This document shows positions 1-47,028 of a stretch of 47,028 nt of DNA, in pieces. The stretch's first letter is position 1, and each line of letters starts with the position of its first letter. Origin of the DNA: an uncultured Lachnospiraceae bacterium. GTDB lineage: Bacteria > Bacillota > Clostridia > Lachnospirales > Lachnospiraceae. Made by a program: the position numbers and the translations under genes. Below the pieces are notes generated by a model. That model was not told the origin of the DNA, did no database searches, and was given only the letters and a program-made list of their open reading frames with translations. Location of the stretch: positions 1 through 47,028 of the forward strand of contig CAKRFY010000021.1 in NCBI GenBank assembly GCA_934320895.1, read 5' to 3'.

Positions 1-60
1 AAATTTATTTTAGAATTTTCAGGGTTGTTTTACTGTTCAATTATCAAGGTTCAAGGTCTT
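1..60 (-). other. rRNA-operon-like 5' leader (partial)
   Basis: Read on the minus strand this stretch follows three tandem strong promoters and contains the word ACCTTGATAATTGAACAG, which resembles pre-16S leaders of Clostridia. The 16S gene itself would start beyond the left edge, so this is an inference from leader and promoter style, not from seeing rRNA. Confidence 0.5.
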
Positions 61-107
61 TATCTGACCTCTCTTTTGCTGACTCGCTGTTTGCGTCAGC
101 GATATAT

Positions 108-136
108 ATCTTATCACCTTTGCTTTAGCTTGTCAA
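108..136 (-). promoter_or_regulatory. Promoter P1 of tandem rRNA-type array
   Basis: On the minus strand the -35 box TTGACA (136-131) and -10 box TAAGAT (113-108) are separated by exactly 17 bases, with an A/T-rich UP-like tract upstream. The start region forms a hairpin with arms TCGCTG and CAGCGA (84-102). It is the promoter closest to the left edge and reads out of the window. Confidence 0.75.
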
Positions 137-290
137 GAACTTTTTTATTTTATTTTTTGAAGTTCTTTCAAAAAATAAAATCTTTAGAAACCTTTAAAAG
201 ATTTCTAAACTTCTCACTATCACATTTAACAAGAAAATCTCTTGCTTTCCAGCTTTATTTCCTCATCGCTTTGTTGCGACAGCGATATTT

Positions 291-319
291 ATCTTACAAC
301 ATCTTTTCGACATTGTCAA
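291..319 (-). promoter_or_regulatory. Promoter P2 of tandem rRNA-type array
   Basis: The same architecture as P1 on the minus strand: TTGACA (319-314), 17-base spacer, TAAGAT (296-291), followed by a TCGCT...AGCGA hairpin at 265-284. The sequence around it is an imperfect copy of the P1 unit, about 183 bases upstream. Confidence 0.75.
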
Positions 320-496
320 GAACTTTTTATTTTAATTTTGATTGTATATTCCAATCAAAACTAAATTATTTTTAATAATTTTATATGAATCATCATAAAA
401 CATTATCAAAAAAGATTTCGCTTTCACAGTATTTATATAAGGAAGACTCTCACTTTCCAGTCGTTCATTCCTCGCTTGTCTGCGACAGCGAAATCT

Positions 497-525
497 ATAT
501 TAACATCATAATCGACATATGTCAA
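497..525 (-). promoter_or_regulatory. Promoter P3 of tandem rRNA-type array
   Basis: The third unit on the minus strand: TTGACA (525-520), 17-base spacer, TAATAT (502-497), and the same hairpin-forming start region at 471-490. It begins only 17 bases beyond the stop codon of upp, so upp transcription would run into the array. Confidence 0.7.
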
Positions 526-542
526 CACTTTTTTTGATTTTT

Positions 543-1172
543 TTACTTTGTACCAAAAATTCTATCTCCTGCATCACCAAGTCCTGGACATATGTATGCA
601 TCTTCATTGAGTTCTCTGTCGAGATGTCCTACATATATCTGTACATCCGGATGTGCCTCATGCAGTACCCTCACACCTTCAGGTGCTGCTATAATACATA
701 AAAACTTTATATTTTTACCACCACGTTGTTTTATAAAATCAATCGCAGCTTTAGCAGAACCACCTGTGGCAAGCATAGGATCCACTACTACCACCTGTCT
801 CTTCTCTATAGTATCTGGAAGTTTGCAGTAATATTCTTCTGGCTGATGTGTTTCTTCGTTTCTGCAAAGACCTATATGACCTATCTTGGCAGTAGGCACT
901 AACGCAGTTATTCCGCCTACCATACCAAGACCGGCACGAAGTATAGGTACTACTGCAAGTTTTCTTCCTGCTAACATTGGAGTCTTACATGTTTCTATAG
1001 GTGTTTTTACCTCAACATTCTCTGTCGGAAGATCACTAAGTGCCTCATATCCCATAAGCATAGCAATCTCCTCAACCAGTGCTCTAAACTCATTTGTTCC
1101 CGTCGTTTCATCCCTAAGTCTCGAAATTTTGTGCTGTAACAAAGGGTGATTTAAAATTTTTACGTTTTCCAT
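543..1172 (-). CDS. upp: Uracil phosphoribosyltransferase
   Basis: This 209-residue protein makes UMP from uracil and PRPP in the pyrimidine salvage pathway in the cytosol. The PRPP-binding signature [14 protein letters not shown] lies near residues 127-140, and the uracil-binding C-terminal segment with [12 protein letters not shown] is present. Length matches the family (about 208-210). The ATG is preceded by GAGG eight bases upstream. It lies 64 bases downstream of the aldo/keto reductase gene on the same strand with no clear terminator between, so it may be cotranscribed with it. Identification is firm; the operon link is inference. Confidence 0.97.
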
Positions 1173-1236
1173 TTCTACCTCGTTTCTATTTTATTTTTTT
1201 ATAACATACTACTATTATGCGTAATAATATATCTTA

Positions 1237-2358
1237 TTACTCAAAGTATCCAGCTACCTTCTTTAAATTCTCTATTATAGGAAGATGCTGTGGACAGACT
1301 CCTTCGCATTGACCACACGCTATACATTCGCTTGCTTTTCCAAAACTCTGTGTAAGTCTGTTATAATATTCGCCCTGTGGTGTCCATCCCTTGTCTTTTG
1401 CCTCCTGTTTATCGGCATTATAAAGTGAAAAATATTTAGGAATTGCAATCTTTTTAGGACATCCGTCCGTACAATACGAACATCCTGTGCATGGAATTTC
1501 TATATTACCATTTATAATTTGCGCTGCCTTTTTCACCATCTTGATTTCCTCTTCATTCAATGGTTTAAAATCAGCCATAAAACTTGTATTATCTTCAAGC
1601 TGTTCCATATTACTCATTCCACTTAAAACCATCTTTACATTATCAAGGCTGGCAACAAATCTTATCGCCCATGATGGGATAGACATATCTGGTGCATACT
1701 CCTTAAACATTCTTTCAACAGAATATGGTACATTTGCCAGGGTTCCACCTTTAACCGGCTCCATAACCCATACTGGCACACCGTGTTTCTTTGCAACTTC
1801 ATAACATTTTCCTGACTGTATCGCATTGCTGTCCCAGTCAAGATAATTTATCTGCAACTGTACAAATTCAACCTCTGGATGTTCTGTAAGTACCATATCA
1901 AGTACATCTGCAGTATCATGGAAAGAAAAACCAACATGCTTTACAAGACCCTGCTTTTTCTTTTCCTGAAGCCATTCAAAACACTCAAGCTCTTTGTATA
2001 TCTTATAATGATCTTTTCCAACATCATGAATCAGATAATAATCAAAATAATCCACGCCTGTTTTTTCAAGCTGTGTATTAAAGATCTTATCTCTGTCTTC
2101 TTTTGTTTTTATAAATCCTGCATGAAGCTTTGTGGCAATAGTATACTTATCTCTTGGATATCTGTCAACAAGTGCTTTTTTTACGGCATTTTCACTTTCA
2201 AATCCACAGTACATCCATGCCGTATCAAAATATGTGAATCCCCTTTCAATAAACTTGTCAACCATCTTTTTAGTAAGTTCAATGTCTATGCTTTTGTCAT
2301 CATTTGCATCTAATAATGGCAGCCTCATAAGACCAAAACCAAGTTTTTTTTCTCCCAT
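1237..2358 (-). CDS. Aldo/keto reductase with C-terminal 4Fe-4S ferredoxin domain
   Basis: A 373-residue cytosolic oxidoreductase with an NADP-binding TIM barrel (roughly residues 1-270; start [14 protein letters not shown], catalytic-type segment FDTAWMY) and a C-terminal bacterial ferredoxin domain with two Cys clusters, [12 protein letters not shown] and [12 protein letters not shown]. Such fusions are common in anaerobic Clostridia and the substrate is unknown. The start at 2358 was chosen because GAGGA lies five bases upstream; in-frame starts further upstream run into the structured leader. The leader contains a hairpin and possible pseudoknot described separately. It probably runs on into upp. 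Confidence 0.93.
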
Positions 2359-2460
2359 AAAAATCCTCATTTCTGCACACATTTTTTGTGCATATCAAGT
2401 TTGTGTCAAGTGTGCGCAGACACAAATCTTGGGTGTGAAAAATAAAATTTTTCACACTGT
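2359..2460 (-). promoter_or_regulatory. Structured leader of aldo/keto reductase with possible pseudoknot
   Basis: On the minus strand there is first a hairpin of GTGTGAAAAAT with ATTTTTCACAC (2458-2434), then a hairpin with arms TTTGTGTC and GACACAAA (2426-2419 and 2407-2400) whose loop contains GCACAC (2415-2410). That loop is complementary to GTGTGC at 2380-2375, directly before the GAGGA ribosome binding site. The GTGTGC can instead pair locally with TGCACA (2392-2387), so two exclusive folds exist. Sequence and pairing are shared with the mscS and chemoreceptor leaders. No known riboswitch class was recognised. Confidence 0.5.
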
Positions 2461-2546
2461 TTCTACTGTCTTGCATAATCATCTTTGGCTGTTGTATTGA
2501 ACCCAAAGTTTTATCTGTATTTATGTACAATTACATACTATTATAT

Positions 2547-2575
2547 ATTTTATCATCTTTTTTTTATATCGTAAA
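2547..2575 (-). promoter_or_regulatory. Candidate promoter for aldo/keto reductase
   Basis: On the minus strand TTTACG (2575-2570) and TAAAAT (2552-2547) are 17 bases apart. The -35 box is weak but the spacing is ideal. It would give a leader of about 180 bases containing the structured element. Confidence 0.4.
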
Positions 2576-2719
2576 CTAAAAAGTTACTGCGTGACACAAT
2601 ATATGTTTTCTGAATTTAGGGCATTTCAAATGCATATTTCAGTTTAATTTTCATAAAAATATAAAAAAATATATTTAGGCATAATTGCACTTATGTTTCT
2701 AAATCTTTAGGAGAGTATT

Positions 2720-3016
2720 TTGAAGATTAAAGACTTTTTTGACAAATTAAAATCTCATTATTCTGAAGAAAATTCTACATTATATCATTTTCTAAGAACG
2801 GGCATATGTATACTTTCAACTGTATGTCTCGCCAGCATAGCCGTTGCTTTTGTATTTTCAGGAAACTCTTCCAATGTTTCAAGACAAGCAATGTCATCTA
2901 TTATCTCAGAACGAAAACTTCCAATATACTGCGTTGATACAGATAAACCCAAAATAGCCTTATCATTTGATGCAGCATGGGCGGATATCATTCTGATGTA
3001 TTTTATAAGAAAGTAG
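2720..3016 (+). CDS. Polysaccharide deacetylase, N-terminal half (split by inversion)
   Basis: TTG start with AGGAGAG five bases upstream. The first 86 codons encode a membrane anchor (about residues 28-47) followed by the start of a PdaB-like NodB deacetylase domain, ending in SFDAAW, which carries the first catalytic Asp. After the TG at 2978-2979 the frame leaves the family (ADIILMYFIRK) and stops. The rest of the gene lies on the minus strand at 13055-12444. Joining the two at the shared TG gives FDAAWGNEDT and a 289-residue protein. As read here only a 98-residue anchored stub is made. The family removes acetyl groups from peptidoglycan or another polysaccharide; the substrate is not known. 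Confidence 0.85.
   Translation: MKIKDFFDKLKSHYSEENSTLYHFLRTGICILSTVCLASIAVAFVFSGNSSNVSRQAMSSIISERKLPIYCVDTDKPKIALSFDAAWADIILMYFIRK
2958..3000. other. Left recombination site (attL-like) of invertible segment
   Basis: The proposed crossover is TG at 2978-2979. To its left is deacetylase coding sequence ending GATGCAGCA. To its right (2980-2998) is the arm GGCGGATATCATTCTGATG, which matches the arm at 13056-13074 at 11 of 19 positions when both are read outward from the TG. This is what two half-sites of a serine-recombinase attP would look like after exchange with an attB. Confidence 0.7.
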
Positions 3017-3103
3017 AATATATATTTCAAAAAATTTACAAGGTTCATCCCACCTCTTAAAATAAGTGGATTTTTGCCTATAACAACAGAAAGGATTTTA
3101 TTT

Positions 3104-3280
3104 ATGAAATATGATAACGAAATAACTATTCTTCGTGAATATAAAAAATTATATGACAAAAAAACTTTGCTTAAAAGAATCGTACATATCGAATCTGGAA
3201 TATCACCTGATATCTATCGTCCATCAGAAAATATAGATTTTGCAGAAAAACTTTTATCTGAAAATAATAAAAAAAATTAA
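3104..3280 (+). CDS. Small protein upstream of serine recombinase, unknown function
   Basis: A 58-residue ORF starting MKYDNEITILREYKK, with AAAGGA eight bases before the ATG. It is lysine-rich with no membrane segment and is likely mostly helical. It lies between the attP-type arm at 2980-2998 and the recombinase (70 bases before its start), on the same strand. I do not recognise the family. Its position would suit a recombination directionality factor, but it could equally be a fragment of a longer lost gene. In-frame starts further upstream exist without a good ribosome binding site. Confidence 0.45.
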   Translation: MKYDNEITILREYKKLYDKKTLLKRIVHIESGISPDIYRPSENIDFAEKLLSENNKKN

Positions 3281-3350
3281 AAATAGTATTTATTTAGATA
3301 TGCAGATATCCCATATCAAATTTATAATCATTAAGAATGGAGACTCTACA

Positions 3351-4919
3351 ATGAATAACATATCCAAGCACGAAAAATACTGGGCGCTATATGTAAGATT
3401 GAGCCATGAAGATGGTGATAAATCAGAAAGTCTCAGTATTTCCAATCAAAAACTAAAACTTATAAATTTTATAAAGCAAATGCCTGAAACACCTTCATAT
3501 AAACTTTATATCGATGATGGTTTCAGTGGAACAACATTTAATCGTCCCGGTTTTCAAAATATTTTAAGTGATATTAAAAATAATCTTATTACTGGAATTA
3601 TTGTAAAAGATCTTTCACGGCTTGGCAGGAACAGTCCCAAAACAAGCTATTTTATACATGATTTTTTCCCATCATACAAAATTCGTTTTATTGCCATTGA
3701 TGATAATATTGATAAAGATTTTTATGATATCGATACATCAGATGATATGATAATTGACATAAAAAATATGTTTAACGGATTTTATCCACGTGATATAAGC
3801 AGCAAAGTCCGTTCTACATTTCGTGCAAAGCAGTCAGCCGGACAATTCATAGGTGCTTTTGCCTGCTACGGCTATAAAAAATCACCTGATGACCACAATA
3901 AACTTATAATTGATGATACAGCCGCAGCCGTTGTAAAAAAGATATATACACTTTATCTTGCAGGTACAGGCCAAAATACAATTGCAAAAATACTTAATAA
4001 AAACAATATACCATGTCCATCTGAATACAAAAAATTAAATGGACTTAATTACAAAAACGGAAACAAACTTGATCATACGACATACTGGACATACAGTACG
4101 ATAAGAAATATCCTCAAAAATGAAATGTACACTGGCTGTATGGTACAAAACAAATCATTTCGTACATTGTGCAGCAAAAACGCATCACCTCTTCCAAAAG
4201 ATAAATGGATAATCGTTCCTGATACACATGAAGCCATTATAGATAAAATAACGTTTAACCGTGTCCAGACACTCATTACAAAAAATATACGTCATACTGG
4301 CTTAAATCACAATGTTCATCTGCTTGCAGGTATTATAAAATGTGGCGACTGTGGCAGAGCTATGGTAAAAACCACAAAAAACGGTAAAAATATATTTGTA
4401 TGTGGCAGTTACAACAGATATGGCAAAACAAAATGTTCAGCTCATCGTATTTATGAATCAACAATTTTAAAAATTATAACCAGTGACTTTAACAATATAT
4501 TAAAAGAAGCAGACAATTTAAACCTATTTTTACATAAAGAACTCTCTTTTATAAACAAAAACTCATACAACAATAGTCTCAATGAACATATTCAGTATAA
4601 GATCAACAAACTTGAACAAAAGAAAAAAATGTATTTTGAAGATTACAATGAAAATCTTATCACAGCTAAAGAATACTTTACTCTCGTAAAACGCTGTGAT
4701 CTACAGATTTCCAACTTAAATACTTCTTCTCAGATTTCAGAAGATACTACTGCAAATATTTATACTAAGACATATACACATGTCATAAATGAAATGCTTG
4801 AAAAAAACATGATATCTGAGCCTGACAGAATAGTTATAACCCAAATGATCAATTATATATATATTTATAAAAATAATACTATTAAGATAATATACAATTT
4901 TGATAACGGCTTAGTTTAG
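3351..4919 (+). CDS. Large serine recombinase (resolvase/TnpX-type)
   Basis: A 522-residue site-specific recombinase that cuts DNA with a Ser nucleophile and joins attachment sites. The N-terminal resolvase domain (about 10-165) has YVRLS with Ser18 as the likely nucleophile and the conserved DLSRLGRNS motif. A recombinase domain (about 180-300) follows, then a zinc ribbon with CGDCG and a later Cys pair (about 327-360), and a coiled-coil stretch near 400-450, all as in TnpX/TndX/SpoIVCA relatives. The ATG at 3351 has GGAG eight bases upstream. All expected parts are present, so it should be active. It ends two bases from the convergent SseB-like gene and lies 370 bases from one inversion breakpoint. 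Confidence 0.95.
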   Translation: MNNISKHEKYWALYVRLSHEDGDKSESLSISNQKLKLINFIKQMPETPSYKLYIDDGFSGTTFNRPGFQNILSDIKNNLITGIIVKDLSRLGRNSPKTSYFIHDFFPSYKIRFIAIDDNIDKDFYDIDTSDDMIIDIKNMFNGFYPRDISSKVRSTFRAKQSAGQFIGAFACYGYKKSPDDHNKLIIDDTAAAVVKKIYTLYLAGTGQNTIAKILNKNNIPCPSEYKKLNGLNYKNGNKLDHTTYWTYSTIRNILKNEMYTGCMVQNKSFRTLCSKNASPLPKDKWIIVPDTHEAIIDKITFNRVQTLITKNIRHTGLNHNVHLLAGIIKCGDCGRAMVKTTKNGKNIFVCGSYNRYGKTKCSAHRIYESTILKIITSDFNNILKEADNLNLFLHKELSFINKNSYNNSLNEHIQYKINKLEQKKKMYFEDYNENLITAKEYFTLVKRCDLQISNLNTSSQISEDTTANIYTKTYTHVINEMLEKNMISEPDRIVITQMINYIYIYKNNTIKIIYNFDNGLV

Positions 4920-4921
4920 CA

Positions 4922-5350
4922 CTATATATTTCCAAGAATAATATTTATCAATGTCTTGTCTAACATGATAGTCCTGTTCCACGGATTTAATATTATACCA
5001 TCTATTTCATCAACTTTTAATACCGAATTGAATAACTGTCCTATGTCAGTAAGAAATGTCGATTTAACCCCGTTTGCGCCTTTCATCTCCTCATCAAAGC
5101 TTGTAAAAGCAGTCCACCAGTTAAGTCCGTCTGCCGTTTTTACAACACTTATATTCATTTGCTGTGAGCCAAAAGCAGGCTCTACAGCAATTATAAACTG
5201 TCCATTCTGTTTCATTCTCTTTCTTATTATAGTTAATGTATGTGCAAGCATCTCTTGTGTAGCTTCATTCTGAAGTTCCTTTATAGCTTTCTCTACCAGT
5301 TCATTTCCAATAAGGCCTTCGTCCATCTTATTTGTAAAATTGTCTTTCAT
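4922..5350 (-). CDS. SseB-like family protein
   Basis: A 142-residue soluble protein with features of the SseB N-terminal domain family: WWTAFTSFDEE near the middle and GIILNPWNRTIML near the C-terminus. Function in Firmicutes is unknown. The ATG at 5350 has AGGA nine bases upstream. It starts 30 bases after the stop of the hybrid kinase gene and is probably the last gene of the DUF3592, solute-binding, kinase operon. It converges with the recombinase with only two bases between the stop codons. Confidence 0.75.
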   Translation of the reverse strand: MKDNFTNKMDEGLIGNELVEKAIKELQNEATQEMLAHTLTIIRKRMKQNGQFIIAVEPAFGSQQMNISVVKTADGLNWWTAFTSFDEEMKGANGVKSTFLTDIGQLFNSVLKVDEIDGIILNPWNRTIMLDKTLINIILGNI

Positions 5351-5380
5351 CAGCAATTTCCTTTCAACATCTATTTTTTA

Positions 5381-8300
5381 TTATCGTATATACTTCTGCA
5401 TGACTTCCATAATTTTTGAAAGATCCAATGGTTTAGATAAATGGGCGTTCATTCCACTTGCAAGTGATTTTTTTACATCCTCTTCAAAAGCATTTGCACT
5501 CATTGCAATAACAGGTATTTTTTTACAGTCATCACGCTCAATGCCCCTTATCTGCCTTGTAGCCTCCAGTCCATCCATCTTTGGCATCATTATATCCATA
5601 AAAACAAGATCATACTTCCAAGGCTCTGAAGCTTTTATCATGTTAACCGCCTGTTGTCCATCAAATGCAGTATCAACTACTATTCCCTCATCTCTAAGAA
5701 TCGTACACATTATCTCGCTATTTAACTCATTATCCTCAACAACAAGCACATGTTTTCCCTTAAGATCAACAATTTTCTTTCTATCCTGTTTATCTTTTTC
5801 TTCCGTCTTAGAAACACTAAGCTTTATCTTAAAACTAAATGTACTGCCTTTTCCAAGTGTACTCTCAAGGTTGATACTACTTCCCATCATGTGTATAAGC
5901 CGGCTGCTTATCGCCAGACCAAGACCTGTTCCCTGCCTGTATATACTGTCATAATCCTTAACCTGCTCAAAACTTCCGAAAACACGCTTTTGATTTTCCT
6001 CACTTATACCTATACCATCATCTGTAACAGCAAAGTATAATTCTGAAACAACTCCATCTGTGTACATTTCCTTTACGGTCAACGTTATATTTCCATCGTC
6101 TTTTGTATATTTCACAGCATTTCCAAGAAGATTTATCAAAACCTGTGTAATTCTTAGTTCATCTCCATAAAAAGAACTGTTTGTCAATTCCTCAATCTTT
6201 TCATAATGAATATTTTTTTCTGAAAATCTCACATTCATCAGATCACTAATCGAATCAAGTGCTTTACTAAGATTAAATTCTTCTTCCATAAGCTGCATTT
6301 TTCCACTCTCTATCTTTGACATATCAAGTATATCATTTATAAGTCCCAAAAGATAATGCGATGAATTCTTAATCTTATTTAAGCAATCTGAAACAGTTTT
6401 TCTCTCCCTATTCTTTTTAATGGCAATTTCTGTCATCCCAATAATACCATTCATAGGAGTCCTTATCTCATGCGACATACGTGCTAAAAAATCAGATTTA
6501 GCCTGTGCAGCTGAATCATGTTTGTCAAGATTTATACGGTTCTGTATAATGGTTCCTATTTCCTGTAGATTCTTTTTTTCCGTATCATCATCACAAATAT
6601 CTGATGACAGACCTAGCAGAAATATACTTCCAAAATACTTTCCATTATCCTCCATGTTTATAATAACACCATCCTCTGCTCCATATCTCTCGGCTATCTT
6701 ATGATTTGCCGGTATACTTTCGCTTACAGACCTTACCGTATCAAGTTCAGTAACTTTATTTAACTCCTGACACTCCCGTTCAGTGCATCTGAATATCTTT
6801 ACATTTTTATCATTTTTTGCCTTCTTTTTACTATCTGCCCAATCGTAATCTACGCTTATAGCCATATCTTCTTCGCTAAAAGCTGTAATCAAAAAATTCT
6901 CCAATTGATATCGCTGCATAAGTTTTAATACAAATACATCTAAAATTGTCGCAAAATTTCCACCTTTGTCAAATAGATTAAGTGCTATTGAAACCATCGA
7001 CATTTGCTCTATATAAAGATATGACGCTATCTCTCCAAACTCTGCCTCATCACTTATTTTCTGGTATTTTTCATTCAAATCCTGATATACAGAATACAGA
7101 CAACCTTTTTCTTTAGCAAATCTCATTGCGGCTTGTGCCTGCTTTATCATTTTTTCTGTTGAAATATCTTTGTCATCCAAAGCTATTCCAACTTTAAAAC
7201 TTAATTCAATATATCTCTGACTTGTAATTTCTGAAAATCGTATGCTCATCTGTTCAAGCATTTCCTTTACTTCATCAAGTGTTACACCAACGCATAAGCA
7301 AAGAAGCTCATCTGAACCTGCTCTTACACAAACTCTCTGAAATATCTTATGATTATCACAACTTTCTAACATTATGTATGATAATTTTTGTAAAATTATA
7401 TTTCCAAACACAAGGCCGTACTGTTCATCAATATTCATGAATCTATCAATATCTATTATAAATAATATACTATCTGTCCTGACTTTTCTTAGTTCTTTTA
7501 TTGCCTCTTTTCCTGTGTCCAAATGATACAGTGCAGTAAGCATATCATACTTTTTCTTATTATTTTTTTCTATTTCAAGAAGTTTCTGCTGATTTATATC
7601 TCTCAGATAACCTACTACTTTATTTTCATCACCACTATTATCCTTAAGCAGACTTCCACAAAGATTTATCCACCTGTACTCCTTATATTTTGACATAAAA
7701 AGCCTGAATTCAATATTCATGTTTCCTATATCATTCCGGAATCTATCAATTACCATAGATCTGTCTGCTGCATGTATTTTTAAAAGTAATGGATTTTCAC
7801 AATTATCAGAACAGTCCCATCTGCCATCATACCCAGAACTGTTCACTATTTCAAGAATTTTGTCCTTTATCTCATATGTAAAAAATATATCTTTTGAACT
7901 CTCCACTGCTATCCTATATCGCTCTTTTTCATCAAGCAGCTGTTCCTCCGTATTTTTCTGTGCATCCGTAACTTTTTCCACTATATCATGAAGTTCATCT
8001 ATTTCCATTATATTAGATGCTTTAAAGCCATGAATTCCATCCGTTCCTCCTCTCACACTCTCCATAAGACGATAAACGGGTTTTGTAACATATTTTATAA
8101 GCAGCATGACTGTAATAATTCCAATAGCCGCACACACAACAATGGCTATTATCACTCTTGCATACACTTGTTCACCTAATGCAAATATCGAATTTTGAGA
8201 TACAAAGCCATACAATGCCCATCTTGTCTTTTCATATGGCGCATTGTTTATATACAATTCAAGATTACTCTTTACCGCATATACTTTCTTTTTTCCAACA

Positions 8301-9280
8301 TTTACACCATCAACTTCATACAACTTTCTAATCTTTTTATATTTTCTGATTCTGCACTTTTCTTCCCTTGCAACAGCATCATATAATGCTCCATTACCTG
8401 TAAGAGTTTCAAATCTCCCATCTTTCCCTTGTATCACAAGTGCATATCCTGAATTAAGTTCTCTGTCTAAATCTGAAGCCGGAAAAAAAGTATTTATATA
8501 AGATAATGAAACCTCCGTTCCAACAATCCCATAGATTTCATTTTCAAAAATCAAAGGCACTGAGTAAGTAATCATTTTATGATTATCCATATAGTGATCC
8601 TCGAGAATAAATGGTTCAGACCAATATCCAAGATTCTTCATATCAGTATCCTTATTTTTTTGTGCCGCAATAAAAGGTTTATAAAAAAAATCATCTGCTT
8701 TCCGATTTCCAGATCCCTTAAAATTAAAATCTGTAGTCCAAGCAGTATCCAAAGTAATATTTTCAATGCGAGCAATCCCTTTACTTCCTCTTTCCACCAA
8801 CAGTTCAGCATTATTCGCCGTTTTATTCTGAGGATCGGAATCCCTTACAAAAAAGCCATTATAATCGGCCTCATATCTAATATCTTTTTTATTTGCAAGC
8901 ACGATAAATATTCCGGAACTGTTTTCATGCTGTAATGTTGAAAGCATGCTTTTGAATATCCTTTTCAGATACTTTTGCTGAGCAGAAGATGAAGTTAAAA
9001 ATCTCTTAATGTTCATATGATTTTCGTTTAGTACTTTTTTTAATGTGGCATTCAGTTCATAGCTTTCTCTGCTTATTCCACCCCATTGTTGATTCATTGC
9101 ATGCTGTAAAACAACCTGACGATTTTCTATAATATGGCAATCCATATTTACTGCATTTTTTTCCAGATTATCTTTTACACTGCTAAAAAATAACATAGAG
9201 AATGGTACTATTCCCTGAAAAAGGACTATTCCAAGTAGCGGGATCAAAAATATACGAAGTAATCTCTTTTTTCTTTTCAA
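5381..9280 (-). CDS. Hybrid sensor histidine kinase with dCache, PAS, degenerate GGDEF, GAF-like and receiver domains
   Basis: A 1299-residue membrane sensor. TTG start with AGGAGG six bases upstream. Order: TM1 (about 10-32), extracellular Cache-type sensor (about 40-365), TM2 (about 372-396), linker, PAS (about 455-575), GGDEF-like domain (about 590-745) whose signature reads AGSDE instead of GGDEF, GAF-like region (about 765-905), HisKA with SHEIRTPMNG (His937), ATPase domain with NLLGNAVKY, DDGIGIS and GTGLGLAIS, and a receiver with Asp1229 in VFMDIMMPKMDG. The GGDEF domain is unlikely to make c-di-GMP. The gene starts 38 bases after the stop of a solute-binding lipoprotein gene, which suggests that protein presents the ligand. 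No output regulator is adjacent. Confidence 0.93.
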   Translation of the reverse strand: MKRKKRLLRIFLIPLLGIVLFQGIVPFSMLFFSSVKDNLEKNAVNMDCHIIENRQVVLQHAMNQQWGGISRESYELNATLKKVLNENHMNIKRFLTSSSAQQKYLKRIFKSMLSTLQHENSSGIFIVLANKKDIRYEADYNGFFVRDSDPQNKTANNAELLVERGSKGIARIENITLDTAWTTDFNFKGSGNRKADDFFYKPFIAAQKNKDTDMKNLGYWSEPFILEDHYMDNHKMITYSVPLIFENEIYGIVGTEVSLSYINTFFPASDLDRELNSGYALVIQGKDGRFETLTGNGALYDAVAREEKCRIRKYKKIRKLYEVDGVNVGKKKVYAVKSNLELYINNAPYEKTRWALYGFVSQNSIFALGEQVYARVIIAIVVCAAIGIITVMLLIKYVTKPVYRLMESVRGGTDGIHGFKASNIMEIDELHDIVEKVTDAQKNTEEQLLDEKERYRIAVESSKDIFFTYEIKDKILEIVNSSGYDGRWDCSDNCENPLLLKIHAADRSMVIDRFRNDIGNMNIEFRLFMSKYKEYRWINLCGSLLKDNSGDENKVVGYLRDINQQKLLEIEKNNKKKYDMLTALYHLDTGKEAIKELRKVRTDSILFIIDIDRFMNIDEQYGLVFGNIILQKLSYIMLESCDNHKIFQRVCVRAGSDELLCLCVGVTLDEVKEMLEQMSIRFSEITSQRYIELSFKVGIALDDKDISTEKMIKQAQAAMRFAKEKGCLYSVYQDLNEKYQKISDEAEFGEIASYLYIEQMSMVSIALNLFDKGGNFATILDVFVLKLMQRYQLENFLITAFSEEDMAISVDYDWADSKKKAKNDKNVKIFRCTERECQELNKVTELDTVRSVSESIPANHKIAERYGAEDGVIINMEDNGKYFGSIFLLGLSSDICDDDTEKKNLQEIGTIIQNRINLDKHDSAAQAKSDFLARMSHEIRTPMNGIIGMTEIAIKKNRERKTVSDCLNKIKNSSHYLLGLINDILDMSKIESGKMQLMEEEFNLSKALDSISDLMNVRFSEKNIHYEKIEELTNSSFYGDELRITQVLINLLGNAVKYTKDDGNITLTVKEMYTDGVVSELYFAVTDDGIGISEENQKRVFGSFEQVKDYDSIYRQGTGLGLAISSRLIHMMGSSINLESTLGKGSTFSFKIKLSVSKTEEKDKQDRKKIVDLKGKHVLVVEDNELNSEIMCTILRDEGIVVDTAFDGQQAVNMIKASEPWKYDLVFMDIMMPKMDGLEATRQIRGIERDDCKKIPVIAMSANAFEEDVKKSLASGMNAHLSKPLDLSKIMEVMQKYIR

Positions 9281-9318
9281 ATTTTTCCTCCTGAAACATG
9301 ATATTAGATCATGATTCC

Positions 9319-10782
9319 TTATTTTATTGATTCTTTAAGGGCCTTGCAAAATTCCTTATACCATTTGTCATAATTTTTTTCTGATGTATATTTTTTTATA
9401 ACTTTATCTCGATCTTCACCTTTTGCAAGTGCTTTTTCTATCGCCTTTCTATCATTTTGTGCCTTGTCTGATAAACTTGTCTCCAATACATTTCTGGCAT
9501 TGCTTCCGTTTTTAAAATTTTTAGTTGTATAATACTTTGTCTTATTAAAGTCACCTAAAACATTTTTTAAACAGTCATAAGTTTTATTGTTGATCTTTAA
9601 CGACTTTTTGCTGATCACTTCATCTAATGCTTTAACATTATTGGCGGACTTTAAGACAGGCATGTATGCAGATTCACAAACAAACTGCATATTATGCTCC
9701 TTCTGTGTAAACCATTTAAGAAATACACACGATGCATACTCATGCTTCTTATCAGACTTTGTCACTGCCATGTCTGCTCCCTGTTGCACTTTATAATTTT
9801 CTCCTCCAGCCATAACAGGTGCCGGAAGCACCTCATAGTCTATCTTATATCCTTTATTGTCATCCTCGACTTTGTCAGGGAAATACATTGCCGACATCGA
9901 AGAACCCGTATAAGCAAGAATATCACCAGTTTTAACATCGTCAGACCTGAACTTTCCAAGTGCTGTAAAATATCCATTTATATAAGGGACATAATAATTT
10001 TCCCATAAACGTTTTATAAGCTTTTTGTCCGTATTAAATTTTACTTTTCTATCTTTAACCTCAAAAATATCACTACCAAGCTGTCTCATACCTATAACAA
10101 AATAATTCGACATTGAATCTCTGCCATAAAATGCTTTTCCATCATCTGGTTTGTCAGGAGTCTTTTTATCGGTCCATTCATAATAACGCTTTGCAACTTT
10201 TACGACACCCTCGATAGTTCTTAGCTCATCAAGCGATGAACCAGTCTGTTTTGCAAACGGCTCCCAATCTGTTTTATTTATCATAAGACTCTCTGTTGAT
10301 TTTGCAACTGGAAAAAAGTATAACGCATTATCACCATTCAGATATCCCTCTTCTATATATGAATCAACATACTTTTGCAATTCTTTTTTTGAAAAATATT
10401 TTGTAAGATCAACAAGTTTTCCTTTCTGCTGTGCTTCATACGCAGTATCAGCATATGAAGAAAAGATATCAGGAAGCTTATCAGCTCCTACCTTTCCTTC
10501 TATAGAATCAGAAATAACCTTTTCAAGATCAGCAACTGTTCCCTGACTGATTCCCTCTACATTTATTCCAAGTTCCTTACCTTCTGTAGAATTAAACTCA
10601 TTTACCAGTTCATCGAACGCAGCCTGCTGACTACCATTATAATAATGCCATACCCTTATTGAAATAGGATTCTCAGGATCTAACTTAACACTTTTGTTTG
10701 CACTCTCTTTTTTTGCACCACATCCTGTCAAAATAGCCATTATCATCAAAATAACGCACAAATTTCTAAATATCTTTTTCAT
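9319..10782 (-). CDS. Extracellular solute-binding lipoprotein (ABC family 1), orphan
   Basis: A 487-residue protein with a lipoprotein signal (MKKIFRNLCVILMIMAILTGC, Cys21 after the LTG lipobox) and a sugar-type family 1 solute-binding fold, seen in segments such as IRVWHYYNGSQQAAFDELV and GADMAVTKS. Family members usually deliver a sugar or oligosaccharide to an ABC permease, but no permease or ATPase is nearby. Instead it lies 38 bases upstream of a Cache hybrid kinase and 19 bases downstream of a DUF3592 gene. A role as ligand-binding partner of the kinase is inferred from this context; the ligand is unknown. Confidence 0.9.
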   Translation of the reverse strand: MKKIFRNLCVILMIMAILTGCGAKKESANKSVKLDPENPISIRVWHYYNGSQQAAFDELVNEFNSTEGKELGINVEGISQGTVADLEKVISDSIEGKVGADKLPDIFSSYADTAYEAQQKGKLVDLTKYFSKKELQKYVDSYIEEGYLNGDNALYFFPVAKSTESLMINKTDWEPFAKQTGSSLDELRTIEGVVKVAKRYYEWTDKKTPDKPDDGKAFYGRDSMSNYFVIGMRQLGSDIFEVKDRKVKFNTDKKLIKRLWENYYVPYINGYFTALGKFRSDDVKTGDILAYTGSSMSAMYFPDKVEDDNKGYKIDYEVLPAPVMAGGENYKVQQGADMAVTKSDKKHEYASCVFLKWFTQKEHNMQFVCESAYMPVLKSANNVKALDEVISKKSLKINNKTYDCLKNVLGDFNKTKYYTTKNFKNGSNARNVLETSLSDKAQNDRKAIEKALAKGEDRDKVIKKYTSEKNYDKWYKEFCKALKESIK

Positions 10783-10801
10783 TGGTATTCCACTCTCTTT
10801 T

Positions 10802-11224
10802 CTAATATTTTGCTGTAAAATAACACAACAATATTCCTAATGCTCCAATTGCTGCAAAACCAATTCCTATAGATATAAGCCATACCCATACCGGTATAGA
10901 ATCACTGACTACCCAAAAATCAGATGGCTTTTTTGCATTAAATCGTATCTGAACTGAATCACCCTTTTTCCATACATCTTTCGAATATCCTATCTTTGAC
11001 TCTTCCTGTACTATGCAATTTCCATCAAAAAAAGCAAATGTAGGATAATAATTATCGTTATTCTCACCATCGCCTATTTTATGTATCTCTTCTACAGTAC
11101 CTTTGGCTATTTCCGTACATTCAATTTTCTTGCGCTCCATCTCTTTCTTTGCTTTTATTGATAAATACACCAGTACAAGTGACGCAGTAAAAAACGTCAC
11201 CATAAGAAATATACCTATAATCAT
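10802..11224 (-). CDS. DUF3592-like membrane protein
   Basis: A 140-residue protein with a membrane segment at about 3-22, an extracytoplasmic or cytoplasmic beta-rich middle (GTVEEIHKIG to KPSDFWVV) and a second membrane segment at about 113-135. This two-helix layout with a short ligand-like domain is typical of DUF3592. It is the first gene of the four-gene minus-strand operon, with a good promoter at 11303-11275 and CGGAG upstream of the ATG. Function unknown. Confidence 0.7.
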   Translation of the reverse strand: MIIGIFLMVTFFTASLVLVYLSIKAKKEMERKKIECTEIAKGTVEEIHKIGDGENNDNYYPTFAFFDGNCIVQEESKIGYSKDVWKKGDSVQIRFNAKKPSDFWVVSDSIPVWVWLISIGIGFAAIGALGILLCYFTAKY

Positions 11225-11274
11225 TTGAAAACCACTCCGTTCTAATGTTTATTTTCGCATTTGCCCTTGCGTAC

Positions 11275-11303
11275 AGTATACATCTTAGACCTTTAAAAAT
11301 CAA
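11275..11303 (-). promoter_or_regulatory. Promoter of the DUF3592-SBP-kinase-SseB operon
   Basis: On the minus strand TTGATT (11303-11298) and TATACT (11280-11275) are separated by 17 bases, 50 bases before the first gene. Because it lies inside the invertible segment, this operon keeps its promoter in either orientation. Confidence 0.65.
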
Positions 11304-11377
11304 ATTTATGACCAGCAAAAAATGTCTGTTTGTTGCTTAAAACTATATATCACTCTTAATACGGACATAAAAATAAT

Positions 11378-11428
11378 GGTGTTATGAGCAAGTAGCAGAG
11401 TGGAGTGCAAATATCCACTTGACTACCA
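11378..11428 (+). repeat. Dispersed hairpin repeat, copy A
   Basis: Contains AGCAAGTAGCAGAG followed by a stem AGTGGA/TCCACT with a TGCAAAT-type loop. It shares the AAGTAGCAG core with three other copies (15019, 15750, 46825). Relative to copy D both stem partners have changed (C-G to T-A), so the pairing is kept. It sits between the DUF3592 promoter and the ribU terminator. Confidence 0.7.
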
Positions 11429-11471
11429 TAAAAAAATAATGCAGATTCAAAATTTTACTGAACCTGCATCA
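11428..11471 (-). terminator. Rho-independent terminator after ribU
   Basis: On the minus strand ATGCAG-x-TTCA pairs with TGAA-x-CTGCAT around a GTAAAATTT-type loop, followed by TATTTTTTTAT. It begins eight bases after the ribU stop codon. Confidence 0.8.
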
Positions 11472-11478
11472 TCTTTAA

Positions 11479-12114
11479 TTAGTCCTCAACACGCATCATA
11501 GGTGCTAGAGGTACATATAAAAGCCATGCGCACACAACACATATCACACCTTTTAATAAGGTAAACGGCACATTAAATACTATAAGGGCCTGTAATATAC
11601 TGTGTACTCCAGGGAAAATTGCCTGATATGCTTTAAGTATCATCTCTTTTGGCATAAAATTATAATATATAGGATATACAAAGAAATAGTTTGATACGAT
11701 ACTAAGAAGCGACATTGCTACTGTTCCTGTAAGCGAAGCTAAGATAGCCCCTTTCTTATCACTTTTCTTTTTATATATAAGTCCTGCTGGTACTACAAAC
11801 GCACACCCAAGTATAAAGTTTGAAATCTCTCCTACAAACATTGTATTTGTGGCAAATGAATGTAATACATTTTTTACGAGACATATTAAAACTCCACATG
11901 CCGGACCGTATATGAAACTTCCAAACAACGCCGGAAGATCTGATATATCAAGCTTGATAAATCCCGGCATAAATGGTACCGGTATCTCCATATACATAAG
12001 AATAACCGCTATAGCGGCAAGCATTGCCGTAAGCGTCATCTTCTTTATATTACCTCTTTTGCGTGTGTCTTTTGACCCATTTGTGACATGTAATGTTTTT
12101 CCTGCTGCTGCCAT
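11479..12114 (-). CDS. ribU: Riboflavin ECF transporter substrate-binding component RibU
   Basis: A 211-residue integral membrane protein with about five to six helices. It binds riboflavin and works with a shared ECF energizing module that is not encoded in this window. The family is indicated by the segments MTLTAMLAAIAVILMY, GFIKLDISDLPAL and the overall length. The start at 12114 is chosen because AGGAAGAGGAA lies directly before it; an in-frame start at 12171 would add 19 residues but lacks such a site. An FMN riboswitch with a terminator stem precedes it and supports riboflavin as substrate. Confidence 0.92.
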   Translation of the reverse strand: MAAAGKTLHVTNGSKDTRKRGNIKKMTLTAMLAAIAVILMYMEIPVPFMPGFIKLDISDLPALFGSFIYGPACGVLICLVKNVLHSFATNTMFVGEISNFILGCAFVVPAGLIYKKKSDKKGAILASLTGTVAMSLLSIVSNYFFVYPIYYNFMPKEMILKAYQAIFPGVHSILQALIVFNVPFTLLKGVICVVCAWLLYVPLAPMMRVED

Positions 12115-12210
12115 TTTTCCTCTTCCTTTCTTTTTTACAGAAAATTCTCTGAGGTTTCTGCGCACAGCCATAATGGAGCATTATCTGTTTCAAGTAACAG
12201 CCTTCCTACA

Positions 12211-12247
12211 AAATAAAACCCTGAGATACTAAAATCTCAGGGTTTTA
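12211..12247 (-). terminator. Expression-platform terminator of the FMN riboswitch
   Basis: On the minus strand AAAACCCTGAGAT pairs with ATCTCAGGGTTTT and is followed by TATTTTG. It lies between the aptamer and ribU, so FMN binding probably ends transcription here. Confidence 0.85.
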
Positions 12248-12277
12248 TAACTCCAATTATAACAATGCAAGTTAAAA

Positions 12278-12390
12278 TCTTCTCTCATCCAGACTATACT
12301 GTTGGTATCGGAATTTCACCGATTCGGTCGATGCACTCGATTCGCGGACTTTACCGCCAGTGGGGAATCTCACCCCGCCCTGAAGAATTT
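12278..12390 (-). ncRNA. FMN riboswitch (RFN element)
   Basis: Read on the minus strand the conserved RFN blocks are present in order: CTTCAGGGCGGGGTGAGATT, CCACTGGCGGTAAA, the AGTCCGCGAA-type segment, GATTCGGTGAAATTCCGA and CAGTATAGTCTGGATGAGAG. It controls the riboflavin transporter ribU through the terminator at 12247-12211. Its promoter lies at 12435-12407. Confidence 0.95.
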
Positions 12391-12406
12391 TCTTTATTTT
12401 ACGCAT

Positions 12407-12435
12407 ATGATATCATATGTTTACAAGTTGTGCAA
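12407..12435 (-). promoter_or_regulatory. Promoter of the FMN riboswitch-ribU transcript
   Basis: On the minus strand TTGCAC (12435-12430) and TATCAT (12412-12407) have a 17-base spacer. It begins nine bases after the deacetylase stop codon, with no terminator between, so deacetylase transcripts would also reach the riboswitch. Confidence 0.7.
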
Positions 12436-12443
12436 GTATATTT

Positions 12444-13055
12444 TTAATACTGTGGCGTGGATGTCGCATTTGTTTTACCTATTTTGTGCTGCCGACCTTC
12501 TGTATCCATCTCATAATTTTTTGTATAAATAAGTTCAGACATTTTTACAAATTCAAAGCCTTTTTCCTTCAAGCTATCTATCAACTTTGGAAGTGCCTCA
12601 GCCGTATATTTTGCACCGTTGTGGCAAAGTATTATCGAGCCATTTCCAAGATGTTTGTGATTTAAAACTGTGGTTAGGATTGAATCTACGCCGTAATTCT
12701 TCCAGTCTAGGCTATCTACATCCCACTGTATCGCATGGTACCCACACTTTTCAGCACTTTCAACAAGTGTATCATTATAATCTCCGTATGGTGGTCTGAA
12801 TACTTTCATGTCGTATCCTGTGAGTTTTTTTACCTTGTTATGTACTGTCATTATCTCATCTTCACATTCAGCAGCAGAAATAGTTGACATCTGTTTATGA
12901 TTCTGACTGTGATTGCCAAGTTCGTGTCCTGCTTTATAAAGTGCTTTTACATCATCAGGATATGCATCTACCCATCCACCTGTCATAAAAAATGTTACAT
13001 GAACATTTTTTTCCTTAAGTACCTTTATTATCGTCTGGGTATCTTCATTCCCCCA
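12444..13055 (-). CDS. Polysaccharide deacetylase, C-terminal half (split by inversion)
   Basis: From the crossover at 13055 the minus strand reads WGNEDTQTIIKVL and on through most of a NodB deacetylase domain: the His pair in NHSQNH, the RPPYGDYN motif, the DVDSLDWKNY segment and the ILCHNG motif. It has no start codon of its own near the breakpoint; the first ATG (12986) is internal and lacks a good ribosome binding site. Joined to 2720-2979 it gives a 289-residue membrane-anchored enzyme with all catalytic motifs. In this orientation it is probably silent. It is followed directly by the FMN riboswitch promoter. Confidence 0.9.
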   Translation of the reverse strand, partial: WGNEDTQTIIKVLKEKNVHVTFFMTGGWVDAYPDDVKALYKAGHELGNHSQNHKQMSTISAAECEDEIMTVHNKVKKLTGYDMKVFRPPYGDYNDTLVESAEKCGYHAIQWDVDSLDWKNYGVDSILTTVLNHKHLGNGSIILCHNGAKYTAEALPKLIDSLKEKGFEFVKMSELIYTKNYEMDTEGRQHKIGKTNATSTPQY

Positions 13056-13076
13056 GGGGGCGTGCTTACTAATGAA
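13034..13076. other. Right recombination site (attR-like) of invertible segment
   Basis: The crossover is CA at 13054-13055. To the left lies the deacetylase C-terminal half. To the right, 13056-13074 (GGGGGCGTGCTTACTAATG) is the second attP-type arm, matching the arm at 2980-2998 at 11 of 19 positions. The site ends about 20 bases before the chemoreceptor stop codon. Confidence 0.7.
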
Positions 13077-13094
13077 ACTTTATTCACCTGAGCA

Positions 13095-14789
13095 TTATGC
13101 AGGATTCTTAATAAGTTCAAATTTGCCAATAAGTTCATTAAGACTCTCAGACTGAGCTGACAATTCCTCACTTGTTGCTGATGTTTCCTGTGCTGATGCT
13201 GAATTACTTTGCACAACGCTTGATATCTGTTCAATTCCCTTCTCTATCTGACCAAGCATTTCCGCCTGATTCTTTGAAACCTCACTTGACTGTTTTGATG
13301 CTTTTGCAAATTCTGTCATCATTTCAAGTATATCATTTAATGCATCTACTGTTTTAATTGTAATATCATTTCCATGTTCTACTTCTACAAGTGATTTTTC
13401 TATAAGCTCCCTTGTATTTACTGCCGACTGGGCACTGTCTGCGGCAAGTTTGCCAATCTGATTTGCAACTACTGCAAATCCTTTACCCTGCTCTCCTGCT
13501 CTTGCCGCCTCTATTGATGCATTTAATGAAAGAAGATTTGTCTGTGATGCTATATCCTCTATTGCACCTATAATCTTCTGAATTTCCTGCGATGTAGCAC
13601 TTATCGTTTCCATTGCACTTGTAAGCTCTGTTAGATTGTTTTTACTTTCTTCTGCATGGTTTACTGCTGTTAATACTGACTGATATGATTCTTCTGCCTC
13701 ATCAGCAACCGTTGTTGCCATGTTACTTACATTTTCAACTGTTGCTGTAAGTTCCTCAACTGCACCTGCCTGTTCTGTTGCACCTTCTGCAAGTACCTGT
13801 GCACCTTCTGCAAGCTGCTCTGAACCTGCTGCTACCTGATCTGATGCCTCATTTATTTTTGTAAGTGTAAAACTCAGATCTGTTCTAAGTGATCTCATAG
13901 CCATTATAAGACTATTGAACTCTCCCACATATTTATCTTCAATCTTTGTTTTAATATTGAAATTTCCTCTTGCAATCTCGCCAAGAAGATTTCCAGCATC
14001 TATTATGACCTCATGTATAAACTTACATGCATCTTCAAAATTTGCAGCAAGACTTCCAAGTTCATCATCTGATTTATAACCAATTTCAACATCAAGATTT
14101 CCAGCTTTTAATTTTTCTGTGGCATCTTCAATCTCTTTAATAGGTTTCATAAGTACATTTACTATACCCTTTGATATATTCATAGACAATATAACACTTA
14201 CTATGCCGATTACTATCATTAGTATAAGACATACAAGACCAACGCCTCTTGATATGCTGTACTGCATTTTTGCCTCTTTTTGTGCATTATCTGAAATTTT
14301 ATGTAAAAGTGTCTGTATTTTTTCAACAGATGTATTGTAATCACCATTAAACAGCTCTAATGCTTTATCATTATAGTTATTTGAAGCACATAATACAAGA
14401 TTTTCACGAAGCGATTTCAGATTTGAAAATTCATCTGATAATTCATTTGTGACATTCTTATCACTATATGACTTTACAAGGAAATCGAGATTCTTCTTAA
14501 TATTGTCACCTGTTGACTCAACTTTATCTAAATACGCTTTTGTTTTTTCATTATCATCTGTTGTCATTGACCATAACACCATCTTACCTGAATACTGAAG
14601 GTCTTTTCTTATCTCCATTGAAATGTTAGTATTTTTGTATGCTTCTTTGTAAAATTTGCGCATATCATTGTTCATGATAGAAATAGAAATAATAGCTACA
14701 ATAATAGCTACAAGCAATGTAGCAAGTGTAATTCCAAATGCCGTTTTTAACTTACCTTCCACTTTCTGTTTTTCAAAATATTTTTCCAT
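13095..14789 (-). CDS. Methyl-accepting chemotaxis protein
   Basis: A 564-residue transmembrane chemoreceptor. TM1 at about 16-38, a four-helix-bundle ligand domain (about 40-190), TM2 (about 193-216), HAMP (about 215-270) and a long signalling coiled coil whose tip reads IASQTNLLSLNASIEAARAG near residues 410-430. It senses an unknown ligand and controls CheA. GAGGA sits directly before the ATG, after a terminator-like hairpin leader. Its stop codon lies 40 bases from the right inversion breakpoint. In the flipped orientation the recombinase would follow on the same strand. Confidence 0.97.
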   Translation of the reverse strand: MEKYFEKQKVEGKLKTAFGITLATLLVAIIVAIISISIMNNDMRKFYKEAYKNTNISMEIRKDLQYSGKMVLWSMTTDDNEKTKAYLDKVESTGDNIKKNLDFLVKSYSDKNVTNELSDEFSNLKSLRENLVLCASNNYNDKALELFNGDYNTSVEKIQTLLHKISDNAQKEAKMQYSISRGVGLVCLILMIVIGIVSVILSMNISKGIVNVLMKPIKEIEDATEKLKAGNLDVEIGYKSDDELGSLAANFEDACKFIHEVIIDAGNLLGEIARGNFNIKTKIEDKYVGEFNSLIMAMRSLRTDLSFTLTKINEASDQVAAGSEQLAEGAQVLAEGATEQAGAVEELTATVENVSNMATTVADEAEESYQSVLTAVNHAEESKNNLTELTSAMETISATSQEIQKIIGAIEDIASQTNLLSLNASIEAARAGEQGKGFAVVANQIGKLAADSAQSAVNTRELIEKSLVEVEHGNDITIKTVDALNDILEMMTEFAKASKQSSEVSKNQAEMLGQIEKGIEQISSVVQSNSASAQETSATSEELSAQSESLNELIGKFELIKNPA

Positions 14790-14853
14790 AGTTCCTCATT
14801 TCTGCGCACATCTGTATATAAAAAATGTATCAGGTGCGCGCTGATACATTTTT
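14790..14853 (-). promoter_or_regulatory. Structured leader of chemoreceptor gene (hairpin with loop-leader pairing)
   Basis: On the minus strand a perfect 13-bp stem (14853-14841 with 14833-14821) encloses the loop CGCGCAC and is followed by TTTTTTATATAC, like an intrinsic terminator directly before the gene. The loop GCGCAC (14839-14834) is complementary to GTGCGC (14809-14804), which lies directly before the AGAAATGAGGA ribosome binding region. The same design, with different but matching bases, occurs before the aldo/keto reductase. Confidence 0.6.
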
Positions 14854-15018
14854 TTACCCACTGTTGCCTTTATTTTTCACTAAAATAATTCAAAAATTCA
14901 ATACCATTTTATAAAATCACCCATTATTTTTATATACATTTTCTCGTTATTTTTATATATTTTTCCTTAAAAATTTACTTTTTATTTGTAAGACTATACG
15001 TCACTTTTAAAAGATATT

Positions 15019-15067
15019 GTCAACCGTATATTCGCAATCCGCTCTGCTACTTGATTGATAGTGTTAA
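15019..15067 (-). repeat. Dispersed hairpin repeat, copy B
   Basis: Read on the minus strand: AACACTATCAATCAAGTAGC, then AGAGCGGATTGCGAAT. The 3' stem arm is degenerate (ATACGG for ATCCGC), so this copy pairs poorly. It lies directly upstream of the promoter of the small membrane protein gene. Confidence 0.7.
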
Positions 15068-15072
15068 ATAAA

Positions 15073-15101
15073 TTGACTAAGCATTTTTTTAATGCTACAA
15101 T
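15073..15101 (+). promoter_or_regulatory. Promoter of the small membrane protein gene
   Basis: TTGACT (15073-15078) and TACAAT (15096-15101) with a 17-base spacer, 37 bases before the start codon at 15139. Confidence 0.75.
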
Positions 15102-15138
15102 CAAACAGGTATCATTCATCAAGAAAGGAGTCAAGTGT

Positions 15139-15576
15139 ATGTGTTTTAAGAAAAAACTTATATTACGTTTTATTCTCACACTTTTTATCCTTATTCCTGG
15201 CATCTGTGCAGATGCCCTGCTTACAAATGATACAACCTTTATAACACAATATAATGTTTATAATTCGTCTATTTCACATAATAAAGATACAGCCGAAAGT
15301 ATTGACGATGTGGCATACAAATCATTTTCTCTTTGTATGGCATACAATTTTGGTTCTTCTGAAACTTTTAAAATAAGCCAGTTTATCAACAGTTCAAAAA
15401 ATCAATCGGGAGGCTTTAGATTCTCTCTCCTTCTTGTACCATTTTTTATGTTATCGGGATATTCCATATTAAATCCAGAATATCTTTATATAATGATAAA
15501 ATATCTGAAACAGCTTTTAATTATCTATATTCATAAATCAGATGGCAAAAAAAGGCTCTTATATCTTCTTAAATAA
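15139..15576 (+). CDS. Small membrane or exported protein, unknown
   Basis: A 145-residue protein with a basic start (MCFKKK), a hydrophobic segment at about 7-26 resembling a signal peptide or anchor, a polar middle rich in Ser, Asn and Thr, and a second hydrophobic stretch at about 97-112 followed by a basic tail. I do not recognise the family. AAAGGAG lies eight bases before the ATG and a strong promoter is present, so it is probably expressed. It is flanked by two copies of the dispersed hairpin repeat and by a MITE-like element, suggesting an island of recent insertion. Confidence 0.6.
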   Translation: MCFKKKLILRFILTLFILIPGICADALLTNDTTFITQYNVYNSSISHNKDTAESIDDVAYKSFSLCMAYNFGSSETFKISQFINSSKNQSGGFRFSLLLVPFFMLSGYSILNPEYLYIMIKYLKQLLIIYIHKSDGKKRLLYLLK

Positions 15577-15641
15577 TTCATACAATTTTACATTTTTCAA
15601 CAGAAATCACAAAATTATAAGGTATATAAAAATATTCAGTT

Positions 15642-15757
15642 TAACACTATCAAGTCACTCGCTTCTATTGCGTAGAGCAAGTGTGGGTGGGGACTTCTAT
15701 CCGGAAGGGGATGGCCCATTTCTGATATACTGCAATAAATAGCAGCTAATAGTGTTA
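15642..15757. repeat. MITE-like structured element with 9-bp terminal inverted repeats
   Basis: TAACACTAT at 15642-15650 and ATAGTGTTA at 15749-15757 are perfect inverted repeats. Inside are a hairpin of CACTCGCTTCTA with TAGAGCAAGTG (one mismatch, one bulge), a G-rich part with ATCC/GGAT pairing, and a small CTGC/GCAG hairpin. It codes for nothing I recognise. Its right end overlaps dispersed repeat copy C. Confidence 0.5.
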
Positions 15758-15800
15758 TAAGCAAGTAGCAGAGTGGATTGCGAATATCCGCTTGATAACT
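15750..15800 (+). repeat. Dispersed hairpin repeat, copy C
   Basis: Contains AAGCAAGTAGCAGAGTGGAT, then loop TGCGAAT and arm ATCCGCT. The stem has a T-G wobble at the position that is C-G in copy D and T-A in copy A. It lies 41 bases before the Na/Pi symporter start. Confidence 0.75.
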
Positions 15801-15841
15801 GAATTTATTTTGCGTACTTTCTTTTAGGAGGATTATACAAT

Positions 15842-17494
15842 ATGAGTCTCACAAATATAATGAGTTTGCTAGGTGGTCTTGCTCTTTTCCTTTATGGAAT
15901 GCAGATGATGAGTAATGGTCTTGAGCAGGCTGCAAGAAACCAGATGCGTGATATTATGAAAAAAATAACATCAAACAGAGTTATTGGTGTTTTAACAGGT
16001 GCTCTTATCACAGCCGTAATTCAGTCTTCTTCCGCTACAACTGTTATGGTTGTGGGTTTTGTCAATTCCGGAATTATGAATCTTGAACAGGCTACATGGA
16101 TCATAATGGGTGCCAATATCGGAACAACTATTACAGGGCAGCTTATTGCCCTTGATGTCGGTGCTATAGCTCCTCTTTTCGCTTTTATAGGAGTTGCCGC
16201 AGTCGTTTTCCAGAAGAATGAAAAGCTTAAACATTTCGGTGAAATCCTGGCAGGACTTGGCGTTTTATTTATCGGTATGACTATGATGAGTTCTGCCATG
16301 GAACCTCTTGCAAGCCAGCCTGTTTTCGTAAATATGCTTTCAAAAGTAAAAAATCCAATTGTTGGAATACTGGTCGGCATGATATTTACTGCAATAATAC
16401 AGTCTTCCTCTGCTTCTGTCGGAATACTTCAGGCTCTTGCGGCAAGCGGTGTTATAGGTCTTAATAGTGCAGCCTTTATCCTTTTTGGTCAAAATATCGG
16501 TACATGCATAACTGCACTACTGGCTTCTATCGGCACAAATACAAATGCCAAAAGGACAACTCTTATACATATCATGTTTAATATCTTTGGAACCATAATA
16601 TTTACAATACTATGTCTTATAACTCCACTTATAAACATAATACAAAGTTTAACGCCAACTACTGTCCCTGCACAGATTGCAAATCTTCATACGCTATTTA
16701 ATATTGTTACAACATTGTTACTGCTCCCTGTTGGAACATTTCTTCCAAAAATCGCTTCTCTTATACTAAGAGATTGCAAACATACAGTTGATGATAAAAA
16801 CGGTATGTTTGTAAAATATCTTTTAGATCCCAAAAATGTGCATACTGAAACCACTATGATCTCTGTTATCTGTATTGAAGGCATAAGAAATGAACTTTCA
16901 CGAATGACTGAAATGACTAAGGAAAATATACATGATGCATTTGATGTATTTATGCATGGTGATGTAAAAAAGTATGAAAATGTTGAAACACGTGAGGAAT
17001 ATGTAGATTTTTTAAACAAAGAGATATCACGCTATATAACCAATGCAATCACACACGAAGCTACAAAAGCTGGAAGCCAGATTTTTAATTCTTTCTACAC
17101 AATAACAAGCAATGTCGAGAGGATAAGCGATCACGCCATCAATATCGCCGGATATTCAAAAATGATCGAGGAAAAAGATATAATCTTTTCAGAAAATGCA
17201 AATAATGAAATTGATGAAATTAAAGATATCTGCGATAAAACAATGGATATGCTTCTTCAAAAGCCTGACAACATCATAAAGTGGCACGAAAATGTAATAT
17301 GCATGGAGCAAAAGATTGATGATATGACTGTGCAGTTCAGAAATAATATGTACGAGCGTATCCAGTCAGGCATTTGCTCTGATGAGGGAAGTATACTCTT
17401 TTCTGAAATGCTTACCGACTTTGAGCGTATAGGTGATCATGCGCTTAATATTTCAAATGAAATGCTTAAGATAACCATGAAGGAAATCGTATAG
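15842..17494 (+). CDS. Na+/phosphate cotransporter with C-terminal PhoU-like domain
   Basis: A 550-residue membrane protein of the NptA/SLC34-like family. The two family repeats are seen as QSSSATT (residues 61-67) and QSSSAS (about 187). About eight to nine membrane helices fill residues 1-310, and the remaining 230 residues form helical PhoU-like repeats. It takes up phosphate with sodium at the cytoplasmic membrane, and the PhoU part probably regulates it. AGGAGGA lies nine bases before the ATG. It stands alone and ends in a terminator at 17561. Confidence 0.94.
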   Translation: MSLTNIMSLLGGLALFLYGMQMMSNGLEQAARNQMRDIMKKITSNRVIGVLTGALITAVIQSSSATTVMVVGFVNSGIMNLEQATWIIMGANIGTTITGQLIALDVGAIAPLFAFIGVAAVVFQKNEKLKHFGEILAGLGVLFIGMTMMSSAMEPLASQPVFVNMLSKVKNPIVGILVGMIFTAIIQSSSASVGILQALAASGVIGLNSAAFILFGQNIGTCITALLASIGTNTNAKRTTLIHIMFNIFGTIIFTILCLITPLINIIQSLTPTTVPAQIANLHTLFNIVTTLLLLPVGTFLPKIASLILRDCKHTVDDKNGMFVKYLLDPKNVHTETTMISVICIEGIRNELSRMTEMTKENIHDAFDVFMHGDVKKYENVETREEYVDFLNKEISRYITNAITHEATKAGSQIFNSFYTITSNVERISDHAINIAGYSKMIEEKDIIFSENANNEIDEIKDICDKTMDMLLQKPDNIIKWHENVICMEQKIDDMTVQFRNNMYERIQSGICSDEGSILFSEMLTDFERIGDHALNISNEMLKITMKEIV

Positions 17495-17560
17495 CTGTCA
17501 ATTGCACAAAAACATTTAAGTTTTATCATTGTTTAAGTCTTTTTAACCTGATATATAAAT

Positions 17561-17613
17561 AGAACCTCACCGCTTACAGATATTTTTCTGCAAACAGTGA
17601 AGTTCTATTTTTT
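17561..17613 (+). terminator. Terminator after Na/Pi cotransporter
   Basis: AGAAC-x-TCAC pairs with GTGA-x-GTTCT around a long loop, followed by ATTTTTTATC. Confidence 0.75.
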
Positions 17614-17684
17614 ATCATATTCTATTTATAAAGCATTTTAGCCACTTTACATCATGCATACCATGTAATTTAACTGCCACATAC

Positions 17685-18695
17685 TTAAAATGCTTTATAC
17701 ATAACTGTTCCTGATGCCTTAGGTATACTAATGTTTCTTAAATCAGCTTTTTTTATCTTTAGATTCTTTTTCTTTACTGTAAATGTAAAACCTTTCTTTC
17801 CGCCGGCTTTTATATTGATCTTTTTATTTTTCACAGAGTATACAGCTACCGTCTTTCCGGTAAGTGTTCTAACTGTAATCTTAAGATTTTTAATCTTTGT
17901 ATCTGTATGATATGAATTATTAAGGATGTTTGCTTTCATAATAAGATTTCCTTTTTTGTCATAAGAAATCTTATATACATCAACACCCGTTTTTCCATAT
18001 GTTACGGATGATACAGGTAATTTACTCTTTGAATATACATTTTTCTTTACCGAAACCTTACATGTAAGCTTTGTACCATCTGAAAGTGTCGCAGTAATAG
18101 TAGCTGAACCATTTTTCTTAGCTTTTACAAGTCCGCTTGAAGATACAGTTGCAACCTTTTTATTACTTGTAGACCAGTTGACTTTTCCAGTTGCATTTGT
18201 AACAGAAAGTTTATGACTAAAACCTTCCGTCACTGTAAGTTTTGTATTGCTTATATTTGCTTTCTCACCTGCATCACATAAAACCTCAAGATCATAATAT
18301 GTTGATGATCCAAATGATATCACAGCTTTATATGTAGCATCACTTGTCGTTTTCCATTTATATCCCCAGCAATAATATCCCGCTGCTGACGAATACTGCC
18401 AATCAGATGTTTTTATCGGAACAACCGTCTCGTACACCCCATCTTTATAATATGTCACCGTTCCATCTACCGCTTCTGGTGCATATATAAGTGCATATAT
18501 ATTTTTGCCACCACTTACATTAAATTCATGTGACTGTTCACTATTTGCGGATGCATCCAACCAGGTACTTGAATAAATGCTCACATAATCATTTTCTGCC
18601 GCCTTACTCTGCCTAGGTACACTCAACACACTTCCTACCACTACTGCCACAGCCATTAAAACTGCTCCTGCTTTTTTTAATAAATTCTTTTTCAT
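17685..18695 (-). CDS. Secreted protein with bacterial Ig-like (BIG2) domain
   Basis: A 336-residue exported protein. The signal peptide (about 1-33) ends near SKAAE. A beta-rich N-terminal region (about 35-145) is followed by a BIG2 domain (about 145-225) with WSTSNKKVATVSSSGLVKAK, the classic repeat wording, and a lysine-rich C-terminal beta domain. BIG2 domains occur in surface adhesins and exported enzymes; no catalytic domain or anchor motif is seen here. The start at 18695 follows AGGAGG by four bases; an upstream start at 18716 lacks such a site. Confidence 0.85.
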   Translation of the reverse strand: MKKNLLKKAGAVLMAVAVVVGSVLSVPRQSKAAENDYVSIYSSTWLDASANSEQSHEFNVSGGKNIYALIYAPEAVDGTVTYYKDGVYETVVPIKTSDWQYSSAAGYYCWGYKWKTTSDATYKAVISFGSSTYYDLEVLCDAGEKANISNTKLTVTEGFSHKLSVTNATGKVNWSTSNKKVATVSSSGLVKAKKNGSATITATLSDGTKLTCKVSVKKNVYSKSKLPVSSVTYGKTGVDVYKISYDKKGNLIMKANILNNSYHTDTKIKNLKITVRTLTGKTVAVYSVKNKKINIKAGGKKGFTFTVKKKNLKIKKADLRNISIPKASGTVMYKAF

Positions 18696-18867
18696 TTTGC
18701 CTCCTTTGGTTTTCAATCTCCATTTTTTATTTAACTTTATAAAATAAAAGTCATTTTTATTATATCATAATATGCTCGCCTCTGTAAATCATAATTAAAA
18801 AAAATATTGATTAAGTTAAAATAACATATATTTTTAACTTAATTTTTACTTCATATTATTTAATACA

Positions 18868-19890
18868 TCATTTAACATTTATCTCATAAAAGTATACATC
18901 CTCATCCTCCTCAACCGTGTATTCGTATCCCGATGTTTTTATGATATTCTCCCAGAATTTTACTGAAATCTCATTTTTCTTTAATGCACATACAGCACAG
19001 CGTCCCTTATTTCTTTTCCACAATTCTCTTACTATTCCCGCTGCAATATGCTTTTTTCTGTATGCTCTTACAATAAAAATCTCTTCTATATAAAAGTCAG
19101 CTTCATCTGGTTCTTTTTCTCTGTCAGGAAATAAAAAGACTGCCATTCCAACCGTTTTGCCCTCATATTTTATTATAAATGGCTTTTTCTCATCCATTTC
19201 ATAGTATTCTGAAAGTTTATCTGGAATAAAAAGTGCATCATCTGTCATACATTCGCCCATCCATTCTGCATAAGCAGACAGTTCATACATATACAGATTA
19301 AATAACCTGTCAAATGTCTTTTTATTTTCACTTGCATCTGTTAAATAAAAGTTTTCACCTGAAATGTACTTCTCTGTTGTTTCATCCTTAACTCCACATA
19401 TGCCGTATATAAACTTTTCTGTTTTTTTGAGACTGCTATCTGAAAAAAATCTTTCTTTATCACCTGTATCTCTGATTGATAATTTCCCATAATAGTCAAA
19501 CCCAACATGTTCACACCACCTTGAAAAGCCTAGATCAAATGGTTCTGTGGCATATTCTTCATCATATCCATGAGAAACCATTACACCACATTTTATCCTT
19601 CCTGATTCTTCTGTACCTGAAAAAAAACCTTCATTTTCAAATGCAAGATCCATAAACTCTTTTACTGCATCACTACAATAAAAAGAATGTATCGGTGTTG
19701 CTACAATTACAACATCATACTTATTTATTTCTAAAAGTATATAATCCATTTCCTCATTATAAAGATCATACATTTTGTATCTCATTTTCATACTATCGAG
19801 AAATCCAGCTGCACCTTTACACATTGCAGCAGTATTTCCATCTAAATTCGGACTTCCTAATAATATGCATACATTCTTACATTTATTCAT
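18868..19890 (-). CDS. NAD(P)H-dependent FMN reductase fused to GNAT acetyltransferase
   Basis: A 340-residue cytosolic protein. Residues 1-185 form a flavodoxin-like fold with the FMN-binding start ILLGSPNLDGNT and the VVIVATPIHSFYCSD segment. Residues 225-340 form a GNAT N-acetyltransferase domain, with KTVGMAVFLFPD and AYRKKHIAAGIVRELWKR as the acetyl-CoA-binding region. This combination is unusual. The start at 19890 is set by MNKCKNVCILLGSP, with GAGGG upstream. It follows the acidic membrane protein gene by 16 bases and probably shares its transcript with the penicillin-binding protein gene. Substrate unknown. Confidence 0.85.
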   Translation of the reverse strand: MNKCKNVCILLGSPNLDGNTAAMCKGAAGFLDSMKMRYKMYDLYNEEMDYILLEINKYDVVIVATPIHSFYCSDAVKEFMDLAFENEGFFSGTEESGRIKCGVMVSHGYDEEYATEPFDLGFSRWCEHVGFDYYGKLSIRDTGDKERFFSDSSLKKTEKFIYGICGVKDETTEKYISGENFYLTDASENKKTFDRLFNLYMYELSAYAEWMGECMTDDALFIPDKLSEYYEMDEKKPFIIKYEGKTVGMAVFLFPDREKEPDEADFYIEEIFIVRAYRKKHIAAGIVRELWKRNKGRCAVCALKKNEISVKFWENIIKTSGYEYTVEEDEDVYFYEINVK

Positions 19891-19906
19891 AATATTCCAA
19901 CCCTCA

Positions 19907-20578
19907 TTATTCTTTAATAAACGATAACATTCCATCTACAAATCCAAGACCAATCTTATATAGACAATATAACAGTACAACTGCCAAAATCCAGACAAGA
20001 ACTTTATATAAAATATATCCTTTTGCAAATTCTTTTTTACTTTCAGGTGTATTTTTGCTAAATGCTATCACAAGTATATATATAAAGCCTATTACCGGTA
20101 TCCTCATATAACAGAATGTCTGGAACCAGCTCCCTATACGACCTGCGCTTTTTAACTTTTCTCCACGCATTTTTTCTTTTTGAGATATATCAACCAGATC
20201 ATTTTCTGAATCCGCTCCATTTTTTTCAACTGACGCATCTTCTTCACTCTTTTTCTCATCATCTGAAAGATTTCCTGATACATCTTCAATAAAATCTTCA
20301 TTCTCATCTTCTGATACATCAGATTTTATAAACTCTGTCATATCTTGTGCTGTGTCATTTTTTATATCATCAGACTTTTTTTCTTTAACCTTATTTTCCT
20401 CTGTTTCTACTTTTTCAACAACTCCATTATCTTCATCTGTTTTATAGTCCTCAAAGGAAATATCCTCTGCCCCGAAATAATCTTCATGGGCAGATACAAT
20501 ATCTTTAAGTGACATCTCCTTAAAGGAGGAGTCGATACTTTTTATAAGCTCATCAATATCATTTTTATTTTCTTCCAT
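19907..20578 (-). CDS. Acidic membrane protein, unknown
   Basis: A 223-residue protein. Residues 1-140 are very rich in Asp, Glu, Ser and Lys and probably disordered. Two hydrophobic segments follow (about 152-172 and 190-212), separated by a basic turn with KKEFAKGY. It starts 20 bases after the stop of the class A penicillin-binding protein gene, with AGGA seven bases before the ATG. No family was recognised. Position suggests a role near the cell wall machinery, but this is only context. Confidence 0.7.
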   Translation of the reverse strand: MEENKNDIDELIKSIDSSFKEMSLKDIVSAHEDYFGAEDISFEDYKTDEDNGVVEKVETEENKVKEKKSDDIKNDTAQDMTEFIKSDVSEDENEDFIEDVSGNLSDDEKKSEEDASVEKNGADSENDLVDISQKEKMRGEKLKSAGRIGSWFQTFCYMRIPVIGFIYILVIAFSKNTPESKKEFAKGYILYKVLVWILAVVLLYCLYKIGLGFVDGMLSFIKE

Positions 20579-20598
20579 TTTATTTCCTGATTTCTCCT

Positions 20599-23376
20599 TT
20601 ATTCTTCATTTTCATCCGGTATTTGTGTTTCTACCGGTTCCTCTGTCGGTGTCACTGTTTCCTTTTTATTGTACTCATCTTTCGTCGGAAGCCCTTCAAG
20701 TTCAGCCTTGTATTCATCATACATTGCTTTAAGACTTGAGTATTCTGCATATCCTTTGCACGCATCAAGTGCCTGTTTCGCAGAGTCAATGAGAATCTGC
20801 ATATTTGAAGGCTGATAAACATATCCATGCATTCTCTTTATTCTCGTTCTTGCAAGATTTACCCTATTTTTATAAATCTGGTTGTTTAATGCTCTCTGTG
20901 AATCATTCTTCTTCTTTTCAGCAAGTCTCTCATTTTCTTCTTTCTGTTGTTTTTCATATGCCTTAACAACTTTCTTCCAGTCAACTGTCTCATCTTTTAG
21001 TGAATCATATTTATTTCTTGCTCTTATCGCATACTCAGTTCTTACATCATCATCTACGATACTTGATATCATATTAGTCAGCTCTTTATAATCATTTTCA
21101 AGATCATAATAATCAGCAATATTACTGATATACATTTTTTCAAACTTTTTAAGTACCTTAAGAACCTTTTTCTGATACTGCTTGTCTTTAAGTATCTGTG
21201 TGTCTTCCGCTTTTTCAGCCAGAATTGATTTTGAGAAATAATCCATACCAGCCGGTCTTACCTTGCTTCCTGCGACAGCTGTTCCCTCAATTATATTTCC
21301 CGCACCATCATATTTTGCAAGATTTATCGTAGAAGGCATTGTAAAATCTTCCGGCTTTAAATTCTCATGTATCTTGTCCATATAATCCTTCCAGATAACT
21401 CCAGGAATCGATGCTCCTGATGCTCCTGGCATTGCTCTAGGTGTATCATATCCTGACCACACAACTGCTGTATAATATTTCGTGTATCCACAAAACCATA
21501 CATCCTTACTTGAGTTTGTTGTTCCCGTCTTTCCTGCACATATCTGACCATTCTCAAGTTTTAACTTGCTTCCCGTACCATATTCCTCATTGAACACACC
21601 TTTTAATACATCTGTCATCATCCATGCTGCATCTTCTGAATAAACCTGATCTTTCTCATTATTGTTTTTATATACAATACCGTCAGATACATGCTCTATC
21701 TTTTTTATGCATGTCCTGTCACTAAAACTTCCGTTATTCGCAAGCGTCGAAAATCCTTTTGCCATATCAACAACACGAACACCTTCTGTAAATCCACCGA
21801 GTGAAAGTGCCATATTGTCATTATCTATATAACTTATATTACGAAAATGGAGTTTATCCAGAAATGAAAGACCATATTTGACCGTAATATTTTCAAGAAC
21901 CTGCCATGCAACAGTATTAAGTGATCTTGCAACAGCCTCTCTTATTCTTACATTTCCATAATAAGCTCCTCCTGCATTTGACGGACCATTTGTAAACTTA
22001 TGGTCATTTACGATCGTTGAAGGTGAATACAAGCCTGACTCAAATCCCGGAGTATAATCTATAAGAGGTTTTATCGCACTTCCCGACTGTCTGGCGGCAA
22101 GATATGCCCTGTTGTACTGGTCATTCTTTCCTCTTCCTCCTACTATTGCCTCAACATAACCTGTTTCATTATTTATACAGACCGCTGCCCCCTGAAGTTC
22201 ATACTTATCTGTATCTTTATTTTTTTCTTTGTTAAATGCAAGTCCATCATCTATCGACTTTTGTAACTTTTTCTGCTTTTTCATATCTACTGATGTATAG
22301 ATCTTATATCCTCCTGAGCGGATATTTTCAATCTTCTCAGTATATACCTTTGAATAATTTTTATTATATTTCTGGTATTCTTCTTTTGAACTGAAGACAT
22401 ATTTGAATTTAAAACCTTCTTTTTCCATAAGAGAATTAGCCGCACAATGAATGGCATAACTTATAACATATGTTTCATTGTCCCCGCCTTCTTCAGATAA
22501 TTGTTTAATATTTAATTTCTTTTTAAGAGATGTCTTATATTCCTTCTGTGTGATAACCCCTTCCTTGCACATTATACCAAGAACAGTGTTTCTCTTTTTT
22601 AAAGCCGCCTCTGGATGCAGCACTGGATTGTATGCTGTCGGACTGTTTGAAAGACCTATAAGCATCGCAGCCTCCTGTGGCTCAAGATCAGCACACTTCT
22701 TGCCAAAATAATATCTGCTCGCGGCTCCGACACCATAACACTTATTTCCATAGTAGTTACTATTACAATAAAATTCCATGATCTGTGCTTTTGTAAATTT
22801 ACTCTCGATAGTCGGCGCAAGTAAGATCTCGGCTATCTTTCTTGTATAACTCTTGCTCTGGGTAAGCAGATTATTCTTTATAACCTGTTGTGTAATAGTA
22901 CTGCCACCCTGGGTTATCTGCATATTGTGTTTTAAAAGTGAGACACCGGCTCTCATCGTGGCAACAAGATCTACTCCGCCATGTGTCTTAAAACGCTTGT
23001 CCTCAACAGCAATATAACCTTCATAAATATATGACGATGTATCATTGATGCTCACATATTTATAACTTCCGGCGTTTACTGAGCCTACCTTTTTCCCCTT
23101 GGAATCATATACTACCGTATCCTCCTTCATAACAAAATCATCTTCACTTAGATGAACAAGTTTGTCAAATACTTCCTCTCTCGCCTCTGTAAACATTGGC
23201 AAAACTTTAACATATACACACAAACCTACTATTCCGCCAATGACCATAATAGATGCCAGTATTCCCATAACAGCACCGATTATATTTGATACTACTCCAA
23301 CATAACTTCCCACTGCACCTACTATAATGCGAAATGCATCCTTTGCATTTTTTACATATTTACGTAAAGTGTTCAT
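20599..23376 (-). CDS. Class A penicillin-binding protein (PBP1a-type)
   Basis: A 925-residue bifunctional peptidoglycan synthase. It has a cytoplasmic tail, a membrane helix (about 33-58), a GT51 glycosyltransferase domain with catalytic EDKRFKTHGGVD (Glu near 125) and GGSTITQQVIKNNLL, and a transpeptidase domain with SAIK (Ser433), SLN and KTGTTN. The last 220 residues are a helical, lysine- and glutamate-rich extension ending in a Thr/Glu/Pro-rich tail. The start at 23376 follows GGAGGAAAGTT. It is divergent from tyrA and leads the minus-strand unit that runs on to the FMN reductase-GNAT gene. Confidence 0.95.
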   Translation of the reverse strand: MNTLRKYVKNAKDAFRIIVGAVGSYVGVVSNIIGAVMGILASIMVIGGIVGLCVYVKVLPMFTEAREEVFDKLVHLSEDDFVMKEDTVVYDSKGKKVGSVNAGSYKYVSINDTSSYIYEGYIAVEDKRFKTHGGVDLVATMRAGVSLLKHNMQITQGGSTITQQVIKNNLLTQSKSYTRKIAEILLAPTIESKFTKAQIMEFYCNSNYYGNKCYGVGAASRYYFGKKCADLEPQEAAMLIGLSNSPTAYNPVLHPEAALKKRNTVLGIMCKEGVITQKEYKTSLKKKLNIKQLSEEGGDNETYVISYAIHCAANSLMEKEGFKFKYVFSSKEEYQKYNKNYSKVYTEKIENIRSGGYKIYTSVDMKKQKKLQKSIDDGLAFNKEKNKDTDKYELQGAAVCINNETGYVEAIVGGRGKNDQYNRAYLAARQSGSAIKPLIDYTPGFESGLYSPSTIVNDHKFTNGPSNAGGAYYGNVRIREAVARSLNTVAWQVLENITVKYGLSFLDKLHFRNISYIDNDNMALSLGGFTEGVRVVDMAKGFSTLANNGSFSDRTCIKKIEHVSDGIVYKNNNEKDQVYSEDAAWMMTDVLKGVFNEEYGTGSKLKLENGQICAGKTGTTNSSKDVWFCGYTKYYTAVVWSGYDTPRAMPGASGASIPGVIWKDYMDKIHENLKPEDFTMPSTINLAKYDGAGNIIEGTAVAGSKVRPAGMDYFSKSILAEKAEDTQILKDKQYQKKVLKVLKKFEKMYISNIADYYDLENDYKELTNMISSIVDDDVRTEYAIRARNKYDSLKDETVDWKKVVKAYEKQQKEENERLAEKKKNDSQRALNNQIYKNRVNLARTRIKRMHGYVYQPSNMQILIDSAKQALDACKGYAEYSSLKAMYDEYKAELEGLPTKDEYNKKETVTPTEEPVETQIPDENEE

Positions 23377-23438
23377 AACTTTCCTCCAATTAAAAATCAA
23401 ATGTAAAATACTTTTTTGCGAAAGTAATCCACTATACT

Positions 23439-23467
23439 ATAGTACTATTTTTTCACATAAGTGTAAA
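23439..23467 (-). promoter_or_regulatory. Promoter of the PBP1a operon
   Basis: On the minus strand TTTACA (23467-23462) and TACTAT (23444-23439) with a 17-base spacer, 62 bases before the start codon. Confidence 0.7.
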
Positions 23468-23483
23468 GTTCTATTGGTTTTTG

Positions 23484-23512
23484 TTGACATGATTTTTTCA
23501 CTAGCTTAAAAT
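23484..23512 (+). promoter_or_regulatory. Promoter of tyrA
   Basis: TTGACA (23484-23489) and TAAAAT (23507-23512) with a 17-base spacer. It is back to back with the PBP1a promoter, 16 bases apart. Confidence 0.75.
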
Positions 23513-23576
23513 AAATAATGTACAAATTGGTATTATATTCTATACTGAAATCAGCATTACTATGAAAGGTTATATC

Positions 23577-24449
23577 ATGACTGAACAACTTATCTTAAAA
23601 AATTTTGGATTTGTAGGCTTTGGACTAATAGGAGGTTCTATAGCCCACGCTCTTAGAGAACTCTATCCGGATTCTCATATCATCGCATACAATTATTACA
23701 AAACTAAACCGCATAAAAAACTTGAAGCAGCAAAAAATGATGGCATTCTAAATGAAATAAGCACATCCCTTTGCGATTTTTCAAATTGCGATATGATTTT
23801 TTTATGCGCTCCGGTACTTACAAATATATCTTATTTAAAAGAACTTGCCCCTTACATATCAGACCACTGTATCATTACAGATGTCGGAAGTGTAAAAGGA
23901 AACATCCACCATGCTATTGAAAAACTTGGTCTAAACCGTCATTTTGTTGGCGGTCATCCTATGACAGGCTCAGAAAAGACGGGCTATGCAAATTCAGATT
24001 CATCATATCTGAAAAATGCTTATTATATTCTCACACCAACTGATGAAACACCAGATGAATATACATTATGGCTCAAAAATTTCATAATCTTGGCAGGTTC
24101 ACATTGTGAGATCATGGATTATAAAACACATGATAAGATAACAGCTGCCATAAGCCATGTTCCTCATCTTATCTCAGCATCACTTATAAACACCGTTGCT
24201 AAAGAAGACGCTGACGGAAGATACCAAAGACTCGCCGCTGGAGGTTTAAAAGACATAACACGCATTTCATCATCTTCACCTGAAATGTGGCAGAATATCT
24301 GCCTGTCAAACCCTGATGCTATAACAGCTTTTCTTGAAAAATATATAAGTACACTTACTGATGCCAAAAATGCTGTAAGTGATGGTGATGCAGATAAACT
24401 AATGAAAATATTTGAAAACGCAAAAAAATATCGCGACAATCTCAAATAA
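23577..24449 (+). CDS. tyrA: Prephenate dehydrogenase
   Basis: A 290-residue cytosolic enzyme that converts prephenate to 4-hydroxyphenylpyruvate (or arogenate to tyrosine) with NAD(P). The Rossmann start FVGFGLIGGSIAHALR lies near residues 12-27. GGHPMTGSEKTGY and ISHVPHLISASL mark the substrate pocket and the helical dimer domain. There is no C-terminal ACT domain, so feedback control by tyrosine would have to act through another site. The start at 23577 has AAAGG seven bases upstream. pcrA follows after 61 bases on the same strand. Confidence 0.95.
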   Translation: MTEQLILKNFGFVGFGLIGGSIAHALRELYPDSHIIAYNYYKTKPHKKLEAAKNDGILNEISTSLCDFSNCDMIFLCAPVLTNISYLKELAPYISDHCIITDVGSVKGNIHHAIEKLGLNRHFVGGHPMTGSEKTGYANSDSSYLKNAYYILTPTDETPDEYTLWLKNFIILAGSHCEIMDYKTHDKITAAISHVPHLISASLINTVAKEDADGRYQRLAAGGLKDITRISSSSPEMWQNICLSNPDAITAFLEKYISTLTDAKNAVSDGDADKLMKIFENAKKYRDNLK

Positions 24450-24510
24450 AATTACAAGGTTATAAAGTTATTTTGCATAAGTTATACAACTTTGGTTATG
24501 GAGGATTATA

Positions 24511-26886
24511 ATGAATATATTAGAAGGTTTAAATCCAGAACAGGAAAAAGCCGTAAAACATTTTCAGGGCCCTCTCCTGATACTTGCAGGTGCAGGTTCC
24601 GGTAAAACAAGAGTTTTAACACACAGGATTGCTTTTTTGATAAATGAATACAATGTAAAACCATGGAATATACTCGCCCTGACTTTTACTAATAAAGCAG
24701 CAGGTGAAATGCGCGACCGTGTAAAGAGTCTTCTTACGGATGAAGCTGACGATATATGGGTAAGCACATTCCACTCTACCTGTGTGCGAATCTTAAGACG
24801 AAATATCGAGGCTTTAGGTTACTCACGCAACTTCACCATATATGACGGTGATGATCAGAAAACACTGATGCGCGATATCATAAAATACCTTGAACTCGAC
24901 CCTAAAAAATATAAAGAACGAGCCTTTATGAATGCTATCTCATCTGCCAAAGATGAACTCATCTCTCCTGAAGAATATGAGAAAATGGCTGCTGTGGATC
25001 ATCAGAAAAAAATTTATGCAAGAGCATACAGAGAATATGAACGAAGACTTCATGATGCAAATGCTCTTGATTTTGACGATCTTATCTTTAAAACAGTACA
25101 GCTGTTTAAAGAAAATGCAGATATACTTGAATACTATCAAAATAGATTTAAGTATATAATGGTAGACGAATATCAGGATACAAATACTGCACAGTTTAAC
25201 CTTATAAATCTTCTTGCAAATACACGCGGAGACAATGGTGAGACACTGCATAATCTCTGTGTTGTAGGTGATGATGATCAGTCAATTTACAGATTTCGTG
25301 GCGCAAATATTAAAAATATCCTGAATTTTGAAAATTCATATCCGGAAACAGAAGTTATAAAACTTGAAGAAAACTACCGCTCCACACAGAACATACTTGA
25401 TGCTGCCAATGCAGTTATCAAAAATAACCAGGTCAGAAAAGATAAATCACTCTGGACAGAACATGAAAAGGGGGATCTTATATATCTTTCACAGTTTGAC
25501 TCAGACTATGACGAAGCTTCTTCTATCGCTGCTGCCATCGCTGCCGCCACAAGAAGCGGACAGGCTGACTACAAAGATTTTGCAATTCTTTACAGAACAA
25601 ATGCACAATCACGTATCTTCGAGGAAAAACTCGTAACCAATAATATTCCTTACAGAATAGTAGGTGCGGTAAACTTCTATCAACGCAAGGAAATAAAAGA
25701 TATGCTTGCATATCTTCGCACTATAGAAAACGGGCTTGATGACATATCAGTAAAAAGAATCATCAATGTTCCAAAAAGAGGTATCGGTCTTACAACCATA
25801 GACCGTATAACATCATACGCTATCGAACACGAAATCAGCTTCTACAAAGCATTACAAAACTGCGACTATATAGATGGTATAAAAAGGAGCAGTGGCAGGA
25901 TAAATTCATTTGTAAACCTTATCGAGTCCTTCAAAAAACATTTGCAGATGGATGGATATGGACTTGATGACCTTATAAAAGAAATAATAGATGAAACAGG
26001 ATATGTCAGACTTCTCGAAGAAGAAGATACAGAAGAAGCCAGAAGCCGTATTGAAAATATCGAGGAACTTGTAAATAAGATTGCTTCTTACATCGAAAGC
26101 TGTGATGATGAGCCTACTCTTAGTGGCTTTCTTGAGGAAATCGCACTTGTTGCTGATATTGATAATGTAGATGAAAGCAATAACCTCGTTCTCCTTATGA
26201 CACTACACAGTGCTAAAGGACTTGAATTTCCTTATGTTTATCTTGTTGGTATGGAAGATGGAATATTTCCTGGATATATTGCATTAAACGGTGATGACCC
26301 TGAAGAAATGGAGGAAGAACGCCGCCTATGTTATGTAGGTATAACAAGAGCAAAGAAGAAACTTTCAATAAGCTGTGCAAAGGCAAGATTCAGAAATGGT
26401 GAGATGCAGTTTTATCGTCCTTCACGTTTTATCGATGAAATACCACGCTATCTTATCAAACAGTCGGGTCCCGCAAAGCAGCAGTTTACACAGACCACCT
26501 CAAAACCGGCCGGAAGTTACAGCGCAGCAGATTTTTTGAAGATGCAGCCTAAAATGCAGCAAGTTCCATCATATAAAAAACCAGACACAACCAACTGGAA
26601 TCCACTTGATGAAAAGAAAGTCAAACAACAAAAACACCAGCCAGCAAAAGCAGGACTTCTCAATAACCCTCTTATAAAAAAGGGCTTTGGAAATACCTCT
26701 CAGGCAACAGATTCATCTTCAAAACCCAATTACGAAACCGGCGACAGAGTTTCACACACTAAATTCGGTGAAGGTGTCGTAAAAGAAATGACTAAACATT
26801 CAGGAGACTACATGGTCACAGTTGCATTTGACAGTGGAATCACCCGTAAAATGATGGCTTCTTTCGCAAAACTTGAAAAAAAATAA
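24511..26886 (+). CDS. pcrA: ATP-dependent DNA helicase PcrA (UvrD/Rep family)
   Basis: A 791-residue 3'-5' superfamily 1 helicase for DNA repair and displacement of RecA and RNA polymerase. The Walker A motif GAGSGKT lies at residues 27-33; VDEYQDTN (about 216), DDDQSIYRFRGA, LEENYRST, LMTLHSAKGLEFPYVYL and the VGITRAKKKL motif follow in family order. The poorly conserved linker (about 650-735) leads to a C-terminal Tudor-like domain with VSHTKFGEGVVKE. Length is usual for PcrA of Clostridia. GGAGG lies before the ATG. Confidence 0.97.
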   Translation: MNILEGLNPEQEKAVKHFQGPLLILAGAGSGKTRVLTHRIAFLINEYNVKPWNILALTFTNKAAGEMRDRVKSLLTDEADDIWVSTFHSTCVRILRRNIEALGYSRNFTIYDGDDQKTLMRDIIKYLELDPKKYKERAFMNAISSAKDELISPEEYEKMAAVDHQKKIYARAYREYERRLHDANALDFDDLIFKTVQLFKENADILEYYQNRFKYIMVDEYQDTNTAQFNLINLLANTRGDNGETLHNLCVVGDDDQSIYRFRGANIKNILNFENSYPETEVIKLEENYRSTQNILDAANAVIKNNQVRKDKSLWTEHEKGDLIYLSQFDSDYDEASSIAAAIAAATRSGQADYKDFAILYRTNAQSRIFEEKLVTNNIPYRIVGAVNFYQRKEIKDMLAYLRTIENGLDDISVKRIINVPKRGIGLTTIDRITSYAIEHEISFYKALQNCDYIDGIKRSSGRINSFVNLIESFKKHLQMDGYGLDDLIKEIIDETGYVRLLEEEDTEEARSRIENIEELVNKIASYIESCDDEPTLSGFLEEIALVADIDNVDESNNLVLLMTLHSAKGLEFPYVYLVGMEDGIFPGYIALNGDDPEEMEEERRLCYVGITRAKKKLSISCAKARFRNGEMQFYRPSRFIDEIPRYLIKQSGPAKQQFTQTTSKPAGSYSAADFLKMQPKMQQVPSYKKPDTTNWNPLDEKKVKQQKHQPAKAGLLNNPLIKKGFGNTSQATDSSSKPNYETGDRVSHTKFGEGVVKEMTKHSGDYMVTVAFDSGITRKMMASFAKLEKK

Positions 26887-27017
26887 TCGTGTTAATACTA
26901 GATATCATTTGCATCATATGGTATACTATATAGAAAGGTGAGGCACAAATTTTTTGTATTTTGCCTTAATGATAAAATTTAATATCATAAATTTGAAAAG
27001 AAGAAAGGATGGGGATT

Positions 27018-27284
27018 ATGAGCAACAAATTTGAAGATTTGATCAACGCAGCAAAGGTATCAGAGCTGTTACACAAAAAGGAGCTTGAGGAGAAGAACAA
27101 AAACACTATCGTTATCGTCCTCGCAGTACTCGGTGCTATTGCAGCAGTAGCAGGTATCGCATTTGCAGTATACAAATACCTTACACCTGACTATCTTGAG
27201 GATTTTGATCCTGATGATTATTCAGACGATTTCGATGATGACTATATTGAGTTTTCTGACGGAGAGCCTGAAGCTGAGGACTAA
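27018..27284 (+). CDS. Small single-pass membrane protein with acidic tail
   Basis: An 88-residue protein with an N-terminal amphipathic part (MSNKFEDLINAAKVSELLHK), one membrane helix at about 32-53 (TIVIVLAVLGAIAAVAGIAF) and a C-terminal tail in which nearly half the residues are Asp or Glu. Short proteins of this plan are common in Lachnospiraceae; function is unknown. AAAGGATGGGG precedes the ATG. An extended -10 promoter (TGG before TATACT at 26922-26927) and a terminator at 27334-27368 make it a separate transcription unit. Confidence 0.75.
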   Translation: MSNKFEDLINAAKVSELLHKKELEEKNKNTIVIVLAVLGAIAAVAGIAFAVYKYLTPDYLEDFDPDDYSDDFDDDYIEFSDGEPEAED

Positions 27285-27333
27285 TACACTGTTTTTAATA
27301 ACAGACTTCTCACTTTAACTTGTACAAATTACC

Positions 27334-27368
27334 AAATACCGAAATGGTGTTACCATTTCGGTATTTTA
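27334..27368 (+). terminator. Terminator between small membrane protein gene and argH
   Basis: A perfect 15-bp stem AAATACCGAAATGGT with ACCATTTCGGTATTT around a three-base loop, ending in TTTT. It also lies 67 bases before argH, so it could act as an attenuator for that gene. Confidence 0.8.
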
Positions 27369-27434
27369 ATGATACAGGCATCTGTAAACTTTATATATGA
27401 TACAACTATTCTACGAAACGGAGGAACAAGCAAT

Positions 27435-28808
27435 ATGAAACTTTGGGGAGGAAGATTCACAAAGGAAACAAACAAACTCGTACACAATTTTAATGCGTCA
27501 CTCTCATTTGACCAGAAATTTTATGAGGAGGATATAACAGGCAGCATTGCCCACGTAACTATGCTCGCTGAACAAAAAATCATCTCTGATGATGATAAAG
27601 ATAAAATCATAGGCGGACTTAAGTCAATCCTTGAAGACATAAAATCAGGTAAGCTTATCATCGATGAAGAACACGAAGATATCCACAGCTTTGTTGAAGC
27701 CCATCTTATCGAGCGCGTCGGTGATGCCGGAAAGAAACTTCATACAGGCCGAAGCAGAAATGATCAGGTTGCCCTGGATATGAAACTCTACACAAGAAAA
27801 GAAGTCTTAGAGATGGACAAACTCCTGAAAAATCTTTTGGAGAGTCTCCTAAAGATCATGAAAGGAAATCTTGACACCATCATGCCAGGTTTCACTCACC
27901 TTCAGAAAGCCCAGCCTATAACACTTGCTCATCATATGGGTGCATATTTTGAAATGTTTAAAAGAGACCGTTCACGCCTCAAAGATATATATGAGCGTAT
28001 GAACTACTGTCCTCTTGGTTCAGGTGCCCTCGCCGGAACTACATATCCTTTAAACAGAGAACGTACAGCCGAACTTCTTGGATTTTACGGTCCAACATTA
28101 AATAGTATGGATTCAGTTTCCGACAGAGATTATCTTATCGAATTCTCATGTGCAATGTCAATCATTATGATGCACTTAAGCCGTTTTTGTGAGGAGATAA
28201 TCATTTGGAATACAAACGAGTACAGATATATTGAGATTGATGACTCATATTCAACAGGCAGCAGTATCATGCCTCAGAAGAAAAACCCTGATATAGCAGA
28301 ACTTGTACGAGGAAAGACCGGCAGAGTCTACGGCTCACTCACATCACTTCTTACAACAATGAAGGGACTTTCACTTGCATACAACAAAGATATGCAGGAA
28401 GATAAAGAATTTGTTTTCGACGCTATAGACACCACAAAGGGATGTATACTCCTTTTCAACGGAATGCTTGATACAATGACATTTAATAAAGACCGTATGC
28501 GTGCAAGTGCAGAAGGTGGATTTACAAACGCTACTGATGCAGCAGATTATCTTGTAAAACATGGTGTTCCATTTAGAGATGCACACGGAATTATCGGTCA
28601 GCTCGTACTTTACTGTATCGACAAGAATATCTCACTCGGAGAGATGACTTTAGATGAATATAAAGCAATAAGCCCTGTATTCGAAGACGATATCTACGAT
28701 GCTATCAGTATGGAAACATGCGTAGATAAAAGAAATACTATCGGTGCTCCAGGACCAAAAGCAATGAGTGATGTTATCAAGATTTACGAAGAATATCTTG
28801 CAAAATAA
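27435..28808 (+). CDS. argH: Argininosuccinate lyase
   Basis: A 457-residue cytosolic homotetrameric enzyme that splits argininosuccinate into arginine and fumarate, the last step of arginine synthesis. The start [10 protein letters not shown], the HTGRSRNDQ motif (about 100-108) and the fumarase-family signature [12 protein letters not shown] (near 276-287) are present. Length is usual. GGAGG lies before the ATG at 27435; the longer in-frame start is not supported. No argG is adjacent, so it stands apart from a complete arginine operon. Confidence 0.97.
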
Positions 28809-28997
28809 GTGCAAGCGCAGAAATTTTTGCACAAATATATCTTTGTTCTGCACAAATCTGTTAATAGTCATGTTACTTGTTCGATAATGTCAAAAACTCC
28901 AGCATAAAAAAGGGCAAAACCAGCGTTTTGCCCCCCAAGAATTGCTTTGCAATTCTCGTTGGTTTTCCGCTATGTTACGAGCATTTTCCTATAACAT
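28809..28997. other. Structured intergenic region after argH
   Basis: There is no gene here. It contains GTGCA...TGCAC pairing at 28809-28833, a hairpin GGGCAAAAC/GTTTTGCCC (28913-28934) and a hairpin GAATTGC/GCAATTC (28940-28956). AAACCAGCG and CGTTGGTTT flank these and can pair in an outer stem. It may be part of the argH 3' end or a small repeat element. Confidence 0.4.
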
Positions 28998-29031
28998 AAA
29001 AAAACTTCCACTGAAAATGTGGAAGTTTTTT
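28998..29031. terminator. Bidirectional terminator between argH and corA
   Basis: AACTTCCAC pairs with GTGGAAGTT, with runs of A on the left and T on the right, so it can end transcription from either side. Confidence 0.8.
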
Positions 29032-29128
29032 GTATATCTTTTGTTGTGTATGATCCAGCCCATAAAGACAAAATCATCAAGCACAAAATGTGACAGATGC
29101 AAAGCATCCTGGTTTTGGAGTTATTATA

Positions 29129-30070
29129 TCACAAAATTTTCTTTTTCTTTAAAACAACAAGCATGACCGCACATATTACAAGTATCAGTGCACATATTAT
29201 CCCAAATCCAAACGGTGTATTTGAGAGCGGCACCCACTTTGAATTGACATTCATTCCATAAATTCCTGATACAAGTGTTGGAATACCCATAACAAGAGTA
29301 ACAATAGTAAGTGTTTTCATAACATTGTTCAATCTGTTGTCTATAACCGATGACATAAGCTCTCTCGTTCCATTTACTATGTCACGGTATATGCTCGTCA
29401 TCTCAATAGCCTGCTGGTTTTCAACAATTACATCATCGAGAAGATCTTTATCATCCGGATACTGTTCAAGTCTTTTGTATCTTGTAAGTCTATCCATAAC
29501 CACGGCATTTGCACGAAGTGATGTAGCAAAGTATACAAGCGTTGACTCAAGAGCATGAAGATCGATAAGGTCTATATCCTCTGTATCATCATCAATCCTC
29601 TCCTCAATCTCGGTACGCTTTTTGTCTATAACTCTAAGGCTCGTCTGATATGCAGAAGCAACCCTGAAAAGGATCTGGTAAACAAATCTTAATTTCTTCT
29701 TTGTACTGAACTCTTTTACCCTTCCATTTACAAATGCCTGCAATATAGAAGTTTCCTCTGTGCAAACTGTAATAATAGTATCTGATGTAAGAATAATGCC
29801 AAGAGGTATAGTAGTATATGCCTCTTTGTCATGTCGTATCTCAGTTGTCGGAATGTCGACAAGAATAAGTGTGTATCCATCCTCCAGCTCGACACGCGAA
29901 CTTTCTTCCTCATCCAACGCTGCAAGCAGATCCTGAATATCAATATTCAGCTTTTCCGCCACTTCCTCGCCCTCTGAAACTGTCGGGTTCACCATATCTA
30001 TCCAGATTCCTTGCGCAAGTTCAGAAAATTCATATATCTTTTTGTCATCTGTTCTGTAATACTTAACCAC
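29129..30070 (-). CDS. corA: CorA-family magnesium transporter
   Basis: A 313-residue divalent cation channel of the cytoplasmic membrane. It has a large acidic N-terminal funnel domain (1-245), TM1 at about 252-270, the signature GMN at 272-274, and TM2 at about 288-307, followed by a basic KKKK tail. This order is diagnostic of CorA. GTG start at 30070 with GGTGAG upstream. It lies 59 bases downstream of the mscS gene on the same strand. Confidence 0.95.
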   Translation of the reverse strand: MVKYYRTDDKKIYEFSELAQGIWIDMVNPTVSEGEEVAEKLNIDIQDLLAALDEEESSRVELEDGYTLILVDIPTTEIRHDKEAYTTIPLGIILTSDTIITVCTEETSILQAFVNGRVKEFSTKKKLRFVYQILFRVASAYQTSLRVIDKKRTEIEERIDDDTEDIDLIDLHALESTLVYFATSLRANAVVMDRLTRYKRLEQYPDDKDLLDDVIVENQQAIEMTSIYRDIVNGTRELMSSVIDNRLNNVMKTLTIVTLVMGIPTLVSGIYGMNVNSKWVPLSNTPFGFGIICALILVICAVMLVVLKKKKIL

Positions 30071-30129
30071 TTAATCTCACCAACTTTCTTTCAATTTTTA
30101 ATGTTCAAAACACATTTAATTATACCTTA

Positions 30130-31026
30130 TCATCTGAAACCTTGCAACACAATACTTATCTGTTCAAGTAAAAGATATCTTACATCCCAGAAATCCTCAC
30201 TCTTTGTCCAAGCTTTTGCCTGCATCTTTATATTTACGGGTGTGAGCTTATCAACGACAACACACATATTCATTTCATGAAGAATCCTGTCGTCATTCTC
30301 AAAAAGCTGCATGATCTCTTTTCTAACTGCTTCTATATCAGCATTAAGACCAATAGTAAAATCTAACACCAACATTCGTTCATCCTGCTTTGTCGTATTT
30401 GTAACATTTGAATTTGAAATCGTACCATTTGGTATGACAACTACCTTATTATCAGTAGTCGCGATCCTTGTATAAAATATATCTATACTCTGGACAGTAC
30501 CTTCCGCCCCTGCCGAAATAATATAATCTCCGACTTTAAACGGTTTAAGTAAAAGAATAAGTACGCCTCCAGCAAGATTTGAAAGACTGCCCTGCAAAGC
30601 AAGACCTACTGCAAGTCCCGCCGAACCTATAATAGCAACTATCGAACTTGCGCCTATTCCCAAAATACTTGCAATAATTATTATCAAAAAGATATTGTAG
30701 GCAAATGTAGCAAGTGACATGACAAACTTCTGAACACTTATCTCAACATCCTTGCGCACCATTGTATTTTTTGTAATCTTAAGCGCAAGATTTACAATTT
30801 TTCTTCCTATGATAAATACTACAATAGCAATCAAAATTGTCTTTGCAAAATCAAGAAGCCACTCTCTCTGACTTAAAAGATACTGTATAAAAAAACTTGT
30901 CTTTTGCTCATCAGATGCCGATGAATTCATAACCTTTTGAAGTTCATCAACTCCAATCGCCTTACCGCTTGCTGACTTGGCAGCAATATTTTCCGCTGCA
31001 CTAAGCAGTCCTTTTGTATATAACAT
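30130..31026 (-). CDS. MscS-family mechanosensitive ion channel
   Basis: A 298-residue channel that opens on membrane stretch to release solutes. It has three membrane helices (about 58-75, 97-125, 130-155), with the pore helix rich in Gly and Ala (IGSAGLAVGLALQGSLSNLAGG), then the MscS beta domain with FKVGDYI and VVIPNGTISNSNVTN, and the C-terminal alpha/beta domain. The start at 31026 is set by GGAGGG just upstream. The gene is preceded by the same hairpin leader as the aldo/keto reductase. corA follows. Confidence 0.94.
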   Translation of the reverse strand: MLYTKGLLSAAENIAAKSASGKAIGVDELQKVMNSSASDEQKTSFFIQYLLSQREWLLDFAKTILIAIVVFIIGRKIVNLALKITKNTMVRKDVEISVQKFVMSLATFAYNIFLIIIIASILGIGASSIVAIIGSAGLAVGLALQGSLSNLAGGVLILLLKPFKVGDYIISAGAEGTVQSIDIFYTRIATTDNKVVVIPNGTISNSNVTNTTKQDERMLVLDFTIGLNADIEAVRKEIMQLFENDDRILHEMNMCVVVDKLTPVNIKMQAKAWTKSEDFWDVRYLLLEQISIVLQGFR

Positions 31027-31044
31027 AAACCCTCCAGACATCAA

Positions 31045-31139
31045 ATATATATTCTTTTCACACTATTAGTTTGTGTCAAGTGTGCGCAGACACAAATCCT
31101 GGGTGTGAAAAATCTTACATATATGGATTTTTTACACTA
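31045..31139 (-). promoter_or_regulatory. Structured leader of mscS, homologous to aldo/keto reductase leader
   Basis: On the minus strand: a hairpin starting at the DUF1015 stop codon (GTGTAAAAAATC with GATTTTTCACAC), then the stem TTTGTGTC/GACACAAA (31096-31089 with 31077-31070). Its loop CACACT (31084-31079) can pair with AGTGTG (31064-31059). About 40 bases are almost identical to 2400-2440. It may also end transcription of the DUF1015 gene. Confidence 0.5.
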
Positions 31140-32375
31140 TATTCTATGAATAAAAAGCCCACTTCTTAGCTTTGGCTCAAACCATGTACTCTTAGGTGGC
31201 ATAAGAAGCCCCGCATCAGCAACACTAAACAGCTCACCTATTGATGTCGGATACATTGCAAACGAAACCTTCATATCCGACCCTGCACGTTTCTCAAGTT
31301 CTTTAAGTCCTCTTATTCCCCCGATAAAATCAATCCTGTCATCAGTTCTGGGATCTTTTATACCAAGAACAGGTTCAAGAAGATAATTCTGCAAAAGTGA
31401 TACATCAAGAGATAAAACAGGATCTTTTATGTCAAGAAGTTCCTCTTTTGCAGTAAGCATATACCATTTTCCTGATAAATACATTGAAACTTTTCCCTTT
31501 TTATCAGGATGAGCTGCTTTTTCTAAACTCTCTATCTCAAAGTTTTGTTTAATCTTTTCTAAAAATTCTTCCTCAGTCAGACCATTTAAATCTTTTACAC
31601 TTCGATTATAATCCATTATCATAAGCTGGTCATCAGGGAATAATACAGAAAGGAAATAGTTAAATTCTTCCGTTCCATCATATCCCGGATTTTCTTTTCT
31701 TCGCTTCAATCCTACTTTCACCGCAGATGCTGCTCTATGATGTCCGTCAGCTATATATATCTCACCAATATTTGCAAAAGCTTCCTTTATGTTTTCAACA
31801 TCTGTTTTGTCAGCTATCTTCCATACAGTATGGCTTATCCCATCAACAGCAGTAAAGTCATAAAGAGGTTTCTCATCTGCCATAACCCTTGAGACAATAT
31901 CATTTATCTCCTTCTTTGATCTATATGCAAGAAAAATAGGGCCAGTCTGCGCACTAAGCGTATCTACATGTCTAATACGATCCTGCTCTTTTTCTTCTCT
32001 TGTATTTTCATGCTTCTTTATAACATTATTCACATAATCATCAACACTTGCACACGCAACAATACCCGTCTGACATCTGCCATCCATTGTAAGACTATAG
32101 ATATAATAACACTCGTCATTGTCTGTAATGTATGTTCCATCAGACACCATACTCTCAAAAATCTCTTTCGCCTTATCATATACTTCAGGCGCATATGTAT
32201 CTACACTATCAGGAAACTGAGTCTCTGCTCTGTCTATCTTTAAAAATGACAACGGCTCTCTTTTAACTTCCTTAACTGCCTCAGCTCTGTTATAAACATC
32301 ATAAGGTAATGCTGCAACTCTGTCCGCCACTTTAACATCAGGTCTCACTGCTATAAAAGGTTTTATTACTGCCAT
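31137..32375 (-). CDS. DUF1015 family protein
   Basis: A 412-residue cytosolic protein with the family start MAVIKPFIAVRP, then ALPYDVYNRAEA, KHENTREEKEQDRIRH and IADGHHRAASA. The family includes archaeal free serine kinase (SerK); in bacteria it often lies beside serine biosynthesis genes, but none is present here, so the function is open. The start at 32375 has GGAGG upstream. It is divergent from the HAD-GNAT gene. Confidence 0.9.
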   Translation of the reverse strand: MAVIKPFIAVRPDVKVADRVAALPYDVYNRAEAVKEVKREPLSFLKIDRAETQFPDSVDTYAPEVYDKAKEIFESMVSDGTYITDNDECYYIYSLTMDGRCQTGIVACASVDDYVNNVIKKHENTREEKEQDRIRHVDTLSAQTGPIFLAYRSKKEINDIVSRVMADEKPLYDFTAVDGISHTVWKIADKTDVENIKEAFANIGEIYIADGHHRAASAVKVGLKRRKENPGYDGTEEFNYFLSVLFPDDQLMIMDYNRSVKDLNGLTEEEFLEKIKQNFEIESLEKAAHPDKKGKVSMYLSGKWYMLTAKEELLDIKDPVLSLDVSLLQNYLLEPVLGIKDPRTDDRIDFIGGIRGLKELEKRAGSDMKVSFAMYPTSIGELFSVADAGLLMPPKSTWFEPKLRSGLFIHRI

Positions 32376-32498
32376 AAATCTTATCCTCCATTTTCTATTT
32401 ATATATTTTGACCACAACCCCAACATATGATATTATAACAAAAAAGGATATAATTTAACAGATGTAAAATAATCCAATAGGAAAAGGAGGCGTTTATC

Positions 32499-33677
32499 AT
32501 GCTTAAAACCGTTATATTTGACATGGATGGCGTTATTATAGACAGTGAACCTCAACATGCAAGAGCTTCTCTTAATACTTTTAAAGAACTTGGTGTTGAT
32601 ACGGATTTAGACTACTGCAGATCATTTACAGGAAGTTCAAGCAAAAAAATGGCTGAAACTGCCATAAAAGATTTTTCACTTGATATAAGTCCTGACGATC
32701 TTTTGGAAAAATTAAATCTTGCAAAAAGAAAACTACATGAAGAGGAGGGCTACATCCCAGTTCCTGGCGTTATAGAACTTATAAAACGTCTATATAGATC
32801 AGGAATACAGCTTGCTATTGCCTCATCTTCATCACCAAAAGAAATAGAAACCGTTGTTAAAGAACTTGGCATAAAAAAATATTTTGAAAAACTTGTATCG
32901 GCATCATCTGTTCCACATCCAAAACCTTCACCTGATACTTTCCTGCTTGCCCTTAAAAAACTTGGTGCAGCCCCAGAAGATACCGTTATCATCGAAGACT
33001 CAACCTTTGGTGTCGAGGCTGCAAAAGCGGCCAATGTTGCATGCATTGGTTTTATCAATCCAAACTCCGGCAATCAAAAACTTGACAAAGCAGATGTACT
33101 GATTGAAAGTTTCGACAACATAGATAAAACCTTTATCGAAAACACACTGCTTCGTTCACTCGGAAAACCGATAACCATAGCATCGACAAAACGACTCTTT
33201 ATAAGAGAGCTTGCTGTATCAGATATACCAGACATTTATCCTATCTACTCTGATCCTCAGGTAAAAAAATATATCGATAATATAGATGATTATCTTGAAA
33301 TCGAAATGGAAAAACAAAAAGCTTACATACAAAATGTTTACTCATTTTATGGCTTTGGACTCTGGGGAGTTTTTGGAAAGACAAGCAAAAAACTTATAGG
33401 AAGATGCGGTCTTGAAAATGAAACTATTGACGGTAAAAATGAGATAATGCTGTCATATCTTTTCGACAGCCAGCACTGGGGATATGGCTACGCACTTGAA
33501 TGTTGTGACGCTGTACTAAAATACGCCAAAGAACAGCTTGAAATGAAAAGGATAGTTGCTGTCATAGACTTTGACAATAAAAGATCCATAAGAACTGCCG
33601 AAAATCTTGGACTTAAATATGAAAAAGATGTAATTTTCAATGGCATAAAAAGACAGCTTTACAGTATCAACTTATAG
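32499..33677 (+). CDS. HAD hydrolase (beta-phosphoglucomutase-like) fused to GNAT acetyltransferase
   Basis: A 392-residue protein. Residues 1-215 are a HAD phosphatase/mutase with DMDGVIIDSE (Asp8 and Asp10), SSSSPKE and VIIEDSTFGVEAAK. Residues 225-392 are a RimJ/RimL-type GNAT domain with KRLFIRELAVSDIPD, LIGRCGLE and HWGYGYALE. Each half is complete, so it could act on two groups of one metabolite. GGAGG lies before the ATG. A terminator follows at 33712. Substrate unknown. Confidence 0.9.
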   Translation: MLKTVIFDMDGVIIDSEPQHARASLNTFKELGVDTDLDYCRSFTGSSSKKMAETAIKDFSLDISPDDLLEKLNLAKRKLHEEEGYIPVPGVIELIKRLYRSGIQLAIASSSSPKEIETVVKELGIKKYFEKLVSASSVPHPKPSPDTFLLALKKLGAAPEDTVIIEDSTFGVEAAKAANVACIGFINPNSGNQKLDKADVLIESFDNIDKTFIENTLLRSLGKPITIASTKRLFIRELAVSDIPDIYPIYSDPQVKKYIDNIDDYLEIEMEKQKAYIQNVYSFYGFGLWGVFGKTSKKLIGRCGLENETIDGKNEIMLSYLFDSQHWGYGYALECCDAVLKYAKEQLEMKRIVAVIDFDNKRSIRTAENLGLKYEKDVIFNGIKRQLYSINL

Positions 33678-33711
33678 CATGATACATAATAATCCTCTTA
33701 AACTTCTACCT

Positions 33712-33749
33712 AAAAATCCGGGCACCCCCTATAGCATGCCCGGATTTTT
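33712..33749 (+). terminator. Terminator after HAD-GNAT gene
   Basis: AAAAATCCGGGC pairs with GCCCGGATTTTT around a 14-base loop and ends in a T run. It is symmetrical and may also serve the convergent lipoprotein gene. Confidence 0.9.
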
Positions 33750-33817
33750 GATATTTCTTTATGATAATTTTTCCAAGAAGCATATATATGCCCCTGTTTT
33801 CATAATATAACTAAAAA

Positions 33818-34273
33818 TTATCTGTTTTTATTGTTGTTATTCTTTTTGTTGTTATTTACTTTTTTATTATTTTTCCTGTTATTTTTATTATTTGTAGTTT
33901 TCTTTGCCGGCTTCTTAGTAGGTCTTGCTGTCGCTGTGTTATCACCTGCTGCCGCCTGCCCTGCATTGTTTGGCTCACCATCAATCCCCTGATTTCCAGT
34001 AGCATCATCAACTACATCTGCAGTATCATCTACCACATCATCCACAGCATCTGCTGCATCATCTACAACGTCACCTACTACACCATCATCATCAACCCTG
34101 TCACTCTCATCATAATCACTGTCATCTTCATTTACCACAGGCCCTGTAGTAGACTCCGGTTCCTGTGTAGCTGACGATGTAACCGAATTATTTGTCTTGT
34201 TGTTGCCACAACCTGCAAGCATCATAGTAGATAATGCCAATGTAGTAATAAACATCAAAATTCTTCTTCGCAT
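33818..34273 (-). CDS. Lipoprotein with charge-segregated low-complexity sequence
   Basis: A 151-residue protein with a lipoprotein signal (MLAGC, Cys22), an acidic stretch with repeated VDD units (about 50-92) and a basic tail made almost only of Lys, Asn and Arg (about 120-151). No fold is recognised. The acidic and basic blocks could pair with each other, or the tail could bind wall polymers. AGGAGG lies before the ATG. It lies 138 bases downstream of tyrS on the same strand. Confidence 0.8.
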   Translation of the reverse strand: MRRRILMFITTLALSTMMLAGCGNNKTNNSVTSSATQEPESTTGPVVNEDDSDYDESDRVDDDGVVGDVVDDAADAVDDVVDDTADVVDDATGNQGIDGEPNNAGQAAAGDNTATARPTKKPAKKTTNNKNNRKNNKKVNNNKKNNNNKNR

Positions 34274-34411
34274 AATTTCCTCCTAATATAACTTTAGTCT
34301 TTCATCCAGCTAAGGATTTTAGAAACAGGTCAGATCCTAGAAATCATCCCATCTCTTAAAACTAGTATGTTACGAGTTATGCAAAGTTATTCATCGTTGT
34401 AAATGTAGAAT

Positions 34412-35638
34412 CTATTTAACAACAATTTTCATAAATTTTTTCTTTCCACGTTTAAGCACGATACCATCATCACTGATACTGTCTTTATTTACTAAAGACT
34501 TAGGATCTGTAATCTTATCTCCATCTATAGAAACACCGCCCTGCTGTACATTTCTTCTTGCCTCACCATTTGATGTTGCAAGACCTGCCTTTACAAGAAG
34601 TGTAAGAATACCGATATTTCCATCCTCACCGAAGTCTGCATCACTAAGCTCAGTTACAGGCATCTGTGCTGTAGCCCCGCCTGAAAATAATGCTCTTGCG
34701 CCTTCTCTTGCCTTCTCAGCCTCTTTCTCACCATGAACAAGTTTTGTAAGTTCATATGCAAGGATTTCCTTAGCTTCGTTTAACTTGCTTCCTTCCCACT
34801 CTGCCATCTCATCAATCTGCTCCAATGGAAGGAATGTAAGCATACGGAGACATTTAAGAACATCAGCATCACTTACATTTCTCCAGTACTGGAAAAAGTC
34901 AAACGGAGATGTTTTCTCAGGATCAAGCCATACTGCACCAGACTGTGTCTTACCCATCTTCTTTCCCTCTGAGTTAAGTAAGAGGTTTATTGTCATTGCA
35001 TATGCATTTTTTCCAAGTTTTCTTCTGATAAGCTCAGTACCGCCAAGCATGTTACTCCACTGGTCATCACCACCAAACTCCATGTTGCAGCCATATTTCT
35101 GATATAATGTATAAAAATCATAACTCTGCATTATCATGTAGTTAAACTCAAGGAATGAAAGACCCTTCTCCATTCTCTGCTTATAACACTCAGCTGCAAG
35201 CATACGATTGACAGTAAAATGTGGTCCGATATCTCTGAGTACCTCCATGTAATTAAGGTCTGTAAGCCAGTCTGCATTGTTTACAAGCATAGCCTTGCCC
35301 TCGCCAAATTCGATAAAACGGCTCATCTGTTTTTTGAAACACTCAACATTGTGATTTATTGTCTCAACTGTCATCATCTGTCTCATATCAGTTCTTCCTG
35401 AAGGATCACCTATCATGGCTGTACCACCACCAATAAGTGCAATCGGTCTGTTTCCAGCCATCTGAAGTCTCTTCATAAGACAAAGTGCCATAAAATGACC
35501 TACATGAAGACTGTCGGCCGTAGGATCAAATCCTATATAAAATGTAGCCTTTCCATTGTTTATAAGCTCTTTTATCTCCTCTTCATCTGTGACCTGAGCG
35601 ATAAGCCCACGAGCCACTAATTCATCATATAATTCCAT
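34412..35638 (-). CDS. tyrS: Tyrosyl-tRNA synthetase
   Basis: A 408-residue class I aminoacyl-tRNA synthetase that charges tRNA-Tyr. It has HVGH in place of HIGH (about residue 46), the tyrosine pocket FLEFNYMIMQSYDF, KMGKTQ as the KMSKS loop, and a C-terminal S4-like RNA-binding domain with VQQGGVSIDG. GGAGG precedes the ATG. Only 77 bases separate it from the upstream diguanylate cyclase gene, and no T-box leader is present there. Confidence 0.97.
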   Translation of the reverse strand: MELYDELVARGLIAQVTDEEEIKELINNGKATFYIGFDPTADSLHVGHFMALCLMKRLQMAGNRPIALIGGGTAMIGDPSGRTDMRQMMTVETINHNVECFKKQMSRFIEFGEGKAMLVNNADWLTDLNYMEVLRDIGPHFTVNRMLAAECYKQRMEKGLSFLEFNYMIMQSYDFYTLYQKYGCNMEFGGDDQWSNMLGGTELIRRKLGKNAYAMTINLLLNSEGKKMGKTQSGAVWLDPEKTSPFDFFQYWRNVSDADVLKCLRMLTFLPLEQIDEMAEWEGSKLNEAKEILAYELTKLVHGEKEAEKAREGARALFSGGATAQMPVTELSDADFGEDGNIGILTLLVKAGLATSNGEARRNVQQGGVSIDGDKITDPKSLVNKDSISDDGIVLKRGKKKFMKIVVK

Positions 35639-35715
35639 GATAACCTCCGTTTATTAATATATTTCCAACAGAATATAACTTTAACTGTCGTTTACTTTCT
35701 TATATTTTTTATATA

Positions 35716-36702
35716 CTATCTGCAATTATGCTTTCTTCGTTTATCCTCATACATTCTATCATCTGCAATCTTGCAAAGTTCCTCGATCTGAAAAGCCCCT
35801 TTGGCAAACGCCGTTCCAACAGCAACACTACATGGACTCATACCATATTTTTCGTTTACAAGCTCAAGTTCCTTTTCCCATCTTGCCTTTATCTTTGGAA
35901 CATCACTTTCAGCACAATTTAAAGCAACCATGATAAATTCATCGCCGCCCATCCTGAAACCATGCAGATTTTCAGATACCATCGCTTTTATACTCTCTGC
36001 CGCCTTTTTAAGCAGTGCATCACCTGCATCGTGTCCATACAGATCATTTGTCTGTTTCAGATGATTTACATCCATAAAAAATATTCCCACAGACGCAAGC
36101 ATATTATACTCTTCTTTACATTTTGTAAAATAGCATCTTCTGTTGTATAAACCCGTAAGCAGATCATGTTCACTGTCATAACGCATCTTCTGTGTCATTA
36201 TCCTGCTCTCCATCATAAGATGAACACTGTTTAAAAACATGTCAGAACAATCACTAAACTTTATACCAAGTTCCTCATCGTGCTCTCCTAAAATAAGTAC
36301 AGCACTGTAGAGGACACTCTCCACTTTCCCTGAACATACAACAATCTCTTTATTATCAATTTTTTTATAAACTTTCTGTATCTCTTCTCTCATATCATCT
36401 GGCAGTTCTTCAGAAGATGAATAAATATTATGGTTTATATTGAACATTCTTCCAATTCCTGCATTAAGATACTCACTGTATCTTGCAGCACTTGGAATAT
36501 CCTTATCATATACCACACCGTCAACCATCCCCACTTCAGTGCATGAATATGTCAACATGGCATCAATTCCAAGGCTCTTGGAAATAATGTTAAACAATAC
36601 CGAAAAATCGTCATGTATATGTTCCAATACATAACTCTGGAATTGAACAATATTTTCGAGAGACTTAAGATACTCTGTCATATTAGTATTATCTTTACCC
36701 AA
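35716..36702 (-). CDS. Diguanylate cyclase (GGDEF)
   Basis: A 328-residue soluble protein. The first 165 residues form an unidentified, possibly GAF-like sensor. The GGDEF domain (about 175-325) has DLLTGLYNRR, FFMDVNHLKQTND and an intact GGDEF, so it should make c-di-GMP from GTP. The RxxD inhibitory site before GGDEF is absent, so product inhibition is unlikely. TTG start with AGGAGG eight bases upstream; an ATG at codon 8 is the alternative. It starts 18 bases after galE. Confidence 0.92.
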   Translation of the reverse strand: MGKDNTNMTEYLKSLENIVQFQSYVLEHIHDDFSVLFNIISKSLGIDAMLTYSCTEVGMVDGVVYDKDIPSAARYSEYLNAGIGRMFNINHNIYSSSEELPDDMREEIQKVYKKIDNKEIVVCSGKVESVLYSAVLILGEHDEELGIKFSDCSDMFLNSVHLMMESRIMTQKMRYDSEHDLLTGLYNRRCYFTKCKEEYNMLASVGIFFMDVNHLKQTNDLYGHDAGDALLKKAAESIKAMVSENLHGFRMGGDEFIMVALNCAESDVPKIKARWEKELELVNEKYGMSPCSVAVGTAFAKGAFQIEELCKIADDRMYEDKRRKHNCR

Positions 36703-36720
36703 TATCTGCTCCTCCTATAA

Positions 36721-37734
36721 CTATCCCTCATAACCATTTGGATTTTGGATCTGCCATCTCCATGCATCCTCGCACATCTTATCAATGCCTCGCACAGCTT
36801 CCCAGCCAAGTTCCTCTTTTGCTTTTGTAGAATCTGCATAACACATATCAATATCTCCCGTTCTCCTTGAAGTTATCTTATATGGAATTTTCTTTCCACA
36901 AGCTTTTTCAAAACTTTTTATGATCTCAAGTACACTGTATCCAACGCCCGTTCCAAGATTGTATGTCACAAGTCCGGGATGCTCTGATAATTTTTCAAGT
37001 GCCTTTATATGACCAGCTGCAAGATCCATGATATGAATATAGTCACGAACTCCCGTTCCATCAGGCGTATCATAATCATCGCCAAAAACATTTACACACT
37101 CAAGCTGACCAGCTGCAACCTTTGCAATATATGGCAAAAGGTTATTGGGGACACCATTCGGATCTTCCCCAATACGCCCACTCTCATGTGCACCAATAGG
37201 ATTAAAGTATCTTAAAAGTGCAATATCCCATTGATCGTCAGACTTAAATATATCTCTAAGTATATCTTCCGTAATAAGCTTTGTTCTTCCATAAGGATTC
37301 GAAACTGATAACGGAAAGTTCTCTTTTATAGGAACAGAATCCGGTTTTCCATAAACAGTAGCCGATGAGCTAAACACCAATGATCTTACACCATATTTCT
37401 CCATCACCTTAAGAAGATTAAGTGTCCCTGTAAGATTATTGTCAAAATAACGCAGAGGAATCTCACACGACTCCCCAACAGCTTTCAACGCCGCAAAATG
37501 TATAACAGAATCAATCTTTTCTTTTGCAAAAATTTCATCTAATGCCTTTTCATTAAGAAGATCTTCCTCATAAAATATAATATTTTTTCCAGTAAGCTCT
37601 TCTACTCTTTCGATCGATCTTCTACTGGCATTTACAAGATTATCGATAACTACAACATCATAACCCGCATTTAAAAGTTCAACATTCGTATGACTTCCTA
37701 TAAACCCTGCACCACCTGTAACCAAAATCTTCAT
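36721..37734 (-). CDS. galE: UDP-glucose 4-epimerase
   Basis: A 337-residue NAD-dependent enzyme that interconverts UDP-glucose and UDP-galactose. It has the Rossmann motif GGAGFIGSH (residues 7-15), the catalytic SSSATVYG and YGRTK pair, and the RYFNPIGAHESG signature. The start at 37734 is set by MKILVTGGAG with GAGGTG upstream. Its product is the precursor of UDP-galactopyranose used by Glf, encoded 154 bases upstream, so the two probably serve one envelope glycan. Confidence 0.97.
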   Translation of the reverse strand: MKILVTGGAGFIGSHTNVELLNAGYDVVVIDNLVNASRRSIERVEELTGKNIIFYEEDLLNEKALDEIFAKEKIDSVIHFAALKAVGESCEIPLRYFDNNLTGTLNLLKVMEKYGVRSLVFSSSATVYGKPDSVPIKENFPLSVSNPYGRTKLITEDILRDIFKSDDQWDIALLRYFNPIGAHESGRIGEDPNGVPNNLLPYIAKVAAGQLECVNVFGDDYDTPDGTGVRDYIHIMDLAAGHIKALEKLSEHPGLVTYNLGTGVGYSVLEIIKSFEKACGKKIPYKITSRRTGDIDMCYADSTKAKEELGWEAVRGIDKMCEDAWRWQIQNPNGYEG

Positions 37735-37888
37735 TGGAACACCTCTCTTTCGCCCCGGCAATATACCGAATTATTGTATTTATCTTACTTATAAAATCAC
37801 AGATTTCATGCACCGGATAATGCACTCACTTTTATAAGTTTCGGTCAGTATAGCCTTTTTCTTAAATATATTTGCAAAATTGTTTATT

Positions 37889-38980
37889 TTAAAGTTCCTT
37901 CGAACACATATCAAGAGCTGCCGCAATAACCTTATCCATATCATAATATTTGTACTGGCCAAGTCTTCCGCCAAACAAAACATTTTTCTCTGCTGCTGCA
38001 AGCTTCTCATATTCATGATATAAATTATCATTCTTCTCATTATTTACAGGATAATAAGGCTCATCACCCTTTTTCCACTCAGAAGAATACTCTCTGCTTA
38101 TAATAGAAACAGGCTGCTTTCCAAAATTAAAATGCTTATGCTCAATTATCCTTGTGTAAGGGACATCAGCCGATGTATAATTTACAACTGCATTTCCCTG
38201 ATAGTTATCAGTGTCAACCTTCTCAGTCTCAAAACGCACTGAACGATACTCTAAAACACCCAGCTTATAATCAAAAAATCTATCGATCATTCCTGTGTAA
38301 ACAATCTTCTTTGCGTCTACCTGATCTTTTATATCAAAATAATCTGTCGATAATCTCACATCTATACCATCAAGCATTCTTTCAACCATCTTTGTATATC
38401 CATCAATCGGAATACCCTGAAACCTATCATTAAAATAGTTGTTGTCATAAGTAAATCTAAGCGGCAGTCTCTTGATGATAAATGCCGGCAGGTCTTTACA
38501 TTCTCTTCCCCACTGTTTCTGTGTATAACCTTTTACAAGCTTTTCATATACATCTCTTCCAGCAAGTTTAAGAGCCTGCTCCTCAAGATTTGCCGGCTCC
38601 TCAATATCTAGTTCAGCAATCTGCTTTTCAATAACAGCTTTAGCTTCTGCCGGTGTTTTTATTCCCCACATTTTGCTAAATGTGTTCATATTAAATGGAA
38701 GATTGTAAAGTTCATCCTTATAGATCGCAACAGGCGAATTTATATAATTGTTAAACTCAGCAAACCTGTTTACATAATCCCATATTTTTTTGTCAGATGT
38801 ATGAAAAATATGTGCACCATACTTATGTACATCTATATCATCAATCTTCTCAGTATAAATATTGCCTGCTATATGATCTCTCTTATCTATAACAAGACAC
38901 TTTTTTCCTTTCTTTGCTGCCTCATGAGCAAAAACTGCACCAAACAGCCCTGCGCCAACAACTAAATAATCGTACTTCAT
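37889..38980 (-). CDS. glf: UDP-galactopyranose mutase
   Basis: A 363-residue flavoenzyme that converts UDP-galactopyranose to UDP-galactofuranose for cell-surface glycans. It has the FAD-binding start YLVVGAGLFGAVFAHEAA, VHKYGAHIFHTSDKKIW, KGYTQKQWG and the C-terminal GGRLGQYKYYDMD. Length is usual. It starts 14 bases after gtrA. The 154-base gap to galE holds no clear terminator. Confidence 0.97.
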   Translation of the reverse strand: MKYDYLVVGAGLFGAVFAHEAAKKGKKCLVIDKRDHIAGNIYTEKIDDIDVHKYGAHIFHTSDKKIWDYVNRFAEFNNYINSPVAIYKDELYNLPFNMNTFSKMWGIKTPAEAKAVIEKQIAELDIEEPANLEEQALKLAGRDVYEKLVKGYTQKQWGRECKDLPAFIIKRLPLRFTYDNNYFNDRFQGIPIDGYTKMVERMLDGIDVRLSTDYFDIKDQVDAKKIVYTGMIDRFFDYKLGVLEYRSVRFETEKVDTDNYQGNAVVNYTSADVPYTRIIEHKHFNFGKQPVSIISREYSSEWKKGDEPYYPVNNEKNDNLYHEYEKLAAAEKNVLFGGRLGQYKYYDMDKVIAAALDMCSKEL

Positions 38981-38994
38981 TTTTCATCCTTTCC

Positions 38995-39423
38995 CTACGT
39001 TTCATCTGCTTTTTTTGCAAAAATAAATAATTTACTAAACACAAAGTTTAATACGATAACAAGAACATTTGACAATATTTTCATTATCATATCTGACCAG
39101 TGAAACATATCAACTGTTACATACATGATCACCATATCCATAATTCCGGTAGCAAGACGACACCATACAAAGGAAAGACACTCTTTTATAAGCGCCATCA
39201 CCCCTACAGTCCTGCTCTCAAAAACAAATATCTTATTTGTAACATACGCAAATGCCACACTCAATATCCACGCCGCAACATTGCTAGGAATAGTATCGAT
39301 GCCTATGGCATGCTTACACACCGCATAAACTACAATGTTTATAAGCGTTGTAAAGCCTCCAAAAACAAGATACAACACAGCTTCCCTGTATTTAAGGAAT
39401 AAATTCCATATTTTTTCTACCAT
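38995..39423 (-). CDS. GtrA family membrane protein
   Basis: A 142-residue protein with four membrane helices (about 12-34, 38-60, 78-98, 104-130) and the GtrA wording FGGFTTLINIVVYAV. GtrA proteins are thought to move lipid-linked sugars or otherwise help glycosylation of the cell surface. It lies between glmS (18 bases) and glf (14 bases), which supports a role in galactofuranose-containing polymer synthesis. Confidence 0.9.
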   Translation of the reverse strand: MVEKIWNLFLKYREAVLYLVFGGFTTLINIVVYAVCKHAIGIDTIPSNVAAWILSVAFAYVTNKIFVFESRTVGVMALIKECLSFVWCRLATGIMDMVIMYVTVDMFHWSDMIMKILSNVLVIVLNFVFSKLFIFAKKADET

Positions 39424-39441
39424 CAGTCATAAACCTCAATA

Positions 39442-41280
39442 CTATTCTACAGTAACACTCTTTGCCAGATTTCTTGGTTTATCAACATCAAGACCTTTGG
39501 CAACGGACACATAATAAGCAATGAGCTGAAGCGGAATAACAGCAAGTGACGCTGAAAAATGTTCGTCTGACTTTGGAATATATGTTGCAAAATCTACTGT
39601 ATCTTCAATATTATAGTTTCCATAAGTCGTAAGTCCCATAAGATATGCACCTCTGCTCTTGCACTCGACCATATTGCTAACAGTCTTTTCATAAAGTGCA
39701 TTCTGTGTAAGGATTCCTATAACAAGTGTTCCGTCCTCGATAAGACTGATAGTTCCATGCTTAAGTTCTCCTGCTGCATAAGCTTCTGAATGTATATAGC
39801 TTATCTCCTTGAGCTTAAGACTTCCCTCAAGTGAAATAGCATAATCTATACCGCGTCCTACAAAGAAAATATCCTTTGCATTTGCCTGTTTAGAAGCAAA
39901 CCACTGTAATCTCTCCTTGTCATCGATAATCTTTTGTATCTTATCAGGAAGTTCGGCAAGCTCAGATAAATATCCGTCATACTGATCCTTTGTGATCTTT
40001 CCACGCACCATCGCAAACTCAATAGCAAGTATATATGAAGCAATAAGCTGTGTGCTGTATGCCTTTGTAGTAGCTACTGAGATTTCAGGACCTGCAAGTG
40101 TATAGAAAACATTGTCTGCCTCTCTCGCTATTGAAGAACCTACAACATTTACTATAGCTAATGTCTTTATACCCATGCTCTTTGCCTCTCTGAGTGCTGC
40201 AAGACTATCAGCAGTTTCACCAGACTGGCTGATAATAATAACAAGTTCATTCTTATCCAATATAGGATTTCTATATCTGAACTCTGATGCAAGCTCAACT
40301 CTTACAGGTATTCTCGCCATATCTTCTATAACATACTGTGCTACCATGCCTACATGCCATGCGGAACCACAAGCCACTATATGGATCTGGCTTATTCCCT
40401 CGATATCTTCTTTTGTAAGACCGACATTTGTAAGGTCAATAACCCCATCATTTACAACAGAATTAAGCGTATCCTTTACAGCCTTTGGCTGCTCATGTAT
40501 CTCCTTCATCATAAAATGCTCAAAACCAGCCTTTTCAGCTGCCTGCGCATCCCACTTTATTTCCTTTGATTCTTTCTCTATCTCATCACCATCGAGATTA
40601 TAAAAAGTAATCTCACCAGCTTTCAACCTTCCGATTTCAAGATTTCCTATATAATATACATTTCTTGCATATTTAAGAATAGCTGGCACATCTGATGCAA
40701 CATATGACTCCCCATTTGCAGTAGCAAGAATCATCGGGCTATCCTTTCTTGCAACATATATCTCATCCGGATACTCCTTGAACATAACCGCAAGTGCATA
40801 AGAACCACGGATCCTTATCATTGAATGATTGATAGCATCTACAGGAGTTCCCTCATACTTTTTATAATAATAATCTATAAGTTTTACAGCTACTTCTGTG
40901 TCTGTCTCTGAATAAAACTCATAACCTTTTTTTGTAAGCTTATCCTTAAGCTCCTGATAATTTTCAATAATACCGTTATGTACGGCAACAACATTTCCAT
41001 CATCACTTCTGTGAGGATGAGCATTTGTCTCAGAAGGTTCACCATGTGTAGCCCATCTTGTATGACCTATACCACATGTTCCAACCATAGCCTTTCCGTC
41101 ATTTGTCTTTTCAGCAAGTACCTTAAGTCTTCCCTTAGCCTTGACAACCTCTATATCAGCATCACCATTTCTTACAGCAAGACCAGCTGAATCATATCCT
41201 CTATATTCAAGTTTTGACAAACTGTCCAAAAGAATAGGAGCAGCCTGATGTTTGCCAATAAATCCTACTATTCCACACAT
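39442..41280 (-). CDS. glmS: Glutamine--fructose-6-phosphate aminotransferase
   Basis: A 612-residue enzyme that makes glucosamine-6-phosphate from fructose-6-phosphate and glutamine, the first step toward UDP-GlcNAc. The N-terminal class II glutaminase domain begins with Cys2 (MCGIVGFIG) and includes GIGHTRWATHGEPS. Two SIS domains follow with SQSGETADSLAAL and a C-terminal DKPRNLAKSVTVE end. GGAG lies ten bases before the ATG. No glmS ribozyme is recognisable in the 240-base upstream region. First gene of glmS-gtrA-glf. Confidence 0.98.
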   Translation of the reverse strand: MCGIVGFIGKHQAAPILLDSLSKLEYRGYDSAGLAVRNGDADIEVVKAKGRLKVLAEKTNDGKAMVGTCGIGHTRWATHGEPSETNAHPHRSDDGNVVAVHNGIIENYQELKDKLTKKGYEFYSETDTEVAVKLIDYYYKKYEGTPVDAINHSMIRIRGSYALAVMFKEYPDEIYVARKDSPMILATANGESYVASDVPAILKYARNVYYIGNLEIGRLKAGEITFYNLDGDEIEKESKEIKWDAQAAEKAGFEHFMMKEIHEQPKAVKDTLNSVVNDGVIDLTNVGLTKEDIEGISQIHIVACGSAWHVGMVAQYVIEDMARIPVRVELASEFRYRNPILDKNELVIIISQSGETADSLAALREAKSMGIKTLAIVNVVGSSIAREADNVFYTLAGPEISVATTKAYSTQLIASYILAIEFAMVRGKITKDQYDGYLSELAELPDKIQKIIDDKERLQWFASKQANAKDIFFVGRGIDYAISLEGSLKLKEISYIHSEAYAAGELKHGTISLIEDGTLVIGILTQNALYEKTVSNMVECKSRGAYLMGLTTYGNYNIEDTVDFATYIPKSDEHFSASLAVIPLQLIAYYVSVAKGLDVDKPRNLAKSVTVE

Positions 41281-41340
41281 ATTCTGTAGTCTCCTTTATC
41301 ATCAATATAAAATACTAATTCCAAATTATAAACATTTCCT

Positions 41341-41369
41341 ATTATATTGAATATCTTAGAAAATTGCAA
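41341..41369 (-). promoter_or_regulatory. Promoter of glmS-gtrA-glf
   Basis: On the minus strand TTGCAA (41369-41364) and a perfect TATAAT (41346-41341) with a 17-base spacer, 60 bases before the start codon. Confidence 0.75.
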
Positions 41370-41440
41370 CATAAATACACCTGTAATACCTTAAATAATA
41401 TAATATCCCAGGCAAACAGTGTTTTTTTTTCTTTACTCCC

Positions 41441-41469
41441 TTGAAACCTGACACAATAAACTATATAAT
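41441..41469 (+). promoter_or_regulatory. Promoter of the 185-residue protein gene
   Basis: TTGAAA (41441-41446) and a perfect TATAAT (41464-41469) with a 17-base spacer. Confidence 0.75.
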
Positions 41470-41523
41470 AAGTACATACTATTAAACAGAAAATTACTAA
41501 AAGAACATATGGAGGTATTTTTT

Positions 41524-42081
41524 ATGAGCGATACACAAAATTCAAGCTTTTCACTTTTAAACCAGAAAGAGATTGATTCCCTCATAGGTTTCCTCTCAGA
41601 ACAGAAAGATTCATTAAACAGTGATGTTTTAAGTCAGAAAAGCATAGATAAACTTATTAAACTTATTTCAAGTGACAGTGACAGGATCATTACTGATGTA
41701 TTTGACCCATTTGCACATGTTGACAATTCTGTCCTTGCAACATTAGGATTCAGGGAAGATGTTTCACAGCTCTGTGAACTTAAATTATCAGTTGACGAGT
41801 CTAATGACTACATTATACTCACAGCTTACAACACCGTTACAGGCAAGGAACTTGTCATCACGCCAAATCTTATCAATGCCAATGACACAACAGACTGGGG
41901 ATGCTCTATCTCACCTGTATTCTTCAATCGTATTGCAAAAGTATTCTCATTCAAATATACTCAGCAGACACATGATGCTATATGTAACTGCTTTGCAAAA
42001 CATACATATGGAGATGCAGGTCACAAGATTCCTGAAATCTATCTTCCGGTAAATGAAAAACTTTTAGAATGCTTAATCTAA
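41524..42081 (+). CDS. Hypothetical cytosolic protein, unknown
   Basis: A 185-residue soluble protein starting MSDTQNSSFSLL, with no signal or membrane segment. The first 60 residues are helical (QKEIDSLIGFLSEQK), and the rest mixes strands and helices. A Cys pair occurs in HDAICNCFAKH. I do not recognise a family. It has its own strong promoter, GGAGG before the ATG and a terminator at 42128, so it looks like a real single-gene unit, divergent from glmS and convergent with the GreA-type gene. Confidence 0.7.
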   Translation: MSDTQNSSFSLLNQKEIDSLIGFLSEQKDSLNSDVLSQKSIDKLIKLISSDSDRIITDVFDPFAHVDNSVLATLGFREDVSQLCELKLSVDESNDYIILTAYNTVTGKELVITPNLINANDTTDWGCSISPVFFNRIAKVFSFKYTQQTHDAICNCFAKHTYGDAGHKIPEIYLPVNEKLLECLI

Positions 42082-42127
42082 TATATGATGATATATGATC
42101 ATATATGAACTTTTAAAATCATGTACA

Positions 42128-42159
42128 AAAAAGGAGAGTCTTAATACTCTCCTTTTATA
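42128..42159. terminator. Bidirectional terminator between 41524 gene and greA
   Basis: GGAGAGT pairs with ACTCTCC around CTTAAT, with A-rich left and T-rich right flanks, giving U-tracts in both directions. Confidence 0.85.
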
Positions 42160-42189
42160 ATACATTTATAACTATATCATACCGTATCA

Positions 42190-42690
42190 CTAATAACTGC
42201 TTATCTTCTCCGACTCATCATCACTTTTTTCAATCTTTCGAATGACAGCATAATATCCGTCACTATCACTTATCTTAATGAATACCCTGTCACCGACTTT
42301 ATGCTTCAGAAGTGCCACTCCGATAGGTGATTCTATGCTGACCATGTTATTTATGGCATCAGCCCTTATAGTAGTAACTATCTTAAAGCACTCCTCCATA
42401 TCATCCTCTTCAATATAGATAGTAACCGAATCATTCAGTCCTACCTGTGAATCATCGGAATCATCCTCTATTATCTCAGCTGTTTTAATCATCTTTTCAA
42501 GATATCTTATACGGCTCTCGTTTCTATTCTTAAACTGCTTAGCCGCCTTATACTCAAAATTTTCACTAAGGTCACCCTGCGCCCTCGCCTCCTTGACATC
42601 TTCAAGAGCCTGCTTTCTAACTACAAGTTTTCGCTCCTCGACCTCTTTCTTCATTTTCTCGACATCTTTTCTAGTCAGTCTGTCATACAC
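42190..42690 (-). CDS. GreA/GreB-family transcription elongation factor
   Basis: A 166-residue protein. The N-terminal coiled coil (about 5-75) has EARAQGDLSENFEYKAAK, the acidic tip that reaches into the RNA polymerase channel to rescue stalled complexes. A C-terminal FKBP-like domain has SIESPIGVALLKHKVGD. GTG start at 42690 with AAGGTGG eight bases upstream. It lies 20 bases downstream of the glycosyltransferase gene, so it is probably in that operon. Confidence 0.93.
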   Translation of the reverse strand: MYDRLTRKDVEKMKKEVEERKLVVRKQALEDVKEARAQGDLSENFEYKAAKQFKNRNESRIRYLEKMIKTAEIIEDDSDDSQVGLNDSVTIYIEEDDMEECFKIVTTIRADAINNMVSIESPIGVALLKHKVGDRVFIKISDSDGYYAVIRKIEKSDDESEKISSY

Positions 42691-42710
42691 AATGAACACC
42701 ACCTTTTTAA

Positions 42711-44198
42711 TTACTGTCCGATATCATCTATCGTGATCTTACTCTCATGCGGTATAGGCTTCCACTCAACTTTCTTAAAGAGAGCTATGTATTTTACATA
42801 GCGTTCTATAACATCATAAAGCGGCCATGTAAGACAATATAAAACTTTCTTTCCAAAACTTACTTTCTGTATTCGTTTTCTTTCTATTATAAAGATATAT
42901 ATTGCCATCCATATACTTGCAAGATACATACCCATTCTATAGAAAAGTCTTATCCATATTACGAGAAGTACACATATCGCATACGATTTCCAACCTGGCT
43001 CAAGATTTACGACAACATTTCCCGTAAAATGTCTCACAAGCTTTGAAAGCCATGTACCATTTCTAAATATATACATCTGTCCACCTGCATTATATATCGT
43101 AAACGGGAATAAAAACAGATTCCATACGATCCATTTAAAAGCAGTCACTATCTGCTTTGGAAGAAGCTGTGCAAAAGTGTCAAACGACATAAATCTGTGT
43201 CTTATGGTACGCCATAAAAATCTGTACCATGTATCGCCTTCTTCCCACTTTGTATTCTTGTCGATAAAAATATTCTTAAACAATCCCCAGCCACTCTCAC
43301 CAAAAGCCTGAAGATGTCCCTTTGCCCATCTTAAACGCTGGCGTAATGCAACTCTTAAACTTGTCGGCTGCTCATCATAGAATATAGCATCATTATTATA
43401 TGAAATCTCATATCCGTTCACTACACAATCTGCAGTAAGCGATCTATCCTCAGTAAGAGAAGTATACTTCCAGCCATCCTTTACGATCTCATTAGCGAAC
43501 AAAAAACCTGTCCCCTGAATATTAGTCGCAAGATGAAGAAATGATCTTGTTCTGTGGCGCTGTCTTATCGAGCGTAACCAGTGGATTGCATAAAGAGAAG
43601 CAATCCATCCCTCTGTAAGATTTTTCGTGCTTCTATATGATGTGATGATCTTTTCACCCGCATCAAAAGAATCATTCATCCTTGAAATGTAGTCCTTCTT
43701 TAAAAGATTATCCGAATCAAATATAAAATATCCCTCAAAAGACTGTATCCCATAATCCCTTTCGATCTGCTCAAAAAGATATTTAAGACCAAATCCCTTT
43801 GTCCTCTCATCAGGATTATTATGCTCATAACAGATCGCACCAAGCTCTCTTGCAATTTTTGCCGTATTGTCAGTACAATTATCTGCAACAACAAAAATAG
43901 TTATAAGCTCCTGCGGATAATCCTGCTTCTTTATACTGTTAATAAGATTTCCTATAACCGGCTCTTCATTTCTCGCCGGAATAAGCACTGCATATTTGTG
44001 ATTATGCTTCGCTGGTTTAAACTTTCTTGTACAGAAAAGACCTATTATCATATAAGGAACATCATGTATACTTAGTATCTTCATAAACATGCCGATTGCC
44101 GTAAATAAAAACAGACTCGGTGTATAAATATTCCCTAAAAAATGCCCTATATCATTTATTATATGACTGCTTAACAACACACTTGTACATATATTCAT
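42711..44198 (-). CDS. Processive family 2 glycosyltransferase, membrane-bound
   Basis: A 495-residue protein. An N-terminal membrane part (about 20-50) is followed by a GT2 domain with AVLIPARNEEP, VVADNCTDNT, FIFDSDN (DxD), TEDRSL and QRLRWAKGH (Q-x-x-RW), the set found in cellulose and hyaluronan synthase relatives. About four more helices follow. It probably polymerises a cell-surface glycan on the membrane. The start at 44198 has GGAG seven bases upstream; a GTG at 44216 that overlaps the previous stop is the alternative. It is coupled to the LtaS-like gene. Confidence 0.92.
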   Translation of the reverse strand: MNICTSVLLSSHIINDIGHFLGNIYTPSLFLFTAIGMFMKILSIHDVPYMIIGLFCTRKFKPAKHNHKYAVLIPARNEEPVIGNLINSIKKQDYPQELITIFVVADNCTDNTAKIARELGAICYEHNNPDERTKGFGLKYLFEQIERDYGIQSFEGYFIFDSDNLLKKDYISRMNDSFDAGEKIITSYRSTKNLTEGWIASLYAIHWLRSIRQRHRTRSFLHLATNIQGTGFLFANEIVKDGWKYTSLTEDRSLTADCVVNGYEISYNNDAIFYDEQPTSLRVALRQRLRWAKGHLQAFGESGWGLFKNIFIDKNTKWEEGDTWYRFLWRTIRHRFMSFDTFAQLLPKQIVTAFKWIVWNLFLFPFTIYNAGGQMYIFRNGTWLSKLVRHFTGNVVVNLEPGWKSYAICVLLVIWIRLFYRMGMYLASIWMAIYIFIIERKRIQKVSFGKKVLYCLTWPLYDVIERYVKYIALFKKVEWKPIPHESKITIDDIGQ

Positions 44199-44212
44199 TA
44201 TTTTTCTCCACT

Positions 44213-46150
44213 TCACTTATAATCCTTTAAAAAATCATATTTCAATGTAAGGTCATTCTTCTTTATAAGGTCACTAACAATGCCACTCTTCTTTTCTATC
44301 TCAGTCTCAGATATGTTGGCACCATTTGTCACCTTTCCATCAGCCACATATGCATTTCCATCATACCAGCTCGAATCAGCAAAAAATGCAAGCGGACTAT
44401 AATCATCTGCAAGAATATCCTTTCCTATATAATAGTTGCTATTATAATCAATACCAAAAAGATTCAATACAGTAGGCAAAATATTCATCTGCATATTTGT
44501 CTTGCCAATCTTTTCAGCCTTAACATCATTACTCCATATAAAGAACGGTGTACGATTTATAAGATTATTATCAGTTTCCTTATACTTATCAAGCACCGAT
44601 TTGTCATTTATCGTATAAAGATAGTGGTCAGCATATGCCACTATAACAGTATTATCGTAAAGACCATTATCCTTTAAAGCCTGTATAAGAAGACCAACCA
44701 TATGATCAGTCTCTCCAACCATAAGATCAGCAACCTGTTCCTCGGAAAGATTCGGAACTTTTCCATTTCCATATTTCATCTGGGCAACAAGCTTTCCAAC
44801 TTCCTTTTCAGCTGTAAAAGGCGTATGCGGTGTATATGAGATAATATAATCAACAAACTTGTCATTTTCCTTAAACATCTTATTATAAAAAGTCTTGTCT
44901 TCAATAAGCTTTCTGTCAAGTTCGTAACTAAGATCCTCTTTATCTTTGTCACTAAGCATATCCTTAAGACCATAATAATTGTCATAACCCCAGCTCTTAT
45001 AATTTATCCCTCTGGAATAAAACTCACTGCTATTCATATGAAAAGCGTTAACTGCATATCCCTGACCCTTGAACAACTTAGCCATAGTATTATTGAATGT
45101 ATTCTTATTAAATGTATATACATTCTCATTATAAGAAATAGGCGTAGTAAAACCCGTATTTACTGCAAATTCAGAATTAAAAGTTGAACCACCACCTGTA
45201 TATATTGAATAATGATCCGTAAAATCAAGCGACTCATTTTTAAGCTTGTACAGATTTGGTGTATTCTTCTTTGTAAGAAGCCACTCATCCATGCCCTCAA
45301 GCTGTAAAAAAATTACATTTTTGCCATTAAACATACCTGTGTAATCATTCGATCTCTTCTCATCCTTTGCATCATATATGTTCTTCAGAAACTTTTTATC
45401 ACTTTCACTGATCTTTGCCTTAGGCTTTAAAAATGTAATATAAAAATTTCTTACAGTATACTCATAAAGACCTGAAACCTTCATACTCTTATTAGAGTCA
45501 CTGAACTCATTGTAAACATTTCTTGCCTTCTTAAAACTATTCCAACGAAGATTTTTGTTTCCACTTCCCATAGTAACAGGAATAAGAAGATGCAGACAGA
45601 TAAAAATGATAATCGCCGCAAAAAGTTTTTTACCTTGAAATTTTTCACTCTTCTTAGTAACTATCGTAGCAATAACAGCAAGCACGATAACTATAGCAGC
45701 AAGTATATATATGTACACCGGCGTATGCTTTATCGTATCAGCTATATATGAGCTTCCTTCACTGGCAAGTTCCAGAAGCGAGAAATTAAAATAAAATGAT
45801 GTAAGCGAATAATAGATCGCATTTGTAATAAACATAATAAAACTTATGATAAACACAAGCCAGTAAAAAATCTTTCCGACAATTCCCTTAAGATATTTTG
45901 CAAATGCAATAAAAAGACCTGCCCATATTATCGTAAACAGGTTTGGCTGAAGATAGTATGCAGGATAAAACTCAATTTTGTGTCCCATAATGCGCAAACT
46001 TAAATCCATTATAAAAAACGGCAAAAACATCATTATCTCACCTATGTGAGCTGCCAGAAAACTCCAAAATCCCTTGCCACTTCTGTTTCTTCTCTTAGAA
46101 CTATCGCCCATTCCATAAAAGCTTAGTCCATGCTTTTTCCTTGATCTCAT
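44213..46150 (-). CDS. LtaS-like sulfatase-family membrane phosphotransferase
   Basis: A 645-residue protein. About five membrane helices (34-195) are followed by an extracellular sulfatase-fold domain with GGGSTFNSEF, where Thr323 is the likely nucleophile, and with YADHYLY and SYTPHTPF as metal-binding regions. The plan matches lipoteichoic acid synthase, which adds glycerol phosphate from phosphatidylglycerol, but relatives also modify other polymers. GGGGAG lies before the ATG. A short ORF and a long structured leader lie upstream; the glycosyltransferase gene follows with overlap. Confidence 0.9.
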   Translation of the reverse strand: MRSRKKHGLSFYGMGDSSKRRNRSGKGFWSFLAAHIGEIMMFLPFFIMDLSLRIMGHKIEFYPAYYLQPNLFTIIWAGLFIAFAKYLKGIVGKIFYWLVFIISFIMFITNAIYYSLTSFYFNFSLLELASEGSSYIADTIKHTPVYIYILAAIVIVLAVIATIVTKKSEKFQGKKLFAAIIIFICLHLLIPVTMGSGNKNLRWNSFKKARNVYNEFSDSNKSMKVSGLYEYTVRNFYITFLKPKAKISESDKKFLKNIYDAKDEKRSNDYTGMFNGKNVIFLQLEGMDEWLLTKKNTPNLYKLKNESLDFTDHYSIYTGGGSTFNSEFAVNTGFTTPISYNENVYTFNKNTFNNTMAKLFKGQGYAVNAFHMNSSEFYSRGINYKSWGYDNYYGLKDMLSDKDKEDLSYELDRKLIEDKTFYNKMFKENDKFVDYIISYTPHTPFTAEKEVGKLVAQMKYGNGKVPNLSEEQVADLMVGETDHMVGLLIQALKDNGLYDNTVIVAYADHYLYTINDKSVLDKYKETDNNLINRTPFFIWSNDVKAEKIGKTNMQMNILPTVLNLFGIDYNSNYYIGKDILADDYSPLAFFADSSWYDGNAYVADGKVTNGANISETEIEKKSGIVSDLIKKNDLTLKYDFLKDYK

Positions 46151-46216
46151 ATTTACTCCCCTTAAAAAATTAAATTTTCTAAACAGAATTTAATATAACA
46201 CATAACATGTGTTATT

Positions 46217-46336
46217 TCAATCGGAATTGCTTTTTGGAAGAATAAGGGGTTCATCAGGATCTGCACCTATACCAAAGGCAAGATTGCTAAGCGAACGACA
46301 ATAAGATTTATACCTGTTAGTATATACGTTTTCCAT
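46217..46336 (-). CDS. 39-residue small ORF upstream of LtaS-like gene
   Basis: It starts ATGGAAAACG with AAGGAGG 12 bases upstream and encodes MENVYTNRYKSYCRSLSNL and a short acidic, proline-containing end. It may be a small protein, a leader peptide, or a shortened remnant of the HI0074-type nucleotidyltransferase-partner family, whose N-terminus it resembles from memory. A palindrome ATAACACAT/ATGTGTTAT (46194-46214) separates it from the next gene. Confidence 0.4.
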   Translation of the reverse strand: MENVYTNRYKSYCRSLSNLAFGIGADPDEPLILPKSNSD

Positions 46337-46383
46337 ATTTTTTTATATCCTCCTTAAGATATTCATTTCGCAACTTTTATAAT

Positions 46384-46425
46384 ATGAAAGAGGTACTGCA
46401 TTTTATAACGCAGTACCTCTTTCAT
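46384..46425. promoter_or_regulatory. Perfect 16-bp hairpin in leader of the LtaS-like operon
   Basis: ATGAAAGAGGTACTGC pairs with GCAGTACCTCTTTCAT around a ten-base A/T loop. On the minus strand it is followed by ATTATAAAA, a weak U-tract, so it may be an attenuator or a protective stem in the leader. Confidence 0.5.
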
Positions 46426-46442
46426 CAAAAAGATTCAATACA

Positions 46443-46490
46443 CGAAAGAAGAACCGAATTCCAGAACAGTCCCGAATCGGTTCCTTTCGA
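46443..46490. promoter_or_regulatory. Long imperfect hairpin in the same leader
   Basis: CGAAAG-xx-GAACCGA pairs with TCGGTTC-x-TTTCG around a 16-18-base loop. On the plus strand ATTTTT follows, so it can also act as a terminator for plus-strand transcription. Confidence 0.5.
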
Positions 46491-46583
46491 TTTTTGATAT
46501 GTTATGTATATTTTGGAGACATATCTTTAATATCCAAAAAAGGGAGAACCAGTTTTAAAAAAATTTCCCCCCTCATGTGTTAT

Positions 46584-46613
46584 ATTTTACTCTAAGTGAT
46601 ATATATTTGTCAA
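46584..46613 (-). promoter_or_regulatory. Promoter of the LtaS-like operon
   Basis: On the minus strand TTGACA (46613-46608) and TAAAAT (46589-46584) with an 18-base spacer. It would give a leader of about 240 bases before the small ORF. Confidence 0.6.
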
Positions 46614-46824
46614 CACCAAATTTGGAAATATTTTTCCATATATTTTTTATCAGCTACTTTGTTGTTGTTCACACCTACAGTATAATCAATAATGATTACA
46701 GCACCACTTGTATAAAACCACCAAAAAAATAATTTCATTTTATAAATAATCACCATAGATTACAAAACAATTTTATGTTAGTATCTATCACATATCAGAA
46801 TCATTCGAAGATGTTTTTTCACAT

Positions 46825-46873
46825 GATCAAGCGGATATTCGCAATCCGCTCTGCTACTTGCTTGATAGTTTTC
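46825..46873 (-). repeat. Dispersed hairpin repeat, copy D
   Basis: The most regular copy: stem AGCGGAT/ATCCGCT with a seven-base loop, next to AGCAAGTAGCAG and flanked by TCAAG/CTTGA pairing. It lies in an otherwise empty region (46614-46958) in which I see no gene. Confidence 0.8.
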
Positions 46874-46958
46874 AAAACTCTAAATTCAGGCAAATCTATA
46901 TTCAGGCATTTTATTCTGAACTCCAACATTTTACCAAAAACTTGATAAAAACAAAGAA

Positions 46959-46987
46959 TTGAAAAAGCATAACAATCTTTGTATAAT
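46959..46987 (+). promoter_or_regulatory. Promoter-like sequence before the last gene
   Basis: TTGAAA (46959-46964), 17-base spacer, TATAAT (46982-46987). The -10 box touches AGGAGG at 46988-46993, so a transcript from here would lack that ribosome binding site. Confidence 0.45.
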
Positions 46988-47006
46988 AGGAGGTAGAAAA
47001 AACTAA

Positions 47007-47028
47007 ATGAAAGAAAACAACACTATAA
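47007..47028 (+). CDS. Start of a gene cut by the window end
   Basis: ATG at 47007 with AGGAGG 13 bases upstream; the visible residues are MKENNTI. Too short to identify. Confidence 0.5.

Follow-up and report, generated by a model that had tools for sequence, protein, structure and literature searches.

The window, which denotes the whole stretch of 47,028 nucleotides of Lachnospiraceae DNA analyzed here, carries a split sporulation-related gene whose joined reading frame is intact. The gene, a pdaB-type deacetylase gene, is cut at the Trp codon in SFDAAW|GNEDT into two halves that occupy opposite strands about 10.07 kb apart. In Eubacterium sp. MSJ-13 and Butyribacter intestini, pdaB is interrupted at this very codon and its halves are likewise inverted, with 5 to 10 kb between them across the three species and the recombinase gene within. 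Since codon and layout recur in two other assemblies, the split in the window is not due to chance. We consider it reasonably probable that pdaB is kept as inverted halves at attL and attR, the sites of a large serine recombinase (LSR), and that in sporulating cells this enzyme, likely together with a small protein, is predicted to flip the 10-kb interval and to rejoin the gene. The features are as follows.

543..2382, minus strand: upp and aldo/keto reductase genes of the left flank, outside the interval
2632..2659, plus strand: predicted sigma-E-like promoter, GCATATT-N13-CATAAAAA, upstream of the N-half
2720..2980, plus strand: pdaB N-half, ending at the Trp codon; under purifying selection, aligns with intact orthologs
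2954..3003, plus strand: attL, with B half (pdaB), core TG (2978-2979) and P' half; dyad-symmetric to the P arm around TG
3104..3280, plus strand: small ORF, 58 aa, candidate recombination directionality factor
3354..4919, plus strand: LSR, 521 aa; PF00239, PF07508 and PF13408 above cut-off
4922..5356, minus strand: SseB-domain protein gene, host-type, inside the interval; also in MSJ-13 and B. intestini
5381..9280, minus strand: hybrid sensor kinase (GGDEF-like and receiver domains), within the interval; shared with MSJ-13 but missing from the B. intestini interval
9319..10782, minus strand: extracellular solute-binding protein, within the interval; shared with MSJ-13 but missing from the B. 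intestini interval
10802..11224, minus strand: DUF3592-like protein (under the Pfam cut-off), inside the interval
11479..12171, minus strand: S component of an ECF transporter, of riboflavin type judging by its riboswitch, within the interval; PF12822, PF07155
12273..12391, minus strand: FMN riboswitch (RF00050, 114.8 bits)
12444..13055, minus strand: pdaB C-half, Trp codon through stop; matches PF01522 and TIGR02764
13030..13079, minus strand: attR, with P half (13056-13079), core TG (13055-13054) and B' half in pdaB
13095..14789, minus strand: chemotaxis receptor gene of the right flank, outside the interval; the same flank in MSJ-13, absent there in B. intestini

The split gene and its recombination sites

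The initial annotation had described the two halves as facing each other across about 10 kb and had predicted that reversal of the interval at a shared TG restores a 289-residue frame, both of which were borne out. The N-half ORF (2720-3016, plus strand) continues past the Trp codon (TGG, 2978-2980; shared TG, 2978-2979) to a stop at 3016, and the C-half ORF (12444-13055, minus strand) begins with TGG at 13055-13053 and has its stop at 12444-12446. Joined by script at the TG, the halves form an open frame of 289 residues, the product of which covers the full TIGR02764 (PdaB) profile (positions 1-191, 220.6 bits); the C-half ORF alone scores 168 bits. Because 220.6 bits is below the curated cut-off of 237.4, the gene is named PdaB-type; an intact relative (L028, 228.8) is under the cut-off as well. 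In an end-to-end comparison specified beforehand, a single HSP spanning the joint was obtained between the joined protein and 34/34 intact PdaB orthologs, which rules out two unrelated facing genes. Nor are the halves independent genes in relatives, as 13 of 28 genomes of the genus carry an uninterrupted pdaB in which the two parts follow each other in the expected order.

The junctions carry attP half-sites that are dyad-symmetric about the TG core, at 13/24 positions in the window, and the split form is therefore attL/attR. Over 15 elements, the dyad comprises 202/300 positions vs 57-91 at eight shifted centers, and cognate arms agree at 231/360 positions vs 164 after permutation, with 0/20,000 permutations reaching the observed value. 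The weakest dyad is that of B. intestini (11/24). Among the three species the att arms are kept up to the dyad edge and less so beyond it. The arms of attL and attR differ from each other, and the two sites are not in direct orientation in any of the three species, in which the halves are on opposite strands. Beside the LSRs of two genomes with intact pdaB (G143, G144), no intact attP with a dyad of at least 15/24 was found, a threshold that would also miss the window's own arms.

As the initial annotation had stated, a complete LSR lies inside the interval near one edge, where it adjoins the site; it contains the Resolvase, Recombinase and zinc ribbon domains. Homologs of the small ORF precede the LSR in 20/20 loci with an LSR of the same group, one of them a weak match, and occur also with LSRs not located in pdaB; the small ORF is a candidate directionality factor by virtue of its position only. 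No match above cut-off was obtained in Pfam, PHROGs or NCBIfam, three homologs of the window clade having been compared with Pfam and PHROGs and the others with Pfam or NCBIfam. The N-half and the small ORF overlap in B. intestini, and no terminator-like site was found between the N-half and the LSR. The sigma-E-like pattern upstream of the N-half occurs with an identical N13 spacer in MSJ-13 and B. intestini. Taken singly it is weak, the window score being reached by 288/2000 mononucleotide shuffles, and alone it is not significant in the window or in MSJ-13; across 57 pdaB upstream regions it is present in 28, with a mean of 2.85 and a maximum of 6 in shuffles. A phage origin was not supported: a scan of viral_contigs, which reaches close relatives only, yielded no relative of the LSR or the C-half.

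Selection, relatives and alternative explanations

An old inversion might have broken pdaB permanently, leaving two remnants, or a C-half that has taken on a new role by itself. This explanation is compatible with the split state of every copy found in the clade, and with the C-halves having a potential start codon at their 5' end or within it, but it is unlikely in view of the selection acting on the gene. At dS near or above 1, neither half contains a stop or frameshift; pN/pS of the N-half is 0.22-0.35 (Fisher p <= 1.6e-7) and dN/dS of the C-half is 0.03-0.05. In the split form of the window, no ATG, GTG or TTG start lies upstream of C-half codons 1-23, the earliest in-frame codon of this kind being the ATG at 12986 (codon 24), yet these codons are conserved as protein, with 10 synonymous and 1 non-synonymous changes relative to MSJ-13 and 10 and 3, respectively, relative to B. 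intestini. Because these start-less codons mostly change synonymously, it is probably the joined gene that is seen by selection. Counting against this reading, the C-half of MSJ-13, unlike that of the window, has an ATG just upstream. Further arguments against a permanently broken gene are the conservation of the LSR and both att arms among the three species and the make-up of the C-half, which lacks the motif-1 Asp of the NodB fold.

Reversible phase variation, in which random flips in growing cells would provide a minority with a working deacetylase independently of sporulation, is quite improbable. Inverted sites, a resident recombinase and a linked small protein suffice for it in principle, and selection on the joined gene would follow. 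However, the sites are attL and attR with different arms, both the kind of gene and the promoter pattern are indicative of sporulation, and only the split state was seen in the assemblies. A joined copy was found in none of the three genomes, in none of four representatives of close protein clusters (598 member sequences, of which the representatives were examined), and not among the 120 listed of 7,992 matches in the protein database. Since the sites are non-identical and no joined copy was found, a developmental rearrangement is favored over free phase variation; the proposal of the initial annotation that the interval is an invertible switch or a developmental rearrangement is supported at the level of sequence. 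A one-time event or the assembly of a mixed population, for which the annotation had also allowed, is unlikely because three assemblies agree in layout and purifying selection acts on both halves. A false join from a mixed population or a chimera can be dismissed, as the layout is repeated in two other assemblies, one of which (L002) carries the two junctions on a single scaffold.

In other Lachnospiraceae, related LSRs are inserted in pdaB at the same codon. A further 12 genomes were examined in which a single contig carries both pieces, among them G109, G266, G031, G018, G387 and G420; in all of them the pieces are in direct, excisable orientation. pdaB is an interruption hot spot in the genus: 13 of 28 genomes carry it in interrupted or broken form, with two or more sites affected and two or more kinds of recombinase involved. 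The synteny of intact relatives was uninformative as a guide to the ancestral order, the 13 intact loci of the genus being without the window's neighbors at the thresholds used. SpoIVA is present in 16 of 17 genomes with interrupted pdaB; no match was found in the MSJ-13 draft.

A predicted switch in the mother cell

In the predicted developmental inversion, the pdaB promoter would be of the sigma-E type, and for this reason the N-half, the small ORF and the recombinase gene may be co-transcribed in the mother cell. The small protein, as directionality factor, would enable the recombinase to act on attL x attR. Inversion would fuse the N- and C-halves at the TG core, form attP beside the recombinase gene, and move the latter about 10 kb from the promoter and into the opposite direction, so that the switch would shut itself off. 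The chances are about even that the system operates in this complete form, in which the pdaB promoter, active in the mother cell, drives the genes of its own directionality factor and recombinase, a 5-10 kb piece of the host chromosome is flipped and pdaB is completed in place: a self-limiting reaction without loss of DNA that in principle could be reset. The self-limiting design is not general, as the orientation of the LSR varies among the other pdaB elements. The arrangement may have originated from an excisable pdaB element in which an ordinary chromosomal inversion reversed attR; with attR turned round, recombination would flip host genes rather than release a circle.

Comparison with known rearrangements

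Phase switches of the Hin/Gin kind invert DNA between inverted sites by means of serine invertases. In contrast, the window element has a large serine recombinase and non-identical attL and attR, completes a coding gene, and was seen in one state only. The direct-orientation elements of other Lachnospiraceae, of which no published description was found in the literature searched, share with it the gene, the codon, the TG core, a related LSR and, where searched for, a small ORF of the same family, but their halves are on one strand, such that excision restores pdaB.

In the reports consulted, the rearrangements of sporulation genes by skin, gin, yin and SPbeta/spsM act by excision. The skin element of Clostridioides difficile resides in sigK and encodes the LSR CD1231 and the directionality factor CD1234 (PMC5025042). 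As in the window, an LSR and its att sites split a sporulation gene, the split form is attL/attR, and joining restores the frame; the small ORF is the candidate counterpart of the directionality factor. The skin LSR also inverts DNA between inverted attB and attP, and its reaction on attL/attR requires the directionality factor (PMC5025042). By contrast, skin is excised as a circle and lost, whereas in the window, where a different gene is split, the sites are inverted, host-type genes lie inside, and inversion is needed. Like the window element, the gin element of Bacillus cereus in gerE, with GirC and GirX, is a non-phage element; its serine recombinase works with a 6.5 kDa partner protein, and a spore gene is made whole again. 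It differs in its size of 28.6 kb, its direct sites, its excision, and its gene and host (PMC5595907). We infer for the window a skin-like rearrangement that would proceed by inversion. Conserved in three species, such an inversion would be evidence that the recombinase machinery of excision can be turned into a switch by which ordinary host genes, among them a riboflavin-type transporter gene, are moved without loss of DNA.

A pdaB-type gene split into two opposed halves

A deacetylase gene of the pdaB type is divided between the two strands of the window, its halves enclosing an interval of about 10.07 kb with the following contents and surroundings.

Outside, to the left: upp and aldo/keto reductase genes
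2720-2980, plus strand: N-terminal half (N-half), from TTG at 2720 to the Trp codon TGG at 2978-2980; the frame stops at 3016
3104-3280, inside: small ORF
3354-4919, inside: large serine recombinase (LSR), complete
Inside, host-type, minus strand: SseB-domain protein, hybrid kinase, solute-binding protein, DUF3592-like protein
Inside, host-type, minus strand: ECF S component behind an FMN riboswitch
13055-12444, minus strand: C-terminal half (C-half), from TGG at 13055-13053 to the stop at 12444-12446
Outside, to the right: chemotaxis receptor and Na/Pi transporter genes

The initial annotation had described this split, the opposed halves and the complete recombinase between them. All three are borne out, the split by the ORF coordinates and by the match of the joined protein to the PdaB profile TIGR02764. 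Scripted joining of the halves at the shared TG reproduced the claimed 289-residue protein with the frame intact. It matches TIGR02764 over its whole length with 220.6 bits, short of the curated cut-off of 237.4; an intact relative (L028) scores 228.8 bits, likewise below the cut-off, and the C-half ORF alone 168 bits. With all 34 intact orthologues compared, the joined protein aligned end to end in one HSP spanning the joint; the 34 were drawn from 42 loci after eight without the string SFDAAWG had been left out (variant motif in L030, L041, L085 and L087; no joined motif in L061, L062, L074 and L082). In terms of the NodB fold, the catalytic Asp (SFD) resides in the N-half and the remaining motifs in the C-half, so that neither half alone should be active.

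A recombinase pattern scan of the genome collection yielded two loci, in Eubacterium sp. MSJ-13 (L001, 76%) and Butyribacter intestini TF01-11 (L002, 64%). In both, pdaB is split at the identical codon and in the inverted layout of the window, so that the split is no one-off. In B. intestini, both junctions lie on a single scaffold, about 5.2 kb apart, without the kinase and binding-protein genes. The MSJ-13 halves are on two contigs that both end within the ECF gene (window-equivalent positions 11825 and 11820), from which we infer the same gene order as in the window. A tree of 23 LSR rows places the three species in one group (support 100/100), with LSRs from direct pdaB elements as neighbours.

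As judged by substitution patterns, both halves are under purifying selection. Neither contains a stop codon; dN/dS (NG86) of the C-half is 0.03-0.05 (dS 1.5-2.0), dN/dS of the N-half is 0.16-0.22 (dS 0.7-1.3), and N-half pN/pS is 0.22-0.35 (one-sided Fisher p 8.7e-9 to 1.6e-7). The outlier is an ML estimate of 0.89 for the N-half pair of the window and B. intestini. The first 23 codons of the window's C-half, and the first 17 of that of B. intestini, have no in-frame ATG, GTG or TTG ahead of them. Nevertheless, codons 1-23 of the window differ from MSJ-13 by 10 synonymous and 1 non-synonymous changes (p 3e-8) and from B. intestini by 10 and 3 (p 6.9e-7). Such protein-level selection on codons that would be untranslated in the split form implies that the joined gene is probably made in some cells, with rare start codons a possible alternative for the split C-half; in MSJ-13 an ATG directly upstream weakens the start-codon argument.

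Attachment sites and relatives of the element

From pdaB, 16 left and 17 right junctions were extracted with the Trp codon as anchor. At every one the pdaB sequence ends beside this codon, GGGAAT, as in pdaB, being kept six bases further in four left junctions. Fifteen elements have both arms. Their outer arms show dyad symmetry about TG, with matches at 202 of 300 positions, compared with 57-91 for eight shifted centres. Cognate arm pairs give 231 matches in 360 positions versus 164 in permuted pairs, and the observed total was not reached in any of 20,000 permutations. Dyad scores are 13/24 in the window, 14 in MSJ-13 and 11 in B. intestini. The arms agree among the three species at 12-15/19 (P) and 12-14/18 (P') positions, and the sequence just outward at 3-8/19 and 4-9/18, respectively. 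The dyad symmetry and arm conservation identify the junctions as attL and attR of the resident recombinase, mutually inverted, with attB within pdaB.

In a sample of 397 family genomes, taken from a larger group, recombinase matches (E <= 1e-120) occurred in 16 and C-half matches (E <= 1e-55) in 140; interruptions of pdaB were found in at least 15 (G002, G109, G031, G018, G387, G266, G347, G227, G172, G059, G398, G028, G084, G369, G275). Outside the window's clade, the pieces share a strand in all 12 examined genomes with both on one contig (G109, G031, G018, G387, G266, G028, G084, G347, G227, G398, G420, G275). In G275 the gene is cut at another place, and no recombinase was seen in the G227 and G398 inserts. 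Among 28 genus genomes, pdaB is whole in 13, in answer to the question of whether relatives carry independent halves, and interrupted or broken in 13 (G001, G002, G411, G412, G420, G402, G399, G421, G414, G422, G400, G194, G423; G422 and G423 are called from fragments at contig edges); the other two are G408 and G416. Since the pieces share a strand in the other pdaB elements examined on one contig, the inverted layout looks like a derived form among pdaB-intervening elements. It could have arisen by an ordinary inversion with one end within an excisable element, which would turn attR round.

Further interruptions were observed. In G420 (L147, 518-11043) two successive elements with two different recombinases cut pdaB into three pieces (N, C residues 1-90, C residues 68-195), all of which share a strand. 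In L160-L173 (G402, G399, G421, G414, G422, G400, G194, G423) it is broken elsewhere, near C-half residues 90 and 110-114, and several breaks adjoin recombinases only distantly related to that of the window. The gene looks like an integration hot spot. In G347 (L128, L129) the halves share a strand and are separated by 92 kb, a more distant recombinase adjoining the C-half. In G266, pdaB is interrupted on contig C75, and another pdaB-like gene, on C32, is uninterrupted.

A small ORF and the proposed switch

All 20 loci that have an LSR of this group (16 from the family scan plus the window, MSJ-13, G411 and G412) carry a homologue of the small ORF upstream of the recombinase gene, as found with a profile iterated on the same loci. 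The G369 match is weak (E 0.024), G411 has an opposite-strand ORF between the two genes, and six loci (G144, G154, G029, G143, G178, G125) have no known placement in pdaB. The profile found no match at the more distant pdaB recombinase loci of G347, G059 and G275, and the ORF and its homologues matched no named family in the libraries searched. They constitute a recombinase-linked family of about 45-60 aa with a core resembling REYL..YS.EEL..RII.SHL. At about 7700-7800 of L058 (G125), a truncated frame that ends, as read by eye, in MLDAGHGG, which we take to recall the amidase_3 motif, is followed by a related recombinase and small ORF; this is perhaps another interrupted cell-wall gene.

By position, size and linkage to the recombinase, in which it resembles CD1234 of the Clostridioides difficile skin element (72 aa; PMC5025042) and GirX of the Bacillus cereus gin element (6.5 kDa; PMC5595907), the small ORF is a candidate directionality factor. 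The window's clade shares the order N-half, small ORF, recombinase with G411 and G420 (small ORF by eye in the latter); the N-half ORF of B. intestini runs into the small-ORF start, and the only terminator-like site in 2380-5000 of the window lies upstream of the N-half. With this order, the overlap and no terminator-like site between, transcription from the pdaB promoter should reach the recombinase until inversion replaces it with the C-half.

Sporulation and comparison with known elements

TIGR02764, the top profile for the gene, is a sporulation family. Of 17 interrupted genomes, 16 have SpoIVA above the cut-off, the exception being the MSJ-13 draft; of 14 controls, only B. subtilis does. 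SigK-profile matches of at least 270 bits occurred in 15 of the 17, four above the curated cut-off; weak matches also occurred in 11 of the 14 controls. Of the other two, G172 reached at most 78 bits and G031 had a 247-bit match and two fragments, on C53 (residues 107-226) and C59 (24-112), so that its sigK may be interrupted too. The sigma-E-like pattern searched was KMATATT and CATAYANT with a spacing of 13-15 bases. Of 57 regions upstream of pdaB, 28 scored at least 12; 100 dinucleotide shuffles averaged 2.85 such regions and never exceeded 6, and the reverse strand had 7. GCATATT-N13-CATA[A/C]AAA is common to the window, MSJ-13 and B. intestini; of 2000 mononucleotide shuffles of the single regions, 288, 428 and 39, respectively, reached the score, which is notable only for B. 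intestini. PMC3789822 agrees with the consensus used.

Four protein clusters, of 273, 1, 146 and 178 member sequences, share at least 88% identity with the C-half, and their representatives, at 189-220 aa, are split forms; full-length proteins have 78% identity or less; both statements refer to cluster representatives among 120 matches listed of 7,992. The split-only representatives fit a switch kept off during growth and, equally well, a fixed rearrangement of pdaB, and they speak against frequent random flipping. The split, the att sites and the recurrence in three species are sequence observations; the flip and its timing, proposed initially as an invertible switch or a developmental inversion, we infer.

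In the open-licence full-text literature, which mostly lacks subscription papers, no paper was found that describes an interrupted pdaB or a sporulation gene restored by inversion. Elements of the excision type are on record in sigK, spsM, gerE, spoVFB and yabG; the papers drawn on were PMC5025042, PMC5595907, PMC10747680, PMC3789822 and PMC11170972. PMC5025042 reports that DNA flanked by attB and attP in opposite orientation is inverted by the skin recombinase of C. difficile, which requires CD1234 for attL x attR; this is the chemistry that inversion of the window's interval would need. On sequence grounds, the window's system is a new form of sporulation gene-intervening element that shares the recombinase logic of the known ones and in which inversion would replace excision.
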